Source: Verrucomicrobiota bacterium (GTDB taxonomy: Bacteria; Verrucomicrobiota; Verrucomicrobiia; Opitutales; Opitutaceae). From it: a stretch of 47,204 nt of DNA. Position 1 is the stretch's first letter. Each line of letters opens with the position of its first letter. The notes under the pieces were generated by a model that had not been told where the DNA came from, made no database searches, and saw only the letters and a program-made list of their open reading frames with translations. This document shows positions 1 to 47,204 of this stretch, in pieces. The position numbers and the translations under genes were made by a program. The stretch is from positions 1-47,204 of the forward strand of contig JACQWL010000222.1 of assembly GCA_016209255.1 (NCBI GenBank). Direction: 5' to 3'.

Positions 1-156
1 CGTGGCCTGGTTGGAGACGATGCCCGACACGGTGCCGCGATTGGAAACCTGGGCCGGCAGGCTGGTGGCGAGAAAGGCCGACACGAGGGCCAGGCTCCAG
101 TGAAAAAAACGGCGCAAGGCCGGCTGGTGGGAACGACAGTATGGTTGGTGGTGCAT
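1..156 (-). CDS. TonB-dependent receptor, N-terminal fragment (runs off window)
   Basis: The reverse strand reads 52 open codons from an ATG at 156 to the window edge. The product begins MHHQPYCRSHQPALRRFF, continues with a hydrophobic stretch ending LPAQ (signal peptide, cleavage after about residue 36), and then reads GTVSGIVSN. A G-T-V-x-G-x-V motif directly after the signal peptide is how the carboxypeptidase-regulatory-like domain of many Verrucomicrobiota TonB-dependent receptors begins. The protein would sit in the outer membrane. It lies 107 bp downstream of the DegT-like gene on the same strand and may be co-transcribed with it. Only the N-terminus is visible, so the receptor assignment is inference from the signal peptide and one motif. 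Confidence 0.6.
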   Translation of the reverse strand, partial: MHHQPYCRSHQPALRRFFHWSLALVSAFLATSLPAQVSNRGTVSGIVSNQAT

Positions 157-263
157 AGGGGTGGAAAAGGTGGGTGGTTCAACGCTGGATTCGGCCAGCC
201 CTTGCGGGCCGACAGCGGTGGACGCATGACGCTAGCCAATCGATAATCGTCCGGGGTGTCCCG

Positions 264-1613
264 TCAAATCGTGAAGCGCTTCGCGACCTTGCGCACGGCG
301 GCGCCGACTTCGCGGATGTAGGGCTCGTCCATCGACTCGTTGAGTACGCAGTTCACGCCGGTGGCAAGGATCGCCTCCGCCTCCGGACATGTGACCTTCG
401 CATAGTCCATTTTGGTCAGACCCAGCTCCTTGATCGGCCAGCGGCCGGCAAAAAAACCGTGTTTCTGAAAATACGGCAGCTTGTACAGCGGCACCGGGAT
501 GTAACCGGCGCTGCAGGGCGCGCCTTCCGCGCGGAGGGCGTCGGCGAATTCCTTGCGCGTGCCGCGCAAGCGCTCGACCCGCAGCCGGAAATAGAAGAAC
601 CAAAACGTGCCGCGATCCTGCGGATGCAGCAGCGGCGGCACGACGGCGGGCAGATCGGAAATCGCCTCGATCAGCACGCGGCCCAGGGCCGCGCGCTTGG
701 CCGCGATCTTTTCCAGCCGCGTCATCTGCGCGGCGGAAAATCCCGCCTGCAGTTCGCTCATCCGGTAGTTGCTCGCGAGCACCTCGGTCTTGTCCCACGT
801 ATACTGCGGGTTGGTGCGTTCGTTGCCCTTGTCCGAGAACTTCAGCAACGCCGGCCCGATTTTCGGGTCGCTCGACGCCACGACGCCGCCGTCGCCCGCC
901 GCGATGTGCTTCGAGTTCATCAGCGAATAACACGCCACGTGGCCGATGCTTCCGACCGGCTGCCCGCGGTAGCGCGCGCCCCAGGCCTGCGCGCAATCCT
1001 CGATCAGCACGAGCCGATGCTTCGCCGCCAGCGCCTGCAGAGGCGCGAGATCGCAGGGCGTCCCCGCAAGGTGCACGGCGATGATTGCCTTCGTGCGCGG
1101 CGTGATGCAGCGCTCGACCGACTTCGCATCGAGATTGTAAGTCGCCGGTTCGAGATCAGCGAACACCGGCACGCCCTGCTGGAACAGGATGCCGGCAATC
1201 GTGCCGATATCCGTGATGGGCGTCGTGATCACTTCATCACCCGGTCCGATGCCCGCCGCCGCCACCGCGATGTGCAGCGCCGCCGTGCCCGACGAGCAGG
1301 TGACGACGTGCTCGCGCGGACAATATTGCTTGAAGCGTTCGATGAAGAGCGCGGTTTGCTTGTTCGCCCCCTTGCCCTGCCAGTAGAAGAGCGATGGCTG
1401 GTCCACAGCACTGCCGAGTTGCTGCCGCTCGAGATCGCCCCAGCGCACCCATTTGCCAGGTTTGCCCGGCACGGCCTTGCTGCCGTCCTTTGCCAGCGGC
1501 CCGGCGGGTTTCGCGGTCGCGGTGGCGGTCTGCGCGGGGGAGGGCAGCTGCGTCGCGAGCAACGCGACGGAATGAGCGTAGAGGAATTTCCGGCGGCTGA
1601 CGTTCGAGGGCAT
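264..1613 (-). CDS. Exported DegT/DnrJ/EryC1/StrS-type PLP aminotransferase
   Basis: A 449-residue fold-type I PLP enzyme. The start at 1613 gives MPSNVSRRKFLYAHSVALL, a twin-arginine signal (S-R-R-K-F-L) followed by a hydrophobic run ending PSPAQ. The PLP domain shows the family landmarks: SSGTAALH (about 107-114), EDCAQAWGA (D206, pyridine nitrogen contact) and SLMNSKHIAAGDGG with K235 in the position of the Schiff-base lysine. Family members transaminate keto-sugars or dehydrate deoxysugars in surface polysaccharide synthesis, but those are cytoplasmic; Tat export implies a folded holoenzyme acting in the periplasm on an unknown substrate. The open frame extends upstream without a start signal as good as this one. 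It lies upstream of a TonB receptor on the same strand. Confidence 0.85.
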   Translation of the reverse strand: MPSNVSRRKFLYAHSVALLATQLPSPAQTATATAKPAGPLAKDGSKAVPGKPGKWVRWGDLERQQLGSAVDQPSLFYWQGKGANKQTALFIERFKQYCPREHVVTCSSGTAALHIAVAAAGIGPGDEVITTPITDIGTIAGILFQQGVPVFADLEPATYNLDAKSVERCITPRTKAIIAVHLAGTPCDLAPLQALAAKHRLVLIEDCAQAWGARYRGQPVGSIGHVACYSLMNSKHIAAGDGGVVASSDPKIGPALLKFSDKGNERTNPQYTWDKTEVLASNYRMSELQAGFSAAQMTRLEKIAAKRAALGRVLIEAISDLPAVVPPLLHPQDRGTFWFFYFRLRVERLRGTRKEFADALRAEGAPCSAGYIPVPLYKLPYFQKHGFFAGRWPIKELGLTKMDYAKVTCPEAEAILATGVNCVLNESMDEPYIREVGAAVRKVAKRFTI

Positions 1614-2052
1614 GGCGATGAAGGGCTGGGTTGTTCTGGTCGCGGGCTGCGGCAAGGCGCGCGCGCCACCGGATGGTGGAAGGATTGAGCGTCTGGTTGC
1701 TAACGCCAAGCCGGGCACCGCGGCGAGCGGATTCGCTCCCGTGACGGACCGCCGGCGCAATCTCTCGTTTTGATTGAGTAAACGCAGGCTGCCAGCTCGC
1801 TGGCGCGGTTTTGGCTTGCGGCTGCAAAACGAAAGAACCTGGTCGCCCGGCGCAGAATGCGCGGGCGAGCTGACCACCGCGGGTAAACCTGCCGTGCCGC
1901 CGGCCATTCGCGAACTGTCAGCCGTAACGCGCGATGGGTTCGTTACCCCGGGTGCCTGTCTGCGTGCGGCCGCGCACAGGCAGGCATGCTTCGGCTGACC
2001 GCGCCAGTCTGCCCTGCCCCACCCCTCCGATCTGCCCGCCCTGCGCCGGGCG
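1614..2052. other. Intergenic region upstream of the aminotransferase
   Basis: About 440 bp between the DegT-like gene and hicA. No coding frame here has a recognisable product. It contains an imperfect palindrome at 1953-1986 (listed separately). It should hold the promoter for the reverse-strand aminotransferase, but no clear -35/-10 pair stands out. Confidence 0.5.
1953..1986. repeat. Imperfect palindrome centred on GCGGCCGC
   Basis: A 34-bp near-palindrome with outer arms TGCCTGTCTGCG and CGCACAGGCAGGCA. It can fold into a long G/C hairpin with a few mismatches or wobble pairs. It lies downstream of hicA on that gene's strand, so it could be a hairpin terminator without a T-run, or one copy of a dispersed intergenic repeat. 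Confidence 0.4.
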
Positions 2053-2271
2053 TTACCTGAAATCATTCGCCGTGAGCTTCGCGCCTTCGATGATGCTCTT
2101 GAGCGTGCCGATCGGGATGCTCTTCGAGCCGTGCAGGGCGACAATGACCATGCGGCCGTCGGCGTGGCGCCATTTTTGATGGCTGCCTTTTTGTCCGGTG
2201 AGCACGAAGCCGTGCTTGCGAATTACCCGTACCACGTCGCTGGCCGTGCAAGCGGGAAACTTCTCGCCCAT
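2053..2271 (-). CDS. hicA: HicA-family toxin (mRNA interferase)
   Basis: A 72-residue protein with the HicA/YcfA double-stranded-RNA-binding fold pattern: an N-terminal helix (SDVVRVIRKHGF), then GQKGSHQKW with H31 in the position of the catalytic His of the G-S-H-x-x-W motif, then VIVALHGSKSIPIGTLKSII. HicA cleaves mRNA when freed from HicB. It starts 6 bp after the stop of the HicB-like gene, so the two form one unit with the antitoxin first. In the best-known hicAB loci the toxin comes first, so the order is reversed here. Length and motif are complete; nothing suggests decay. Confidence 0.85.
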   Translation of the reverse strand: MGEKFPACTASDVVRVIRKHGFVLTGQKGSHQKWRHADGRMVIVALHGSKSIPIGTLKSIIEGAKLTANDFR

Positions 2272-2277
2272 GCGCGA

Positions 2278-2478
2278 CTACACCGTCAGTTCGACGAGCT
2301 TCGCGTTCTTCGGGAGCGGCGTTTTGTCGGGTTCGAACCAGAGGTCGAGCGCCTCGCGTGCGTTGATGAGCGCCTCGGCTTCGGTGTCGCCCGCCGACGC
2401 GCAACCAGGCAACTCGGGAAACACGGCCGAGAACCGTCCGGTCTGTGGGTCTTGTTCGACGACGACGCGAAGTTTCAT
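2278..2478 (-). CDS. hicB: HicB-like antitoxin
   Basis: A 66-residue protein carrying the partially degraded RNase-H-like fold of HicB antitoxins: VVVEQDPQTGRFSAVFPELPGCASAGDTEAEALINAREAL has the core strand-turn-strand and the hallmark PELPGC...G.T..EA pattern (quoted here only as landmarks around residues 5-45). It lacks an added C-terminal DNA-binding domain, as is usual for short HicB proteins. It is followed after 6 bp by hicA. Its ATG overlaps the TGA of an upstream small gene in an ATGA, so translation of the three is probably coupled. Expected role: binding and neutralising HicA. Confidence 0.8.
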   Translation of the reverse strand: MKLRVVVEQDPQTGRFSAVFPELPGCASAGDTEAEALINAREALDLWFEPDKTPLPKNAKLVELTV

Positions 2479-2723
2479 GGGCGTACTCTAGTCGCACAGA
2501 GCCGCTCGGCAACCGGATAGTTCAGCCTGGCGAATTTGCCGGCGGCGGCGTCAGCTCGCACCTGGCGGTCCCGGTCGTGAGCAGCCTGTCCTCCGTAATC
2601 GCCCTGGCGAAGGAGGACGGCGCGTTCCTCGAGCGAGAGTTGCTCGATGGCGGTCTTGATTTCCTGCACCGTGCTCAGGGCGGAAACACTGCGTGGGCGG
2701 GCTCGTCCGCCTGAGGCGAGCAA
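2475..2723 (-). CDS. Small addiction-module-antitoxin-like protein, possibly decayed
   Basis: A short open frame whose residues 16-35 read LSTVQEIKTAIEQLSLEERA, resembling the N-terminus of small antitoxin-type proteins that begin M-S-T-V-Q-E-I. The codon where that ATG would be expected is CTG (2676-2678). The only other in-frame starter seen upstream is a TTG at 2723. The C-terminal half (RQVRADAAAGKFARL) still fits the family, but the last third looks degraded. Its TGA overlaps the hicB ATG by 4 bp. It may be a live third member of the HicBA unit or a remnant of another TA pair. I cannot decide which, and the antitoxin label is inference from the N-terminal motif. Confidence 0.4.
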   Translation of the reverse strand: MLASGGRARPRSVSALSTVQEIKTAIEQLSLEERAVLLRQGDYGGQAAHDRDRQVRADAAAGKFARLNYPVAERLCATRVRP

Positions 2724-2882
2724 GCTTTGACAAACGGGATTTCCGGCGGCGTCGGGCCGTAGCGGTCACAAACTGGTGTCGGCGAGATTTAGGAAAGCCA
2801 TGTCTCGCACCCATCCGCATCGGCACAGGTGAATTCAGTTTTGGTGACAAACAGGCAACGCAGTAACTAGCTTTACGGGGCG

Positions 2883-4040
2883 ATGAAACCACAGCCCGAC
2901 CCAGTCTTGGAGGAAACGCGGGAGAAGCTCGCTCCGGCGCTCTTTAAGCGCCTTGAGGCCAACGAAGGAGCCGCTCTTCTGTTGAAAGATCTGCCGAGTT
3001 ATTATCCGCCGAGTGATGTTGCTGCAGGCGATAAATCCACGGCGTTTCGCGCGTGGGAACTAGCAGGATTGTATTATCGAAATCGGGGCAGGCCGCACGA
3101 AGCGGTGAGAATTTTTTTATTGCTCTACGAGCACCAGCTAAAATCGCAGGCTCATGCGGGTAGAGTTCATAAAGGCACGCCACTTCTCTGGATTGGTGAC
3201 TGTTACGAGCTGATGGGCTTCGCTGCGCTTCGAATGCGATTTTGGATGCTCACGCTTTGCGATGAAGCGGTCACCGTAAAGGGCAAGGTGAACCCAGAAA
3301 AAAGTGGGATTTATTTCCGGCTGGTATGGCGCGCTGGCTTGCCCGACAGCGAATTGAAGAGATACGTCGGTGAAGCCTACGCGTGGTATTGCGCCCATAA
3401 AGATGAAGGGCTCTTTCCCGAGCGTATTCTGCAGGAGCTGGATAAAAAATGGATGGTTGAAAGCCCGACGCCCGCCGAGACGTTCGTCTTCACTTCAAGC
3501 CCTCTTTATGTGCGAGCGCTTCGCGAGAAGTTTGGGGGCGGGGATGGTCAAGCGATGGAGCTAGTGTGCGACTATCTTCTTTCGTGCATTCCCGGATGCC
3601 GCACGAGTCGGCGAGTGCGCGGCAAAAACAAAGAACATGACATCGTGTGTTCCTTCGATGGGCTTGAAGTAGATTTTCGCGCGGAATTCGGAAGGCATTT
3701 TGTTTGCGAATGCAAGGACTGGAAAAAACCGGTCGACTTCGGCGCTTTCGCGAAATTCTGCCGCGTCCTCGACTCTACGAAATCACGGTTTGGCATCTTG
3801 TTTTCGAGAGCGGGAATTACTGGAGCCAGCGGTGCGGAACGAGAGCAACAAAAGGTATTTCAGGATCGTGGAATGGTTATTGTCGTCATCGACGAAGAAG
3901 ACTTTCGCAAAGCGGAAGCGGGAGAAAATTTTGTTAGCCTCATCCGGGACAAATACGAAAGGGTCAGGTTAGATCTGCCATCGGAGTCAGGGTCATCGTG
4001 CGCCAAAGCAAAGCGGCGACGGGAAAAGCTTCGGACGTAG
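2883..4040 (+). CDS. Predicted PD-(D/E)XK nuclease with helical N-terminal domain
   Basis: A 385-residue protein I cannot name. Residues about 1-220 are helical and TPR-like (AWELAGLYYRNRGRPHEAVRIF is typical of such repeats). Residues about 240-350 look like a restriction-endonuclease fold: a basic lead-in, D264 in LEVDFRAEF, then E276-C-K278 in HFVCECKDW, followed by a helix and a strand (FGILFSRAGITG). D-x(n)-E-x-K is the catalytic arrangement of the PD-(D/E)XK superfamily, so cleavage of DNA or RNA is plausible but unproven. The ATG at 2883 follows ACGGGGCG. Codon use is more A/T-rich than in the metabolic genes, which hints at transfer. It converges on the Mrr-like gene with 32 bp between the stops. 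Confidence 0.6.
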   Translation: MKPQPDPVLEETREKLAPALFKRLEANEGAALLLKDLPSYYPPSDVAAGDKSTAFRAWELAGLYYRNRGRPHEAVRIFLLLYEHQLKSQAHAGRVHKGTPLLWIGDCYELMGFAALRMRFWMLTLCDEAVTVKGKVNPEKSGIYFRLVWRAGLPDSELKRYVGEAYAWYCAHKDEGLFPERILQELDKKWMVESPTPAETFVFTSSPLYVRALREKFGGGDGQAMELVCDYLLSCIPGCRTSRRVRGKNKEHDIVCSFDGLEVDFRAEFGRHFVCECKDWKKPVDFGAFAKFCRVLDSTKSRFGILFSRAGITGASGAEREQQKVFQDRGMVIVVIDEEDFRKAEAGENFVSLIRDKYERVRLDLPSESGSSCAKAKRRREKLRT

Positions 4041-4072
4041 TTGAACCCACAATCCCTTTGCCTCGCCCCCGT

Positions 4073-5656
4073 TCACGTTTGGGCATCGAGGCGACGTGCT
4101 TCTTCGAGGTCGATTCGGTAGGCGCGGCCGTGCTTTCGGAGCAGAACGAGCAAGTTTGGCCCATCGATTAGCGAGATCGGTTTGTCTTTGGCGAAATCGT
4201 AGGAGTCCGGACCGTAGGAAGAGGTCGTGACGAGGATGCCTCGGTTTGCGCCTTCATTCACAACGGTGCCGTAAAGGTCCCGAACCGCTGCGACATCGAC
4301 GGTGCGCGTGTAACGCTTCGCCTGAATGACATACTTGCCGCCCCGGATGGGGTCCGGGTCGAAAACGATGGCGTCGACGCCGCGATCACGGGACGCCCGC
4401 GTAACCTTCACCTCTACTCCTTCGCTGGTAAACATCCATTCGAAGAGCTGCCTGACGAGGTGCTCGAAATCCTCCCATGGCATGGCTGCGAGGTTCGCTT
4501 CTTCGGGCAATTGCGCCGTGATGTCCCGGTTGGCGACGATTCGTTTGTCGTCAGTGTTCATCACGAAAATCGGCCGAACCGGTGCAGCGTTGAGGATGTT
4601 TGGCGTGGCGATGCCGCCGAGGTGTCTGAAGCAGGCATCAGGGTCCAAGTGTCCCGGGTGAAGGCGGCGAAGCTCGTTCTTCATCGCCTGCAATGACGCC
4701 ACGAGGCCTTCGCGCGGCTCGCCGGTCGCCGGGTCGAACCATTCTTGGTGCGCATTGACCGCAACCGTGTCGAAAAAATCACCCGGATCGCTCATCGCCA
4801 CGAGGTAGGCAGCGCGGATGCACAACGCGCGAAGGAGCGTCGCCGCCATGCGTTTTTTCGCGGTCTCTGAAACCGGATGCCATGTAGCGCCTTCCTTCAG
4901 AAATCGAAGCTGCGCGGGGTCGGGAACTTCAATCGTGCATAGGGCGATGCGCGACACCGTATCGAGTGAAAAATCGGATTCTTGCATCAGCACCGGTGGC
5001 AGCGGATGCCGAATTAGGGTGGTGAGCATCAACGTCCTGATTGCATTGCCATCGCCTGCTTTGCACCGAAGCGCCAACTCGTAGCACTCTTGTTCTTCGC
5101 GGCGAATCTTGACGGCAATCGCTTCGCGTTTGGCCTCAATTTCACTCCGCATTTTCTCGTATCGTTTCTGATTTTCTTCAGCCATCCGTCGCACGGTCTC
5201 GATAACACTTGTGAGCGAGCTATGCATGGCCAGCTCCTTGGGGTGCTGTTGAAAGTGGTTACGCACCGAATTCACGGCCGCCGTCGGATTCCGCCATGCA
5301 GGCAACTCCGGCAGTATGGTTGGTCGAGACGTTGTAAGGACGTCTAGGCCATGCGGTGGGCAAAGCGCGTCGGCCGAAAGGACCCATTCTACTTGAGGCA
5401 AAACTAAAAAATTTTCGGCTTGAAAATAGCCCGCGGGTTCTTTCTCCGGCGGCAACGGTGCTTGGAAAATTCCTCGATATTCCGGAACGGCCTGCAACGA
5501 ACGCTCGAAATCTGAAAGCGCGTCGCGAAATGTCGTCACGCTCCGATAAGGATCATTACCGTAGGCCATTGCAGATAGTGTATGTAGCGCCCGGAGTGCG
5601 TTTTTGAAATCAAAAACCTGAACTCCGAAATCACGGTAGCTCAACAATGCCGGCAT
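4073..5656 (-). CDS. Mrr-family restriction endonuclease with N-terminal sensor-like region
   Basis: A 527-residue protein whose C-terminal domain (about 385-520) is a clear Mrr-type nuclease: PWEDFEHLVRQLFE helix, RDRGVDAIVFD with D428, then KYVIQAKRY with Q445-A-K447, then VRDLYGTVVNEGANRGILVTTSSYG. D-x16-Q-x-K is the Mrr form of the PD-(D/E)XK site. The N-terminal 380 residues have no domain I recognise, apart from a charged coiled coil around 150-190 (ENQKRYEKMRSEIEAKREA). No methyltransferase is nearby, so it may be a modification-dependent (type IV-like) enzyme or part of a defence unit with its neighbours. The ATG at 5656 overlaps the 3' end of an upstream open fragment by 26 bp. Confidence 0.75.
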   Translation of the reverse strand: MPALLSYRDFGVQVFDFKNALRALHTLSAMAYGNDPYRSVTTFRDALSDFERSLQAVPEYRGIFQAPLPPEKEPAGYFQAENFLVLPQVEWVLSADALCPPHGLDVLTTSRPTILPELPAWRNPTAAVNSVRNHFQQHPKELAMHSSLTSVIETVRRMAEENQKRYEKMRSEIEAKREAIAVKIRREEQECYELALRCKAGDGNAIRTLMLTTLIRHPLPPVLMQESDFSLDTVSRIALCTIEVPDPAQLRFLKEGATWHPVSETAKKRMAATLLRALCIRAAYLVAMSDPGDFFDTVAVNAHQEWFDPATGEPREGLVASLQAMKNELRRLHPGHLDPDACFRHLGGIATPNILNAAPVRPIFVMNTDDKRIVANRDITAQLPEEANLAAMPWEDFEHLVRQLFEWMFTSEGVEVKVTRASRDRGVDAIVFDPDPIRGGKYVIQAKRYTRTVDVAAVRDLYGTVVNEGANRGILVTTSSYGPDSYDFAKDKPISLIDGPNLLVLLRKHGRAYRIDLEEARRLDAQT

Positions 5657-5816
5657 CCATCGGCGGAAGCGCCTGAATGGCGTTTGAGCGGATTAGAGCG
5701 CTGGTCGCGGGAGCCGCCGTGTGGGCAATCTGATTAAGGGCCGCGCGTATCACGGTGTCCAGTGACCGCTTTTCGTCCGCATCAAGCGGGACGCCCGGAA
5801 ACCGTTGTGCGGAGGG
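5631..5816 (-). pseudogene. 3' remnant of an unidentified gene upstream of the Mrr-like gene
   Basis: Sixty-one open codons directly after an in-frame TGA, with no good start codon before the segment begins to look coding. The frame reads GVPLDADEKRSLDTVIRAAL and then QIAHTAAPATSALIRSNAIQ, ending MDAGIVELP. It looks like the C-terminus of a real, helical protein and overlaps the start of the Mrr-like gene as neighbouring operon genes often do. I do not recognise the family. It could be what is left of an upstream partner truncated when the gene at 5844 arrived, or it may be a chance open frame. Confidence 0.35.
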
Positions 5817-5843
5817 TCAACGTCAATAGACTTGCAGGTAACG

Positions 5844-6392
5844 ATGAAAAACACCAACGAACCTGATGAGGAGTTTCTTACTACCGACCAGTGGCTTTCG
5901 ATTTTTTGCGGCCTAAAGATTGGCCTACTTCAAAGCCGCGAAGGACTGCATCGTAAACTGGTCAAAGAAGACGACGAAGCGTGGCAGGCTGTGATCTTCG
6001 GGTATGCATTCGCATTCGTGAGGAATATCCATCCCCTGTGGGTTCTTGCCCGCGAAAATCAGGATTACGATGCCGTCTTCAAATGGATGGAAAATGGCAT
6101 CGTTCAGCGCGTGCCGGTTCAGCTGAAGATGCTGCCGGCGATGAATCCAAAAGAGACCATCGACGGACTGCTTGAGAAGGCGAAAAAATACAGCGGCAAC
6201 GACCTGTTTCTTGTCCTGTTTATGAATCGGAGTGAGTTTTTCACAACGATCACGGTTCCGCGGCTTCAAATTCGCCAGCTATGGCTGTGGGGTTGGTCCA
6301 AGCCGGACCATTCTGAAATTTATCTGGCGCGCGTTGACTTGGAGAAACCCGAGACTTTCCGCGTACCATTCCGCCCCACTCCGCGAAGCTAG
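5844..6392 (+). CDS. Small predicted PD-(D/E)XK-fold protein
   Basis: A 182-residue protein of unknown family, read from the ATG at 5844 (MKNTNEPDEEFLTTDQW). An in-frame start exists 39 bp upstream, but the charged N-terminus begins more naturally here. D74 and D76 in NQDYDAVFKW, followed after 16 residues by VPVQLKML with Q93-L-K95, fit the D...(E/Q)-x-K spacing of restriction-endonuclease-fold proteins; the next strand (DLFLVLFMNR) fits too. The C-terminus is rich in Trp and Pro. It is divergent from the Mrr-like gene with 187 bp between starts. With the two genes to its left it makes three nuclease-fold candidates in a row. A catalytic role is inference. Confidence 0.5.
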   Translation: MKNTNEPDEEFLTTDQWLSIFCGLKIGLLQSREGLHRKLVKEDDEAWQAVIFGYAFAFVRNIHPLWVLARENQDYDAVFKWMENGIVQRVPVQLKMLPAMNPKETIDGLLEKAKKYSGNDLFLVLFMNRSEFFTTITVPRLQIRQLWLWGWSKPDHSEIYLARVDLEKPETFRVPFRPTPRS

Positions 6393-6457
6393 TCCCTTCA
6401 ACGGAAGCCAAACGGGTCAGGGTGCAGATAGTTCACTTCATTCATGCCTTCCGCGAA

Positions 6458-6805
6458 CTACCTGATGAATGCGGCGCTGAGCATGTGCACCGGCATGGCT
6501 TCAAGTTTCGCACGGTCAGCGAATAGCGCCATGAGTTGCGCCGCCTTTGCCTGGCCGTAGTGTACGGCGAAGGCGGAACCGGCCTTTTGCCGGAGGATGG
6601 GGATGCCTTCGGCGCGGCGGCGGCGGTGGCCGATGGGGTAGTCGACGGCGATTTTTTCGGTCGCGGTGCCATCCTGGAAGAAGACCTGCACGGCATTGGC
6701 GATGGAGCGTTTCTCGGGGTCGAGGTAATCGCGGGAGTATTGTTTGTCCTCCGTGACGACCATCCGGGCGCGGAGGACGTCGATCCGCGGGTCGGCGGCG
6801 GTCAT
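6458..6805 (-). pseudogene. prpD' - C-terminal fragment of a second 2-methylcitrate dehydratase
   Basis: A 115-codon open frame that matches the last ~115 codons of intact prpD (8006-9526). Shared landmarks are [43 protein letters not shown] and LFADRAKL. The DNA is clearly homologous, differing at roughly one base in seven by eye. Homology stops abruptly upstream of the AADPRID codons, where the Fic gene ends. The fragment has an ATG overlapping the Fic stop as ATGA, so it could be translated by coupling. Alone it cannot be a dehydratase because most of the MmgE/PrpD fold is missing. Its extreme C-terminus (MLSAAFIR) differs from the intact copy. Confidence 0.85.
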
Positions 6806-7857
6806 TTCGTGGTGGGGGCGCGCTGCCATTTGGCCGCGCGGCCGACTCCAGAGGAGTTGAGCAGTCCCTCGTCGCGCAACTGGCGCAGGACGAGGCGCAC
6901 CATGTCGCGCCCGACCCCCGGGCAGAGCCGTTCGAGGTCGGAAATCGCGAATGGCGCGATCTGACGGAGCGCAGCTTCGCGCACTTGCTTGGTCTTCGAG
7001 CCACGACCGGGCGCGATGTGGCCGAGGCGGTCCTCGAATTCCTTGTAGGCGCGCAGCAGCGTGCCCCAGAAGTAGCGCAGCCAAGGGAAGGGATCGTGTG
7101 TGCCCTCGTGCCAGCGCTGCGAGCTGGCCTCGAGCGTTTCGTAGTAAGTCGCTTTCGATTCCTCGATGACTCGCTCCAAGCTGATGTAACGCCCCACTTC
7201 GTAGCCGGCTTGGTAGAGCGCGAGCAGCGTGAGCAACCGGGCGACGCGACCGTTGCCGTCGCGAAACGGATGGATGCAAAGAAAGTCGAACACCAGGAGC
7301 GGCACCAACACGAGCGCGTCGGGGGCGTGGGTGGAGTGGGCGTGCTGCCAGGCGCCGACGAGGTCCTCCATGGCTTGCGGCGTGGCCAGGGCGGGGACAG
7401 TGCGGAAGCGCACGCGGTGCGAGCCGTCGGCATGGAGGTCGATAATTTCGTTGTCGGTGGTTTTCCACTGGCCGCCTTCACCGGGCAGGTAGCGAAAAAC
7501 GGTCTGGTGAAGCTGCAAGATGAGATTGGGCGACAATGGCATTGCCGGTGCGGAATCGTGAATTAGCGCGAGAGCGTCGCGATAGCCGGCGATTTCCTGT
7601 TCGGAGCGGTTGCGCGGCGCGGCGTGATGGAGCACGATTTTTTCCAGCTGAACGCGTGGAGCCTCGATTCCCTCGATGCGGTTGGACGACTCGGTGGATT
7701 CAACACGGGCGACTTTGCGCAGCGCCTCCAATGTCTCGGGTGTCTGTTTGCGAAAGAGATCCTGCTTGCCGCGGTAAGCTCCCAAGGCCTGAACGGTGAC
7801 AAGATCGGCGCGTTCGAAGCGGAGGCGCTCTAGAAACTCTGGGGCAAACGAGTGCAT
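6802..7857 (-). CDS. Fic family protein (class II, with inhibitory helix motif)
   Basis: A 351-residue Fic protein. The N-terminal inhibitory motif S/T-x-x-x-E-G/N is present as S58-N-R-I-E62-G63 in ESSNRIEGIEAP. The catalytic loop is a perfect HPFRDGNGRVAR with H196. The C-terminal part carries a winged-helix-like region (FAISDLERLCPGVGRDMVRLVL). Fic enzymes transfer AMP or another NMP from a nucleotide to a hydroxyl on a target protein, and the inhibitory Glu (E62) blocks ATP positioning until relieved. It lies between intact prpD (its upstream neighbour on this strand) and the prpD' fragment, whose ATG overlaps its TGA. It has its own upstream region with GGGGTA-type repeats. All key residues are present, so it is probably active. 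Confidence 0.9.
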   Translation of the reverse strand: MHSFAPEFLERLRFERADLVTVQALGAYRGKQDLFRKQTPETLEALRKVARVESTESSNRIEGIEAPRVQLEKIVLHHAAPRNRSEQEIAGYRDALALIHDSAPAMPLSPNLILQLHQTVFRYLPGEGGQWKTTDNEIIDLHADGSHRVRFRTVPALATPQAMEDLVGAWQHAHSTHAPDALVLVPLLVFDFLCIHPFRDGNGRVARLLTLLALYQAGYEVGRYISLERVIEESKATYYETLEASSQRWHEGTHDPFPWLRYFWGTLLRAYKEFEDRLGHIAPGRGSKTKQVREAALRQIAPFAISDLERLCPGVGRDMVRLVLRQLRDEGLLNSSGVGRAAKWQRAPTTK

Positions 7858-7864
7858 CGGGAAT

Positions 7865-7921
7865 GGGGTAGTTTCATGGTTTTAGGGGTAACGCGATACT
7901 GAAATTACCCTATTTAACCCC
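7865..7921 (-). promoter_or_regulatory. GGGGTA-type inverted repeats upstream of the Fic gene
   Basis: Within about 60 bp upstream of the Fic ATG the plus strand shows TAGGGGTAA (7883-7891) facing TTACCCTA (7905-7912), with further copies GGGGTA (7865-7870) and TTAACCCC (7915-7922) outside. The spacing and symmetry suit an operator. The C-terminal winged-helix-like region of the Fic protein makes autoregulation conceivable, but no protein is known to bind here. Confidence 0.35.
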
Positions 7922-8005
7922 GTCCTGCCCCATTTGTGCGGAATGGCTGAAACGCACCACGGCTCGATGAGTTACGCGACCGAAACGTGAAATCGGGCCG
8001 TCGAG

Positions 8006-9526
8006 CTATGGCGGGAAGAGGGACACGAACTCGTGCACGCGCATTGCGTCGAGTTTCGCGCGGTCGGCGAAGAGGGCAATGAGTTGCGCGGCCTTGGCTG
8101 GGCCGTAGTGCGCGGCGAAGGCGGACTCGGCTTTTTGCCGGAGGAGGGGGATGCCTTCGGCGCGGCGGCGGCGGTGGCCGAGGGGGTATTCGACCAAGAC
8201 CGTTTCAGTCGCGGTGCCGTCGTGGAAAAAAATCTGCACGGCATTGGCGATGAAGCGTTTTTCGGGGTCGAGGTAGTCGCGGGAATATTGCTTGTCCTCG
8301 GTGACGGTCATCTTCGCGCGCAGCGCGTCGATCCGCGGGTCGGCGGCGATCTTGTCCTCGTAGTGGTCGGCCGTGAGCGCGCCGAAGATCAGGCCGATGG
8401 CGGTCATGTACTGCAGGCAGTGATCGCGGTCGGCCGGGTTGTGCAGCGGCCCGGATTTGTCGATGATGCGAATCGCCGACTCGTGCGTCGTCAGCTCGAC
8501 CCGCTCGATCTGCTCGAGGCGCTCGCGGACGAGCGGATGGAGTTTCATCGCGCACTCGACGGCGGTCTGGGCGTGGAATTCTGCCGGGAAGGAGATTTTG
8601 AAAAGGACGTTTTCCATCACGTAGCTGCCGAGCGGACGGGCGAGTTTCACGGGCTGGCCTTTGAAGCACACGTCTTGAAAACCCCACGTCTTTGCGGTGA
8701 GCGCGGAGGGGTAGCCCATCTCGCCGGTCATCGCGATCAGCGCGAGGCGGATGGCCCGGCTGGTGGCGTCGCCGGCCGCCCAGGATTTGCGCGAGCCGGT
8801 GTTGGGCGCGTGGCGGTAGGTGCGGAGCGCGGCGCCGTCGAGCCAGGCGTGCGAGATCGCGTTGATCACCTGTTCGCGCGTGCCGCCGAGCAGAGCGGTG
8901 GTGACCGCAGTGGAGGCGACGCGGACGAGAAGCACGTGATCGAGGCCGACGCGATTGAACGAGTTTTCGAGCGCGAGCACGCCTTGGATTTCGTGCGCCT
9001 TCACCATGGCGACGAGGACATCGCGAATGGTGAGCGCAGGCCGCGCCGTGCTGCGCGGCGCGCCGGGCGCCAGCACCGGAATCGCGTAGGCCGGGAGCGA
9101 CGTGCCGAAAGCGGCCGGTGCGATGCCGGCGGCTTGATGGCGGGAGAGCCAGTCGGCGGTGGCGAGGATGGCGCCGAGGTTGTCGGACGGGTGGCCCCAC
9201 TCGGCGGCGAGCCAGGTGTCGTTGAAATCGAGCCAGCGGACAAGGGTGCCGAGGTTGAAGGCGGCTTGAACGGGATCGAGTTCATGGCGGGTGCCGGGAA
9301 CACGCGCGCCGAGCCGGATGGTCGTGCCGGGCACGACGGGGCCGAGGAGCTTCGTGCACGCCGGGTAGGCGAGCGCCATGATGCCGCAGGCCAGCGTGTC
9401 GGCGAGGCACCAGCGGGCGGTGTCGAGGGCTTCGTTGCTCGTGATTTTCGCGTTGAGCGCGTAGTCGGCGAGATCGACGAGGAGCGGGTCCGGGGCGGGG
9501 CGGAGGTTGGAAATGGGGGCGGACAT
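8006..9526 (-). CDS. prpD: 2-methylcitrate dehydratase (MmgE/PrpD family)
   Basis: A 506-residue MmgE/PrpD protein. It dehydrates 2-methylcitrate to 2-methyl-cis-aconitate in the cytoplasmic propionate-catabolic 2-methylcitrate cycle. Visible landmarks include [18 protein letters not shown] (substrate-site region), [38 protein letters not shown] and the C-terminal [15 protein letters not shown]. Length is in the usual range of about 480-510 residues. It lies 86 bp downstream of prpC on the same strand, separated by a strong hairpin, and upstream of the Fic gene. A diverged duplicate of its last 115 codons lies at 6458-6805. The sequence looks fully functional. Confidence 0.93.
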
Positions 9527-9541
9527 GGTTGCGTCGTGCTC

Positions 9542-9616
9542 GTGATCGTAATCGTGCTCTTACTCGGTGCGAAGCAAGTCGATTACGAGCACGAGTAAGA
9601 GCACGATTACGATTAC
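9542..9616. repeat. GTAATCG-type inverted repeat between prpC and prpD
   Basis: A perfect 19-bp inverted repeat, arms 9548-9566 (GTAATCGTGCTCTTACTCG) and 9592-9610 (its reverse complement), with a 25-nt loop. Pairing extends outward for six more positions with one mismatch. The loop repeats part of the motif (GATTACGAGCACGAG). Similar GTAATCGTAATCG/GAGCACGATTACG patterns behave as dispersed intergenic repeats in related bacteria, to my knowledge. It sits inside the prpC-prpD gap and could stabilise or terminate the prpC message. Confidence 0.75.
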
Positions 9617-10791
9617 CTCTTTTCCAACGGCACGAATGGCCGCTCGGCAGGACCGGTGTAGTTGGCCCCGGGCCGGATGATTTTGCCGTCGATGCGTTGT
9701 TCCACGACGTGCGCGGCCCAGCCGGCGGTGCGGGCCATGACGAACAGCGGAGTGAACATGAGCTTCGGCACGCCCATCCGGTGGTAGGCGACGGCGCTGA
9801 ACCAGTCGAGGTTGGGAAACATCTTTTTCTCGGCCCACATGAATGCCTCGATCCGTTCGGCGACGGCGAAGAGTGTCATGTCGCCGGCCCCGTCGCTGAG
9901 CTGCCGCGCAATTTCCTTGATGATGGGATTGCGCGGGTCGCCGATCGTGTAGACCGGATGACCGAAACCGATGACGATTTCGCGGCGGCCGACGCGGGCG
10001 CGGATGTCGGCCTCGGCCTCGGCGGGCGTGTGGTAGCGCTGCTGGATGTCGAGGGCGACCTCGTTGGCGCCGCCGTGCTTGGGGCCGCGCAGCGCGCCGA
10101 TCGCGCCGGTGATGCACGAGTAGATGTCCGAGCCGGTGCCGGCGATCACGCGGCCGGTGAAGGTGGAAGCGTTGAACTCGTGTTCGGCGTAGAGGATCAT
10201 CGACTGGTCGAGCGCGTGGACGTGCGCCGCGGCCGGCGTGCGCCGGTGCAGCAGCTGCAGAAAATGGGCGGCGATGGAGGGATCGTCGGTCTCGACGCCG
10301 ATGCGCCGGCCGCTCGTGGCGTAGTGGTGCCAGTAAAGCAGCATCGAGGGCAGGCAGGCGAGGAGTCGGTCGGCGATGGCGCGCGCCCCGGCGACGGTCG
10401 AGGCGTTGCCACCAGCCGCGGGTAGGTGTTCCGGCTCGAGATTGCCGAGCATGGAGCAGCCGGTGCGAAGGACGTCCATCGGGTGCGCGTTTTTCGGGAT
10501 CTGCTCGAGGACGCTACACAGCGGCGGAGGAAGGCGGCGGAGGGAGATGAGTTTCGCGCGGTAGGCGTCGAGTTCCGCGCGATTGGGCAGGCGCTCGTGA
10601 ATGAGCAGGTGGGCGATTTCCTCGAAGGTGGCGTGGGCGGCGAGATCGGCGATGTCGTAGCCGCGGTAGTGGAGATCGTTGCCGGTGTGACCGACGGTGC
10701 AGATGGCGGTGTCACCGGCCACGACGCCGGAGAGGGCAACGGATTTTTTGACCTTGGAAACGGAAGGGGGCGTGGATGTTGGGTCACTCAT
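9613..10791 (-). CDS. prpC: 2-methylcitrate synthase (citrate synthase family)
   Basis: A 392-residue citrate-synthase-family enzyme. It condenses propionyl-CoA with oxaloacetate to 2-methylcitrate, the entry step of the cycle. Landmarks: [20 protein letters not shown] near the N-terminus, [10 protein letters not shown], the active-site His in [11 protein letters not shown], and [12 protein letters not shown]. The N-terminal [11 protein letters not shown] segment and the prpB/prpD context favour methylcitrate synthase over housekeeping citrate synthase. The ATG at 10791 starts [17 protein letters not shown] diverged copy of its first ~40 codons lies at 11817-11942, beyond the ORF6N gene. Confidence 0.93.
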
Positions 10792-11050
10792 GGGGATTTC
10801 TTTAACCGCGAATTACCGAGGGTGGCGCAGCCGCAACCAAGGCAGGCTTGCCCGCGAATCACGCGAATCAACTCGAATCACACTTGTCCAAAAACCAAGG
10901 TGATTTCATGGGCGGACATCCGTCAGACGATTCGAGCGCGGCGACCAACCTGTTTTTCTCAGTGCTCGGGAGGGATTTTCACGCGGAGCGCGCGGAGGCG
11001 CGGAGAGCAAAGCTGGTTCCCCGCCAAAGGCGACCAGGGATTAGCGCGGA
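10792..11050. repeat. Degenerate short-period repeats upstream of prpC
   Basis: This 259-bp gap carries runs with an 8-11 bp rhythm: CGCGAATTACC, CGCGAATCACGCGAATCAAC (around 10807-10878), CGCGGAGCGCGCGGAGGCGCGGAGAG (10980-11006, described not quoted as one unit) and AGCGCGGATTAGCG (11042-11055). These resemble the degenerate CGCGAAT- and CGCAGAG-type tandem repeats seen between genes in many Verrucomicrobiota. No coding frame is supported. The prpC promoter must lie here or upstream, but I see no clear element. Confidence 0.5.
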
Positions 11051-11650
11051 TTAGCGTTCCTCTTTCGTCTTGGGCGCGGTGTGAAAACCGATTTCACGTC
11101 GCGGTGGTTCGGGTAGCGGGGGCGGCGGGTCGAGCAGCGCCATGATGCGCTGGAGGACGTCGACGATGGCGGTCTCGTGTGTGTCGAGGCGAGACTTCAA
11201 CTCTTCCTCGAGTTCGGCCAGCTTCCGGGCGAGTTCGCGGGTGTCGGTGAGCGCGGCTCGCATCTTGATGAAGGCGCGGACAATGAAGACGCTCATCTGC
11301 ACGGCCTGCGGGCTGTTGAGGATGTTGGCGGCCATAATCGCGCCGTGCTCGGTGAAGGCGAACGGACGCGAATTCGGGTCGCGGTGCCGTTGCGAGGAAC
11401 CGATCACAATTTGTGATCGGTTCACGGCTAACACCTCAGGGCTCGTGAGTTGCAGAAGAAAGTCGGGCGGAAATTTGTCGCGATTGCGATTGACCGCCTG
11501 ATTCAGCGTGCGGGTCTCGACGCCGTAGATTCTGGCGAGATCGGCGTCGAGAATCACACGCTCGCCGCGGACGGTGTGGATGCCGCCTTCGATGACGGGC
11601 GGTGGAGCGGGGGGCTTTCGCTTCGCGAGAGGTATGCGGCTGAGTGTCAT
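11051..11650 (-). CDS. ORF6N-domain DNA-binding protein
   Basis: A 199-residue protein read from the ATG at 11650 (MTLSRIPLAKRK), preceded by AAAGG. Residues about 20-110 are an ORF6N domain: VRGERVILDADLARIYGVETR, LNQAVNRNRDKFPPDF, and PFAFTEHGAIMAANIL. A coiled coil follows (ELARKLAELEEELKSRLD) and a proline-rich tail. ORF6N proteins occur on phages, plasmids and mobile islands and are thought to bind DNA; a precise role is not established. It lies between intact prpC and the prpC' remnant. The gene contains one perfect palindrome and has a related one upstream, which suggests autoregulation. Confidence 0.85.
   Translation of the reverse strand: MTLSRIPLAKRKPPAPPPVIEGGIHTVRGERVILDADLARIYGVETRTLNQAVNRNRDKFPPDFLLQLTSPEVLAVNRSQIVIGSSQRHRDPNSRPFAFTEHGAIMAANILNSPQAVQMSVFIVRAFIKMRAALTDTRELARKLAELEEELKSRLDTHETAIVDVLQRIMALLDPPPPLPEPPRREIGFHTAPKTKEER
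11397..11423. promoter_or_regulatory. Perfect 27-bp palindrome inside the ORF6N gene
   Basis: Arms GAACCGATCACAA and TTGTGATCGGTTC flank a single central base. It covers the codons for roughly residues 76-85 of the ORF6N protein. Its core GATCACAA-N-TTGTG recurs upstream of the gene at 11758-11778. This is consistent with a pair of operator sites, although protein-coding constraint could also shape it. Confidence 0.5.
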
Positions 11651-11757
11651 GGAGGCGACCTTTGCGGTGAAGCGTGCAGAAATGGGGCGGAGCGTAAAGC
11701 ACTCGGAGAGAAATCGGCAATGCCACAACATCCGGCTACACCGGCATTAAGAATCTT

Positions 11758-11778
11758 AAGATCACAAATTGTGTTCTT
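11758..11778. promoter_or_regulatory. 21-bp near-palindrome upstream of the ORF6N gene
   Basis: AAGATCACAA-A-TTGTGTTCTT, symmetrical except for one base pair. It shares the core GATCACAA-N-TTGTG with the palindrome inside the ORF6N gene. It lies about 110 bp upstream of the ORF6N ATG in non-coding DNA, a plausible operator position. Confidence 0.5.
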
Positions 11779-11816
11779 GAACGATGTTTGAGGCGCCGAT
11801 TTGGCACCTCAAAGAT

Positions 11817-11942
11817 TCATGTTTTTTCGCGATTGCCCGAGTGGCCGACGATGCAGATGGCGGGGTTGCCCGCGACGACGCCGGAGAGGGCGACGGATTT
11901 TTTGGTATTCGGTGCGGGGATGAGCGTGGAGTCGGGGCTCAC
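11817..11942 (-). pseudogene. prpC' - 5' remnant of a second 2-methylcitrate synthase gene
   Basis: A 41-codon open frame from a GTG at 11942 that matches the first codons of intact prp[26 protein letters not shown] here against the corresponding [12 protein letters not shown]...[10 protein letters not shown] there. DNA similarity is obvious over about 75-105 bp and stops right after the GHSGN codons, where the frame runs into REKT and a TGA. Nothing of the rest of a citrate synthase follows. It is in the orientation and place expected for the start of an ancestral prpC downstream of prpB. Confidence 0.8.
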
Positions 11943-12149
11943 CGGAAGAATTTTCCCGCTGATTGCGTGAATTCGTACGGATGCACAAGCCGCACGGAGA
12001 GTGTAGTCCGAAAAAATTGCGGATGGGTTTCGTCCGTGGGCCGGACAAGACGTCCCGAGAAAAGCCGCGGTTTGGGACGAACCGAGAGGCAAACGGACTT
12101 TGCTTCTTTTGTTTTGCTGAAAGTTCGCTGGGTTTCATAGCCTTGCCGC

Positions 12150-13103
12150 GTGCAAACCGATTTGCGCAAATGCTACCGAATCCTTGAGGTCGAGCCGGGC
12201 GCGACCTTGGAAGAGGTAAAGCGTGCCTATCGGGAATTGGTCAAGGTTTGGCACCCGGATCGATTTACCCACGACCCCAATCTTCAGCGAAAGGCCCAAG
12301 AGAAACTGAAGCAGATCAATTTGGCCTACGAACGGATATGTGCGGGCGGAGCGACATTTCGAGCAACGGACGCAGGAGGCTCATCAGGTTCGGGAACGGC
12401 CGCGCACAGGGAAGCGCCTCCACAACCGCCGCGACCGGCCTCGTCGCCCGGACAGGGAACGAGGAGGACGCATCGACTCGGTCAGATCACTGTTGCAGCA
12501 GTTATCGTCGCTGTCGTTGGAATGGTGTTTTCAACGATAGAATCGTCCCAGACGCGAAGCACTGGGAATCAGCCGGCCAATTCCGCGCCGCAGCTAACTT
12601 CTCAAGCGCCGCAGTCGCCGAGCGTCGATGCTCAGCCCAGAGTCCGCCAGCATCTCAGCATCGCGCAGATTTCAGAAGCATATCGGGAGGCTCTGAAAAA
12701 GCAGCCCGGGCTTGGAATGGCGCTCCAAAAATTCAGCCGATACGCGCAGGAAAAACTGCCTGATTACGATTTCTCCGAGGGCATCAACTATTCGCCCCCG
12801 AAGGAAACTCCTGCGCCGAACACCGAAATCTCCGCAAGCGCCGCGACTGCTGCAACTCCGGGAACAATTATTCATGCTCAAACGGGATCTGCGGAAGTTG
12901 AAACCAAGGACTACTTCACGGTCGGCTCGACCAAGGACGAAGTTCTCGCCGTTCAGGGAGTTCCGTTCTCGCGATCGCCCTCTGACGGGGTCTTCACATA
13001 TCGCTACGGATCCCAAGTGTTCTTCAAAGACGACCGCGTGACCTCGTGGAGAAACAGCAGGGAAAATCCACTCAAGGCGAAGCTCGAAAGCAGTCCGCCG
13101 TGA
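12150..13103 (+). CDS. Membrane-anchored J-domain protein with BamE/SmpA-like C-terminal motif
   Basis: A 317-residue protein from a GTG at 12150. Residues 4-62 are a J domain (YRILEVEPGATLEEVKRAYR, HPD at 35-37, then KLKQINLAYERI), which in DnaJ co-chaperones stimulates Hsp70 ATPase. A Pro/Ser/Gly linker leads to one membrane segment at about 112-128 (ITVAAVIVAVVGMVFSTI). The rest is outside or inside the membrane depending on topology. The C-terminal 55 residues (DYFTVGSTKDEVLAVQGVP, then YRYGSQVFFKDDRVTSW) match the VGSTKDEV...G.P pattern of BamE/SmpA-like modules. The next gene starts within its stop codon (GTGA), so the two are translationally coupled. It is opposite in strand to the prp genes and looks inserted. 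Confidence 0.75.
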   Translation: MQTDLRKCYRILEVEPGATLEEVKRAYRELVKVWHPDRFTHDPNLQRKAQEKLKQINLAYERICAGGATFRATDAGGSSGSGTAAHREAPPQPPRPASSPGQGTRRTHRLGQITVAAVIVAVVGMVFSTIESSQTRSTGNQPANSAPQLTSQAPQSPSVDAQPRVRQHLSIAQISEAYREALKKQPGLGMALQKFSRYAQEKLPDYDFSEGINYSPPKETPAPNTEISASAATAATPGTIIHAQTGSAEVETKDYFTVGSTKDEVLAVQGVPFSRSPSDGVFTYRYGSQVFFKDDRVTSWRNSRENPLKAKLESSPP

Positions 13104-13843
13104 ACGCTGCGAACCGTTGGGCGATTTACATCGACGTCGAAGGCACGTCGAAACTTTACACGAAAGACGCGGACCAATTTCACGCGGGATTCGGCAAACT
13201 GCTCGGTGCCGTTTACGCGATCGGCGACCAGGTTTACCCAGAACCCCCGGCACGGCTTTTCGCCCATCAAGTGGGTGGTGACGGGATAGTGATCGTTTCG
13301 GATTTCGAGGAAGATTCGCCGGAGAGATTCGTTTCGATAGCTGTCATTCTGTTGGAGGTTCTCCTCGTAAATGGATTGGTTGGAAAGGCCGGCATATCGA
13401 CGGGCACGTTTTACGATATACAAGGCTGTGTGCCTTCACTACGGGAAGTGCCGAACGCGAACGACGCGGCATATAGTATGGGTGCCGGGTTGCTCACTAC
13501 TCTGAAAGTCATGGGAACCGCTTTGGTAAATTCGCACCATTTCGCTGAGGTTCCACCGAGGGGTAGTCGACTTGCTGTTGAGCCTGCGCTTTTGATGAAA
13601 ATCGCACCCGGGGCCGTCATTTCTGATTTCGGCGGGCCGGTCGTCGTCGACCGGATTCATACCAAGACCGCCACCATTGAACACATCATCAAAACAGCGG
13701 GCCTTGATTTGCCGACCTCCAGTGAATTGAAGAAAAAGCTCATCGCATACGTCTCGAGCACTGGCCCTCTTGCCGACACCGAGTGGGGCCGAAATACATT
13801 GTCGTTGAACGGTTGTTCACCTGATGGGGCTACGGCTTCGTGA
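13100..13843 (+). CDS. Nucleotidyl-cyclase-like protein of unknown function
   Basis: A 247-residue protein from a GTG at 13100 that overlaps the J-domain gene stop by 4 bp. I do not recognise a named family. The N-terminal 110 residues look like a class III nucleotidyl cyclase or related palm domain: WAIYIDVEGTSKLY (D12, first metal Asp position), HQVGGDGIVIVSD (D61, second Asp in a G-D hairpin) and GKAGISTGTFYDIQG, the strand that in cyclases reads G-I-x-x-G. The remaining part is helical with no membrane segment. Stand-alone cyclases next to a membrane protein are the architecture of Pycsar-type antiphage systems, but the partner here is not a known Pycsar effector. Its end overlaps the prpB stop tail to tail by 14 bp. 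Confidence 0.45.
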   Translation: MNAANRWAIYIDVEGTSKLYTKDADQFHAGFGKLLGAVYAIGDQVYPEPPARLFAHQVGGDGIVIVSDFEEDSPERFVSIAVILLEVLLVNGLVGKAGISTGTFYDIQGCVPSLREVPNANDAAYSMGAGLLTTLKVMGTALVNSHHFAEVPPRGSRLAVEPALLMKIAPGAVISDFGGPVVVDRIHTKTATIEHIIKTAGLDLPTSSELKKKLIAYVSSTGPLADTEWGRNTLSLNGCSPDGATAS

Positions 13844-14699
13844 ACAACTGATCGAAGTTTTGCTCGTAGGTGTGATAACCGAGGACGTCGTACAGGTCGG
13901 CGCGGGTTTGCATTTTGCTGACGACGTTCTTCTGCGTGCCGTCTTTGCGAATCGCCGAGTAAACTTCGATCGACGCGGCGGCCGCGGCGCGGGAGGCGCT
14001 GAGCGGGTAGAGCGCCATCGCCACGCCAGCCGCGCGGAGTTCGTCCAGGGTGAAGTAAGGCGTCTGGCCAAATTCGGTGAGGTTCGCCAAAACCGGGACG
14101 TTCACCGCAGCGGTGAATTGCCGGTAGTCGTCGAGTGCGTGCAGCGCCTCGGCGAAAATCATGTCGGTGCCGGCGGCGACGTAGGCCTGGGCGCGCGCGA
14201 TCGCGGCGGAGAGGCCTTCGACGGCGGCGGCGTCGGTGCGGGCCATGACCACGAAGTCGCGGTCGGGTTTGCCCCTAACGGCGGCGCGCACGCGATCAAC
14301 CATCTCGGCGGTGGGGACGATTTGCTTGCCGGGGAGATGGCCGCATTTTTTGGCGGGCACCTGATCTTCAAGGTGGACGGCGGCGACGCCGGCGGCGGCC
14401 ATTTCGCGGACGGCGGTGGCGGGGTCGTCCCAGCCGGTGTCGATGTCGACGAGGAGCGGGAGGTCGGTGCGCTTCGTGATCCGGCGGGCATCGATGAGAA
14501 CGTCGACGAGTTCGGTGTCGCCGACATCGGGGAGGCCGTAGGAGTGGTTGGCGACGCCGGCACCGGACAGGTAAAGCGCGCGGAAGCCGGCACGCGCGGC
14601 AAGGAGGGCGGCGTAGGCGTTGATCGCGCCGGCGATCTGCAACGGCCGCTCCTGCTCCAGGGCCATCCGAAATCTCCGGCCGGGAGTGGGTGAACTCAT
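13830..14699 (-). CDS. prpB: 2-methylisocitrate lyase
   Basis: A 289-residue isocitrate-lyase/PEP-mutase superfamily enzyme that splits 2-methylisocitrate into pyruvate and succinate, the last step of the 2-methylcitrate cycle. The start at 14699 gives MSSPTPGRRFRMALEQERP. Landmarks: YLSGAGVANHSYGLPD, DIDTGWDDP (metal-binding Asps, about 85-92), and K117-K-C-G-H121 with the catalytic Cys119, followed by LPGKQIVP. ARTDA and EFGQTPYF are also family-typical. Length matches PrpB (about 290). It is the first prp gene on this strand, with prpC' and prpC following after the opposite-strand insert. It is divergent from the ABC operon with 108 bp between starts. Confidence 0.95.
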   Translation of the reverse strand: MSSPTPGRRFRMALEQERPLQIAGAINAYAALLAARAGFRALYLSGAGVANHSYGLPDVGDTELVDVLIDARRITKRTDLPLLVDIDTGWDDPATAVREMAAAGVAAVHLEDQVPAKKCGHLPGKQIVPTAEMVDRVRAAVRGKPDRDFVVMARTDAAAVEGLSAAIARAQAYVAAGTDMIFAEALHALDDYRQFTAAVNVPVLANLTEFGQTPYFTLDELRAAGVAMALYPLSASRAAAAASIEVYSAIRKDGTQKNVVSKMQTRADLYDVLGYHTYEQNFDQLFTKP

Positions 14700-14807
14700 G
14701 TGGGCAACTTGTCGCGGGCGGGGTCGTGAGTCGAGCGCGGCGGCATCGGAAAAGTTCGCTTGGTTTTTTTGGGATTCTCGTGCTTCCTGTCGCCACGTCA
14801 CCGACCG

Positions 14808-15485
14808 ATGCTGAATATTTTCGAGTTGAAGAAATCGTTCGTTTCGCCCGACGGCGAGCGCGTCGAGATTTTGCATGTGCCGGCGTTCACGCTGGGCGCG
14901 GGCGAACTGCTGGCCCTGCGGGGCGAGAGCGGGTCGGGAAAAACGACGTTTCTGAATTTGATTGCCGGCATCCTGGCGGCGGACACCGGGCGCGTGACGA
15001 TCGAGGGGGCCGAGATGACGGCGCTCAGCGAGCCCGGGCGCGACCGGTTGCGGGCGGCAAAGCTGGGGTACATTTTTCAGGCCTTCAACCTGCTCCAGGG
15101 CTACACGGTTTTGGAAAACGTGGTGCTGGGGATGGCATTCGGGCCGCGCGGGGCGGACCGCGCCCACGCGCGCGCGATGCTCGAGCGGGTGGGGCTCGGG
15201 CACCGGCTGGATCATTTTCCCGGGCAGCTCTCGAGCGGGCAGCAGCAACGTGTGGCGGTCGCGCGGGCGCTGGTGAACCGGCCGAAGCTCGTGCTGGCCG
15301 ACGAGCCGACGGGCAATCTCGACCGGAAACATGCCCGCGAGTCGCTGGCGCTCATTGGCGAGGTGTGCCGGGAGCACGGCGCGGCGCTGCTGCTCGTGAG
15401 CCACAATGAAGAGACGCTCGGGCACTTCGAGCAGAGGAGCGACTTCGCGGACATCAACCGCGCGCTGAACGAGACGGCGAAATGA
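14808..15485 (+). CDS. ABC transporter ATP-binding protein (LolD/MacB type)
   Basis: A 225-residue ATPase. Walker A GESGSGKTT begins at residue 39, the Q-loop is FQAFNL, the signature LSSGQQQRVAVARAL and Walker B LVLADEPTGNLD are complete, and the switch His lies in LVSHNEE. This belongs to the LolD/MacB/FtsE branch that powers FtsX-type permeases working on the periplasm or outer membrane rather than by substrate pumping. The ATG at 14808 (MLNIFELKKSF) is preferred over an earlier in-frame start with no family match. It is first in a three-gene unit with an FtsX-type permease and a DUF3299 protein; a palindromic repeat sits between the first two. Confidence 0.92.
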   Translation: MLNIFELKKSFVSPDGERVEILHVPAFTLGAGELLALRGESGSGKTTFLNLIAGILAADTGRVTIEGAEMTALSEPGRDRLRAAKLGYIFQAFNLLQGYTVLENVVLGMAFGPRGADRAHARAMLERVGLGHRLDHFPGQLSSGQQQRVAVARALVNRPKLVLADEPTGNLDRKHARESLALIGEVCREHGAALLLVSHNEETLGHFEQRSDFADINRALNETAK

Positions 15486-15502
15486 ACGCCCCACGCGTCG
15501 AA

Positions 15503-15640
15503 GAAGCTCCAAGCTCCAACATCCAAGCTCCAATGAAGCTCCAAGAACCGATCATCAATTGCGTTGCGGGCACGGGTTTTCGAGCTTGGGAGTTTGAAGT
15601 TTCATTGGGATTTGGAGCTTGGGATTTGGAGCTTTTTTCG
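15503..15640. repeat. GCTCCAA-type palindromic intergenic element
   Basis: The left arm (15503-15545) repeats GCTCCAA several times (AAGCTCCAAGCTCCAAC, CCAAGCTCCAATGAAGCTCC). The right arm (15581-15640) carries the complementary TTGGAGCTTGGGATTTGGAG pattern and ends in GCTTTTTTCG. The whole folds as one long imperfect hairpin of about 140 bp. Elements of this TTGGAGCTTGG type are a familiar dispersed intergenic repeat in environmental bacteria. It splits the ATPase and permease genes and could attenuate transcription between them. Confidence 0.7.
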
Positions 15641-15651
15641 TCCGCAAACGC

Positions 15652-16857
15652 ATGACCTTGCCTCTGATAATTTATCGCTCGCTGCGGCAGCACGCCCTCT
15701 CGACCGTCGTGACGGCGGGCAGCATCGCGCTCGCCTGCGGGCTGCTGATGTGTGTGTGGATGGTGAAGACGCAGTCGCAGACCGCGTTCACCCAGACGAC
15801 CACGGGATTCGACGCCGTGCTCGGGGCGCGCGGCTCGAAGCTGCAGCTCGTGCTCAACGCGATTTTCCACCTCGAGGCCTCGCCGGGCAACCTGGCCTAC
15901 GCCGACTACGAGGCGATCAAGCGCCACCCGGCGGTGAAGGCGGCGATCCCGATCGCGGTGGGGGATAATCTCCGCGGCTACCGGCTCGTCGGCACGGTGC
16001 CGGAGCTTTTTGAACAAGTGGAATATTCGCCGGGCCGGAAATTTGTGCTGCAGGCGGGCGGAAAACTCTTTCGGCCCGACGCGAAGGAGGCGGTGGTGGG
16101 TGCGTTCGCGGCGGAGCGGCTGAGACTGAAAGTGGGCAGTACGTTTCGACCCTTCCACGGGCTGGCCTTTGACCCGAAGAGCGAGCACACGGATGCCTAT
16201 GTCGTAACCGGCATTCTCGCGCAGACGAACACGCCCACGGATCGCGTGATTTGGATTCCGTTGCGTGGGATCCAGACGATGAGCGGGCACGACGCCAGGA
16301 CGGCGACCGACGTGAGCGCCGTGCTGGTGCAGCTCCGCACCGCGAGCGCGGGCTTCATGCTCGACCTGATGTACAACAAGCAGGGCAACCGGCTGACGCT
16401 GGCCTATCCGGTGGGAGCGATCATCGCGGAACTGTTCAGCAAGATCTCGTGGTTCGACCAGGTGCTGGCGCTCGTGGCGTATCTGGTTGCCCTGGTGGCG
16501 GCGGGATCCGTGCTGACGAGCATCTACAACTCGATGAGCGCGCGGGGGCGTGACCTCGCCATCCTGCGCGCACTGGGCGCGCAGCGGCGGACGATTTTCG
16601 GCGCGGTCGTCGCGGAAGCGGCGTGCATCGGCTTGCTCGGCGCCGCGGCGGGCTATGTCATTTACTTCGCGCTGGTCACGGGCGTGGCGGGCGTGATTCG
16701 CGCCCAGACCGGCGTCGTCCTCAACGTCATGGCGCAGCATCCGGTGATGTGGCTCTGCCCGCTGGCGATGATCGCATTGTGCGCGCTGGGCGGCATCGTG
16801 CCGGCGTTCAAGGCGTATCGCACGCCGGTGGCGGAGACGCTCGCACCGGTGTCGTAG
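15652..16857 (+). CDS. ABC transporter permease (FtsX/MacB type)
   Basis: A 401-residue permease starting MTLPLIIYRSLRQHALST. One membrane segment lies near the N-terminus (STVVTAGSIALACGLLMCVWMV), then a large periplasmic domain of about 220 residues, then three segments in the C-terminal third (VLALVAYLVALVAAGSVL, ACIGLLGAAAGYVIYFALV, WLCPLAMIALCALGGIV). The RGRDLAILRALGA motif before the third segment is the coupling-helix region typical of FtsX-like permeases. It should form a dimer with the preceding ATPase. It is separated from it by 166 bp containing a palindromic repeat. Substrate unknown; the DUF3299 partner suggests a metal- or lipoprotein-related role. Confidence 0.88.
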   Translation: MTLPLIIYRSLRQHALSTVVTAGSIALACGLLMCVWMVKTQSQTAFTQTTTGFDAVLGARGSKLQLVLNAIFHLEASPGNLAYADYEAIKRHPAVKAAIPIAVGDNLRGYRLVGTVPELFEQVEYSPGRKFVLQAGGKLFRPDAKEAVVGAFAAERLRLKVGSTFRPFHGLAFDPKSEHTDAYVVTGILAQTNTPTDRVIWIPLRGIQTMSGHDARTATDVSAVLVQLRTASAGFMLDLMYNKQGNRLTLAYPVGAIIAELFSKISWFDQVLALVAYLVALVAAGSVLTSIYNSMSARGRDLAILRALGAQRRTIFGAVVAEAACIGLLGAAAGYVIYFALVTGVAGVIRAQTGVVLNVMAQHPVMWLCPLAMIALCALGGIVPAFKAYRTPVAETLAPVS

Positions 16858-16951
16858 GTGCGAACGTGCGCGAAGCCGCTCGCGCCGCGCTTGGCACGTT
16901 GCCAAAAAACGCTTTGACGAAACTGCGGCGGCGAATACTTTATGGGCCAAT

Positions 16952-17521
16952 ATGAATTCGTTACGCCCCGCGATTCTCCCCCTTGCCGTCGCAACCTTGT
17001 GTGTGGGCAGCCTGGTCTGGGCGGCGGACTCGCCGTCGGGCGGCGCCGCGGCGAAGCCGGCGGCCGCGCCAACGGTCAATCTATCCGCCCTCGAAATGGA
17101 CAACGGCTACGTGAAGCTCGGGTTCGAGCAGCTGGCCTCGTACGAGTTCAACCCGCCGGCCTTCGATCCCGCGGCGAACCCCAATGCGAAACCGCCGACC
17201 GGTGAGGAGCAGATTCCCGCGGTCGTCAAAGCGTGGAACGGCAAGAAGGCCGTCATCACCGGTTTCATGGTCCCGGTGAAGATGGACAAGGGCCTCGTCA
17301 CGGAATTTCTGCTCATGCGCAACACCATGTCCTGCTGCTTCGGCGCCGTGCCCAACATGAACGAGTGGGTGGTCGTCAAGATGAAGAAGGGCGTGCAGCC
17401 GCTGATGGACCTGCCCGTGTCGTTTTATGGCGAACTCAAGGTCGGCGCCATGTTCGAGAACGGCTACATGACCGGGCTCTACGAACTCGAGGCGGAGCGG
17501 ATGGGCGCCGTCGAGGGCTAA
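16952..17521 (+). CDS. DUF3299-type exported protein
   Basis: A 189-residue protein with a signal peptide (PAILPLAVATLCVGSLVWAA) and the DUF3299 pattern: LVTEFLLMRNTMSCCFGAVPNMNEWV with a Cys-Cys pair near residue 129, VKMKKGVQPLMDLPVSFYG, and a C-terminal LYELEAERM. Proteins of this type are found beside ABC transporters of the FtsX class, including the zinc-regulated zrg genes of Vibrio as I recall. It is third in the unit and probably acts in the periplasm as a partner of the transporter. The Cys pair could bind metal; that is inference. Its stop overlaps that of the opposing ACT gene by a few bases. Confidence 0.8.
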   Translation: MNSLRPAILPLAVATLCVGSLVWAADSPSGGAAAKPAAAPTVNLSALEMDNGYVKLGFEQLASYEFNPPAFDPAANPNAKPPTGEEQIPAVVKAWNGKKAVITGFMVPVKMDKGLVTEFLLMRNTMSCCFGAVPNMNEWVVVKMKKGVQPLMDLPVSFYGELKVGAMFENGYMTGLYELEAERMGAVEG

Positions 17522-17973
17522 CGCGCGATGTCACGCTGCGTCAGGATCCGGAAGCCCAGCTGGCTGAGCGCTTGCGCGGCAACGTCGTCATCCTCGGCAT
17601 GGATGGCGAGAGCGGACCGGCCTTCGGGCCGTTTGATGAAACTGTAGAGGTAGTGGACGTTGATTTCCGCCTCGAATAATGCGGCGAGCACGGCCTTCAG
17701 CTGCGACTCGTCGTTCAGTTCGACGGCGAGCACATCGCGCTCCACGTAGGGAAAATCATTGTTGACCATCAGCTCGCGCGCCTTGTCGGGATCGTCGGCG
17801 ATGAGGCGCACGATCGCGCTGTCCGTCGCATCCAGCACGGTGAGGCCCATGACGTGGACGTTGTTCTGCTTCAGCAGCGCGATGAGATCGTAGAGCCGGC
17901 CGAGGCGATTCTCGGCGAACACGGAGAACTGTTTCACGGGATCGTTCGCGGTCATGCTGATCTGGGCGGCCAT
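17518..17973 (-). CDS. Tandem ACT-domain protein
   Basis: A protein of about 151 residues with two ACT domains: residues about 15-75 (KQFSVFAENRLGRLYDLIAL) and 85-145 (QLKAVLAALFEAEINVHYLYSF). Stand-alone tandem ACT proteins bind small ligands, usually amino acids, and act as regulators; the target is unknown. The start is uncertain: ATG at 17973 (MAAQISMT) or at 17955 (MTANDPVKQF), neither with a strong ribosome-binding site. It converges with the DUF3299 gene and is divergent from the CDF transporter. Confidence 0.8.
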   Translation of the reverse strand: MAAQISMTANDPVKQFSVFAENRLGRLYDLIALLKQNNVHVMGLTVLDATDSAIVRLIADDPDKARELMVNNDFPYVERDVLAVELNDESQLKAVLAALFEAEINVHYLYSFIKRPEGRSALAIHAEDDDVAAQALSQLGFRILTQRDIAR

Positions 17974-18046
17974 GAGAAACGAGACGATTGAGTGGAAAAC
18001 CCATCGGGTCAATTGCTTGCTCGCGCGGGGCTCGCGGCCCTCAATA

Positions 18047-18967
18047 ATGGGAATCGTGCCTGCCGCACCGCCGTCAAACTTACACGCCGCCGCCCAGCGC
18101 ACCGCGGAAAACGGGGCGCGGCTGGTCCTGCGCGGCATCGCGCTCAATGCGGTGCTCGCGGCGGCCAAATTTGCGGGCGGCATTTTCGGCAATACCTATG
18201 CGTTGATTGCGGACGGAGCGGAATCGACGCTGGACATTTTTTCGTCGCTCCTCGTGTGGGCGGGATTTCGCGTCGCGGCGCGGCCGCCGGATGCGGACCA
18301 CCCCTATGGCCACGGCAAAGCCGAGCCGCTGTCCGCCCTGGCGGTGGCGGTGTTCATTTTTCTGATGGCGGGCTGGATCGCCGTGCACGCGGTGCGTGAA
18401 ATCATCACGCCGCACGAGGGGCCGGCGTGGTGGACCCTGCTGGTGCTTGCCGGGGTCATCGCGACGAAGATGTGGTTCTCGCGGCGGATGGGTGCGGCCG
18501 GCGAGGAGGCGGGCAGCACCGCGCTCGGGGTCGAGGCGCTGCACCATTGGTCGGATGCGATGACGTCGGCCGCGGCCTTCGTCGGCATCTCCATCGCCTT
18601 GTGGGGCGGCAAGGGCTGGGAATCGGCCGACGATTGGGCCGCGCTTTTCGCCTGCGCGATCATCGCCTTCAATGGTGCGGGCATGATGGGCAGGGCGCTC
18701 GGCGACGTGATGGACTCGGCGGTCGCGGCGCGATTCGAGAACGAGGTGCGTGCCCTCGCGCTCGGCGTGCCGGGGGTCGCCGCGCTCGACAAGGTGCGCG
18801 TGCGCAAGAGCGGGCTCAGTTATCTCGTCGACATCCAGGTGCGGGTGGACGGCGATCTCTCGGTGCGCGCGGGCCACGCCATCGCCCACGCCGTCAAAGA
18901 CGCGCTCACCGCGTCGCCGCCGCATCGGATCAGCGATGTGACGGTGCACGTGGAGCCGGTGAAGTGA
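18047..18967 (+). CDS. Cation diffusion facilitator family metal transporter
   Basis: A 306-residue CDF protein with six predicted membrane segments and a cytoplasmic C-terminal domain (about 225-306). Metal-site motifs are ALIADGAESTLDI in the second segment and HHWSDAMTS (H-x-x-x-D) in the fifth, and HPYGHGKAE is the conserved loop after segment two. CDF proteins export divalent metals such as Zn, Fe or Mn using the proton gradient. The ATG at 18047 (MGIVPAAPP) is chosen because earlier in-frame starts would overlap the divergent ACT gene. The neighbouring ABC/DUF3299 genes may also concern metals. Confidence 0.9.
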   Translation: MGIVPAAPPSNLHAAAQRTAENGARLVLRGIALNAVLAAAKFAGGIFGNTYALIADGAESTLDIFSSLLVWAGFRVAARPPDADHPYGHGKAEPLSALAVAVFIFLMAGWIAVHAVREIITPHEGPAWWTLLVLAGVIATKMWFSRRMGAAGEEAGSTALGVEALHHWSDAMTSAAAFVGISIALWGGKGWESADDWAALFACAIIAFNGAGMMGRALGDVMDSAVAARFENEVRALALGVPGVAALDKVRVRKSGLSYLVDIQVRVDGDLSVRAGHAIAHAVKDALTASPPHRISDVTVHVEPVK

Positions 18968-19270
18968 CGGGCCCATGCTGTTGGGACACGAACCAGGAGT
19001 GAAGATTCGGTGCGGGGTGGGCCGGGCGCTCCGCGCGCGGCTGTTCTTCCCTTCTATGGTTCGTTCCACGCCGAGGCCGCGCGACGCAGCGCCCGCCCAC
19101 CTTTAAGACTGCCGCTGTTTCCCCGGAGCCGGCGGCGAACGTCCTTGGGAGAATCAATTATGGCTGGAGGCTCGCCCTCGCGCCCGATATCGGCCACTCT
19201 GCCAAGGACCGGGCCCCTTTTGCGGCCCAGGCTCACTTTTCCGAATGAGGATTTCCAACCAAGCGAAACC
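18968..19270. other. Leader region of the TonB-dependent receptor
   Basis: About 300 bp without a supported gene. It should contain the receptor promoter and 5' UTR. G/C-rich partial symmetry is visible around 19110-19140 (GCCGCTGTTTCCCCGGAGCC then GGCGGC), but I cannot assign it to a known riboswitch. Confidence 0.5.
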
Positions 19271-22200
19271 ATGAACTCGAAACCTGCTCCCCAAAAAAAT
19301 CCGGTCGTGCGCGCCCTGCTCATGACCCTGGCCGTCGCCGCTCCCGCGGCGCTGGCGCAAACCGCCGCTGTCCCGCTAACGAGGGATGGCCCGAAGACCA
19401 ACGAGGTCGTTCAACTCGACACCTTCAGCGTTACCGGCTCCAACATCAGGCGGCTCGAGATCGAAAAAGTTCTGCCCGTCACCGTCTTCGATTCGTCTGC
19501 CATCGAAGTGCGCGATGCCTCGCAGCCGTCCGACTTGCTCACCGCGCTCCCGCAGGTCACCGGCCTGCCGGGCAACGAGACGGCCACGCTCGGTGCGACC
19601 GCTCGCGGCGACAATGCCACCGTCTCGCTCCGCGGCATCCCCTCGAGCAACACCTTGATGCTGCTCAACGGTCGCCGCCTCGTGCCGCATCCGATCAGCC
19701 AGGGGGAGGCCGGGGTGCCCACGCTTTCGACCAATGTCAACCAGCTGCCGAATCGTGGACTCGATCGGATTGAGGTACTGCGCGACGGCGCGTCTTCCAT
19801 CTATGGCACCGACGCCGTGGCTGGCGTCGTGAATTATATGACGAAGAAAGATCTGCGCGGCACCGAACTCTCGCTGCGTTACGGGCAGACGCGCTATCGC
19901 GACGGCGCGGAAATTCGCGCGACCCTCACCCACGGCCTGGACTTCGCGAAGGGCAGGGGACGGGCGATGTTCACCGCCGACTTCTACAACCGGAAGGCGA
20001 TGTATGTCCGCGACCGGCCCTTTGCCGCCGAAGCTGACAACAGCAGCCGTGCGCCGGCACCCTGGAACGTCGCGACCAACACCACCTTCAACCTCCGCTC
20101 CGCCACGACCGAATACGGCAATTTCGTGCTCGGCACGCCCGGCCCCGTGAATTCGTTCGGCGCCGTCACGTCTTTTGCCGGAGCGCGTCCCGCCGGAGTG
20201 CCCGCGACCCTCGCGGCCGCTTCAGGGGCGTTTTTCCTCGCGCCCAATGCCACTGGCGGCATCCAGTTTCTCACCACCACGCCGAGCCGCGCTGGTGTCA
20301 CGCATGACTATTACTGGAACAACAACGCCTACCGCGTCATCCAGCCGGAGTCCACGCGGGGCAACCTCTTTGCCCATGCCGAATACGATCTCAACGACCG
20401 CCTCACGGCGTTTTCCGACGTGAGCGTTTATCAGGCGCGGTCCATCACCTACCGCGAACCCGACGGCATCACGCAGAGCACGGACGGTTTCGTCATCGTG
20501 CCCGTGACGAACCCCTTCAATCCCTTTGGCAACCGCTTTTGGTCCACGACCGGCGCGCCCAACCCCGATGGCACCCCGCGGCTTACCGGCACCCCCGCGG
20601 CGGTTTCCATCTCCAACAAGCGGCTTACTGACCTGCCCGACCGCACCTCCGCGGTGACCAATTCCGTTTATCGCGGCGTCGTCGGCCTGCGGGGGAAGCT
20701 GTCCGGCTCGTGGACGTGGGAGGCCGCGTTGCTCTACTCGGCCGCGCGCGTCATCGACCACGAAGCGGGTCCGAGCCGGAAAAGCCTCCTCATCCAAGCG
20801 ATCAACCAGACCGATCCGGCGAGGGCGTTCAATCCGTTCACCCGCACCTTCGCCGTGCAAAACGGCGCCCTCGTCGTCACCGGCCCCTACCGGAATCCCG
20901 GCAGCGTGATCTCCACCTTCAGTTCGGAGTTCATTCGCAACGGCATCACCAAGCTGGGCAGCGGCGATGTCCGCGCGTCGGGCGACGTGCTGCCCGTCTG
21001 GGGCGGCAACGCCATCGGCGGCGCGTTCGGCGGCGAGTTTCGGTACGAGGGGTACGATGATTACCGCCCGCCCTACGCCGGGCTGAATCCACCTGGCTCC
21101 GGCCTCGATCCGGTCGCGAACGACTTCCTCGGATTCTCGCCCAACTCCGACACGCACGGCAACCGGCACGTCGCCGCCGCCTACGTCGAAGCGGTCGTCC
21201 CGCTCGTCGGCCGGAAATTCACGCTGCCTCTCATCCAGTCGTTCGAACTGGCCGCCTCCGCGCGTTACGAGAGTTACACGGATTTCGGCGACACGACCAA
21301 GCCGAAGTATGGGGCGAACTGGCGCCCCGTCTCGTGGATGATGGTGCGCGGTTCCTACAACCAGGGCTTCCACGCGCCCAATCTCGCCCAACTTTTCACC
21401 GGCACGCTCATCCGCACTGTCACGGGCAGCAACGACACCTACCGCAACGCGGTCACGGGCCTGCCGACCGACGGACCGTCCAACCGCCGCAGCGTCGCCT
21501 CGGGCAACCGCGACCTTCAGCCCGAGCTGTCCACCGGCAAGTCGGTCGGCCTCGTTCTCGAGATGCCGAAGATCAAGGGCCTTTCTCTCTCCATCGACTA
21601 CTGGGAAATCAATCAGACGAACGTGATCGCTTCCGGCGGCGGCATTCCGGACGACACGGCGGCACTGCAAGTCGCCACGCAGGCCGCGCTTGCCGCCGGC
21701 ACGGCCATCGGCGCCATCGACCTCGGCTCCGGCACCGCCAGCTACAAAGGAGATCCTTCCGTCGTCCGGCTGGCGATCACGCAGGCTGACCGGGACTTCT
21801 TCGCCGCCTACAACGCCCGGCAGGTGGCCGGCAACCAGCGCGCGGTGGTCGGCGCGATCGACATCATCCGCACGACCTACTTCAACAAGTCGCAGCAGTT
21901 CGTGAACGGGTTCGATTTCGACGTGAACTACGTCCTCCCGCGGCTGGCGCTCGGCAACGTCACCTGCAACACGAACTGGACGCTGCTGAACGATTTTCAC
22001 GCCTACAACGCGCCTGGCGCGCCCCGCACCGAATACCGCGGCACCAATAGCGCCAACGTCGGTGGCTCCTCCCCGAAGTGGCGTGGCTCGGCCACATTGA
22101 GCTGGCGCCGGAAGGCCTGGGGCGCGGGCCTGGGCTTCTATTACATCGGACGCTACACTGATGTGAACGCGACCACCACGCAGGTTATCTACAATTCGCT

Positions 22201-22474
22201 CGGCGCCCCGGGCTACATCCAGCCCGTGTTTAACAATGGCGCCTATTCCTACCGCTACGTCGTCCACGACTCAAAGTCGTCCAACGCGTATTTGACCTAC
22301 CGCGTTTCCGCGAGGAACCGGTATCTCAACGACACGAACATCCGCGTCGGCGTGAACAACGTGCTCGACGCCCAGCCGCCGCTGTCGGCCGACTCGCGCG
22401 GCTACGACGTTTCGGTCTACAACACGATGGCCCGCGGTCGCACCTACAGCCTGCAGGTGACAAAGAAGCTGTGA
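19271..22474 (+). CDS. TonB-dependent receptor
   Basis: A 1067-residue outer-membrane receptor. The ATG at 19271 gives a signal peptide (VVRALLMTLAVAAPAALA) followed by EVVQLDTFSVTGSNIRR, a TonB-box-like segment and the usual start of the plug. The plug (about 60-200) shows DLLTALPQVTGLP, VSLRGIPSSNTLMLLNGRRL and RIEVLRDGASSIYGTDAVAGVVN. The rest is a beta-barrel with alternating aromatic strands and a C-terminal RGRTYSLQVTKKL. Such receptors import siderophores, oligosaccharides or peptides using TonB energy; the ligand cannot be told. It is followed by a GGCGGGTC hairpin and a convergent small gene. No partner surface lipoprotein gene lies beside it. Confidence 0.93.
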   Translation: MNSKPAPQKNPVVRALLMTLAVAAPAALAQTAAVPLTRDGPKTNEVVQLDTFSVTGSNIRRLEIEKVLPVTVFDSSAIEVRDASQPSDLLTALPQVTGLPGNETATLGATARGDNATVSLRGIPSSNTLMLLNGRRLVPHPISQGEAGVPTLSTNVNQLPNRGLDRIEVLRDGASSIYGTDAVAGVVNYMTKKDLRGTELSLRYGQTRYRDGAEIRATLTHGLDFAKGRGRAMFTADFYNRKAMYVRDRPFAAEADNSSRAPAPWNVATNTTFNLRSATTEYGNFVLGTPGPVNSFGAVTSFAGARPAGVPATLAAASGAFFLAPNATGGIQFLTTTPSRAGVTHDYYWNNNAYRVIQPESTRGNLFAHAEYDLNDRLTAFSDVSVYQARSITYREPDGITQSTDGFVIVPVTNPFNPFGNRFWSTTGAPNPDGTPRLTGTPAAVSISNKRLTDLPDRTSAVTNSVYRGVVGLRGKLSGSWTWEAALLYSAARVIDHEAGPSRKSLLIQAINQTDPARAFNPFTRTFAVQNGALVVTGPYRNPGSVISTFSSEFIRNGITKLGSGDVRASGDVLPVWGGNAIGGAFGGEFRYEGYDDYRPPYAGLNPPGSGLDPVANDFLGFSPNSDTHGNRHVAAAYVEAVVPLVGRKFTLPLIQSFELAASARYESYTDFGDTTKPKYGANWRPVSWMMVRGSYNQGFHAPNLAQLFTGTLIRTVTGSNDTYRNAVTGLPTDGPSNRRSVASGNRDLQPELSTGKSVGLVLEMPKIKGLSLSIDYWEINQTNVIASGGGIPDDTAALQVATQAALAAGTAIGAIDLGSGTASYKGDPSVVRLAITQADRDFFAAYNARQVAGNQRAVVGAIDIIRTTYFNKSQQFVNGFDFDVNYVLPRLALGNVTCNTNWTLLNDFHAYNAPGAPRTEYRGTNSANVGGSSPKWRGSATLSWRRKAWGAGLGFYYIGRYTDVNATTTQVIYNSLGAPGYIQPVFNNGAYSYRYVVHDSKSSNAYLTYRVSARNRYLNDTNIRVGVNNVLDAQPPLSADSRGYDVSVYNTMARGRTYSLQVTKKL

Positions 22475-22483
22475 CGGCAGTAG

Positions 22484-22502
22484 GGCGGGTCTTCGACCCG
22501 CC
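22484..22502. terminator. Hairpin after the TonB-receptor gene
   Basis: GGCGGGTC-TTC-GACCCGCC, a perfect 8-bp stem with a 3-nt loop 10 bp after the receptor stop. There is no T-run. It sits between two convergent genes and may serve both, or it may be one copy of the common intergenic GGCGGGTCnnnGACCCGCC repeat. Confidence 0.5.
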
Positions 22503-22510
22503 GAAATCTT

Positions 22511-22678
22511 CTACTCCGCGAGTTTCTGCGCCAGCTTCCAGCCGGCGTACACCCCGGCCACGCTCCCCACGCCGCTCAATACGAATGCCCAGCCGAAACC
22601 GAGGTCGAGCGCATCGCCGATCGCCCAGCCACCGTAGCCGCCGACCGTCGTGCCGACAAGAATACAGAGCTTGGTCAC
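22511..22678 (-). CDS. Small glycine-rich membrane protein
   Basis: A 55-residue protein from a GTG at 22678. It has two short hydrophobic segments rich in small residues (LCILVGTTVGGYGGWAIG and FGWAFVLSGVGSVAGVYAGW) and a basic tail (KLAQKL). The G-x-x-x-G spacing suggests tight helix packing in the inner membrane. I recall similar very short proteins in Verrucomicrobiota but know no function. The frame is convincing because it is hydrophobic throughout, ends cleanly and fills the gap between two plus-strand genes. Confidence 0.6.
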   Translation of the reverse strand: MTKLCILVGTTVGGYGGWAIGDALDLGFGWAFVLSGVGSVAGVYAGWKLAQKLAE

Positions 22679-22807
22679 CGTGCCACCATGGCCGGGTTGC
22701 CGGCCGACGCGAGGCCCTAATGGCCGGCTCACGCCAGCTTCTTCCACGCCCACCCTCCGGGCTTTCCCGTTTACTCCGCCCCCGCCATTTCGATACCGTC
22801 CGCCGCC

Positions 22808-24631
22808 ATGAAGAAGCCGCCCCCGGCCAACGCCCTCAGCGCCAACGAACATCTGCTCCGCTGGGTCGAGAAAATGGCCGAACTTTGCAAGCCGGCCGCC
22901 GTCCATTGGGTCGATGGCTCGCAGGAGGAATACGACGCGCTTTGCGCCCAGATGGTGGCAGCCGGCGCGTTCATCCGGCTCAACGAAAAGCACTGGCCGG
23001 GCTGTTACTACGCGCGGAGCGATCCGGGTGACGTCGCGCGGGTCGAGGACCGCACGTTCATCTGTTCGCTGTCCAAGGACGCGGCGGGGCCGACGAACAA
23101 CTGGGTCAATCCCTTCGAGATGCGCAGGACGCTGCGCAACCTGTTCCACGGCTGCATGGCGGGCCGCACGATGTACGTCCTGCCGTTCAGCATGGGCCCG
23201 ATCGGTTCGCCGATGTCGCAGATTGGCGTGCAACTGACCGATTCGCCCTACGTGGTCGTCAACATGCGCATCATGGCCCGGATCGGGCTGCCCGTGTTCA
23301 AGGAAATCGACAAGGGAGAGAAGCGCGTCGTGCCCTGCCTCCACTCGGTCGGCTCGCCGCTCGCCCCCGGCCAGCCGGGCGTGCCCTGGCCGTGCAACAA
23401 GGAGAAATACATCGTCCACTTTCCCGAGACGCGGGAAATCTGGAGCTACGGCTCGGGCTACGGCGGCAATGCCCTGCTGGGCAAGAAATGCTTCGCGCTC
23501 CGCATCGCGTCCAACATGGCGCGCGACGAGGGCTGGATGGCCGAGCACATGCTCATCCTCGGCGTCGAGGATCCACACGGCGAAAAGACCTACGTGGCCG
23601 CGGCTTTCCCGAGCGCGTGCGGCAAGACGAATTTCGCGATGCTGATCCCGCCGGCGCACTTCAAACGCAAGGGCTGGAAGGTGTGGACCGTCGGCGACGA
23701 CATCGCCTGGCTCAAGCCCGACGCCAAGGGCCGCCTGCGGGCGATCAATCCCGAGGCGGGTTTTTTCGGGGTCGCGCCGGGCACGTCGATCAAGACCAAC
23801 CCGAACGCGATGGCCACGCTCGCGAAGAACACCATCTTCACCAACGTCGCGCTCACGTCCGAGGCCGGCGTGTGGTGGGAGGGCATGGGCCAGCCGCCCC
23901 CCGAATGCCTCGACTGGCAGGGCAAGAAATGGACGCCGGAAATTGCGGAGGGCAGCGGCGTGAAGGCCGCGCACCCGAACGCCCGCTTCACCGCGCCCGC
24001 CTCGCAGTGCCCCACGATCGATCCGGCGTGGGAGGATCCGGAGGGCGTGCCGATCAGCGCGATTATTTTCGGCGGCCGGCGCGGCACCACGATGCCGCTG
24101 ATTTACCAGGCCTTCAACTGGAGCGGCGGCGTTTACATGGGCGCGACGATGGGCTCCGAAATGACGGCCGCCGCCGCCGGCACGCTCGGCAAAGTGCGCC
24201 GCGACCCGATGGCGATGCTCCCGTTCTGCGGCTATCACATGGGCGACTATTTCCGCCACTGGATCACGATGCAGCGCAAGCTCTCCGAGACGCCCCGCGT
24301 CTTCCACGTGAACTGGTTCCGCCGCGACACCGACGGCAAATTCCTCTGGCCTGGATTTGGCGAAAACATGCGCATCCTGAAGTGGATCGTCGACCGCGCC
24401 CGCGGCCGCGCCCTAGCCAAGGAGACCCCGATCGGCTGGATGCCACACTACGAGGATATCGACTGGACGGATCTCGATTTTCCGCGCGAGAAGTTTGACC
24501 AGCTGCAGGCTTTCGACCGCGCCGCCTGGCGTTCCGAAGTCATCAGTCACGAGGAGCTCTTCCTTGATCTGCACGATCGCCTGCCGAAGGAAATGATCTA
24601 CGAGCGCGAGCTCCTGATTTGCCGGATGTAA
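22808..24631 (+). CDS. pckG: Phosphoenolpyruvate carboxykinase (GTP)
   Basis: A 607-residue GTP-dependent PEPCK; the family is about 600 residues, against about 540 for the ATP form. It converts oxaloacetate and GTP to PEP, CO2 and GDP, the first step of gluconeogenesis from C4 acids. Motifs: the P-loop-like [13 protein letters not shown] at about 267-279, [12 protein letters not shown] (metal site), [13 protein letters not shown], and [11 protein letters not shown] and [18 protein letters not shown] in the nucleotide-binding C-terminal lobe. All landmarks are intact. Its product joins propionate-derived succinate and PutA-derived glutamate to sugar synthesis. Confidence 0.97.
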
Positions 24632-24768
24632 GGCGCAGCCCGGCGGGGCGCTTTGCCGAGTCGTGGGGACGCAGTCTCGCTGCGCCCTCCTTTGCCCGTC
24701 CGGGCAGGAACGGCTTGCGCCCCGCACCGCGCCACGGAACATCGGGCGTGGCTCGAACTCCCATCACC

Positions 24769-25566
24769 ATGTTCCTGTTCCGCTGGATCCTCAGGGTTGC
24801 GATTGCCGCAGTCGCGCTGGCGGCTTCCGTCCGCGCGCAAAACGCCGCGGCTCGCGCCGCGACGGCGGACGAGATCGCCTTCCTCACCGATGCCTTGGAG
24901 AAGACCGCGAGTGACTTGAACCGGTGGGCCTACACGGAATCGCGCGTGGTGCGGGATGCGAAGGGCCGGGTGAAAATCGACACGCTTGTCCGCTACGATC
25001 CCTCGCTGCCTTACGCCAGACAGTGGACGCCGCTGCTCGTCAACGGCAAGCCACCTTCGGCGGCCGACTGCGACAAGTATCGCCGGCAGGGGGAGCGGGC
25101 GCAGCGCCGGGACGAGCGCGGCGGCAGCGACCGGCGGCCCACGCTCGGTGAGGCGATCGATGTGCGCCGCGCGACGGTGGCAATGGAGGATCCGCACCAG
25201 CTCGTCTTCGAGATTCCCCTGCGCAAGGATCGCAACGAGCGTTTTCCGCCGGAGAAATTCCAGGTCCTCGCGCGGTTGAACCGGGACTTGCGCACGGTGG
25301 AGAATATTTCCGTGCTGTTGCGCGGGTCGTTCCGCACCCGGCTCGTCGTCAAGGTGAAGTCGGGCGAGGCCAGCCTCGATTTCACCGTCGTCGACCCGAA
25401 GCACCCGCCGACCCTGACGGCGATTCGCGGCGACGCGGAGGCCTCGATTCTGTTCTTCAGCGTCGGCGGCGAACTCGATCTGAAGCGCACCGAGCTGAAG
25501 CGCGTGCGGCCTTACGACGAGCGCTTCGACGTCAAGATCGGGCCGCTCAAGGCGCTCGATTTCTGA
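24769..25566 (+). CDS. Exported protein of unknown function
   Basis: A 265-residue protein from the ATG at 24769, with a signal peptide (MFLFRWILRVAIAAVALAAS, cleaved after VRAQ). The mature part is soluble-looking, with paired strands (LRTVENISVLLRGSFRTRLV) and EASLDFTVVDPKHPPTLTAI. I do not recognise a domain. It is rich in Arg and Asp and lacks Cys. It follows pckG by 137 bp on the same strand and may be co-transcribed, but a functional link is not evident. The gene ends in an intergenic region shared with the convergent putA. Confidence 0.7.
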   Translation: MFLFRWILRVAIAAVALAASVRAQNAAARAATADEIAFLTDALEKTASDLNRWAYTESRVVRDAKGRVKIDTLVRYDPSLPYARQWTPLLVNGKPPSAADCDKYRRQGERAQRRDERGGSDRRPTLGEAIDVRRATVAMEDPHQLVFEIPLRKDRNERFPPEKFQVLARLNRDLRTVENISVLLRGSFRTRLVVKVKSGEASLDFTVVDPKHPPTLTAIRGDAEASILFFSVGGELDLKRTELKRVRPYDERFDVKIGPLKALDF

Positions 25567-25739
25567 TCGCCCGTCGGGAGTGCCCGCCGCGCTCCGCCGC
25601 CACTGGCCGTCTCCCGCCAGTCGAAAATGGCGGGACCCCGCAAAAAAGCCGGCGGCGCATCGCGGCGGCCGGGCTGCCGGGCGCGCTGCCCCGCGCTGCC
25701 ATCACCCTGTGCCGTTCCGCGCGAAAAACCGCCAATTCC

Positions 25740-25764
25740 GATTGTCATCCATTAAATGACAATC
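25740..25764. repeat. Inverted repeat between convergent genes
   Basis: GATTGTCAT (25740-25748) and ATGACAATC (25756-25764), a perfect 9-bp inverted repeat with a 7-nt spacer. It lies in the 245-bp gap where the exported-protein gene and putA converge. It has an operator-like form but no promoter-proximal place; a bidirectional terminator without a T-run is possible. The rest of the gap shows no gene. Confidence 0.45.
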
Positions 25765-25811
25765 CCCTCTGAAAAGGATGAATGTCCGGTGCCAGACGTA
25801 ACCGGGCAATA

Positions 25812-28800
25812 CTACGGTCCCGCCTCCGGCGGAGTGAAGCCCCGGCGCATGACATTCTCGACGATCACGCGGGGAAACAGGAAATTCTCCAGATAGCCCC
25901 GGCCGCCGGCCTTGGTGCCGCCGCCGCTCATCTTGAAGCCGCCGAACGGGTGGCGTTCGACGATCGCGCCGGTGATGCCGCGGTTCAGGTAGAGATTGCC
26001 GACGAGGAACTCGCGCTCGGCGCGTTCCACGGCCCGCGGACTGCGCGAGAACAGGCCGCCGGTGAGCGCATAGTCGGTGCGGTTCGCGACGGCGAAGGCT
26101 TCATCGAGATCGCGCACTTCGATCACGGCGAGGACTGGACCGAAGATCTCCTCGCGCGCGATGATCGCGTCGGGTTTCACGTGCGTGAAAATCGTCGGCG
26201 GGACAAAGTGGCCGCCGCTGGCGGCCACCTCGGGCGGCAGCGTGGCCTGCCACGCGAGCTTCGCCTCCTTCTTGCCCTGCTCGATCAGCGACAGAATTTT
26301 CCTCTGCGCATCGGGATCGATCGCGGGGCCGACGACCGTCCCCGGCTGCGCGGGATCGCCGATCGGCGTGGCGGCGGCGGCGGCGACGAGGCGTTCGACG
26401 AAAGCGTCGTGAATATCCTCCAGCACGATGAGGCGCGAAAGCGCCGAACATTTCTGGCCGGCAAAACCAAACGCGCTGTAGAGGGTCGCGGGAATGGCCT
26501 CGTCGAGGTCGGCGTCGTTGTCGATGATGAGCGCGTTCTTGCCCCCCATTTCGCAAACGACTTTTTTCAGATTGGTCTGGCCGGCGGGAGTGCGGCCGGC
26601 GGTCTCGCAGATCTTCGTGCCGACGGCGCGCGAACCGGTGAAGACGATGAAATCGATCCGGGGATGCGCGACGAGATGGGCGCCGACCTCCTCGCCGTAA
26701 CCGGGCAGGAAATTGACCACGCCGGCGGGCACGCCGGCCTCGGTCAGGAGGTCCATGAAGGTCGCCGCGATGACAGCGGTTTGCTCGGCCGGCTTCATGA
26801 TGACGGTGTTGCCGGCGACGACGGGCGCGACCGTCATGCCGCACAGAATCGCGAGCGGGAAATTCCACGGCGCGATGACGACGCCCGTGCCGCGGGGCGT
26901 CCAGCGCTGCACGCACCGCTCGCCGGGCACGGCCTGGGTGACAGCGGGTTTTTCCAGCCGGCGCATCTCGCACGCGTAGAAACGGCAGAAGTCGATCGCC
27001 TCGCTGACATCGCCGTCGGCCTCGAGCCAGGGTTTCCCGGCTTCGAGGATGAGCAGGGCGTTGAGCGCCTGCCGACGGGACTCCATGAGATCGGCGGCGC
27101 GCTCGACGATGCCGGCGCGCTCGGTGGCGGGAAGCCGCGCCCAGGCGGGTTGCGCGGCGCGGGCGGCGGTGACGGCGGCGTCCGCGTCCGCGACCGTGGC
27201 GCGCGCCCAGTGGCCGATAAACTGGGCGGGGCGCGCGGGATTGGTCGATGCGACGTGATCGCGACCGCTGATTTTTTTTCCGCCGATGACCAGCGGCCAT
27301 TTCTGGCCGAGTCCGGCGGTGACGGCGGCGAGCGCGGCGCGGAGTTTCTCGCGGTTGCCGGCTTGGGCGAAGTCGGTGTTGGGGGCGTTGCGGAAAAGGC
27401 AGGGCGCGCTTTCCTTGCCGCGCCGATCGGGTAACACGCCGGACGAAGGCGCGTTGGGGACAACGCGCTCCACCCCGAGCAGCGCGACCGGGTTGGCGAG
27501 CAACTCGTCCTTGGTCGCTTCGCCCATGTTCCTGATGCGGAGAAAGCCTTCGTTGCTCGTGTTTTCGAGGAGGCGGCGGACGAGGTAGGCCATGCCGGGC
27601 AGGAGTTCGCCGATCGCGCAATACTCGCGGACGCGCTGGCCGCACTGCAGGAGCGCGCTCTTCAATTCGTCGGCCATGCCGTAGAGCGCCTGGAACTCGC
27701 AGGCGCGCGGGTCGATGCCGAGCCGTTCCGCCTGCGCGAGCACGTGGGCGCACGAGCGGACGTTGTGGGTGGCGAACGCCGGCGCGACGATGTCGATGTT
27801 TTCGAGGAGAAAGAGCGAGCGGGCCTCGAAGTTCGCATCGCTTTCGGGTTTCTTCGACCAGACCGGCACGGGCCATTCGCGCTGCCGCGCCAGAACCGTC
27901 TCGTAGTCCCAGTACGCGCCCTTCACCAGCCGCACGCCGATGGGGCGGTGGTGGTTGCGCGCCCAGGCCACGAGGCTGGCGAGGTCAACGGCGCAATCGC
28001 GGAGGTAAGCCTGCAGCGCGATCCCGATGGCGGGTTTTTCCCGAAACTCGGCTTCCTCGAGGATCGACTTGAAGAGCGCGAGGGTGAGGTCCTTGAACCG
28101 GTAGCTCTCCATGTCGAAATTGATGAACGCGCCGACTTCGGCCGCGCGCCGCAGGATCGGCCGCAGGCGCTGTTTCAGCGCGGCGATGGAATTTTCCGGA
28201 TCGGCCGGGTGAACATCGGGCGTGAGCGCGGAGATTTTGACGGAGAGGTTGAGCCGCGGCAGCGGGCCGCGCGGGCCGAGGTCGCTGAAGCAGGGCGCGG
28301 GCTCCCGTGCGATGGCGGCGGCGACCGTGTCGAGCACGTCGAGGTTGCGTTGCAGGAACACGTCCGCCTCGGCTGCGCTCACGACGGTTTCGCCGAGGAG
28401 GTCGATCGTGGTGGCGAGGCCGAGTTGCGCGTTCTGGCGGAGCTGCCTCACGAGGTCGTCCGGTGTCTCGCCGGCGACGAACTGCGCGGCCATCGAGGCG
28501 ACGTTGGCCTTGACCGGACCGGCGACCAGCGCGGGCGCGAAGGACGACGCGGCGAGCCCCGCCTTCATCGCGGGGTTGAGTTCGACCGCCTTGTCGCCGA
28601 GGTATTCCTGCAGGTGGCGGACGATTTCGGCGCTCGATTTGAGTGAGGGGAGGACGTCGACGAAGCGGAACAGCTGGGTCTTGAAGGCGGGGTCCTTCAT
28701 CGACCACTCCATCACGCGGGCGTAGGCGCCCTTCTTGGAAAAGAGGCCGGGCGCGGGCGAGGCGTCCATCAGCGCGAAGAGCTTTTCGCCGATGGCGCGG

Positions 28801-28853
28801 ATGCGCGGCTCAAGCGCCGGATCGGGCGGGTGGAAAGAGTCGTTGGAAGGCAT
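25812..28853 (-). CDS. putA: Bifunctional proline dehydrogenase / L-glutamate-gamma-semialdehyde dehydrogenase
   Basis: A 1013-residue PutA of the short type without an N-terminal DNA-binding domain, so it does not regulate itself as the E. coli protein does. The FAD proline dehydrogenase domain spans about 100-420 (NLSVKISALTPDVHP, NFDMESYRFKDLTLALF, GVRLVKGAYWDYE, FQALYGMADELK). The aldehyde dehydrogenase domain spans about 500-990, with NFPLAILCGM, FTGSRAVGTKI, CEMGGKNALIID and the catalytic Cys in FAGQKCSALSR at about residue 800, then FGGFKMSGGGTKAGG. It oxidises proline to glutamate in two channelled steps at the inner membrane. All landmarks are intact. Confidence 0.96.
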   Translation of the reverse strand: MPSNDSFHPPDPALEPRIRAIGEKLFALMDASPAPGLFSKKGAYARVMEWSMKDPAFKTQLFRFVDVLPSLKSSAEIVRHLQEYLGDKAVELNPAMKAGLAASSFAPALVAGPVKANVASMAAQFVAGETPDDLVRQLRQNAQLGLATTIDLLGETVVSAAEADVFLQRNLDVLDTVAAAIAREPAPCFSDLGPRGPLPRLNLSVKISALTPDVHPADPENSIAALKQRLRPILRRAAEVGAFINFDMESYRFKDLTLALFKSILEEAEFREKPAIGIALQAYLRDCAVDLASLVAWARNHHRPIGVRLVKGAYWDYETVLARQREWPVPVWSKKPESDANFEARSLFLLENIDIVAPAFATHNVRSCAHVLAQAERLGIDPRACEFQALYGMADELKSALLQCGQRVREYCAIGELLPGMAYLVRRLLENTSNEGFLRIRNMGEATKDELLANPVALLGVERVVPNAPSSGVLPDRRGKESAPCLFRNAPNTDFAQAGNREKLRAALAAVTAGLGQKWPLVIGGKKISGRDHVASTNPARPAQFIGHWARATVADADAAVTAARAAQPAWARLPATERAGIVERAADLMESRRQALNALLILEAGKPWLEADGDVSEAIDFCRFYACEMRRLEKPAVTQAVPGERCVQRWTPRGTGVVIAPWNFPLAILCGMTVAPVVAGNTVIMKPAEQTAVIAATFMDLLTEAGVPAGVVNFLPGYGEEVGAHLVAHPRIDFIVFTGSRAVGTKICETAGRTPAGQTNLKKVVCEMGGKNALIIDNDADLDEAIPATLYSAFGFAGQKCSALSRLIVLEDIHDAFVERLVAAAAATPIGDPAQPGTVVGPAIDPDAQRKILSLIEQGKKEAKLAWQATLPPEVAASGGHFVPPTIFTHVKPDAIIAREEIFGPVLAVIEVRDLDEAFAVANRTDYALTGGLFSRSPRAVERAEREFLVGNLYLNRGITGAIVERHPFGGFKMSGGGTKAGGRGYLENFLFPRVIVENVMRRGFTPPEAGP

Positions 28854-28952
28854 GGCAATATTCTTTGCCCGAGTTTCGTGGGTTCGCTGGACTTGGCAAG
28901 GGCCACGCTTTCGCTGCGCTCAACCGCGGTTGCGGAGCAAGGCCCGCTTCGC

Positions 28953-28991
28953 CAAAAAAAACCGCCATACCCGGCGAAGGCGTGTGGCGGT
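28953..28991 (-). terminator. Rho-independent terminator of the Oar-like receptor gene
   Basis: On the reverse strand ACCGCCACACGCC - TTCG - CCGGGTATGGCGGT forms a stem with a TTCG tetraloop, followed by a run of eight T. It starts 24 bp after the receptor stop codon. This is the clearest intrinsic terminator in the window. Confidence 0.85.
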
Positions 28992-29014
28992 CGAAGCCGG
29001 ACGTGCGCGGTGGC

Positions 29015-32000
29015 CTAGAACTTCAGCCGGGCGCCAAACTGAATGCGCCAGCGCGAGAGCTCGTTGTTGGGCGTCGCGATGGCGGGCGCAACATATGCCC
29101 CGGTCATCTGCAGCTGGCCGGCGGCGGTGTAGGTCGCATTGCCAAAGTTAAGCGTCGTCAACAATTCGTTGTCGCCGCCGCCCGTGATCGTCTCGGTGTA
29201 GCCGAATAGTTTCTTGCTGAACCAGGAGCCAAAATTCACGAAGTCCGCGAAAATCTCCAGCTCGGCGTCCCGGAAGTGGAGCGGGATGGTCTGCGCCACA
29301 TGCAGGTCGAGCCGGTTCACCCACGGCATGGAGAAGGCATTGCGCGGGGCGATGCCGCCGCGGTATTTTCCGAGCGGGCTGCCATTGACATAATCCATAT
29401 AGGACTGGGCTGCGGCCGGCGCGAGGGCGGCGAGCACCGGATCACCCGTGCCGGTCGGAACGTAAACCAGATCGTTGGCGTTCACCCCGTCGCCATTGGC
29501 GTCGCCACTGTAAACGAAGGTGTAGGGATTGCCCGTGCGGCCCTCGTAGTAGAGGCTGAAGCTGGTCTTGTGGCCCTTGACGAACTCGAACTCGCGCGCG
29601 AGGGAGACCTGGATGCGGTTCCTGATCTCAAAGGCGGACCGGGCCAGCTGCGGCCGGTTCTGGTTGAACACCGGATTGCGGCCGAATTGGGAGCCGGCGA
29701 CGGTCTCGCCCAGCAGCAGCACGTCGGTCGACTTCCCGAGGGTGTAGGTGACATTGTAACTCCACTTGTTCTTCATCGGGCGCTGGAGCGAAAACGACAC
29801 ATACGTCGATCCGCCCGCGCTCACGTTGCTGACTTCGTAAACGTTGGAGAATTCCGGATGGATGGCATTCGCGGCCGTGTTGACCGTGCCACGGAACACC
29901 TGCCGGCCGTCGCTGCCCACAAAACGCTCCTGGATGTTCAGGTCGCGGACGAAAAGCGCCTGGTCGGCGACCGAGTGTATGACCTCGACGGTGGCCAGAC
30001 TGTCGAGCAGGCGCAGCTTGAGGTCGGCCGCGAGATTGCCGCGCCAGACCGAGGGCGCGTCGAGCTGCTCCTTGATCAGGTTGATGACCGGACGGCCCAC
30101 ATTCACGCTGCTCGCGCTGCCGATGGGATTGGCGGGGTCAAAGTCCGATCGGAGGTAGCTGACCAGGCCCGTGGACGGGGCCAGCGTGACGACGGCGGAG
30201 CGGCCAACGCCTGAGTTACCGTAGGAATTGGAGACCATCACCCACGGAATTCGGCCGGTGAAATGGCCCACGCCGCCGCGTAGCTGCAGCGTGCGGGCGT
30301 CATCGATGGCCCAATTGAAGCTGACGCGCGGCGAGATGGCGTTGGAACCGTCGACGGTCCCGTCGTTGCCCTTACCGAAGATGGTTTTGAAGGACGGGTT
30401 GAGCGGCGGGCGCTCCGCGGCGGTGAACCAGTCGTAGCGCAGGCCGATGATCGCGGTCAGGAGCGGCGTGACATTCCACTTCGCCTGGGTGAAGAGCCCG
30501 TTGATGGCAAAATCGCTCACGTCATTTGGGTTCGTGCCCCTGACGTAATAGTTGCGGATGAAGGCCGCCGGCGTATCGGCGGCGAAGGCCGCGGGGGACG
30601 CGAAGTCGAAGATCCCATAGGACAGGTTGCGGAACAGATTCAGGAAGCCGCTCTTCTCGCGGTCGTAACCGGCGGTGAAGATGAACTGGTTCCAAATATA
30701 TTCGCCCGAGGCGCTGTAGCTTTCGGTATTCACGGCGATCCGATTGCCGTGCCGGTTGAGCTCGGTGCCGAACACCAGCGCGCCATTGCCGATGTTCGCG
30801 CCGCTCGAAGCCACGCCCGAGACATTATAGATGTGGATCTCCGGAAAAATAATCGGGGTGGGCGTCTCCTGGGTGTAGTCGTTCTTCGCGTAGCGCAGTT
30901 CCGTCTTCAGTTCCGGCGTCCACCGGCTGAAGAGCTGGCCCGCCCAAATCTCCTCGCTCCGGACCTGGGTGAAGCGGTTCGACGAGAGATTGGTGGCGTA
31001 CGTGGCATTGGCAATGCCGGTGCCGGCCGTCGGATTCTGCGTCGTGCCCACACTGCCGCCGTATTTGTATTTGCCGGAATCCGGCAGCGCACCCTCGGTC
31101 TTGTTGTAGCGGACGGAGAAGCGCTGCGTGCCGCTGATATTCCAATCGAGCTTGGCCAGCTTTTTCTTGTCGTACTGGGTGACCGGGGCGGTGCGACCGA
31201 GCAGGGTGCCGAAATCGAACCTGCCGCCCACCGCGGAATTGATGGCGGCGAGGCGCGCGGTGATCGCGGCCATGTCCGCCGCGCCCTGCGGCGTGCCGGT
31301 CGGATCCAAGCCTGCCAGATCGGACGTCACCGAGTCGAACCGCTCGTAGTTGATAAAAAAGAACAACCGGTTCTTCAGGATCGGACCGCCAAACGTGAAA
31401 CCCTTGGTCTTCTGTTCCAAGGTCGGCCGGATGCCGGCGGTCGAGCCAAAGACGTTTTTGCCCTGGTAATCCTGGCTCGTGTACAAGGAGTAGCCGGAGC
31501 CGGAAAACCGGTTGGTGCCGCTCTTGGTGACCGCATTGATCGAGACCCCCGTAAAACCGCTCTGGCCGACATCGTAGGGGGAGACGGAAACGCTCAACTG
31601 CTCGACCGTGTCGAGCGTGATGGGGTTGCCGAAACCCTGCAGGCCGCTGCCGTTCAAGCCGAACTGGTCGTTCACGCGCGCCCCATCGACTTGGACGCTA
31701 TTGAAACGATTGTTCTGACCGACCGCGCTGATGATGGGCTGGGCCCGGCTCGCGAGCACGCTGCGCAGGGTGACAAACTGATTCTTGGTCGCCATGTCGG
31801 CAAACGAGCGCTGCACGGTGGCCGTCATGGCCAGACGCGCGCTGGTGATAATCGAGCCCGCGCCCGTGGCGCCCGCGTCGAGATCGTTGCTGGCCCCTTG
31901 CACGGTGAATTTCTCCATCCGGACCACTTCGGACGAGCTCTCGAGTCTAAGACTCACGTCGATTGTCGCTCCGAGCTGCGTACTGATGTCGGTGCGCTGG

Positions 32001-32284
32001 GCCGGCTTGTAGCCGTCCGCGCCGGCCGACACCGTGTACGGGCCGCCGACCACCATCCCGCTGAAATTATATCGTCCCGCCACGCTCGTCACCGCAGAGT
32101 AAGTCGTGCCAGTGGGAGTGTGGACGGCGGTGATCGTGGCGCCGGCAATGGGCTGGCCACCCGCGTTGCGGACGAGACCGGTGATGCCGGACGAGACGAT
32201 ACCCTGGCCAAAAGCGACGGGGCCCAACAGCAGCCCCAGGGCGCAGGTTGCAGCGGTCATTAATCTTAGAACTGATTTATGCAT
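29015..32284 (-). CDS. TonB-dependent receptor, Oar-like with carboxypeptidase-regulatory N-terminus
   Basis: A 1089-residue outer-membrane protein starting at the ATG at 32284 (MHKSVLRLMTAATCALGLLL), with a signal peptide ending AFGQ. Residues about 30-110 are a CarboxypepD_reg-like domain (GITGLVRNAGGQPIAGATIT, GRYNFSGMVVGGPYTVSAG). The plug follows (LRSVLASRAQPIISAVGQNN, VDGARVNDQFGLNG, LDTVEQLSVSVSPYDVGQSG, NAVTKSGTNRFSGSGY). A long barrel ends in the C-terminal Phe of GARLKF, the usual signal for the Bam machinery. The Oar-like class is linked to large substrates or protease-processed peptides in other phyla; the ligand here is unknown. A terminator follows closely. Confidence 0.93.
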   Translation of the reverse strand: MHKSVLRLMTAATCALGLLLGPVAFGQGIVSSGITGLVRNAGGQPIAGATITAVHTPTGTTYSAVTSVAGRYNFSGMVVGGPYTVSAGADGYKPAQRTDISTQLGATIDVSLRLESSSEVVRMEKFTVQGASNDLDAGATGAGSIITSARLAMTATVQRSFADMATKNQFVTLRSVLASRAQPIISAVGQNNRFNSVQVDGARVNDQFGLNGSGLQGFGNPITLDTVEQLSVSVSPYDVGQSGFTGVSINAVTKSGTNRFSGSGYSLYTSQDYQGKNVFGSTAGIRPTLEQKTKGFTFGGPILKNRLFFFINYERFDSVTSDLAGLDPTGTPQGAADMAAITARLAAINSAVGGRFDFGTLLGRTAPVTQYDKKKLAKLDWNISGTQRFSVRYNKTEGALPDSGKYKYGGSVGTTQNPTAGTGIANATYATNLSSNRFTQVRSEEIWAGQLFSRWTPELKTELRYAKNDYTQETPTPIIFPEIHIYNVSGVASSGANIGNGALVFGTELNRHGNRIAVNTESYSASGEYIWNQFIFTAGYDREKSGFLNLFRNLSYGIFDFASPAAFAADTPAAFIRNYYVRGTNPNDVSDFAINGLFTQAKWNVTPLLTAIIGLRYDWFTAAERPPLNPSFKTIFGKGNDGTVDGSNAISPRVSFNWAIDDARTLQLRGGVGHFTGRIPWVMVSNSYGNSGVGRSAVVTLAPSTGLVSYLRSDFDPANPIGSASSVNVGRPVINLIKEQLDAPSVWRGNLAADLKLRLLDSLATVEVIHSVADQALFVRDLNIQERFVGSDGRQVFRGTVNTAANAIHPEFSNVYEVSNVSAGGSTYVSFSLQRPMKNKWSYNVTYTLGKSTDVLLLGETVAGSQFGRNPVFNQNRPQLARSAFEIRNRIQVSLAREFEFVKGHKTSFSLYYEGRTGNPYTFVYSGDANGDGVNANDLVYVPTGTGDPVLAALAPAAAQSYMDYVNGSPLGKYRGGIAPRNAFSMPWVNRLDLHVAQTIPLHFRDAELEIFADFVNFGSWFSKKLFGYTETITGGGDNELLTTLNFGNATYTAAGQLQMTGAYVAPAIATPNNELSRWRIQFGARLKF

Positions 32285-32985
32285 GGTGTGGGAATTCCAG
32301 CTTGGTGTGTCCGCTGGCGGGGTGCAGTCGACGGGACAATGCCCGGGAGGCAAGCCGCCCGTCAAAACGCAGTCAAGTTTCATGCCGGAGTCGCACCGGA
32401 GGACTACGGAGTCCTCGCGCCTCTTCTCGCGCAGGGGCTGTTGGCTGGGCGTTGGCATTTGAAGCTACGTGTTGAAAGGCTCGGATCCTGTCCCGTGGGT
32501 CGTCTTCTTTTCGCCTTCCACCCTTTGCGCCTGGCCCTTCCTGGCAACCTCCAAGACTACCGGAATTCCGGTAGTTTTAGCGCTGCCCATGAGTCGCGCG
32601 ATCGGCGAGCGGACGAATCCCCCGCGGCTGTCGGGGGCCGGTTGGGGGCGGCGAGATCCTGCTTTTCGCTGCCGATGCCCAGCGCGGCAACTGGCTTTTC
32701 CCGGGGCCGCAAGGAGTGGAAGACCGGCGACCAGGTGGTGACTGGCGCGGGATCTCTTCGGCCTCACGGTCACCTACAAGGACGGCCACCACGGCGGCCA
32801 CAACGCCACGATGAACGGCGCCATCGAGGACAAGCACGCCAACCTCGCGCGGATGGCGACTCGAGAGCACGCGCGGGAATTCACCGCCACGATCACCGCG
32901 GTTCGCGCTCGGGCGGATACCGCAAAAGGCTGGGTTCATCCGCTGAAGGCGATTAAGGATGCACCACCACAAAGACTTAACTGCA
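32285..32985. other. 700-bp gap: receptor promoter region, a palindrome and a coding-like remnant
   Basis: The left part should hold the promoter of the reverse-strand receptor. At 32556-32575 lies a perfect 20-bp palindrome, ACTACCGGAATTCCGGTAGT, followed by TTTAG on the plus strand. From about 32640 to 32960 the plus strand looks coding but broken: one frame reads EILLFAADAQRGNWLFPGPQ, and after a frame change another reads GLTVTYKDGHHGGHNATMNG followed by AIEDKHANLARMATREHARE. The codons are G/C-ending like true genes. I do not recognise the protein; it is probably a gene remnant. Confidence 0.45.
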
Positions 32986-34116
32986 TCAGCGGAGGCCGAG
33001 CCAGCGGGCCAGGTCACGGACTGCCGGAGCGGCGCTGTGGCCGCGGCACAGGCGGCGGGAGAGGACGCGCAGGCGGCGCGCCTCGCGGTCGGCCTTCGGG
33101 TCGACGTGCCCGACGAGCTCAGTGCCGGCGAGGATGGGCAGCGCAAAATAACCGCGGGCGCGTTTCGCCGCAGGCGTATACGCTTCCCACGTGTAGTCGA
33201 AATGCCACAAGGCGCTCGTCAGCCGGCGCTGGTAGATGACCGGGTCCAGCGGGGCGAGGAGGCGGAGCGATTGCGGAATGCGGACTTCGGATTGCGGATC
33301 GGAGGCTTCCGCCGCGGTTAGCGCGGGTGCGTCGGATTTCAGGCAGTAGACGAGCGGACAACCTTCGACCTCGACCGGTTGAATGTCTTCTGCCGCAGCG
33401 TTTGCTTCCTCGCGCTTGAGGAGGGCGAGCCGGAATTGACGGAGCTTGAGGAGCGCGATCCACTGGGCCGTCTCCGCCGCGGAGGCCGGCGGCTGTGAGA
33501 GCACATTCCGCGGCAGGACCCGCTCGGGCAGGTCGTACCTGCGGTGGTTGTTCGCCCGTTTCGCGATGAGAAGGCGGCCGTGGAAAAAAAGCTTCTGGAG
33601 TGTGCTCTTCACGAGCGACGTCTGCCCCCACACGCGCCGGGCGCGGCCGCGGTCTTCGAAATCGGCCGAGCCGAGCGGGCCGCGGGCGCCGATTTCTTCG
33701 AGGAGCTGGTCGACCAGCGCCCGCTCGCGCGGCGTTAGCCGGCAGGACCAGGCTCCCGCGCGACGCGTGCGCGCCTCCATGGCGGCCGGGAGGTGAGGCC
33801 AGGCCTCGAGCGGGAAGGCGACCAGCACGTTGGTGTGCGGAAGATGATGCTCGAAGGCGGTGCGCTCTTCGGGAGGCAGCGGCACATCTTCGCCGCCGTG
33901 AAGGTGCCGCATGAGATCGCCCTCCCGGTATCCGGCCACGCGATTGCGCAGAATCAGATCATGCATTCGACCGCAGATGTTGATCGGATCGATTTGTATG
34001 TAGCCGTGGTGGGCGAGCGCCGTGGCCACGTCTGGCGCCGGTGTGTCCAGCAGGAGGGCGCGACGCATGAAGCGGCGGGCGGCGGCGACTGTGACATCGA
34101 GTGTGGCGGGGAGCAT
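32986..34116 (-). CDS. Winged-helix DNA glycosylase-like protein (AlkX/YcaQ family, HTH_42)
   Basis: A 376-residue protein read from the ATG at 34116 (MLPATLDVTVAAARRF). It matches the HTH_42 winged-helix family containing YcaQ/AlkX and AlkZ, DNA glycosylases acting on interstrand crosslinks and bulky N7 adducts. The catalytic motif region is GYIQIDPIN with Q41-I-D43, the Q-hydrophobic-D form of the AlkX branch rather than the Q-x-Q form of AlkZ. Other landmarks are HDLILRNRVAGYREGDL, TAFEHHLPHTNVLV, VWGQTSLVKSTLQKLFFHGRL, RLLAPLDPVIYQRR and WEAYTPAAKRARGYFALPI. Length is normal. Its start faces the broken hsdM fragment. Intact and probably functional. Confidence 0.87.
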   Translation of the reverse strand: MLPATLDVTVAAARRFMRRALLLDTPAPDVATALAHHGYIQIDPINICGRMHDLILRNRVAGYREGDLMRHLHGGEDVPLPPEERTAFEHHLPHTNVLVAFPLEAWPHLPAAMEARTRRAGAWSCRLTPRERALVDQLLEEIGARGPLGSADFEDRGRARRVWGQTSLVKSTLQKLFFHGRLLIAKRANNHRRYDLPERVLPRNVLSQPPASAAETAQWIALLKLRQFRLALLKREEANAAAEDIQPVEVEGCPLVYCLKSDAPALTAAEASDPQSEVRIPQSLRLLAPLDPVIYQRRLTSALWHFDYTWEAYTPAAKRARGYFALPILAGTELVGHVDPKADREARRLRVLSRRLCRGHSAAPAVRDLARWLGLR

Positions 34117-34261
34117 GGGGCACTCGAACCAAGCGGGTTCACGGCTGCTGACAAACCCCAAGAAAAGTTCCGTCGTGGGATACCCAGATTTGGCCCTTGG
34201 CACTTCGGAGCGGTCCCGACTGACTCCCTCCCGGTTCAACCAGTCTGCCGGGCGCCGCGCC

Positions 34262-34786
34262 TTTCCCGCAGGTAAAGACCCCAAGGGCCGCCCCCACGAA
34301 GATTTTCGCTGGTCGCGCTTCAAGCATTTCGAGGCGAAGGAAATGTTCGCCGTCGTCAACGACCACGTCTTTCCGTTTCTGCGCACCATGGGCGGTGACG
34401 ACTCGACCTATGCGCACCACATGAAGGATGCGCGCTTCACCATCCCCACGCCCACGCTGCTGGCCAAGGTTGTGGACATGATCGCACAGGTGCCGATGGA
34501 GGACCGCGACACCAAGGGCGATCTCTACGAATACATGCTCGGGAAGATCGCGACCGCCGGGCAGAACGGCCAGTTCCGCACCCCGCGCCACATTATCGAG
34601 CTGATGGTGGAGCTCGTCCGGCCGGTGCCCACGGACATCATGTGCGACCCCGCCAGCGGCACCTGCGGCTTTCCCGTGGCGGTCGGCGAATATCTCCGGC
34701 GGCAGCACCCGGAAATTTTCCGCGACGCGAAGCTCAAGGCGCACTTCCACCACGGCCTCTTCCATGCCTTCGATTTCGACAACAGC
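34262..34786 (+). pseudogene. hsdM' - internal fragment of a type I DNA methyltransferase gene
   Basis: About 175 codons homologous to HsdM: FPAGKDPKGRPHEDFRWSRF, then KHFEAKEMF, GDLYEYMLGKIATAGQNGQF, RTPRHIIELMVELVRPVPTD, and the SAM-binding motif I segment DPASGTCGFPVAVGEYL. It ends at HGLFHAFDFDNS, just before the catalytic NPPY/F region, and lacks the N-terminal domain start. Both ends are abrupt: upstream there is unrelated sequence, downstream an unrelated C-terminal coding fragment is joined. It cannot methylate DNA. It shows that a type I restriction-modification locus once stood here. Confidence 0.85.
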
Positions 34787-34796
34787 CGCCGCGCGC

Positions 34797-35156
34797 GGGT
34801 TTCCACAGCGTGCTTACGCGAAGTGGGTGGTTACTCATTTCGTATGGCAGGCGGTGGGGAAAATCTTGAAGACGCGGTATTTTCGAGATTTCTTTGTTCG
34901 AGTGAACGAGAGGGATGGTTTGGCATCGCTACAAACGCTCTGCAATTCAGCCTTCAAGAGAGTGAGTAAATTCTACCGTACGCGGCGGGGAACTGGGGAG
35001 AAGGCAGCAGACGTTTCAACTTTCTTTCAGCGCAAAGGCCTGCACCGAGATTTGGAACGGTTTTGGCCCAAAGATTCGGGCTCTCACAAGGGCCAGTTTT
35101 CCCGTGCCTTGAAGATGTTCAAAGAGGACATGCGGGAGATCGCGGAAGAAAGCTGA
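34797..35156 (+). pseudogene. C-terminal fragment of an unidentified protein fused after hsdM'
   Basis: About 119 codons in a different frame directly after the hsdM break: GFPQRAYAKWVVTHFVWQAV, then LKTRYFRDFFVRVNERDGLA, and FFQRKGLHRDLERFWPKDSG, ending MREIAEES. The composition is basic and aromatic, with more A/T-rich codons than the surroundings, so it has a different origin from hsdM. It has a clean stop but no start of its own other than ATGs inside the hsdM fragment. I do not recognise the family. It may be the tail of an accessory gene of the same RM island. Confidence 0.45.
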
Positions 35157-35169
35157 CTAGCACACGGCA

Positions 35170-35301
35170 ATGACCAACTTCGCCTGCCTCAAAATCGAAT
35201 GGCCCGAATTGCACGACGCGGCGAACAAAGCGGAGTCGCTGGCGGAGCCGGACGCGCTCCTCGCCACCCTCCAGCACCGCGCCTTCCGCGGGGAGTCGTA
35301 G
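35170..35301 (+). pseudogene. 43-codon chimera: hsdR 5' end joined to hsdS 3' end
   Basis: The first 26 residues, MTNFACLKIEWPELHDAANK-AESLAE, resemble the N-terminus of the type I R subunit with the DUF4145-like lead domain; compare SNFGFLREEWRETFESAAK in the fragment at 36682. The last residues, DALLATLQHRAFRGES, are the classical C-terminal ending of HsdS specificity subunits (L-Q-H-R-A-F-R-G-E). The junction is in frame, giving an intact micro-ORF. The simplest reading is a large deletion that removed everything between the start of one hsdR and the end of hsdS. Confidence 0.6.
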
Positions 35302-35444
35302 CGCACTGGCCGAGGCCCGGCGGAATCTGAAAACGGAAACAGAGCGGAAATGAAACGGGAAACGAGCACGACGTTCCAAACGCCTCGCCGTGCTGTTTGG
35401 TCCCGTTGCTTATGAGGTTACGAAATCACAAATGAATCCTTGGC

Positions 35445-36668
35445 GTGGAAACGAAACTGGTTTTGAGTCTGCTCATAATCGTCCGCTATGAGTTGCCCCG
35501 CGATTGGATCGCCTATGACCGGCTCGCAATCCTCGACGAACTGATGGCAGCGAAGGCCGCGATGCTCGCTCTGACCCAAATCCCCTACCAACGGAGCTGG
35601 GCGGACGAGTTGCAAAAGGTGCAGTTGAAGCGCGAGGTCGCGGGCACCTCCCGGATCGAAGGCGCGGAGTTTACCGAAAAGGAACTCGACGCCGCGATGC
35701 GCGAGACGCCCCAGCAACTCGAAACGCGCTCCCAGAAGCAGGCGGCGGCGGCGGTGCTTACCTACCGCTGGATTGCGCAGCTTCCCGCCGACCGGCCGGT
35801 GGATGTCGCGCTAATCGCGGACGTGCACCGGCGGCTCGTGAGCGAGTGCGACGACGATCATTGCGCTCCGGGGCAGTTGCGCGGCCGCGATCAAAACGTG
35901 ACCTTCGGCGCTCCGCGGCATCGCGGTTGCGAGGGCGGCGAGGAATGCCAGACGGCAATCGAAGGTCTCGTCGAAGCGGTGCGCACGGTTTACCGCGGCC
36001 ACGATCCGCTGGTCCAAGCGCTGGGGCTGCATTATCACTTCGCGGCGATGCGTCCCTTCCTCGACGGCAACGGACGCGCGGCGCGCGTGCTCGAAGCGAT
36101 CATGCTCCAGCGGACGGGACTGCGCGACACGCTGTTCATCGCGATGTCGAACTACTACTACGAGCAAAAGACCGGCTACCTGAACGCGCTGAACGAAACG
36201 CGCGCCGCGAATCACGACCTGACGCCGTTTCTCAAGTTTGCCCTGAAGGGCGTCGAGAGCCAGTGCCGCCGCCTGTTCGGGGAAATCCGCCTCCAGGTCA
36301 CGAAGGCGCTCTTCCGAAACACGATGACGGATCTTTTCGGCCGGCTGAAATCGCCGAGAAAACGCGCGCTCTCCGGCCGGCACGTGCAATTGCTCAATCT
36401 GCTGCTCGACGAGGAGGAGATGGCGCTCGCCGACATCACGGGGAGGACACGTCATTTCTACAGCGTGAGCAATCCGCAGAAGGCGTTGATTCGCGACCTC
36501 AACTACCTGATCGGGCTGCAGGCAATTTCAGCCAAGCGGTTGCCGGACAACGCGGGATTTCTCATCAGCATCAATCTCGACTGGCCGATGAAAATCACGG
36601 AGACAGAATTTTTCCGACGGATGAAGGAAATGCCGAAGGGCAAGGTTTACGGCTTCCTCTCGATCTGA
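35445..36668 (+). CDS. Fic family protein with substituted catalytic histidine
   Basis: A 407-residue Fic protein from a GTG at 35445. The N-terminal lead (YELPRDWIAYDRLAI, QLKREVAGTSRIEGAEFT) contains the inhibitory motif T68-S-R-I-E72-G73 of class II Fic proteins. The catalytic loop, however, reads MRPFLDGNGRAAR: the codon at 36051-36053 is CGT (Arg203) where the active enzyme has His. The rest of the loop is intact. The C-terminal part is a winged-helix-like region (LLDEEEMALADITGRTRHFY). Fic genes often sit inside type I RM loci, as here between hsdR'/hsdS' and hsdR'. Without the His, canonical AMP transfer is not expected; a regulatory or altered role, or early decay, is possible. Confidence 0.85.
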   Translation: METKLVLSLLIIVRYELPRDWIAYDRLAILDELMAAKAAMLALTQIPYQRSWADELQKVQLKREVAGTSRIEGAEFTEKELDAAMRETPQQLETRSQKQAAAAVLTYRWIAQLPADRPVDVALIADVHRRLVSECDDDHCAPGQLRGRDQNVTFGAPRHRGCEGGEECQTAIEGLVEAVRTVYRGHDPLVQALGLHYHFAAMRPFLDGNGRAARVLEAIMLQRTGLRDTLFIAMSNYYYEQKTGYLNALNETRAANHDLTPFLKFALKGVESQCRRLFGEIRLQVTKALFRNTMTDLFGRLKSPRKRALSGRHVQLLNLLLDEEEMALADITGRTRHFYSVSNPQKALIRDLNYLIGLQAISAKRLPDNAGFLISINLDWPMKITETEFFRRMKEMPKGKVYGFLSI

Positions 36669-36681
36669 AACGATCGCCCGC

Positions 36682-37511
36682 GTGACTCCCGCCCCGTCCA
36701 ACTTCGGGTTTCTGCGCGAGGAGTGGCGCGAAACTTTCGAGTCCGCGGCGAAGGGGGAGACGTATGCACTGATCGATGCGCGCACGGCATGCTTTTACGC
36801 GCGGCGGGCCCTGGAGGTGACGGTGAGCTGGCTCTACCAGAACGACGCCACACTCAAGCTGCCATATCAGGACAACCTGAGCGCTCTGATTCACGAGCCG
36901 ACCTTCAAGGCGACGGCGGGGCCGGCGGTGTTCAACAAGGCGGTGATCATCGCGCGGCTCGGAAATCAGGCGGTGCACAGCCACCGGCCGATGACGCAGT
37001 TCGACGCGCTCACCGCGGTGCGGGAGCTGTTCCACGTCTCGTTCTGGCTGGCGCGCAGCTCACGCAGGCGCGGCAGGAAATCGCCGCGATTAAAAAGCAG
37101 AACGCCGCCACACCCGACCAGCACGACTACTCGGAAGCGGAGACGCGCGACGCCTTCATCGACCTGCTGTTCAAGGAGACGGGCTGGGCGCTGAAGGAAA
37201 AGCGCGACCGGGAGTTTGAAGTCACCGGAATGCCGAACCTGCCTGGCAAGGGCTACGTGGACTACGTGCTGTGGGGCGACGCCTTCTATCCGCCCCGCCC
37301 GGTGCAGGGGTTTTATAAAAAGGACGAGTTGGAATTGTTGATTCAGTGCCGGGCCACGCGCAGGAAACTGGTGGACGCGAAGATCAACGAGGCGATTGTC
37401 GATCGTTACTACCAGGCACGCGCCATCCGGCGGATCGGCGAGGCATTCGAGACCGACCATGATCGCAAGACGCTCCTTGTGGAGGCCACCGGCGCAGGCA
37501 AGACGCGCACG
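36682..37511 (+). pseudogene. hsdR' - frameshifted, truncated type I restriction R subunit gene
   Basis: Starts at a GTG 13 bp after the Fic stop. Residues 1-125 match the R-subunit lead domain (DARTACFYARRALEVTVSWL, LKLPYQDNLSALIHEPTFKA, ARLGNQAVHSHRPMTQFDAL). Around 37055-37065 the frame changes, and the coiled linker and next domain continue in another frame (QEIAAIKKQNAATPDQHDYS, ETRDAFIDLLFKETGWALKE). At about 37281 the text jumps in frame from YVDYVLWGD to YPPRPVQGFYKKDELELLIQ, deleting the nuclease segment with the E-A-K residues. Homology ends at 37511 right after the helicase Walker A ([10 protein letters not shown]). The helicase and translocase are gone. Clearly dead. Confidence 0.9.
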
Positions 37512-37773
37512 GCGCGATGGAACCTGCTTTGCTTTACGAATCGCCCTTCACGGATTTGAACCCCCGAGGTCCGGAAGGCGTTTTCAGTTCCGCCCAAGTG
37601 GACGAGTTGGTCACATTGCTGACCCATATCCGAGCGCGTGCGATAGCTTGATGAAGCAGGCGGAGTGGGGGCATCCCAAATTTCGCCACGTGGCGCAATT
37701 TGACCTTGGCTTGCTACCGCGCGCTGATCTCGATCGCGGATGCCAAGCCGCGCTGCGCTGAACGGGCCCACTC
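37512..37773. other. Gap after hsdR'
   Basis: About 260 bp with no gene. The segment CACGGATTTGAACCCCCGAG near 37550 recalls the reverse complement of a tRNA T-arm but does not fold as one. It is probably the scar side of the decayed RM island. Confidence 0.4.
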
Positions 37774-39183
37774 TTAGCGGCGCAGGAGCACTTTCGGCAG
37801 GAGCAGCGGGGGCAGGCTGCCAAGTTGGGCGAGCAGCCGCTCGGCATCGAGCAAAAGCAGCCCGTGCTCGTCCGCAAACGCGCGCGCATCGGCCGAAAAC
37901 CCCGCCGGCGCCACCCACCAGCCGACCTCGACGCCCTCCGCCGTCATCGTGCCGAACAGCTCCCGCACGCGTTTCGCCGGCACAACGCCGGATGTGCCCG
38001 CCGCGCAAACAATGAGCACGCGGGCGCGGGTTTCGCCCGGCCGCTTGAGGGCGAGATCGGCGTCGCTCTCCGACCGGTTGTCCACCACGTAACCGTCGGT
38101 CTCCGCCAGTCCCGCCACGATGGCCCGCACTTTTTCCCTCGGCCATGCCGCGATCTCGGCCGGCGTCGGCAGCCCGCCGGCCGCATTGGAAATCCGATCC
38201 GCCATCGACGTCGTTGCGGTCGCCGGCCGCGGCGCCCGCTTCCGCCAGAGCAACCAGAAGAAATACGCCGCAATCAGAACGCCGATCCCCACGGCGCCCA
38301 TGATGAGCCGGCGCGCCGAACGCAGCGATGCGGTCACGCCGGGCGACGCGACAGATTTCGCCGCCTGCCCCGCCTCCGTTGTCCCCTCCACCCGGGCGCC
38401 CGTCGGAGGCGGCCCCGCCGCTGCCGGCCCGGGATCCGGTGGCGGCGGGCGCGCGGCGAGCGAGTCGCGCTTTTCACGTACGGCCGCAATAACCCGGCTG
38501 CGATAAGAATCTCCCGCCTGTTGCTTCGTGAGATCAATCCGGGCCAGCAGCGTGCCGGCGGGCGACAGCACCAGCAGCGTCGGGTAGACGGTCACCTCGT
38601 AGCGTGCGCGCAGTTGCGCATTTTGCTCCCGCAACTCCGCGGGCACAGGCGTGCGCGAGGCAAAGTCGAGCCGCAGAAAAACATAATCACCCGTGAAGGC
38701 GTTGACGAAGTCGGCGTGAAACTCGACCTCCTCGTGGAATTGCTTGCTGGCCGGCGACCAGTCCGAGCCGGTGAACAACGCGAGAATTCGCGCGCGGCGC
38801 CTGGTCGCCTCGCGGGCCGCTTCGTCAAAGCGCGTGACCCAGAAGTCCACCGGCAGTTCCGGCGGTTTCACCGAGGTCGGCGAAGCCGCGCCGGGCCGCG
38901 GTCGCGGCGCCGGCCAGGGAACGTTCGTCAAAAAATCCACCTTCTCGACGCGGCCGTTCTCCAACGTGACCAGCCCCTGCGGATACGTGAGAATCTCCTT
39001 CGTGCCCGACTGGGACTGGCCGTTGGGCCAGCCGTAGGCGTCGATGACGTCATCCTTCGTCGCGCCGGGTCCGACGGTGGGCCGCGGGTCGGCGGCGTGG
39101 AGGACCTGGGCAAGCCCGGACAAGGCCATCGCCCAGGCGACCGGAGCAATCCGGCGCAGTGTTCGCCATGGGAAAAGTGACAT
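37774..39183 (-). CDS. Membrane protein with thioredoxin-like and Mrr-like domains, both lacking key residues
   Basis: A 469-residue protein from the ATG at 39183 (MSLFPWRTLRRIAPVAWAMA), with a signal peptide. Order: a BamE/SmpA-like motif (VGPGATKDDVIDAYGWPNGQ, about 35-80); a thioredoxin-like domain (about 100-235) with ALFTGSDWSPASKQF, where the usual C-x-x-C is S-P-A-S, and a cis-Pro VYPTLLVL; a Pro-rich linker; a membrane segment (LIMGAVGIGVLIAAYFFWLL); and a C-terminal Mrr-like domain (SESDADLALKRPGE, RVLIVCAAGTSGVVPAKRVR, ELFGTMTAEGVEVGWWVAPA, ARAFADEHGLLLLDAERLL). In Mrr the second strand ends Q-C-K or Q-A-K; here it reads I-V-C-A, so the Lys is missing. Divergent from recQ. Confidence 0.7.
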   Translation of the reverse strand: MSLFPWRTLRRIAPVAWAMALSGLAQVLHAADPRPTVGPGATKDDVIDAYGWPNGQSQSGTKEILTYPQGLVTLENGRVEKVDFLTNVPWPAPRPRPGAASPTSVKPPELPVDFWVTRFDEAAREATRRRARILALFTGSDWSPASKQFHEEVEFHADFVNAFTGDYVFLRLDFASRTPVPAELREQNAQLRARYEVTVYPTLLVLSPAGTLLARIDLTKQQAGDSYRSRVIAAVREKRDSLAARPPPPDPGPAAAGPPPTGARVEGTTEAGQAAKSVASPGVTASLRSARRLIMGAVGIGVLIAAYFFWLLWRKRAPRPATATTSMADRISNAAGGLPTPAEIAAWPREKVRAIVAGLAETDGYVVDNRSESDADLALKRPGETRARVLIVCAAGTSGVVPAKRVRELFGTMTAEGVEVGWWVAPAGFSADARAFADEHGLLLLDAERLLAQLGSLPPLLLPKVLLRR

Positions 39184-39297
39184 TCGATTGGCCACGTGCA
39201 TTTCAATCGGCATTCCGGCCTGTTTTGGCAACGCCAAGGTGGCGCTGGAAATAATTTCCGTGTGTTCACCTCGTGCCGGCCCTATGTCAGCGCGCTC

Positions 39298-41139
<1,842 letters not shown>

Positions 41140-41164
41140 GGCGCGCGCTTCCGCCCGGGGAACG

Positions 41165-42430
41165 CTATTTCTCTTCGTCGGGTCGCATCCGTCCGCCGGT
41201 GTCGGGTGCGAAGAAAATCACGATCAGGCCGAGCAAATACACCGTCGCCATCGTCATCGCCGCCCGACGGTAATCGCCGTGGAACGCCTGGGCGAGCACG
41301 CCGGCGCCGAGTACGCCGAGGCCGGTGAGCACTCGTCCGATGTTGTACGCGAAGCCCTGTCCGGTCGCCCGAATGTGCGTCGGGAACAACTCGGGCAGAT
41401 ATTTCGGCAGCCAGCCAAAGTAAGCCGTCACGAAAAGTCCGGCCACCATGGCGAGCAAGCCGACGCGGAAATCGAATTCCGTCGTCAGCCCGAACAACGC
41501 CATGACCGAGATCCACGTCGCCCCGCACAGCAGGAGCCAGGAGCGCTTGTTGCCCAGCCAGCCCGCCAGGATGCCGCCCATGAAGCCACCCGCGACCTGT
41601 CCGATCGACTGCCATTGCGACACGATCGCCTTGGCCGTTCCGGCTTGCGCGGTGCCCTCGGCGATCTTGTCCACGTACGTCGCCAGCCAGAGGAACGAGC
41701 CCCACGTGCCGAGCAGCGCAACCGTGGACAACAGGCTGCCGACGATCACGGACCGGCGATATTGCGGCGAGAACAGCTCGCGCAGTGAGACGCGCGCGTG
41801 CTTCGCGCGGGACTGTTTCCATTTCGTCGGCTCCGGCACGAACCAGATCACCGGCAGGCTGAGGAGCCCGATGACGAACCCCATGCCGATCACCCAGCGC
41901 CACGAGGCGCCGTGCGCCAGCATCGCGCGCGAGTACGTGGCGGCAATCAGGTAGCCCACGTTCGCCGCGGAGCCGATCGCCCCCGCCAGCACGGCGCGGT
42001 TTTTCTCCGGCCACGTCTCGACCACGAGCGCCACACACAGCGGCCACGTGCCGCCCAACCCGAGCGCGCCGAGAAAGCGAAACGCCGCGAGGTGCGTCCA
42101 GTGCGTCGAGAACGCCGACAGCCCGGTGAAAAGCGAGTAGGTGAGCACGGCCCAAAGCAGCATCCGCACCCGGCCGTACTGGTCCCCCATCCGCCCGAAC
42201 CACACGCCGCCCACGGCCGCGCCCCACAGCCACATCGCCATCGACAGGCTGAAATAGAAACCGATGTCGCCTTCGCCGCCGCCGGGGATCAGGTCCTTGA
42301 GCGCCGCGCGGGTCATCAAGGCATACACGCCTTGCTCCACGCCATCGAAGCCCCACGCGAGGAGTGCGGCGGCCAGTGCCAGCCAGCGGTAGAACGGCTT
42401 TTCCAGGTAGATGTCACGTTCGGGCGTCAT
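41165..42430 (-). CDS. Major facilitator superfamily transporter
   Basis: A 421-residue protein with twelve predicted membrane segments. The loop 2-3 signature appears as FGRMGDQYGRVRML (G-R-x-G-D-x-x-G-R), and the MFS-typical RFLGALGLGGTWPLCVALVVETWPEK follows in segments four to five. The C-terminal half has GWLPKYLPELFPTHIRATGQ, the sugar/acid-porter type motif. The overall pattern resembles the sialic-acid/aromatic-acid or metabolite:H+ symporter branch, but substrate specificity cannot be read. It converges with recQ (25 bp between the stops). No catabolic gene lies beside it. Confidence 0.9.
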   Translation of the reverse strand: MTPERDIYLEKPFYRWLALAAALLAWGFDGVEQGVYALMTRAALKDLIPGGGEGDIGFYFSLSMAMWLWGAAVGGVWFGRMGDQYGRVRMLLWAVLTYSLFTGLSAFSTHWTHLAAFRFLGALGLGGTWPLCVALVVETWPEKNRAVLAGAIGSAANVGYLIAATYSRAMLAHGASWRWVIGMGFVIGLLSLPVIWFVPEPTKWKQSRAKHARVSLRELFSPQYRRSVIVGSLLSTVALLGTWGSFLWLATYVDKIAEGTAQAGTAKAIVSQWQSIGQVAGGFMGGILAGWLGNKRSWLLLCGATWISVMALFGLTTEFDFRVGLLAMVAGLFVTAYFGWLPKYLPELFPTHIRATGQGFAYNIGRVLTGLGVLGAGVLAQAFHGDYRRAAMTMATVYLLGLIVIFFAPDTGGRMRPDEEK

Positions 42431-42544
42431 AAGGCCGGTCGTCTAGCCGAGCGCCCCCCGAATTGGAAGGGCGGAATATCGCCGGCGTGCGCTTTGTGCG
42501 CCGGCGGCACCACGTGGCTGCAAGGCCCAGCGAGCGGGATTCCA

Positions 42545-42686
42545 ACGGGGTCAGGCCGAAACCTGCAACTCCCCCACGTTCCCGCGGCCGGCGCGGTTGC
42601 GTTTTGCGGCCTGACCCCGTCGGATCGGCCGGAGCGAGCTTGCTCGCGACGTGGCACGTCCGAAGTTGCGAGCAAGCTCGCTCCCA
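42545..42686. repeat. REP-like cluster of inverted repeats
   Basis: Two nested elements in the gap upstream of the MFS gene. ACGGGGTCAGGCCG (42545-42558) faces CGGCCTGACCCCGT (42607-42620), a perfect 14-bp inverted repeat. Next to it GGAGCGAGCTTGCTCGCGA (42631-42649) faces TTGCGAGCAAGCTCGCTCC (42666-42684), each arm itself a hairpin. The GAGCGAGCTTGCTCGC form is that of classical bacterial REP sequences. The unit GCGGCCTGACCCCGTCGGAT (from 42606) recurs exactly at 46854, close to the REP-associated transposase at the window end. Confidence 0.8.
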
Positions 42687-42862
42687 CGGACCAGGCACCG
42701 CGCCCACCTCGTTTTTCTCTCGAAGCAGGCGTTTGACTGCATATTCCCGGCCCCGGCAGACTCTGCAAAAAACTGAGATGCGCTGCCCGACGGACACGGT
42801 CGTATTCCGGGCTCGATTTGCGGCCGATTTGGCCAAGCATCGTTCCAACCCCGTTCCCACCC

Positions 42863-43144
42863 ATGCGCCGTATTCTCCCGCTCCTTGCCTTCGCTCTCAT
42901 CGCCCTTGGTGCCGCGTGGCACGACGGACTCGCCCAGCCGAAGCGGGGGCGTCCCCCGCTGGGAATCGAGAAGGTCGCCGCCGATCTTTTTGTGATCATC
43001 GGCAGCGGCGGCAACATCCGGCAGGGCAAGTCGCAGGAGGAGGTGCGCGCGTTTCTGGCGACCCAATATCCGGCGAGCTACACCAGCCCGAACAGCCTGA
43101 ACAACCAGTGGTCGCTGCCGGGCTTCATGACCGAATTGAAGTGA
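42863..43144 (+). CDS. Small exported protein of unknown function
   Basis: A 93-residue protein from the ATG at 42863. It has a signal peptide (MRRILPLLAFALIALGAAWH, cleaved near GLAQ). The mature 67 residues contain KRGRPPLGIEKVAADLFVII and GSGGNIRQGKSQEEVRAFLA, ending NQWSLPGFMTELK. I recognise no domain. It is free of Cys and likely periplasmic. It stands alone between REP elements and a convergent repair gene. The frame is supported by the signal peptide and its clean end. Confidence 0.55.
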   Translation: MRRILPLLAFALIALGAAWHDGLAQPKRGRPPLGIEKVAADLFVIIGSGGNIRQGKSQEEVRAFLATQYPASYTSPNSLNNQWSLPGFMTELK

Positions 43145-43330
43145 GGCCGGCGGAGATTCAATCCGACGAGGCAATCCGCGAGGTCAACCCCGCTGATCGC
43201 TGATCGAGAGGGGGCTTTGACGGGGTTTTGAGTTTTGACGTAAACGAACCTTGGGCGTCCACAAGGTGTCGTGCCATGATCTTTGATCGATTGAATCGCT
43301 CGCGCTCTGGCCCGATCTCGCCGCACCCGC

Positions 43331-43358
43331 TGAGTTGTTTTTCGGGCAAAAAAACTCA
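43331..43358 (-). terminator. Possible A/T-rich hairpin terminator after the AlkD-like gene
   Basis: TGAGTTGTTTTT-CGGGC-AAAAAAACTCA pairs over most of its length and overlaps the stop codon of the AlkD-like gene. It could end transcription of that gene or of the convergent small exported-protein gene. The weak A/T stem makes this tentative. Confidence 0.35.
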
Positions 43359-44027
43359 CCCCTGCCGGCTTGCCATGGCCTTAATCCAGATCGGAGCGAA
43401 CGGTGAGGTGCAGCCCTTCGAAACAGGATAGTCGCGATAGATGCCTAACTTCTCTCCGATGGAGATCGCCCGCTTGCGGAGTTTGGGGAAGTGGATGCCG
43501 ATCTGCGCGAGGGCGGAATTCATCGTCCACTGCACTTCCGGCGCCGCGTTTCCCATCTCGGACTCAATCCGATCCAGCAGTGCAGGGAGGTCGAGCCCGT
43601 CGGGATTCTCCTCGACCCGGTCCGCGGTGAGGCGCCACCCGGCGCGGGCTGCCATCGGGTCCTTCTCCTTCGTGGCCATCCACTCCTGGCGAAGCGACTC
43701 CTTGTCCGGGTGCGGCGCGACGACGTAGGAGTTGAGCCAGTCGGCCACCCACACGAAGGTGACCGATCGCACCATCCGGTCCATCTGGTCGGCGGACAGG
43801 TTCGCGGGCTTGATCACGAGCGTGGCCAAAAACTGGGCATCGATGTTCCCGGTCTGCCAGAGAGCGAGGGCCAGCTCGTGGTCGGTCTTGATCTTCTCCG
43901 CGACCACCCGGATGTCGCCCCGCTTCACCCCGAACTGATTCTTGCCGGCGCCGTTCTTGGCATTGAGCGCCCGCATCTTCTCGTTGCCGAGGGATTCGAG
44001 CTGCTTCAGCGCTTCTTTGAGATTCAT
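43356..44027 (-). CDS. DNA alkylation repair protein (AlkD-like HEAT-repeat family)
   Basis: A 223-residue all-helical protein starting MNLKEALKQLESLGNEKMRA. The pattern matches the AlkD/AlkC-like alkylation repair family: GVKRGDIRVVAEKIKTDHEL, LALALWQTGNIDAQFLATLV, VTFVWVADWLNSYVV, RAGWRLTADRV and the C-terminal ISIGEKLGIYRDYPVSKGCT. These HEAT-like repeats cradle DNA and excise N3/N7-alkylated bases without base flipping. I cannot place the catalytic Asp/Trp set with certainty, so the activity is by family. The length is normal. With the AlkX-like glycosylase and RecQ it makes three repair proteins within about 11 kb. Confidence 0.82.
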   Translation of the reverse strand: MNLKEALKQLESLGNEKMRALNAKNGAGKNQFGVKRGDIRVVAEKIKTDHELALALWQTGNIDAQFLATLVIKPANLSADQMDRMVRSVTFVWVADWLNSYVVAPHPDKESLRQEWMATKEKDPMAARAGWRLTADRVEENPDGLDLPALLDRIESEMGNAAPEVQWTMNSALAQIGIHFPKLRKRAISIGEKLGIYRDYPVSKGCTSPFAPIWIKAMASRQG

Positions 44028-44354
44028 GGTCGTGATTGTGATTTGTGGCTGTGCGGCGACTCGGTTGCCGCGCGAACGGCACCCACGATGGTGATTCGGA
44101 TAGGAGGGATGCGACGGGGTCCGGCTTTGGGGTTTGGGATGAAGTTCGAACTTTCCTGAAGCCAACTTGGCATTCTTTGGCTTTTCAATCGCGCTTTCGT
44201 TTTCGCCCTACGGACTACGCCGGGACAAGTCGGAAACAGCGTGGCGGGCCGGAATCGGGCGGGCGGTTTTCCGGCCTGGCGTCGGCGCACTTCGCTTTGG
44301 CGCACCATCTCGCTCGGGTCGGCGGCGGGACGGATTTCCCCTGCCGCCGGCGCA
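44028..44354. other. Gap upstream of the AlkD-like gene
   Basis: A 327-bp stretch without a supported gene. It should contain the promoter of the AlkD-like gene near its left end. I see no repeat or clear promoter. Confidence 0.4.
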
Positions 44355-45026
44355 CTAATCCTCCCGGATTTTGAGGTCCGAGAATAGCCCTTCGGTGCCA
44401 ACGTCCACCCACAGGCCAATCGCGCCTGACGCGTCCCCGTGCTTTAGGTCATTGACCACGAGCGCCGGCTGCTTGCCATCGTTGAGGAAGAGCTTCGCCT
44501 TGTTTCCGCTTACTTCGATTCGCACGGTAATCCATTCACCAAGCCCCATGTCGGCGTAAGTCTCGTAGACGCCGGGCGCTTCTTTTCGGAGGCGCTCGAA
44601 TTTGTAATCAGGGAAGGAGAAGCATTGCAGCGATCGGTTGCGCCTCAACTGGTCTTCGGCGCGGCCGTTCGTGGGCCGCAGGTAAATGCACTCGAACTTG
44701 GTGTCGTCCTCGTTGATCCGGAAGGCGACGCCGATGAAGCCGCGAGCGAAATCCGGCGCGTCAGGCCGCAGCCTGCTCATGAGCTTCACTTCGATCGTGC
44801 CGTTTTGGAGCCTGGTGTCCGTAATTTTTGCGAACGTCGCTTCATCAAACTCGGTCACGCGGGAACTCTTCACTACCTTTACCACGTCACGACCCGACAG
44901 GTTCTCGGTGGAGATCGTGACATTCGTCGCCTTAAGGCGAGAGGTGTCCAAGCTGAGCGGTTGAGCCCGCCCAAGCGCAGCGCCGAGTATGACCAGACTG
45001 AGCATGGCAAAAAGAAGTCGTCTCAT
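44355..45026 (-). CDS. Exported concanavalin-A/LamG-like (DUF1080-type) protein
   Basis: A 223-residue protein with a signal peptide (MRRLLFAMLSLVILGAALGR, then AQP). The mature part is a jelly-roll lectin/glucanase-like domain: NGTIEVKLMSRLRPDAP, ARGFIGVAFRINEDDTKFEC, IYLRPTNGRA, LGEWITVRIEVSGNKAKLFL, and the typical last strands GAIGLWVDVGTEGLFSDLKI. Domains of this type bind or cleave glycans in the periplasm. No catalytic pair is evident, so a binding role is as likely as hydrolysis. It follows the oxidoreductase gene by 15 bp on the same strand and is probably in its operon. Confidence 0.78.
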   Translation of the reverse strand: MRRLLFAMLSLVILGAALGRAQPLSLDTSRLKATNVTISTENLSGRDVVKVVKSSRVTEFDEATFAKITDTRLQNGTIEVKLMSRLRPDAPDFARGFIGVAFRINEDDTKFECIYLRPTNGRAEDQLRRNRSLQCFSFPDYKFERLRKEAPGVYETYADMGLGEWITVRIEVSGNKAKLFLNDGKQPALVVNDLKHGDASGAIGLWVDVGTEGLFSDLKIRED

Positions 45027-45041
45027 TGGGGAGGGTAGCGC

Positions 45042-45629
45042 TTATTCGCGGACGAGCTTGAACCCGATTTGCGTGCCCAGGCCCAGGACGTAGCCGAGCT
45101 GGATGTTCAGGTAGGCCAGGGGTTCGAGCAGCCGCGCATTTTTCAACGGGCCGGTATCGACGGCTTCAAATCCGAGGTCTTTTGCGAGCGTCACCACGGT
45201 TTGCTTTGCCGCGGCGTCGTCGCCGGACACGAAGGCGGTGAGCGGCGTGCTGCCGACCTTGCCGCTGTCCATGTGCTGCGCGAAGACGGTGTTGAACGCC
45301 TTCACGACGCGCGCCCGCGGGAGCTTTTTCTGCAATTCTTCCGCCCCGCTGGTGCTGTAGCCCAGCGCGAGATTCATGTTCGCATCAAGCGCATTGGTCG
45401 TATCCACGACCACTTTGCCGTCGAGGGCGGCGCCGAGGTTCTTGACCACGTCGTCGAGCGCGGGGAACGGCACCGCGAGGATGACAACTTCCGCCTGCGT
45501 CGCGGCCTGGCGTTGGGCCGTCTTGTCGTTGCCGACGGTCTGCACGTGGGAATAGGTGCGAGCGAGGCCGCGCGCGAGGGCGCCGCCGACATTACCTTTG
45601 CCGAGGATAGCGATCTTGGTGGTTTTCAT
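45042..45629 (-). CDS. NADP-binding oxidoreductase (NADPH:F420-reductase-like)
   Basis: A 195-residue Rossmann protein. The dinucleotide motif is ILGKGNVGGALARGLA at residues 8-23 (G-x-G-x-x-G). Next come VVILAVPFPALDDVV and the motif VDTTNALD, then VVKAFNTVFAQHMD, which is characteristic of the NADPH-dependent F420 reductase-like family. Here F420 need not be the substrate; many such proteins in bacteria without F420 reduce other compounds. It is divergent from a LysR-type gene with 138 bp between the starts, a layout in which the regulator often controls the neighbour. Confidence 0.83.
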   Translation of the reverse strand: MKTTKIAILGKGNVGGALARGLARTYSHVQTVGNDKTAQRQAATQAEVVILAVPFPALDDVVKNLGAALDGKVVVDTTNALDANMNLALGYSTSGAEELQKKLPRARVVKAFNTVFAQHMDSGKVGSTPLTAFVSGDDAAAKQTVVTLAKDLGFEAVDTGPLKNARLLEPLAYLNIQLGYVLGLGTQIGFKLVRE

Positions 45630-45741
45630 GATTCAGATGTGAGTTTGATTTGAAATTCCGGTGCACGTTATTGTGGTTGGGAACGTCATCACTTTACCGT
45701 GCGCCCCGCCTCACGGCCACTGCGCGGACAAGCTTGCCGCG

Positions 45742-45756
45742 ATGCGAAAAACGCAT
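45742..45756 (+). promoter_or_regulatory. LysR-type T-N11-A box
   Basis: ATGCG-AAAAA-CGCAT, a perfect dyad whose inner limits form T-N11-A (45743-45755), the standard recognition form of LysR regulators. It lies 11 bp before the lysR ATG within the divergent intergenic region, a place suited to autorepression and control of the oxidoreductase operon. Confidence 0.6.
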
Positions 45757-45767
45757 GACGTAGTGAT

Positions 45768-46661
45768 ATGGACCTGAACGTCGTGCACGGATTCTTTGCG
45801 ATCGTGGAAGCGGGCAGCATGGGCAAAGCCGCGGTGCGACTCCGCGTTTCTCAGTCGACGCTGACGCGCCAAGTCCAATCGCTGGAAGCAGAGATCGGCG
45901 CTCCCTTGCTGGAACGTAGCGGGACCGGCGTCGCCCCCACGCCGGCCGGCCGGGTTTTTATGGAGGGCATGCGAGCGCCGCTCGAAGACGTCAAACGCGT
46001 CGTGGAACTGACGCGGCGCACGGGTCACGGCCAGCGTTCGCTCCTTCGAATTGGGTATATGGCGTCGACTGCGCAACGCTATCTCAACCCCGCGCTCCGG
46101 ACACTCCGCGAACGCAACCCCACGGTTAGGGTTCAGCTGCTAGACAGCTCGCCCGGCGAACAATTTGCCGCCCTACGTGAGGGACGGATCGACATGGGCC
46201 TCGTGGGTGAAAGTGGCCGCCTCATGGAGCGTGAATTCTTTGTCCGCAAATTGGCAACCGTGCCGGCCGTGGTTCTAGTGCCGGACAACCACCCACTCGC
46301 AATGCACACCCGCGTCTCACTGCGCGAACTGAAGAATGAAACCTTCATCCCCATCCCCGACCATGATGCCCCGGCCTATCTTCCTTGGTTGAAAACTCTG
46401 TGCCGCAAAGCTGGGTTTCGCCCGAAGCTCACGGAACCCGCCGATAGCATGGCCCATCTTGGAGCGATGGTGACGGCCGATCACTGCGTCGCATTCCTGC
46501 CGCGCTTTCTCGCCGAGAAGGCTGCACCGGGGCTCGCGGTGCTGTCCCTCACGGAGAGCTATGCCGTCGCGGATTTGCTCGTCATTTGGCAGCGCGGAAG
46601 GAACACGGAGGCGGTGCGTCAGATGCTCGACGCCCTATTCTCAAAAGTCGGGAAACTGTGA
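45768..46661 (+). CDS. LysR family transcriptional regulator
   Basis: A 297-residue LTTR. The winged helix-turn-helix is residues 1-60: MDLNVVHGFFAIVEAGSMGK, AAVRLRVSQSTLTRQVQSLE, then GAPLLERSGTGVAPTPAG. The substrate-binding domain spans about 90-290 (LLRIGYMASTAQRYLNPALR, LPRFLAEKAAPGLAVL). Effector not known. It is divergent from the F420-reductase-like/LamG-like operon and has a T-N11-A box between them, so it probably regulates that operon and itself. Confidence 0.92.
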   Translation: MDLNVVHGFFAIVEAGSMGKAAVRLRVSQSTLTRQVQSLEAEIGAPLLERSGTGVAPTPAGRVFMEGMRAPLEDVKRVVELTRRTGHGQRSLLRIGYMASTAQRYLNPALRTLRERNPTVRVQLLDSSPGEQFAALREGRIDMGLVGESGRLMEREFFVRKLATVPAVVLVPDNHPLAMHTRVSLRELKNETFIPIPDHDAPAYLPWLKTLCRKAGFRPKLTEPADSMAHLGAMVTADHCVAFLPRFLAEKAAPGLAVLSLTESYAVADLLVIWQRGRNTEAVRQMLDALFSKVGKL

Positions 46662-46970
46662 GCAGACGAGGGGCTGCGTGGCGGACAAACCAGTCACAAA
46701 AATCACTTGTGTTGAGCGGCGCCAACGCGGGACCAGGGCCATCCTCGCCCGCATCCTCGGGGTCGAACCGCACGGGTCAGCCCGCTCATTGTCAGTTCAT
46801 TTGCCAAAGCCCAGGTCGTTCGAGTTTCGCCTCGATGGAGAAATTATCATCGAGCGGCCTGACCCCGTCGGATCTGCTCGCTAGCGGACTGACCTGCGAC
46901 GGTATTCGGCAACGTATACCCGTAGGCCAGCGCGCTTGCGCGCGCCCGGTGAGTGCGGTCCACTTTTCCC
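46662..46970. repeat. Gap with REP-type repeats before the transposase
   Basis: No gene is supported in these 309 bp. GCGGCCTGACCCCGTCGGAT at 46854-46873 is an exact repeat of the copy at 42606. It is followed by a diverged direct copy (AGCGGACTGACCTGCGACGG, about 46882-46902) and a G/C palindrome (GCGCGCTTGCGCGCGC, about 46929-46946). REP-type repeats next to a REP-associated transposase gene are the expected arrangement. Confidence 0.6.
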
Positions 46971-47204
46971 ATGAAACCGCCCCGCGGTTACGAAGCCCTG
47001 CGACGGCATCGCATCACCGTCGTAGATGTGTCCTATTTTGTGACAATGTGTACGCGTGATCGTCAGGCCGGCCTGAACAACGGCGAGCCAGCCGAGGCGA
47101 TCGCCCGTGAACTATTCTCGACGGAAGCAGATGGGGCGGTTGCACCGCGCGCGTGGGTGACCGCAACGAAACCCGTGCGCTTTTCTCTCGCCCGCGAGCA
47201 ATTC
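46971..47204 (+). CDS. REP-associated tyrosine transposase, N-terminal part (runs off window, probably decayed)
   Basis: Seventy-eight open codons from the ATG at 46971 to the window edge. The start MKPPRGYEALRRHRITV followed by VSYFVTMCTRDRQAGL matches the beginning of Y1-transposase RAYT proteins, which nick single-stranded REP DNA with a Tyr and a H-U-H metal site. Where the family has W-V-x-M-P-x-H-V-H-x-L-F, this sequence reads AWVTATKPVRFSL: the two His are missing and a few residues are deleted or shifted. It is therefore likely inactive. The rest is outside the window. Confidence 0.6.
   Translation, partial: MKPPRGYEALRRHRITVVDVSYFVTMCTRDRQAGLNNGEPAEAIARELFSTEADGAVAPRAWVTATKPVRFSLAREQF

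Follow-up and report, generated by a model that had tools for sequence, protein, structure and literature searches.

Gene order at the prp locus

The window analyzed here is a stretch of 47,204 nucleotides, positions 1 to 47,204 of contig JACQWL010000222.1. On its reverse strand lie, in order, prpC' (37 codons), an ORF6N gene, prpC, prpD, a fic gene and prpD' (113 codons), where the primes denote displaced gene ends (stubs). A nested order with two gene remnants had been proposed in a preliminary description, and both the Pfam names and the matches of the stubs to intact prpC and prpD agree with it; the breaks it placed at 6805 and 11835 were located at about 6803 and 11831, a few bases away. 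The features are as follows.

6458..6803, reverse strand: prpD', displaced 3' end of prpD, 113 codons from codon 394, starting at the fic stop
6802..7857, reverse strand: fic, 351 aa; Pfam PF02661 (E 1e-14), PADLOC SoFic (E 1e-35)
7886..7910, reverse strand: dyad GGGTAA-N13-TTACCC upstream of fic, read by eye from an alignment
8006..9526, reverse strand: intact prpD, 506 aa; Pfam PF03972 and PF19305 (MmgE_PrpD)
9613..10791, reverse strand: intact prpC, xenologous by its trees, 392 aa; Pfam PF00285 (Citrate_synt)
11051..11731, reverse strand: ORF6N gene, 226 aa as listed; Pfam PF10543 (E 2e-26), PADLOC PDC-S05 (E 8e-40)
11397..11423, no strand assigned: 27-bp palindrome within the ORF6N coding sequence, core RTCACANNNTGTGAY at 11403-11417
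11740..11816, reverse strand: spacer from prpC' to ORF6N with the inverted repeat TTTGAGGTGCC / GGCGCCTCAAA, read by eye from alignments; alignable with genome G068
11832..11942, reverse strand: prpC', displaced 5' end of prpC, 37 codons in a frame of 42 codons that runs to 11817
13830..14684, reverse strand: prpB, a native neighbor by synteny; Pfam PEP_mutase/ICL

The co-occurrence of prpB, prpC and prpD at a site conserved in relatives identifies the methylcitrate (prp) operon, and a divergent ABC/FtsX pair adjoins prpB-prpC-prpD here as it does in relatives, which marks the locus as the native site. A dnaJ gene and a 265-aa gene are intervening in the window.

Both accessory genes belong to their families by score. 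The ORF6N protein reaches 92.4 bits against a curated 27.8 for PF10543; its first ~30 residues are not conserved in the alignment, so the true start may lie further in. The Fic protein reaches 55.6 bits against a curated 24 for PF02661, and its translation contains the active-site motif, as HPFRDGNGR, and an SNRIEG stretch in the N-terminal part. It also resembles weakly another Fic protein, Mobile mystery protein B (TIGR02613), but its score of 27.8 bits falls below the cut-off (124.4), so that it is not a member. PADLOC assigned the ORF6N gene to PDC-S05 (E 8e-40), the fic gene to PDC-S04/SoFic (E 1e-35) and an Mrr-like gene of the window to type IV restriction (6e-45). By these matches to single-gene defence models, ORF6N and Fic are candidate defence genes, although the models are silent on mobility, gene-end stubs and the palindrome.

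The stubs and the intact genes

The similarity of each stub to its intact gene is far beyond chance: in DNA comparison, prpD' matches prpD over 319 bp at 84.6% identity (E 8e-99) and prpC' matches prpC over 72 bp at 86% (E 6e-18). The two prpD copies differ at 27.2 of 78.2 silent sites versus 26.8 of 245.8 replacement sites, the two prpC copies at 7.0 of 19.5 versus 4.0 of 52.5, and the frame of prpD' is open across its 113 codons. Among 142 genomes searched, prpD was present in 36, and a second, overlapping prpD piece was found only in the genome of the window (G000); five other genomes with two prpD rows each carry a single gene split in the alignment and were not counted as having second copies.

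Both stubs are too short for firm placement in trees. With the long outgroups G085, G094 and G120 omitted, prpD' and the end of intact prpD pair as nearest neighbors in a 333-nt DNA tree (59/83); in protein comparison prpD' is nearest to G014, and its pairing with intact prpD is not rejected (AU P = 0.197). A sliding comparison of prpD gave no clear point for a mosaic crossover. The joint between fic and prpD' can be read over a shared CGCCGC, which is a weak joint in GC-rich DNA. The other stub, prpC', is nearest to genomes of other genera (93%, the best of the same genus being 89%), so that it may be native or foreign.

Over codons 39-392, the intact prpC groups with five genomes of other genera in a starred clade, and prpC of all 12 same-genus genomes treed lies in a separate starred clade. 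The nearest prpC among 252 family genomes, at 83% identity, also belongs to another genus. By these placements the intact prpC is xenologous, which is the strongest point in favor of the preliminary description.

The halves of the locus and bracketed genes in other genomes

The two halves of the arrangement occur apart from each other. The prpC'-ORF6N-prpC half is present with a related spacer in G068, a member of another genus, and searches of that genome found no close Fic and no prpD'. ORF6N also lies between prpB and prpC in G003, G018 and G293; prpC' was not found at these three loci, and the bracket search described below detected no bracket and no prpC or prpD stubs around ORF6N at 10 further prp loci. 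The Fic unit occurs by itself in G003 (C398), at an unrelated location, with a fic gene 90% identical to that of the window. In G072 the fic gene is 79% identical and lies between two DUF488-like stubs, flanked by 82-bp direct repeats at 87% identity that start 9 bp past its stop. In the alignment, homology among these three Fic units stops at about the fic stop codon. The upstream dyad is kept in G003 and partly in G072, and it is a possible operator.

The ORF6N genes treed from prp loci are related to each other: in a 54-row tree, from which matches shorter than 120 aa were omitted, all 13 of them, from different genera, form one starred clade with two others. Six of 48 ORF6N genes lie near prp, versus 0.09 expected (assuming genomes of 5.5 Mb and a distance of 10 kb), and G068 would make seven; as these genes form one clade, six of 48 is not a count of independent events.

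Bracketing by diverged direct repeats recurs at ORF6N and Fic genes. Tight brackets, with repeats within 350 bp, enclose 23 of 158 distinct ORF6N/Fic genes versus 10 of 715 ORFs taken as controls from these loci (P = 3.7×10−11). The 158 genes all have 400 bp or more to each side, a requirement that removed 15 of 173. One of the 10 bracketed controls (L245:3254-3820) is itself ORF6N by sequence. This pooled count alone was used because two earlier tight-bracket sets overlap (e.g., G068 is in both); L246 was bracketed in one earlier search and not in the pooled count, and another locus analysis omitted two of 79 loci that lay too near an end. PIN-domain genes served as a rough control, with 1 of 30 bracketed; there the match was assumed to lie 1500 bp from the locus ends, which is wrong for contig-cut loci. 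Fifteen of the 23 brackets resemble ends of neighboring genes (folD, cinA, ribBA, clpB, hpnA, prpC, prpD and others), and the remaining eight are not recognizable gene ends.

The repeats in all 23 cases are diverged along their whole length, at 75-96% identity. Silent differences exceed replacement differences in most pairs, including both pairs of the window, and the gene-end copies thus probably diverged as working genes. The pair at L274 shows the opposite (0 silent versus 3 replacement differences) and that of G068 a weak pattern (3.0 of 15.0 versus 4.0 of 42.0); the L086 row of this comparison is in the wrong frame and was not used. Between the two ribBA loci, the intact ends match at 96% and the stubs at 69%.

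Origin of the arrangement

ORF6N and Fic have probably each entered a propionate-metabolism gene at its margin and left a displaced stub of it. Our preferred explanation, held with moderate confidence, is that two separate single-gene insertions flank prpC-prpD, each anchored by recombination on a conserved gene end. This was the alternative offered in the preliminary description, two insertions each duplicating a gene end; it fits better, and has turned out to be a recurring pattern. Donor DNA of another species would carry a single gene beside the end of the same conserved gene. The donor gene end would recombine by homology with the resident gene, and the far edge of the unit would be linked to a point slightly inside it, with little homology or none. 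The resident gene would thereby remain complete, having gained a new end, and its former end would be displaced outward as a stub. Under this scheme the ORF6N unit (spacer and gene) would have entered at the 5' end of prpC, leaving the old start as prpC', and the Fic unit (a short promoter region and the gene, ending at the stop codon) at the 3' end of prpD, leaving the old end as prpD'. With the flanking gene end as homology arm, a unit would tend to return to the same locus, which would explain why the ORF6N clade is nearly confined to prp. The anatomy of the locus, its separately occurring halves, the recurring bracketing, the mostly silent divergence and the xenologous prpC are direct observations, whereas we infer the recombination route and the order and direction of events, as well as any benefit to the host, given that both proteins match models of candidate defence genes.

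The preliminary description favored a single event, in which the middle of the resident prpC-prpD gave way to a 5-kb ORF6N-prpC-prpD-fic segment of another lineage, both stubs being left over. The intact prpC does come from another lineage, and both stubs are outer remnants of the kind such an event would leave. Since the whole of prpC is xenologous, imported DNA reached past the gene end, for which one larger replacement could account. The clean prpBCD form without the extra genes is also the usual one among the prp loci read. Possible donor parts also exist, as ORF6N-prpC-prpD in G293, prpC-prpD-ORF6N in G167 and prpC-prpD-...-fic in G072. However, the left junction occurs in G068 without the right one, and the right edge of the Fic unit is the same at three unrelated places. 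The complete fic-prpD-prpC-ORF6N block was seen in none of 71 other prp loci read. We therefore consider a single replacement unlikely.

Two further explanations are less probable still. Integrative elements that target gene ends leave a displaced gene end, as both stubs are here, each beyond an insert, and several of the targets (folD, ribBA, cinA, clpB) are conserved. The units could be usual site-specific integrating elements, with the replacement gene end in the attachment site, that depend for movement on an integrase or phage encoded outside the unit and acting in trans. Against this, the cases read show nothing other than ORF6N or Fic within the brackets, and the two repeats differ throughout, with no shared core noted; in the window, among ORFs of at least 60 aa that match Pfam, only ORF6N or Fic lies between each stub and its intact gene. 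This makes such elements an improbable source, a little more so than the single replacement. Islands that use gene ends, such as the streptococcal mutL islands, have targets that include mutL (5' end) and rpsD (3' end), as described in PMC4129442; they share the insertion at either end of a conserved gene, but are multi-gene with an integrase, and the units of the window comprise a single gene between repeats with no recombinase seen there. Least probable in our judgment is plain local duplication, in which insertion copied the gene end in place, as a long target duplication, and the stub decayed afterwards. The DNA tree that pairs prpD' with the intact end favors it, as do the ribBA loci, where the lower similarity of the stubs would follow from decay. 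It would not be expected to yield the excess of silent differences in both window pairs and most others, the open frame of prpD' or the lack of any identical pair among the 23 brackets, and a DNA divergence of 16-17%, mostly silent, lends a recent duplication no support.

Insertion anchored on gene ends has a parallel in homology-facilitated illegitimate recombination and merodiploid formation during natural transformation, where one end is likewise joined by homology and the other by little or none. That process is known from laboratory transformation, not as a repeated signature of one gene family. Partial duplications arise on uptake of partly homologous DNA (PMC3784515); the pneumococcal duplications it describes are large and tandem, unlike the stubs of the window.

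The same scar at ORF6N genes in many other bacteria points to a little-described route of single-gene spread. Single accessory genes pass between genomes all the time, but the route that a lone gene takes without a recombinase can rarely be observed. In this case it has left legible scars, with a foreign end on one side and the displaced former end opposite. Should the pattern be borne out, such transfers can be found and dated from sequence alone, the piling up of candidate defence genes beside a metabolic operon is explained, and the role of the hardly studied ORF6N family becomes testable through its palindrome. More tentatively, ORF6N genes, and some Fic genes, may be single-gene mobile units without a recombinase of their own, which carry or acquire a conserved gene end and use it as homology arm into the same gene of another species, the foreign end restoring the gene and the old end remaining as the stub. 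The ORF6N protein might then recognize the 27-bp palindrome upstream of the gene and in its coding sequence, perhaps for control or transfer.

ORF6N is a putative DNA-binding gene. Its predicted structure (mean pLDDT 79) has a DNA-binding-like part and a long helix at 141-200; a fold search with this model gave no match at E 0.001 or better, and a search of solved structures by profile returned a single weak match, to a designed helical bundle. ORF6N genes often carry the 27-bp palindrome, with covarying arms, inside their coding sequence. In this assembly the palindrome core occurs at three places, all within ORF6N genes.

Anatomy and lineages of the prp locus

Followed along the reverse strand, the prp region of the window has the order prpB - (265-aa gene and dnaJ, both in the opposite orientation) - prpC' - ORF6N - prpC - prpD - fic - prpD', and comprises the following features together with their surroundings.

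4073-5656, Mrr-like gene (type IV restriction), following prpD'
6458-6803, prpD', displaced 3'-end stub of prpD
6802-7857 (-), fic
8006-9526 (-), intact prpD
9542-9616, between prpC and prpD, 25-bp inverted repeat (96%) built of short repeated words
9613-10791 (-), intact prpC
11051-11731 (-), ORF6N
11397-11423, 27-bp palindrome with covarying arms, within the ORF6N coding sequence
11832-11942, prpC', displaced 5'-end stub of prpC
12150-13843, opposite strand, dnaJ-domain gene and 265-aa gene without a Pfam family, between prpB and prpC'
13830-14684 (-), prpB
35445-36668, a second, distant Fic-domain gene

The stub prpC' holds 37 codons from the prpC start, with 86% DNA identity to the intact prpC over 72 bp, and prpD' holds 113 codons from the prpD end, with 84.6% identity to the intact prpD over 319 bp. 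This gene order and these identities confirm the nesting of intact prpC and prpD between remnants of both genes that was claimed in the preliminary description. The fic stop codon is where prpD' begins; CGCCGC is common to both sides, and the fic-prpD' joint can be read across it. A divergent ABC/FtsX pair adjoins prpB-prpC-prpD in relatives too, thus the locus in the window is the native prp site. prpD was present in 36 of the 142 genomes searched, and a second, overlapping prpD piece was found only in the window's own genome (G000; 647 contigs, 6.78 Mb, 85% complete).

By rpoB, G000 stands with same-genus genomes such as G025, G018 and G011, to which it is 96-97% identical, in a part of the tree whose finer branches are unstarred, and the ABC/FtsX neighbors of prp group with G018 in a starred clade. 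Codons 39-392 of the intact prpC share a starred set with five genomes of other genera (G079, G053, G072, G046 and G083), whereas all 12 same-genus prpC genes placed in the tree sit in a different starred set. The closest prpC among 252 family genomes is that of G167, another genus, at 83%. The different lineage that the preliminary description expected for the intact copies under replacement was therefore found for prpC; placement of prpD (codons 1-393) is weak. The stubs (37 codons of prpC', 113 of prpD') are too short for firm placement in trees. The protein of prpD' is closest to that of same-genus G014 (85%, versus 79% to the intact prpD end), whereas its DNA is closest to the intact end (82.6% versus 81.4%; tree support 59/83), and a protein test did not reject pairing with the intact end (P = 0.197). 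prpC' is 93% identical to the intact prpC of G068 and G048 (other genera), 89% to the best same-genus prpC and 85% to the adjacent intact prpC.

Divergence dominated by silent change is what two functional copies would show, whereas a decaying duplicate is expected to show more replacement changes and stops. By codon count, silent and replacement changes per site are 0.35 versus 0.109 for the prpD pair in the window and 0.36 versus 0.076 for the prpC pair. Silent change also exceeds replacement change in most other bracket pairs; L274 shows the reverse, and G068 is weak. At two ribBA loci the intact ends are 96% alike and the stubs only 69%, which counts against functional divergence; decay would give the same pattern.

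Bracketing of ORF6N and Fic genes, often by probable gene ends

Genes closely flanked on both sides by diverged direct repeats are here called bracketed. In the first set, tight brackets were found at 9 of 86 ORF6N/Fic genes versus 0 of 233 control ORFs; in a second set, which drew 79 ORF6N loci from a wide range of phyla, 16 were bracketed versus 6 of 159 controls. When distinct genes with flanks of 400 bp or more on each side were pooled, 23 of 158 were bracketed (Fic 2/23, ORF6N 21/135) versus 10 of 715 controls (odds ratio 12, P = 3.7×10−11). Among the 10 control positives, inspection by eye shows one to be an ORF6N gene by sequence and another to resemble a PIN-domain protein at its start. 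Of 30 genes in a rough PIN control, 1 was bracketed. At another control positive (L343, in G217), prpC itself is flanked by 103-113-bp repeats at 75%. Fifteen of the 23 brackets read as ends of neighboring genes, and the other eight are intergenic or unclear repeats.

Brackets read as gene ends (L, individual loci; G, genomes)
Window: prpC end, prpD end
G068: prpC end
L252, L274: FolD end (family search)
L266: CinA end (family search)
L270 and near-identical L285: RibB end (family search for L270)
L281: HpnA end
L183: ClpB end
By eye: L109 DUF488-like, L235 hsdM-like, L226 TIR-like, L267 dinD-like, L086 unnamed gene

At the two FolD loci (L252:3995-4585, L274:913-1503), the ORF6N frame reads through the final 16 codons of the folD copy, whose stop it uses.

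Probably separate ORF6N and Fic units at prp

Among 72 family genomes (G000 + 31 + 40) examined around prpC or prpD, at least 14 have ORF6N within 3 kb, a lower bound because several loci are truncated by contig ends. It sits between prpB and prpC in G000, G003, G018, G068 and G293, and after prpD in G017, G020, G052, G167, G171, G214, G218, G219 and G221, where some copies are broken; the G051 prp locus retains an ORF6N fragment. In G214 (L342), two ORF6N pieces follow prpD, one of them incomplete. In a 54-row ORF6N tree, all 13 prp-located genes used form one starred clade of 15 with two others, the after-prpD genes mostly in one starred subclade and the before-prpC genes in an unstarred one. 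Thus, the ORF6N gene belongs to a lineage resident at prp and probably did not come as a stray passenger of a prpCD cassette.

The two halves of the arrangement also occur apart. G068, of another genus, reads prpB - 195-aa gene - prpC' - ORF6N - prpC, with repeats of 59 bp at 88% and a spacer that aligns with that of the window, inverted repeat included. Neither a close Fic gene nor a second prpD piece was found there, the G068 prpD ending near a contig end beyond which sequence is unseen. Its 195-aa gene differs from the dnaJ and 265-aa genes at the same position in the window. Close relatives of the Fic unit occur in 3 of 142 genomes searched, G003 (90%), G072 (79%) and G018 (47%). In G003 the unit and prp are on different contigs; in G072 it lies 2 kb after prpD, flanked by 82-bp repeats at 87%. 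By eye, these repeats correspond to the 3' part of a gene resembling DUF488, and the second begins 9 bp past the Fic stop. The stretch that the window, G003 and G072 have in common opens some 100-150 bp ahead of the Fic start codon and closes at roughly the stop codon.

Two single-gene units, each put in at a prp gene end, are the simplest account. The preliminary description preferred replacement by a single prpCD cassette, which is less favored because the halves occur apart, the ORF6N half in G068 and Fic units in G003 and G072; its alternative, two insertions each duplicating a gene end, is favored by this separation and by bracketing elsewhere. Under two insertions, each unit would have entered through recombination on the prp gene end itself, and the foreign prpC body would have been imported separately or alongside the units. 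Islands using gene ends (PMC4129442) and natural-transformation duplications (PMC3784515) leave a similar signature; here, in contrast, a single gene lies between the repeats and the arrangement recurs in one family. Judging by titles and the opening lines of abstracts, none of the open-access papers found on ORF6N describes single-gene bracketing or the palindrome.

Candidate defense role and the ORF6N palindrome

PADLOC models of defense candidates match ORF6N (as PDC-S05), Fic (as SoFic/PDC-S04) and, close by, the Mrr-like gene (as type IV restriction), so the benefit to the host, judged from these matches, may be defense. An Mrr-like gene 62% identical to that of the window lies directly 3' of prpD in G020 (L055), which suggests that the prp locus collects candidate defense genes.

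The palindrome TCACANNNTGTGA is frequent in ORF6N genes. Of 77 ORF6N loci, 40 have it in the gene region and 16 have it in the 330 bp surrounding the start, against 0.0055 expected per 330 bp from the rest of those loci. In the 6.78-Mb G000 assembly, the pattern RTCACANNNTGTGAY occurs at three places, each inside an ORF6N gene, so that three of the five ORF6N matches contain it; the reversed pattern, used as a control, does not occur. Across 43 in-gene copies, each of the seven outward positions pairs with its partner on the other arm in 35 to 41 copies (shuffled means 15.7 to 39.0), counts that ignore kinship of the sequences and include a nearly invariant, thus uninformative, position 2. The arms thereby lengthen the dyad to 27 bp, whereas complementarity at positions 8-10 is no higher than chance. 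The palindrome codes for ...RSQIVT..., which falls at about residues 106-120 of the predicted model, in a loop given with lower confidence. We infer that the ORF6N protein has as its putative target the palindrome upstream of and inside its own gene. A related palindrome lies upstream of some ORF6N genes (loci L214-L292).
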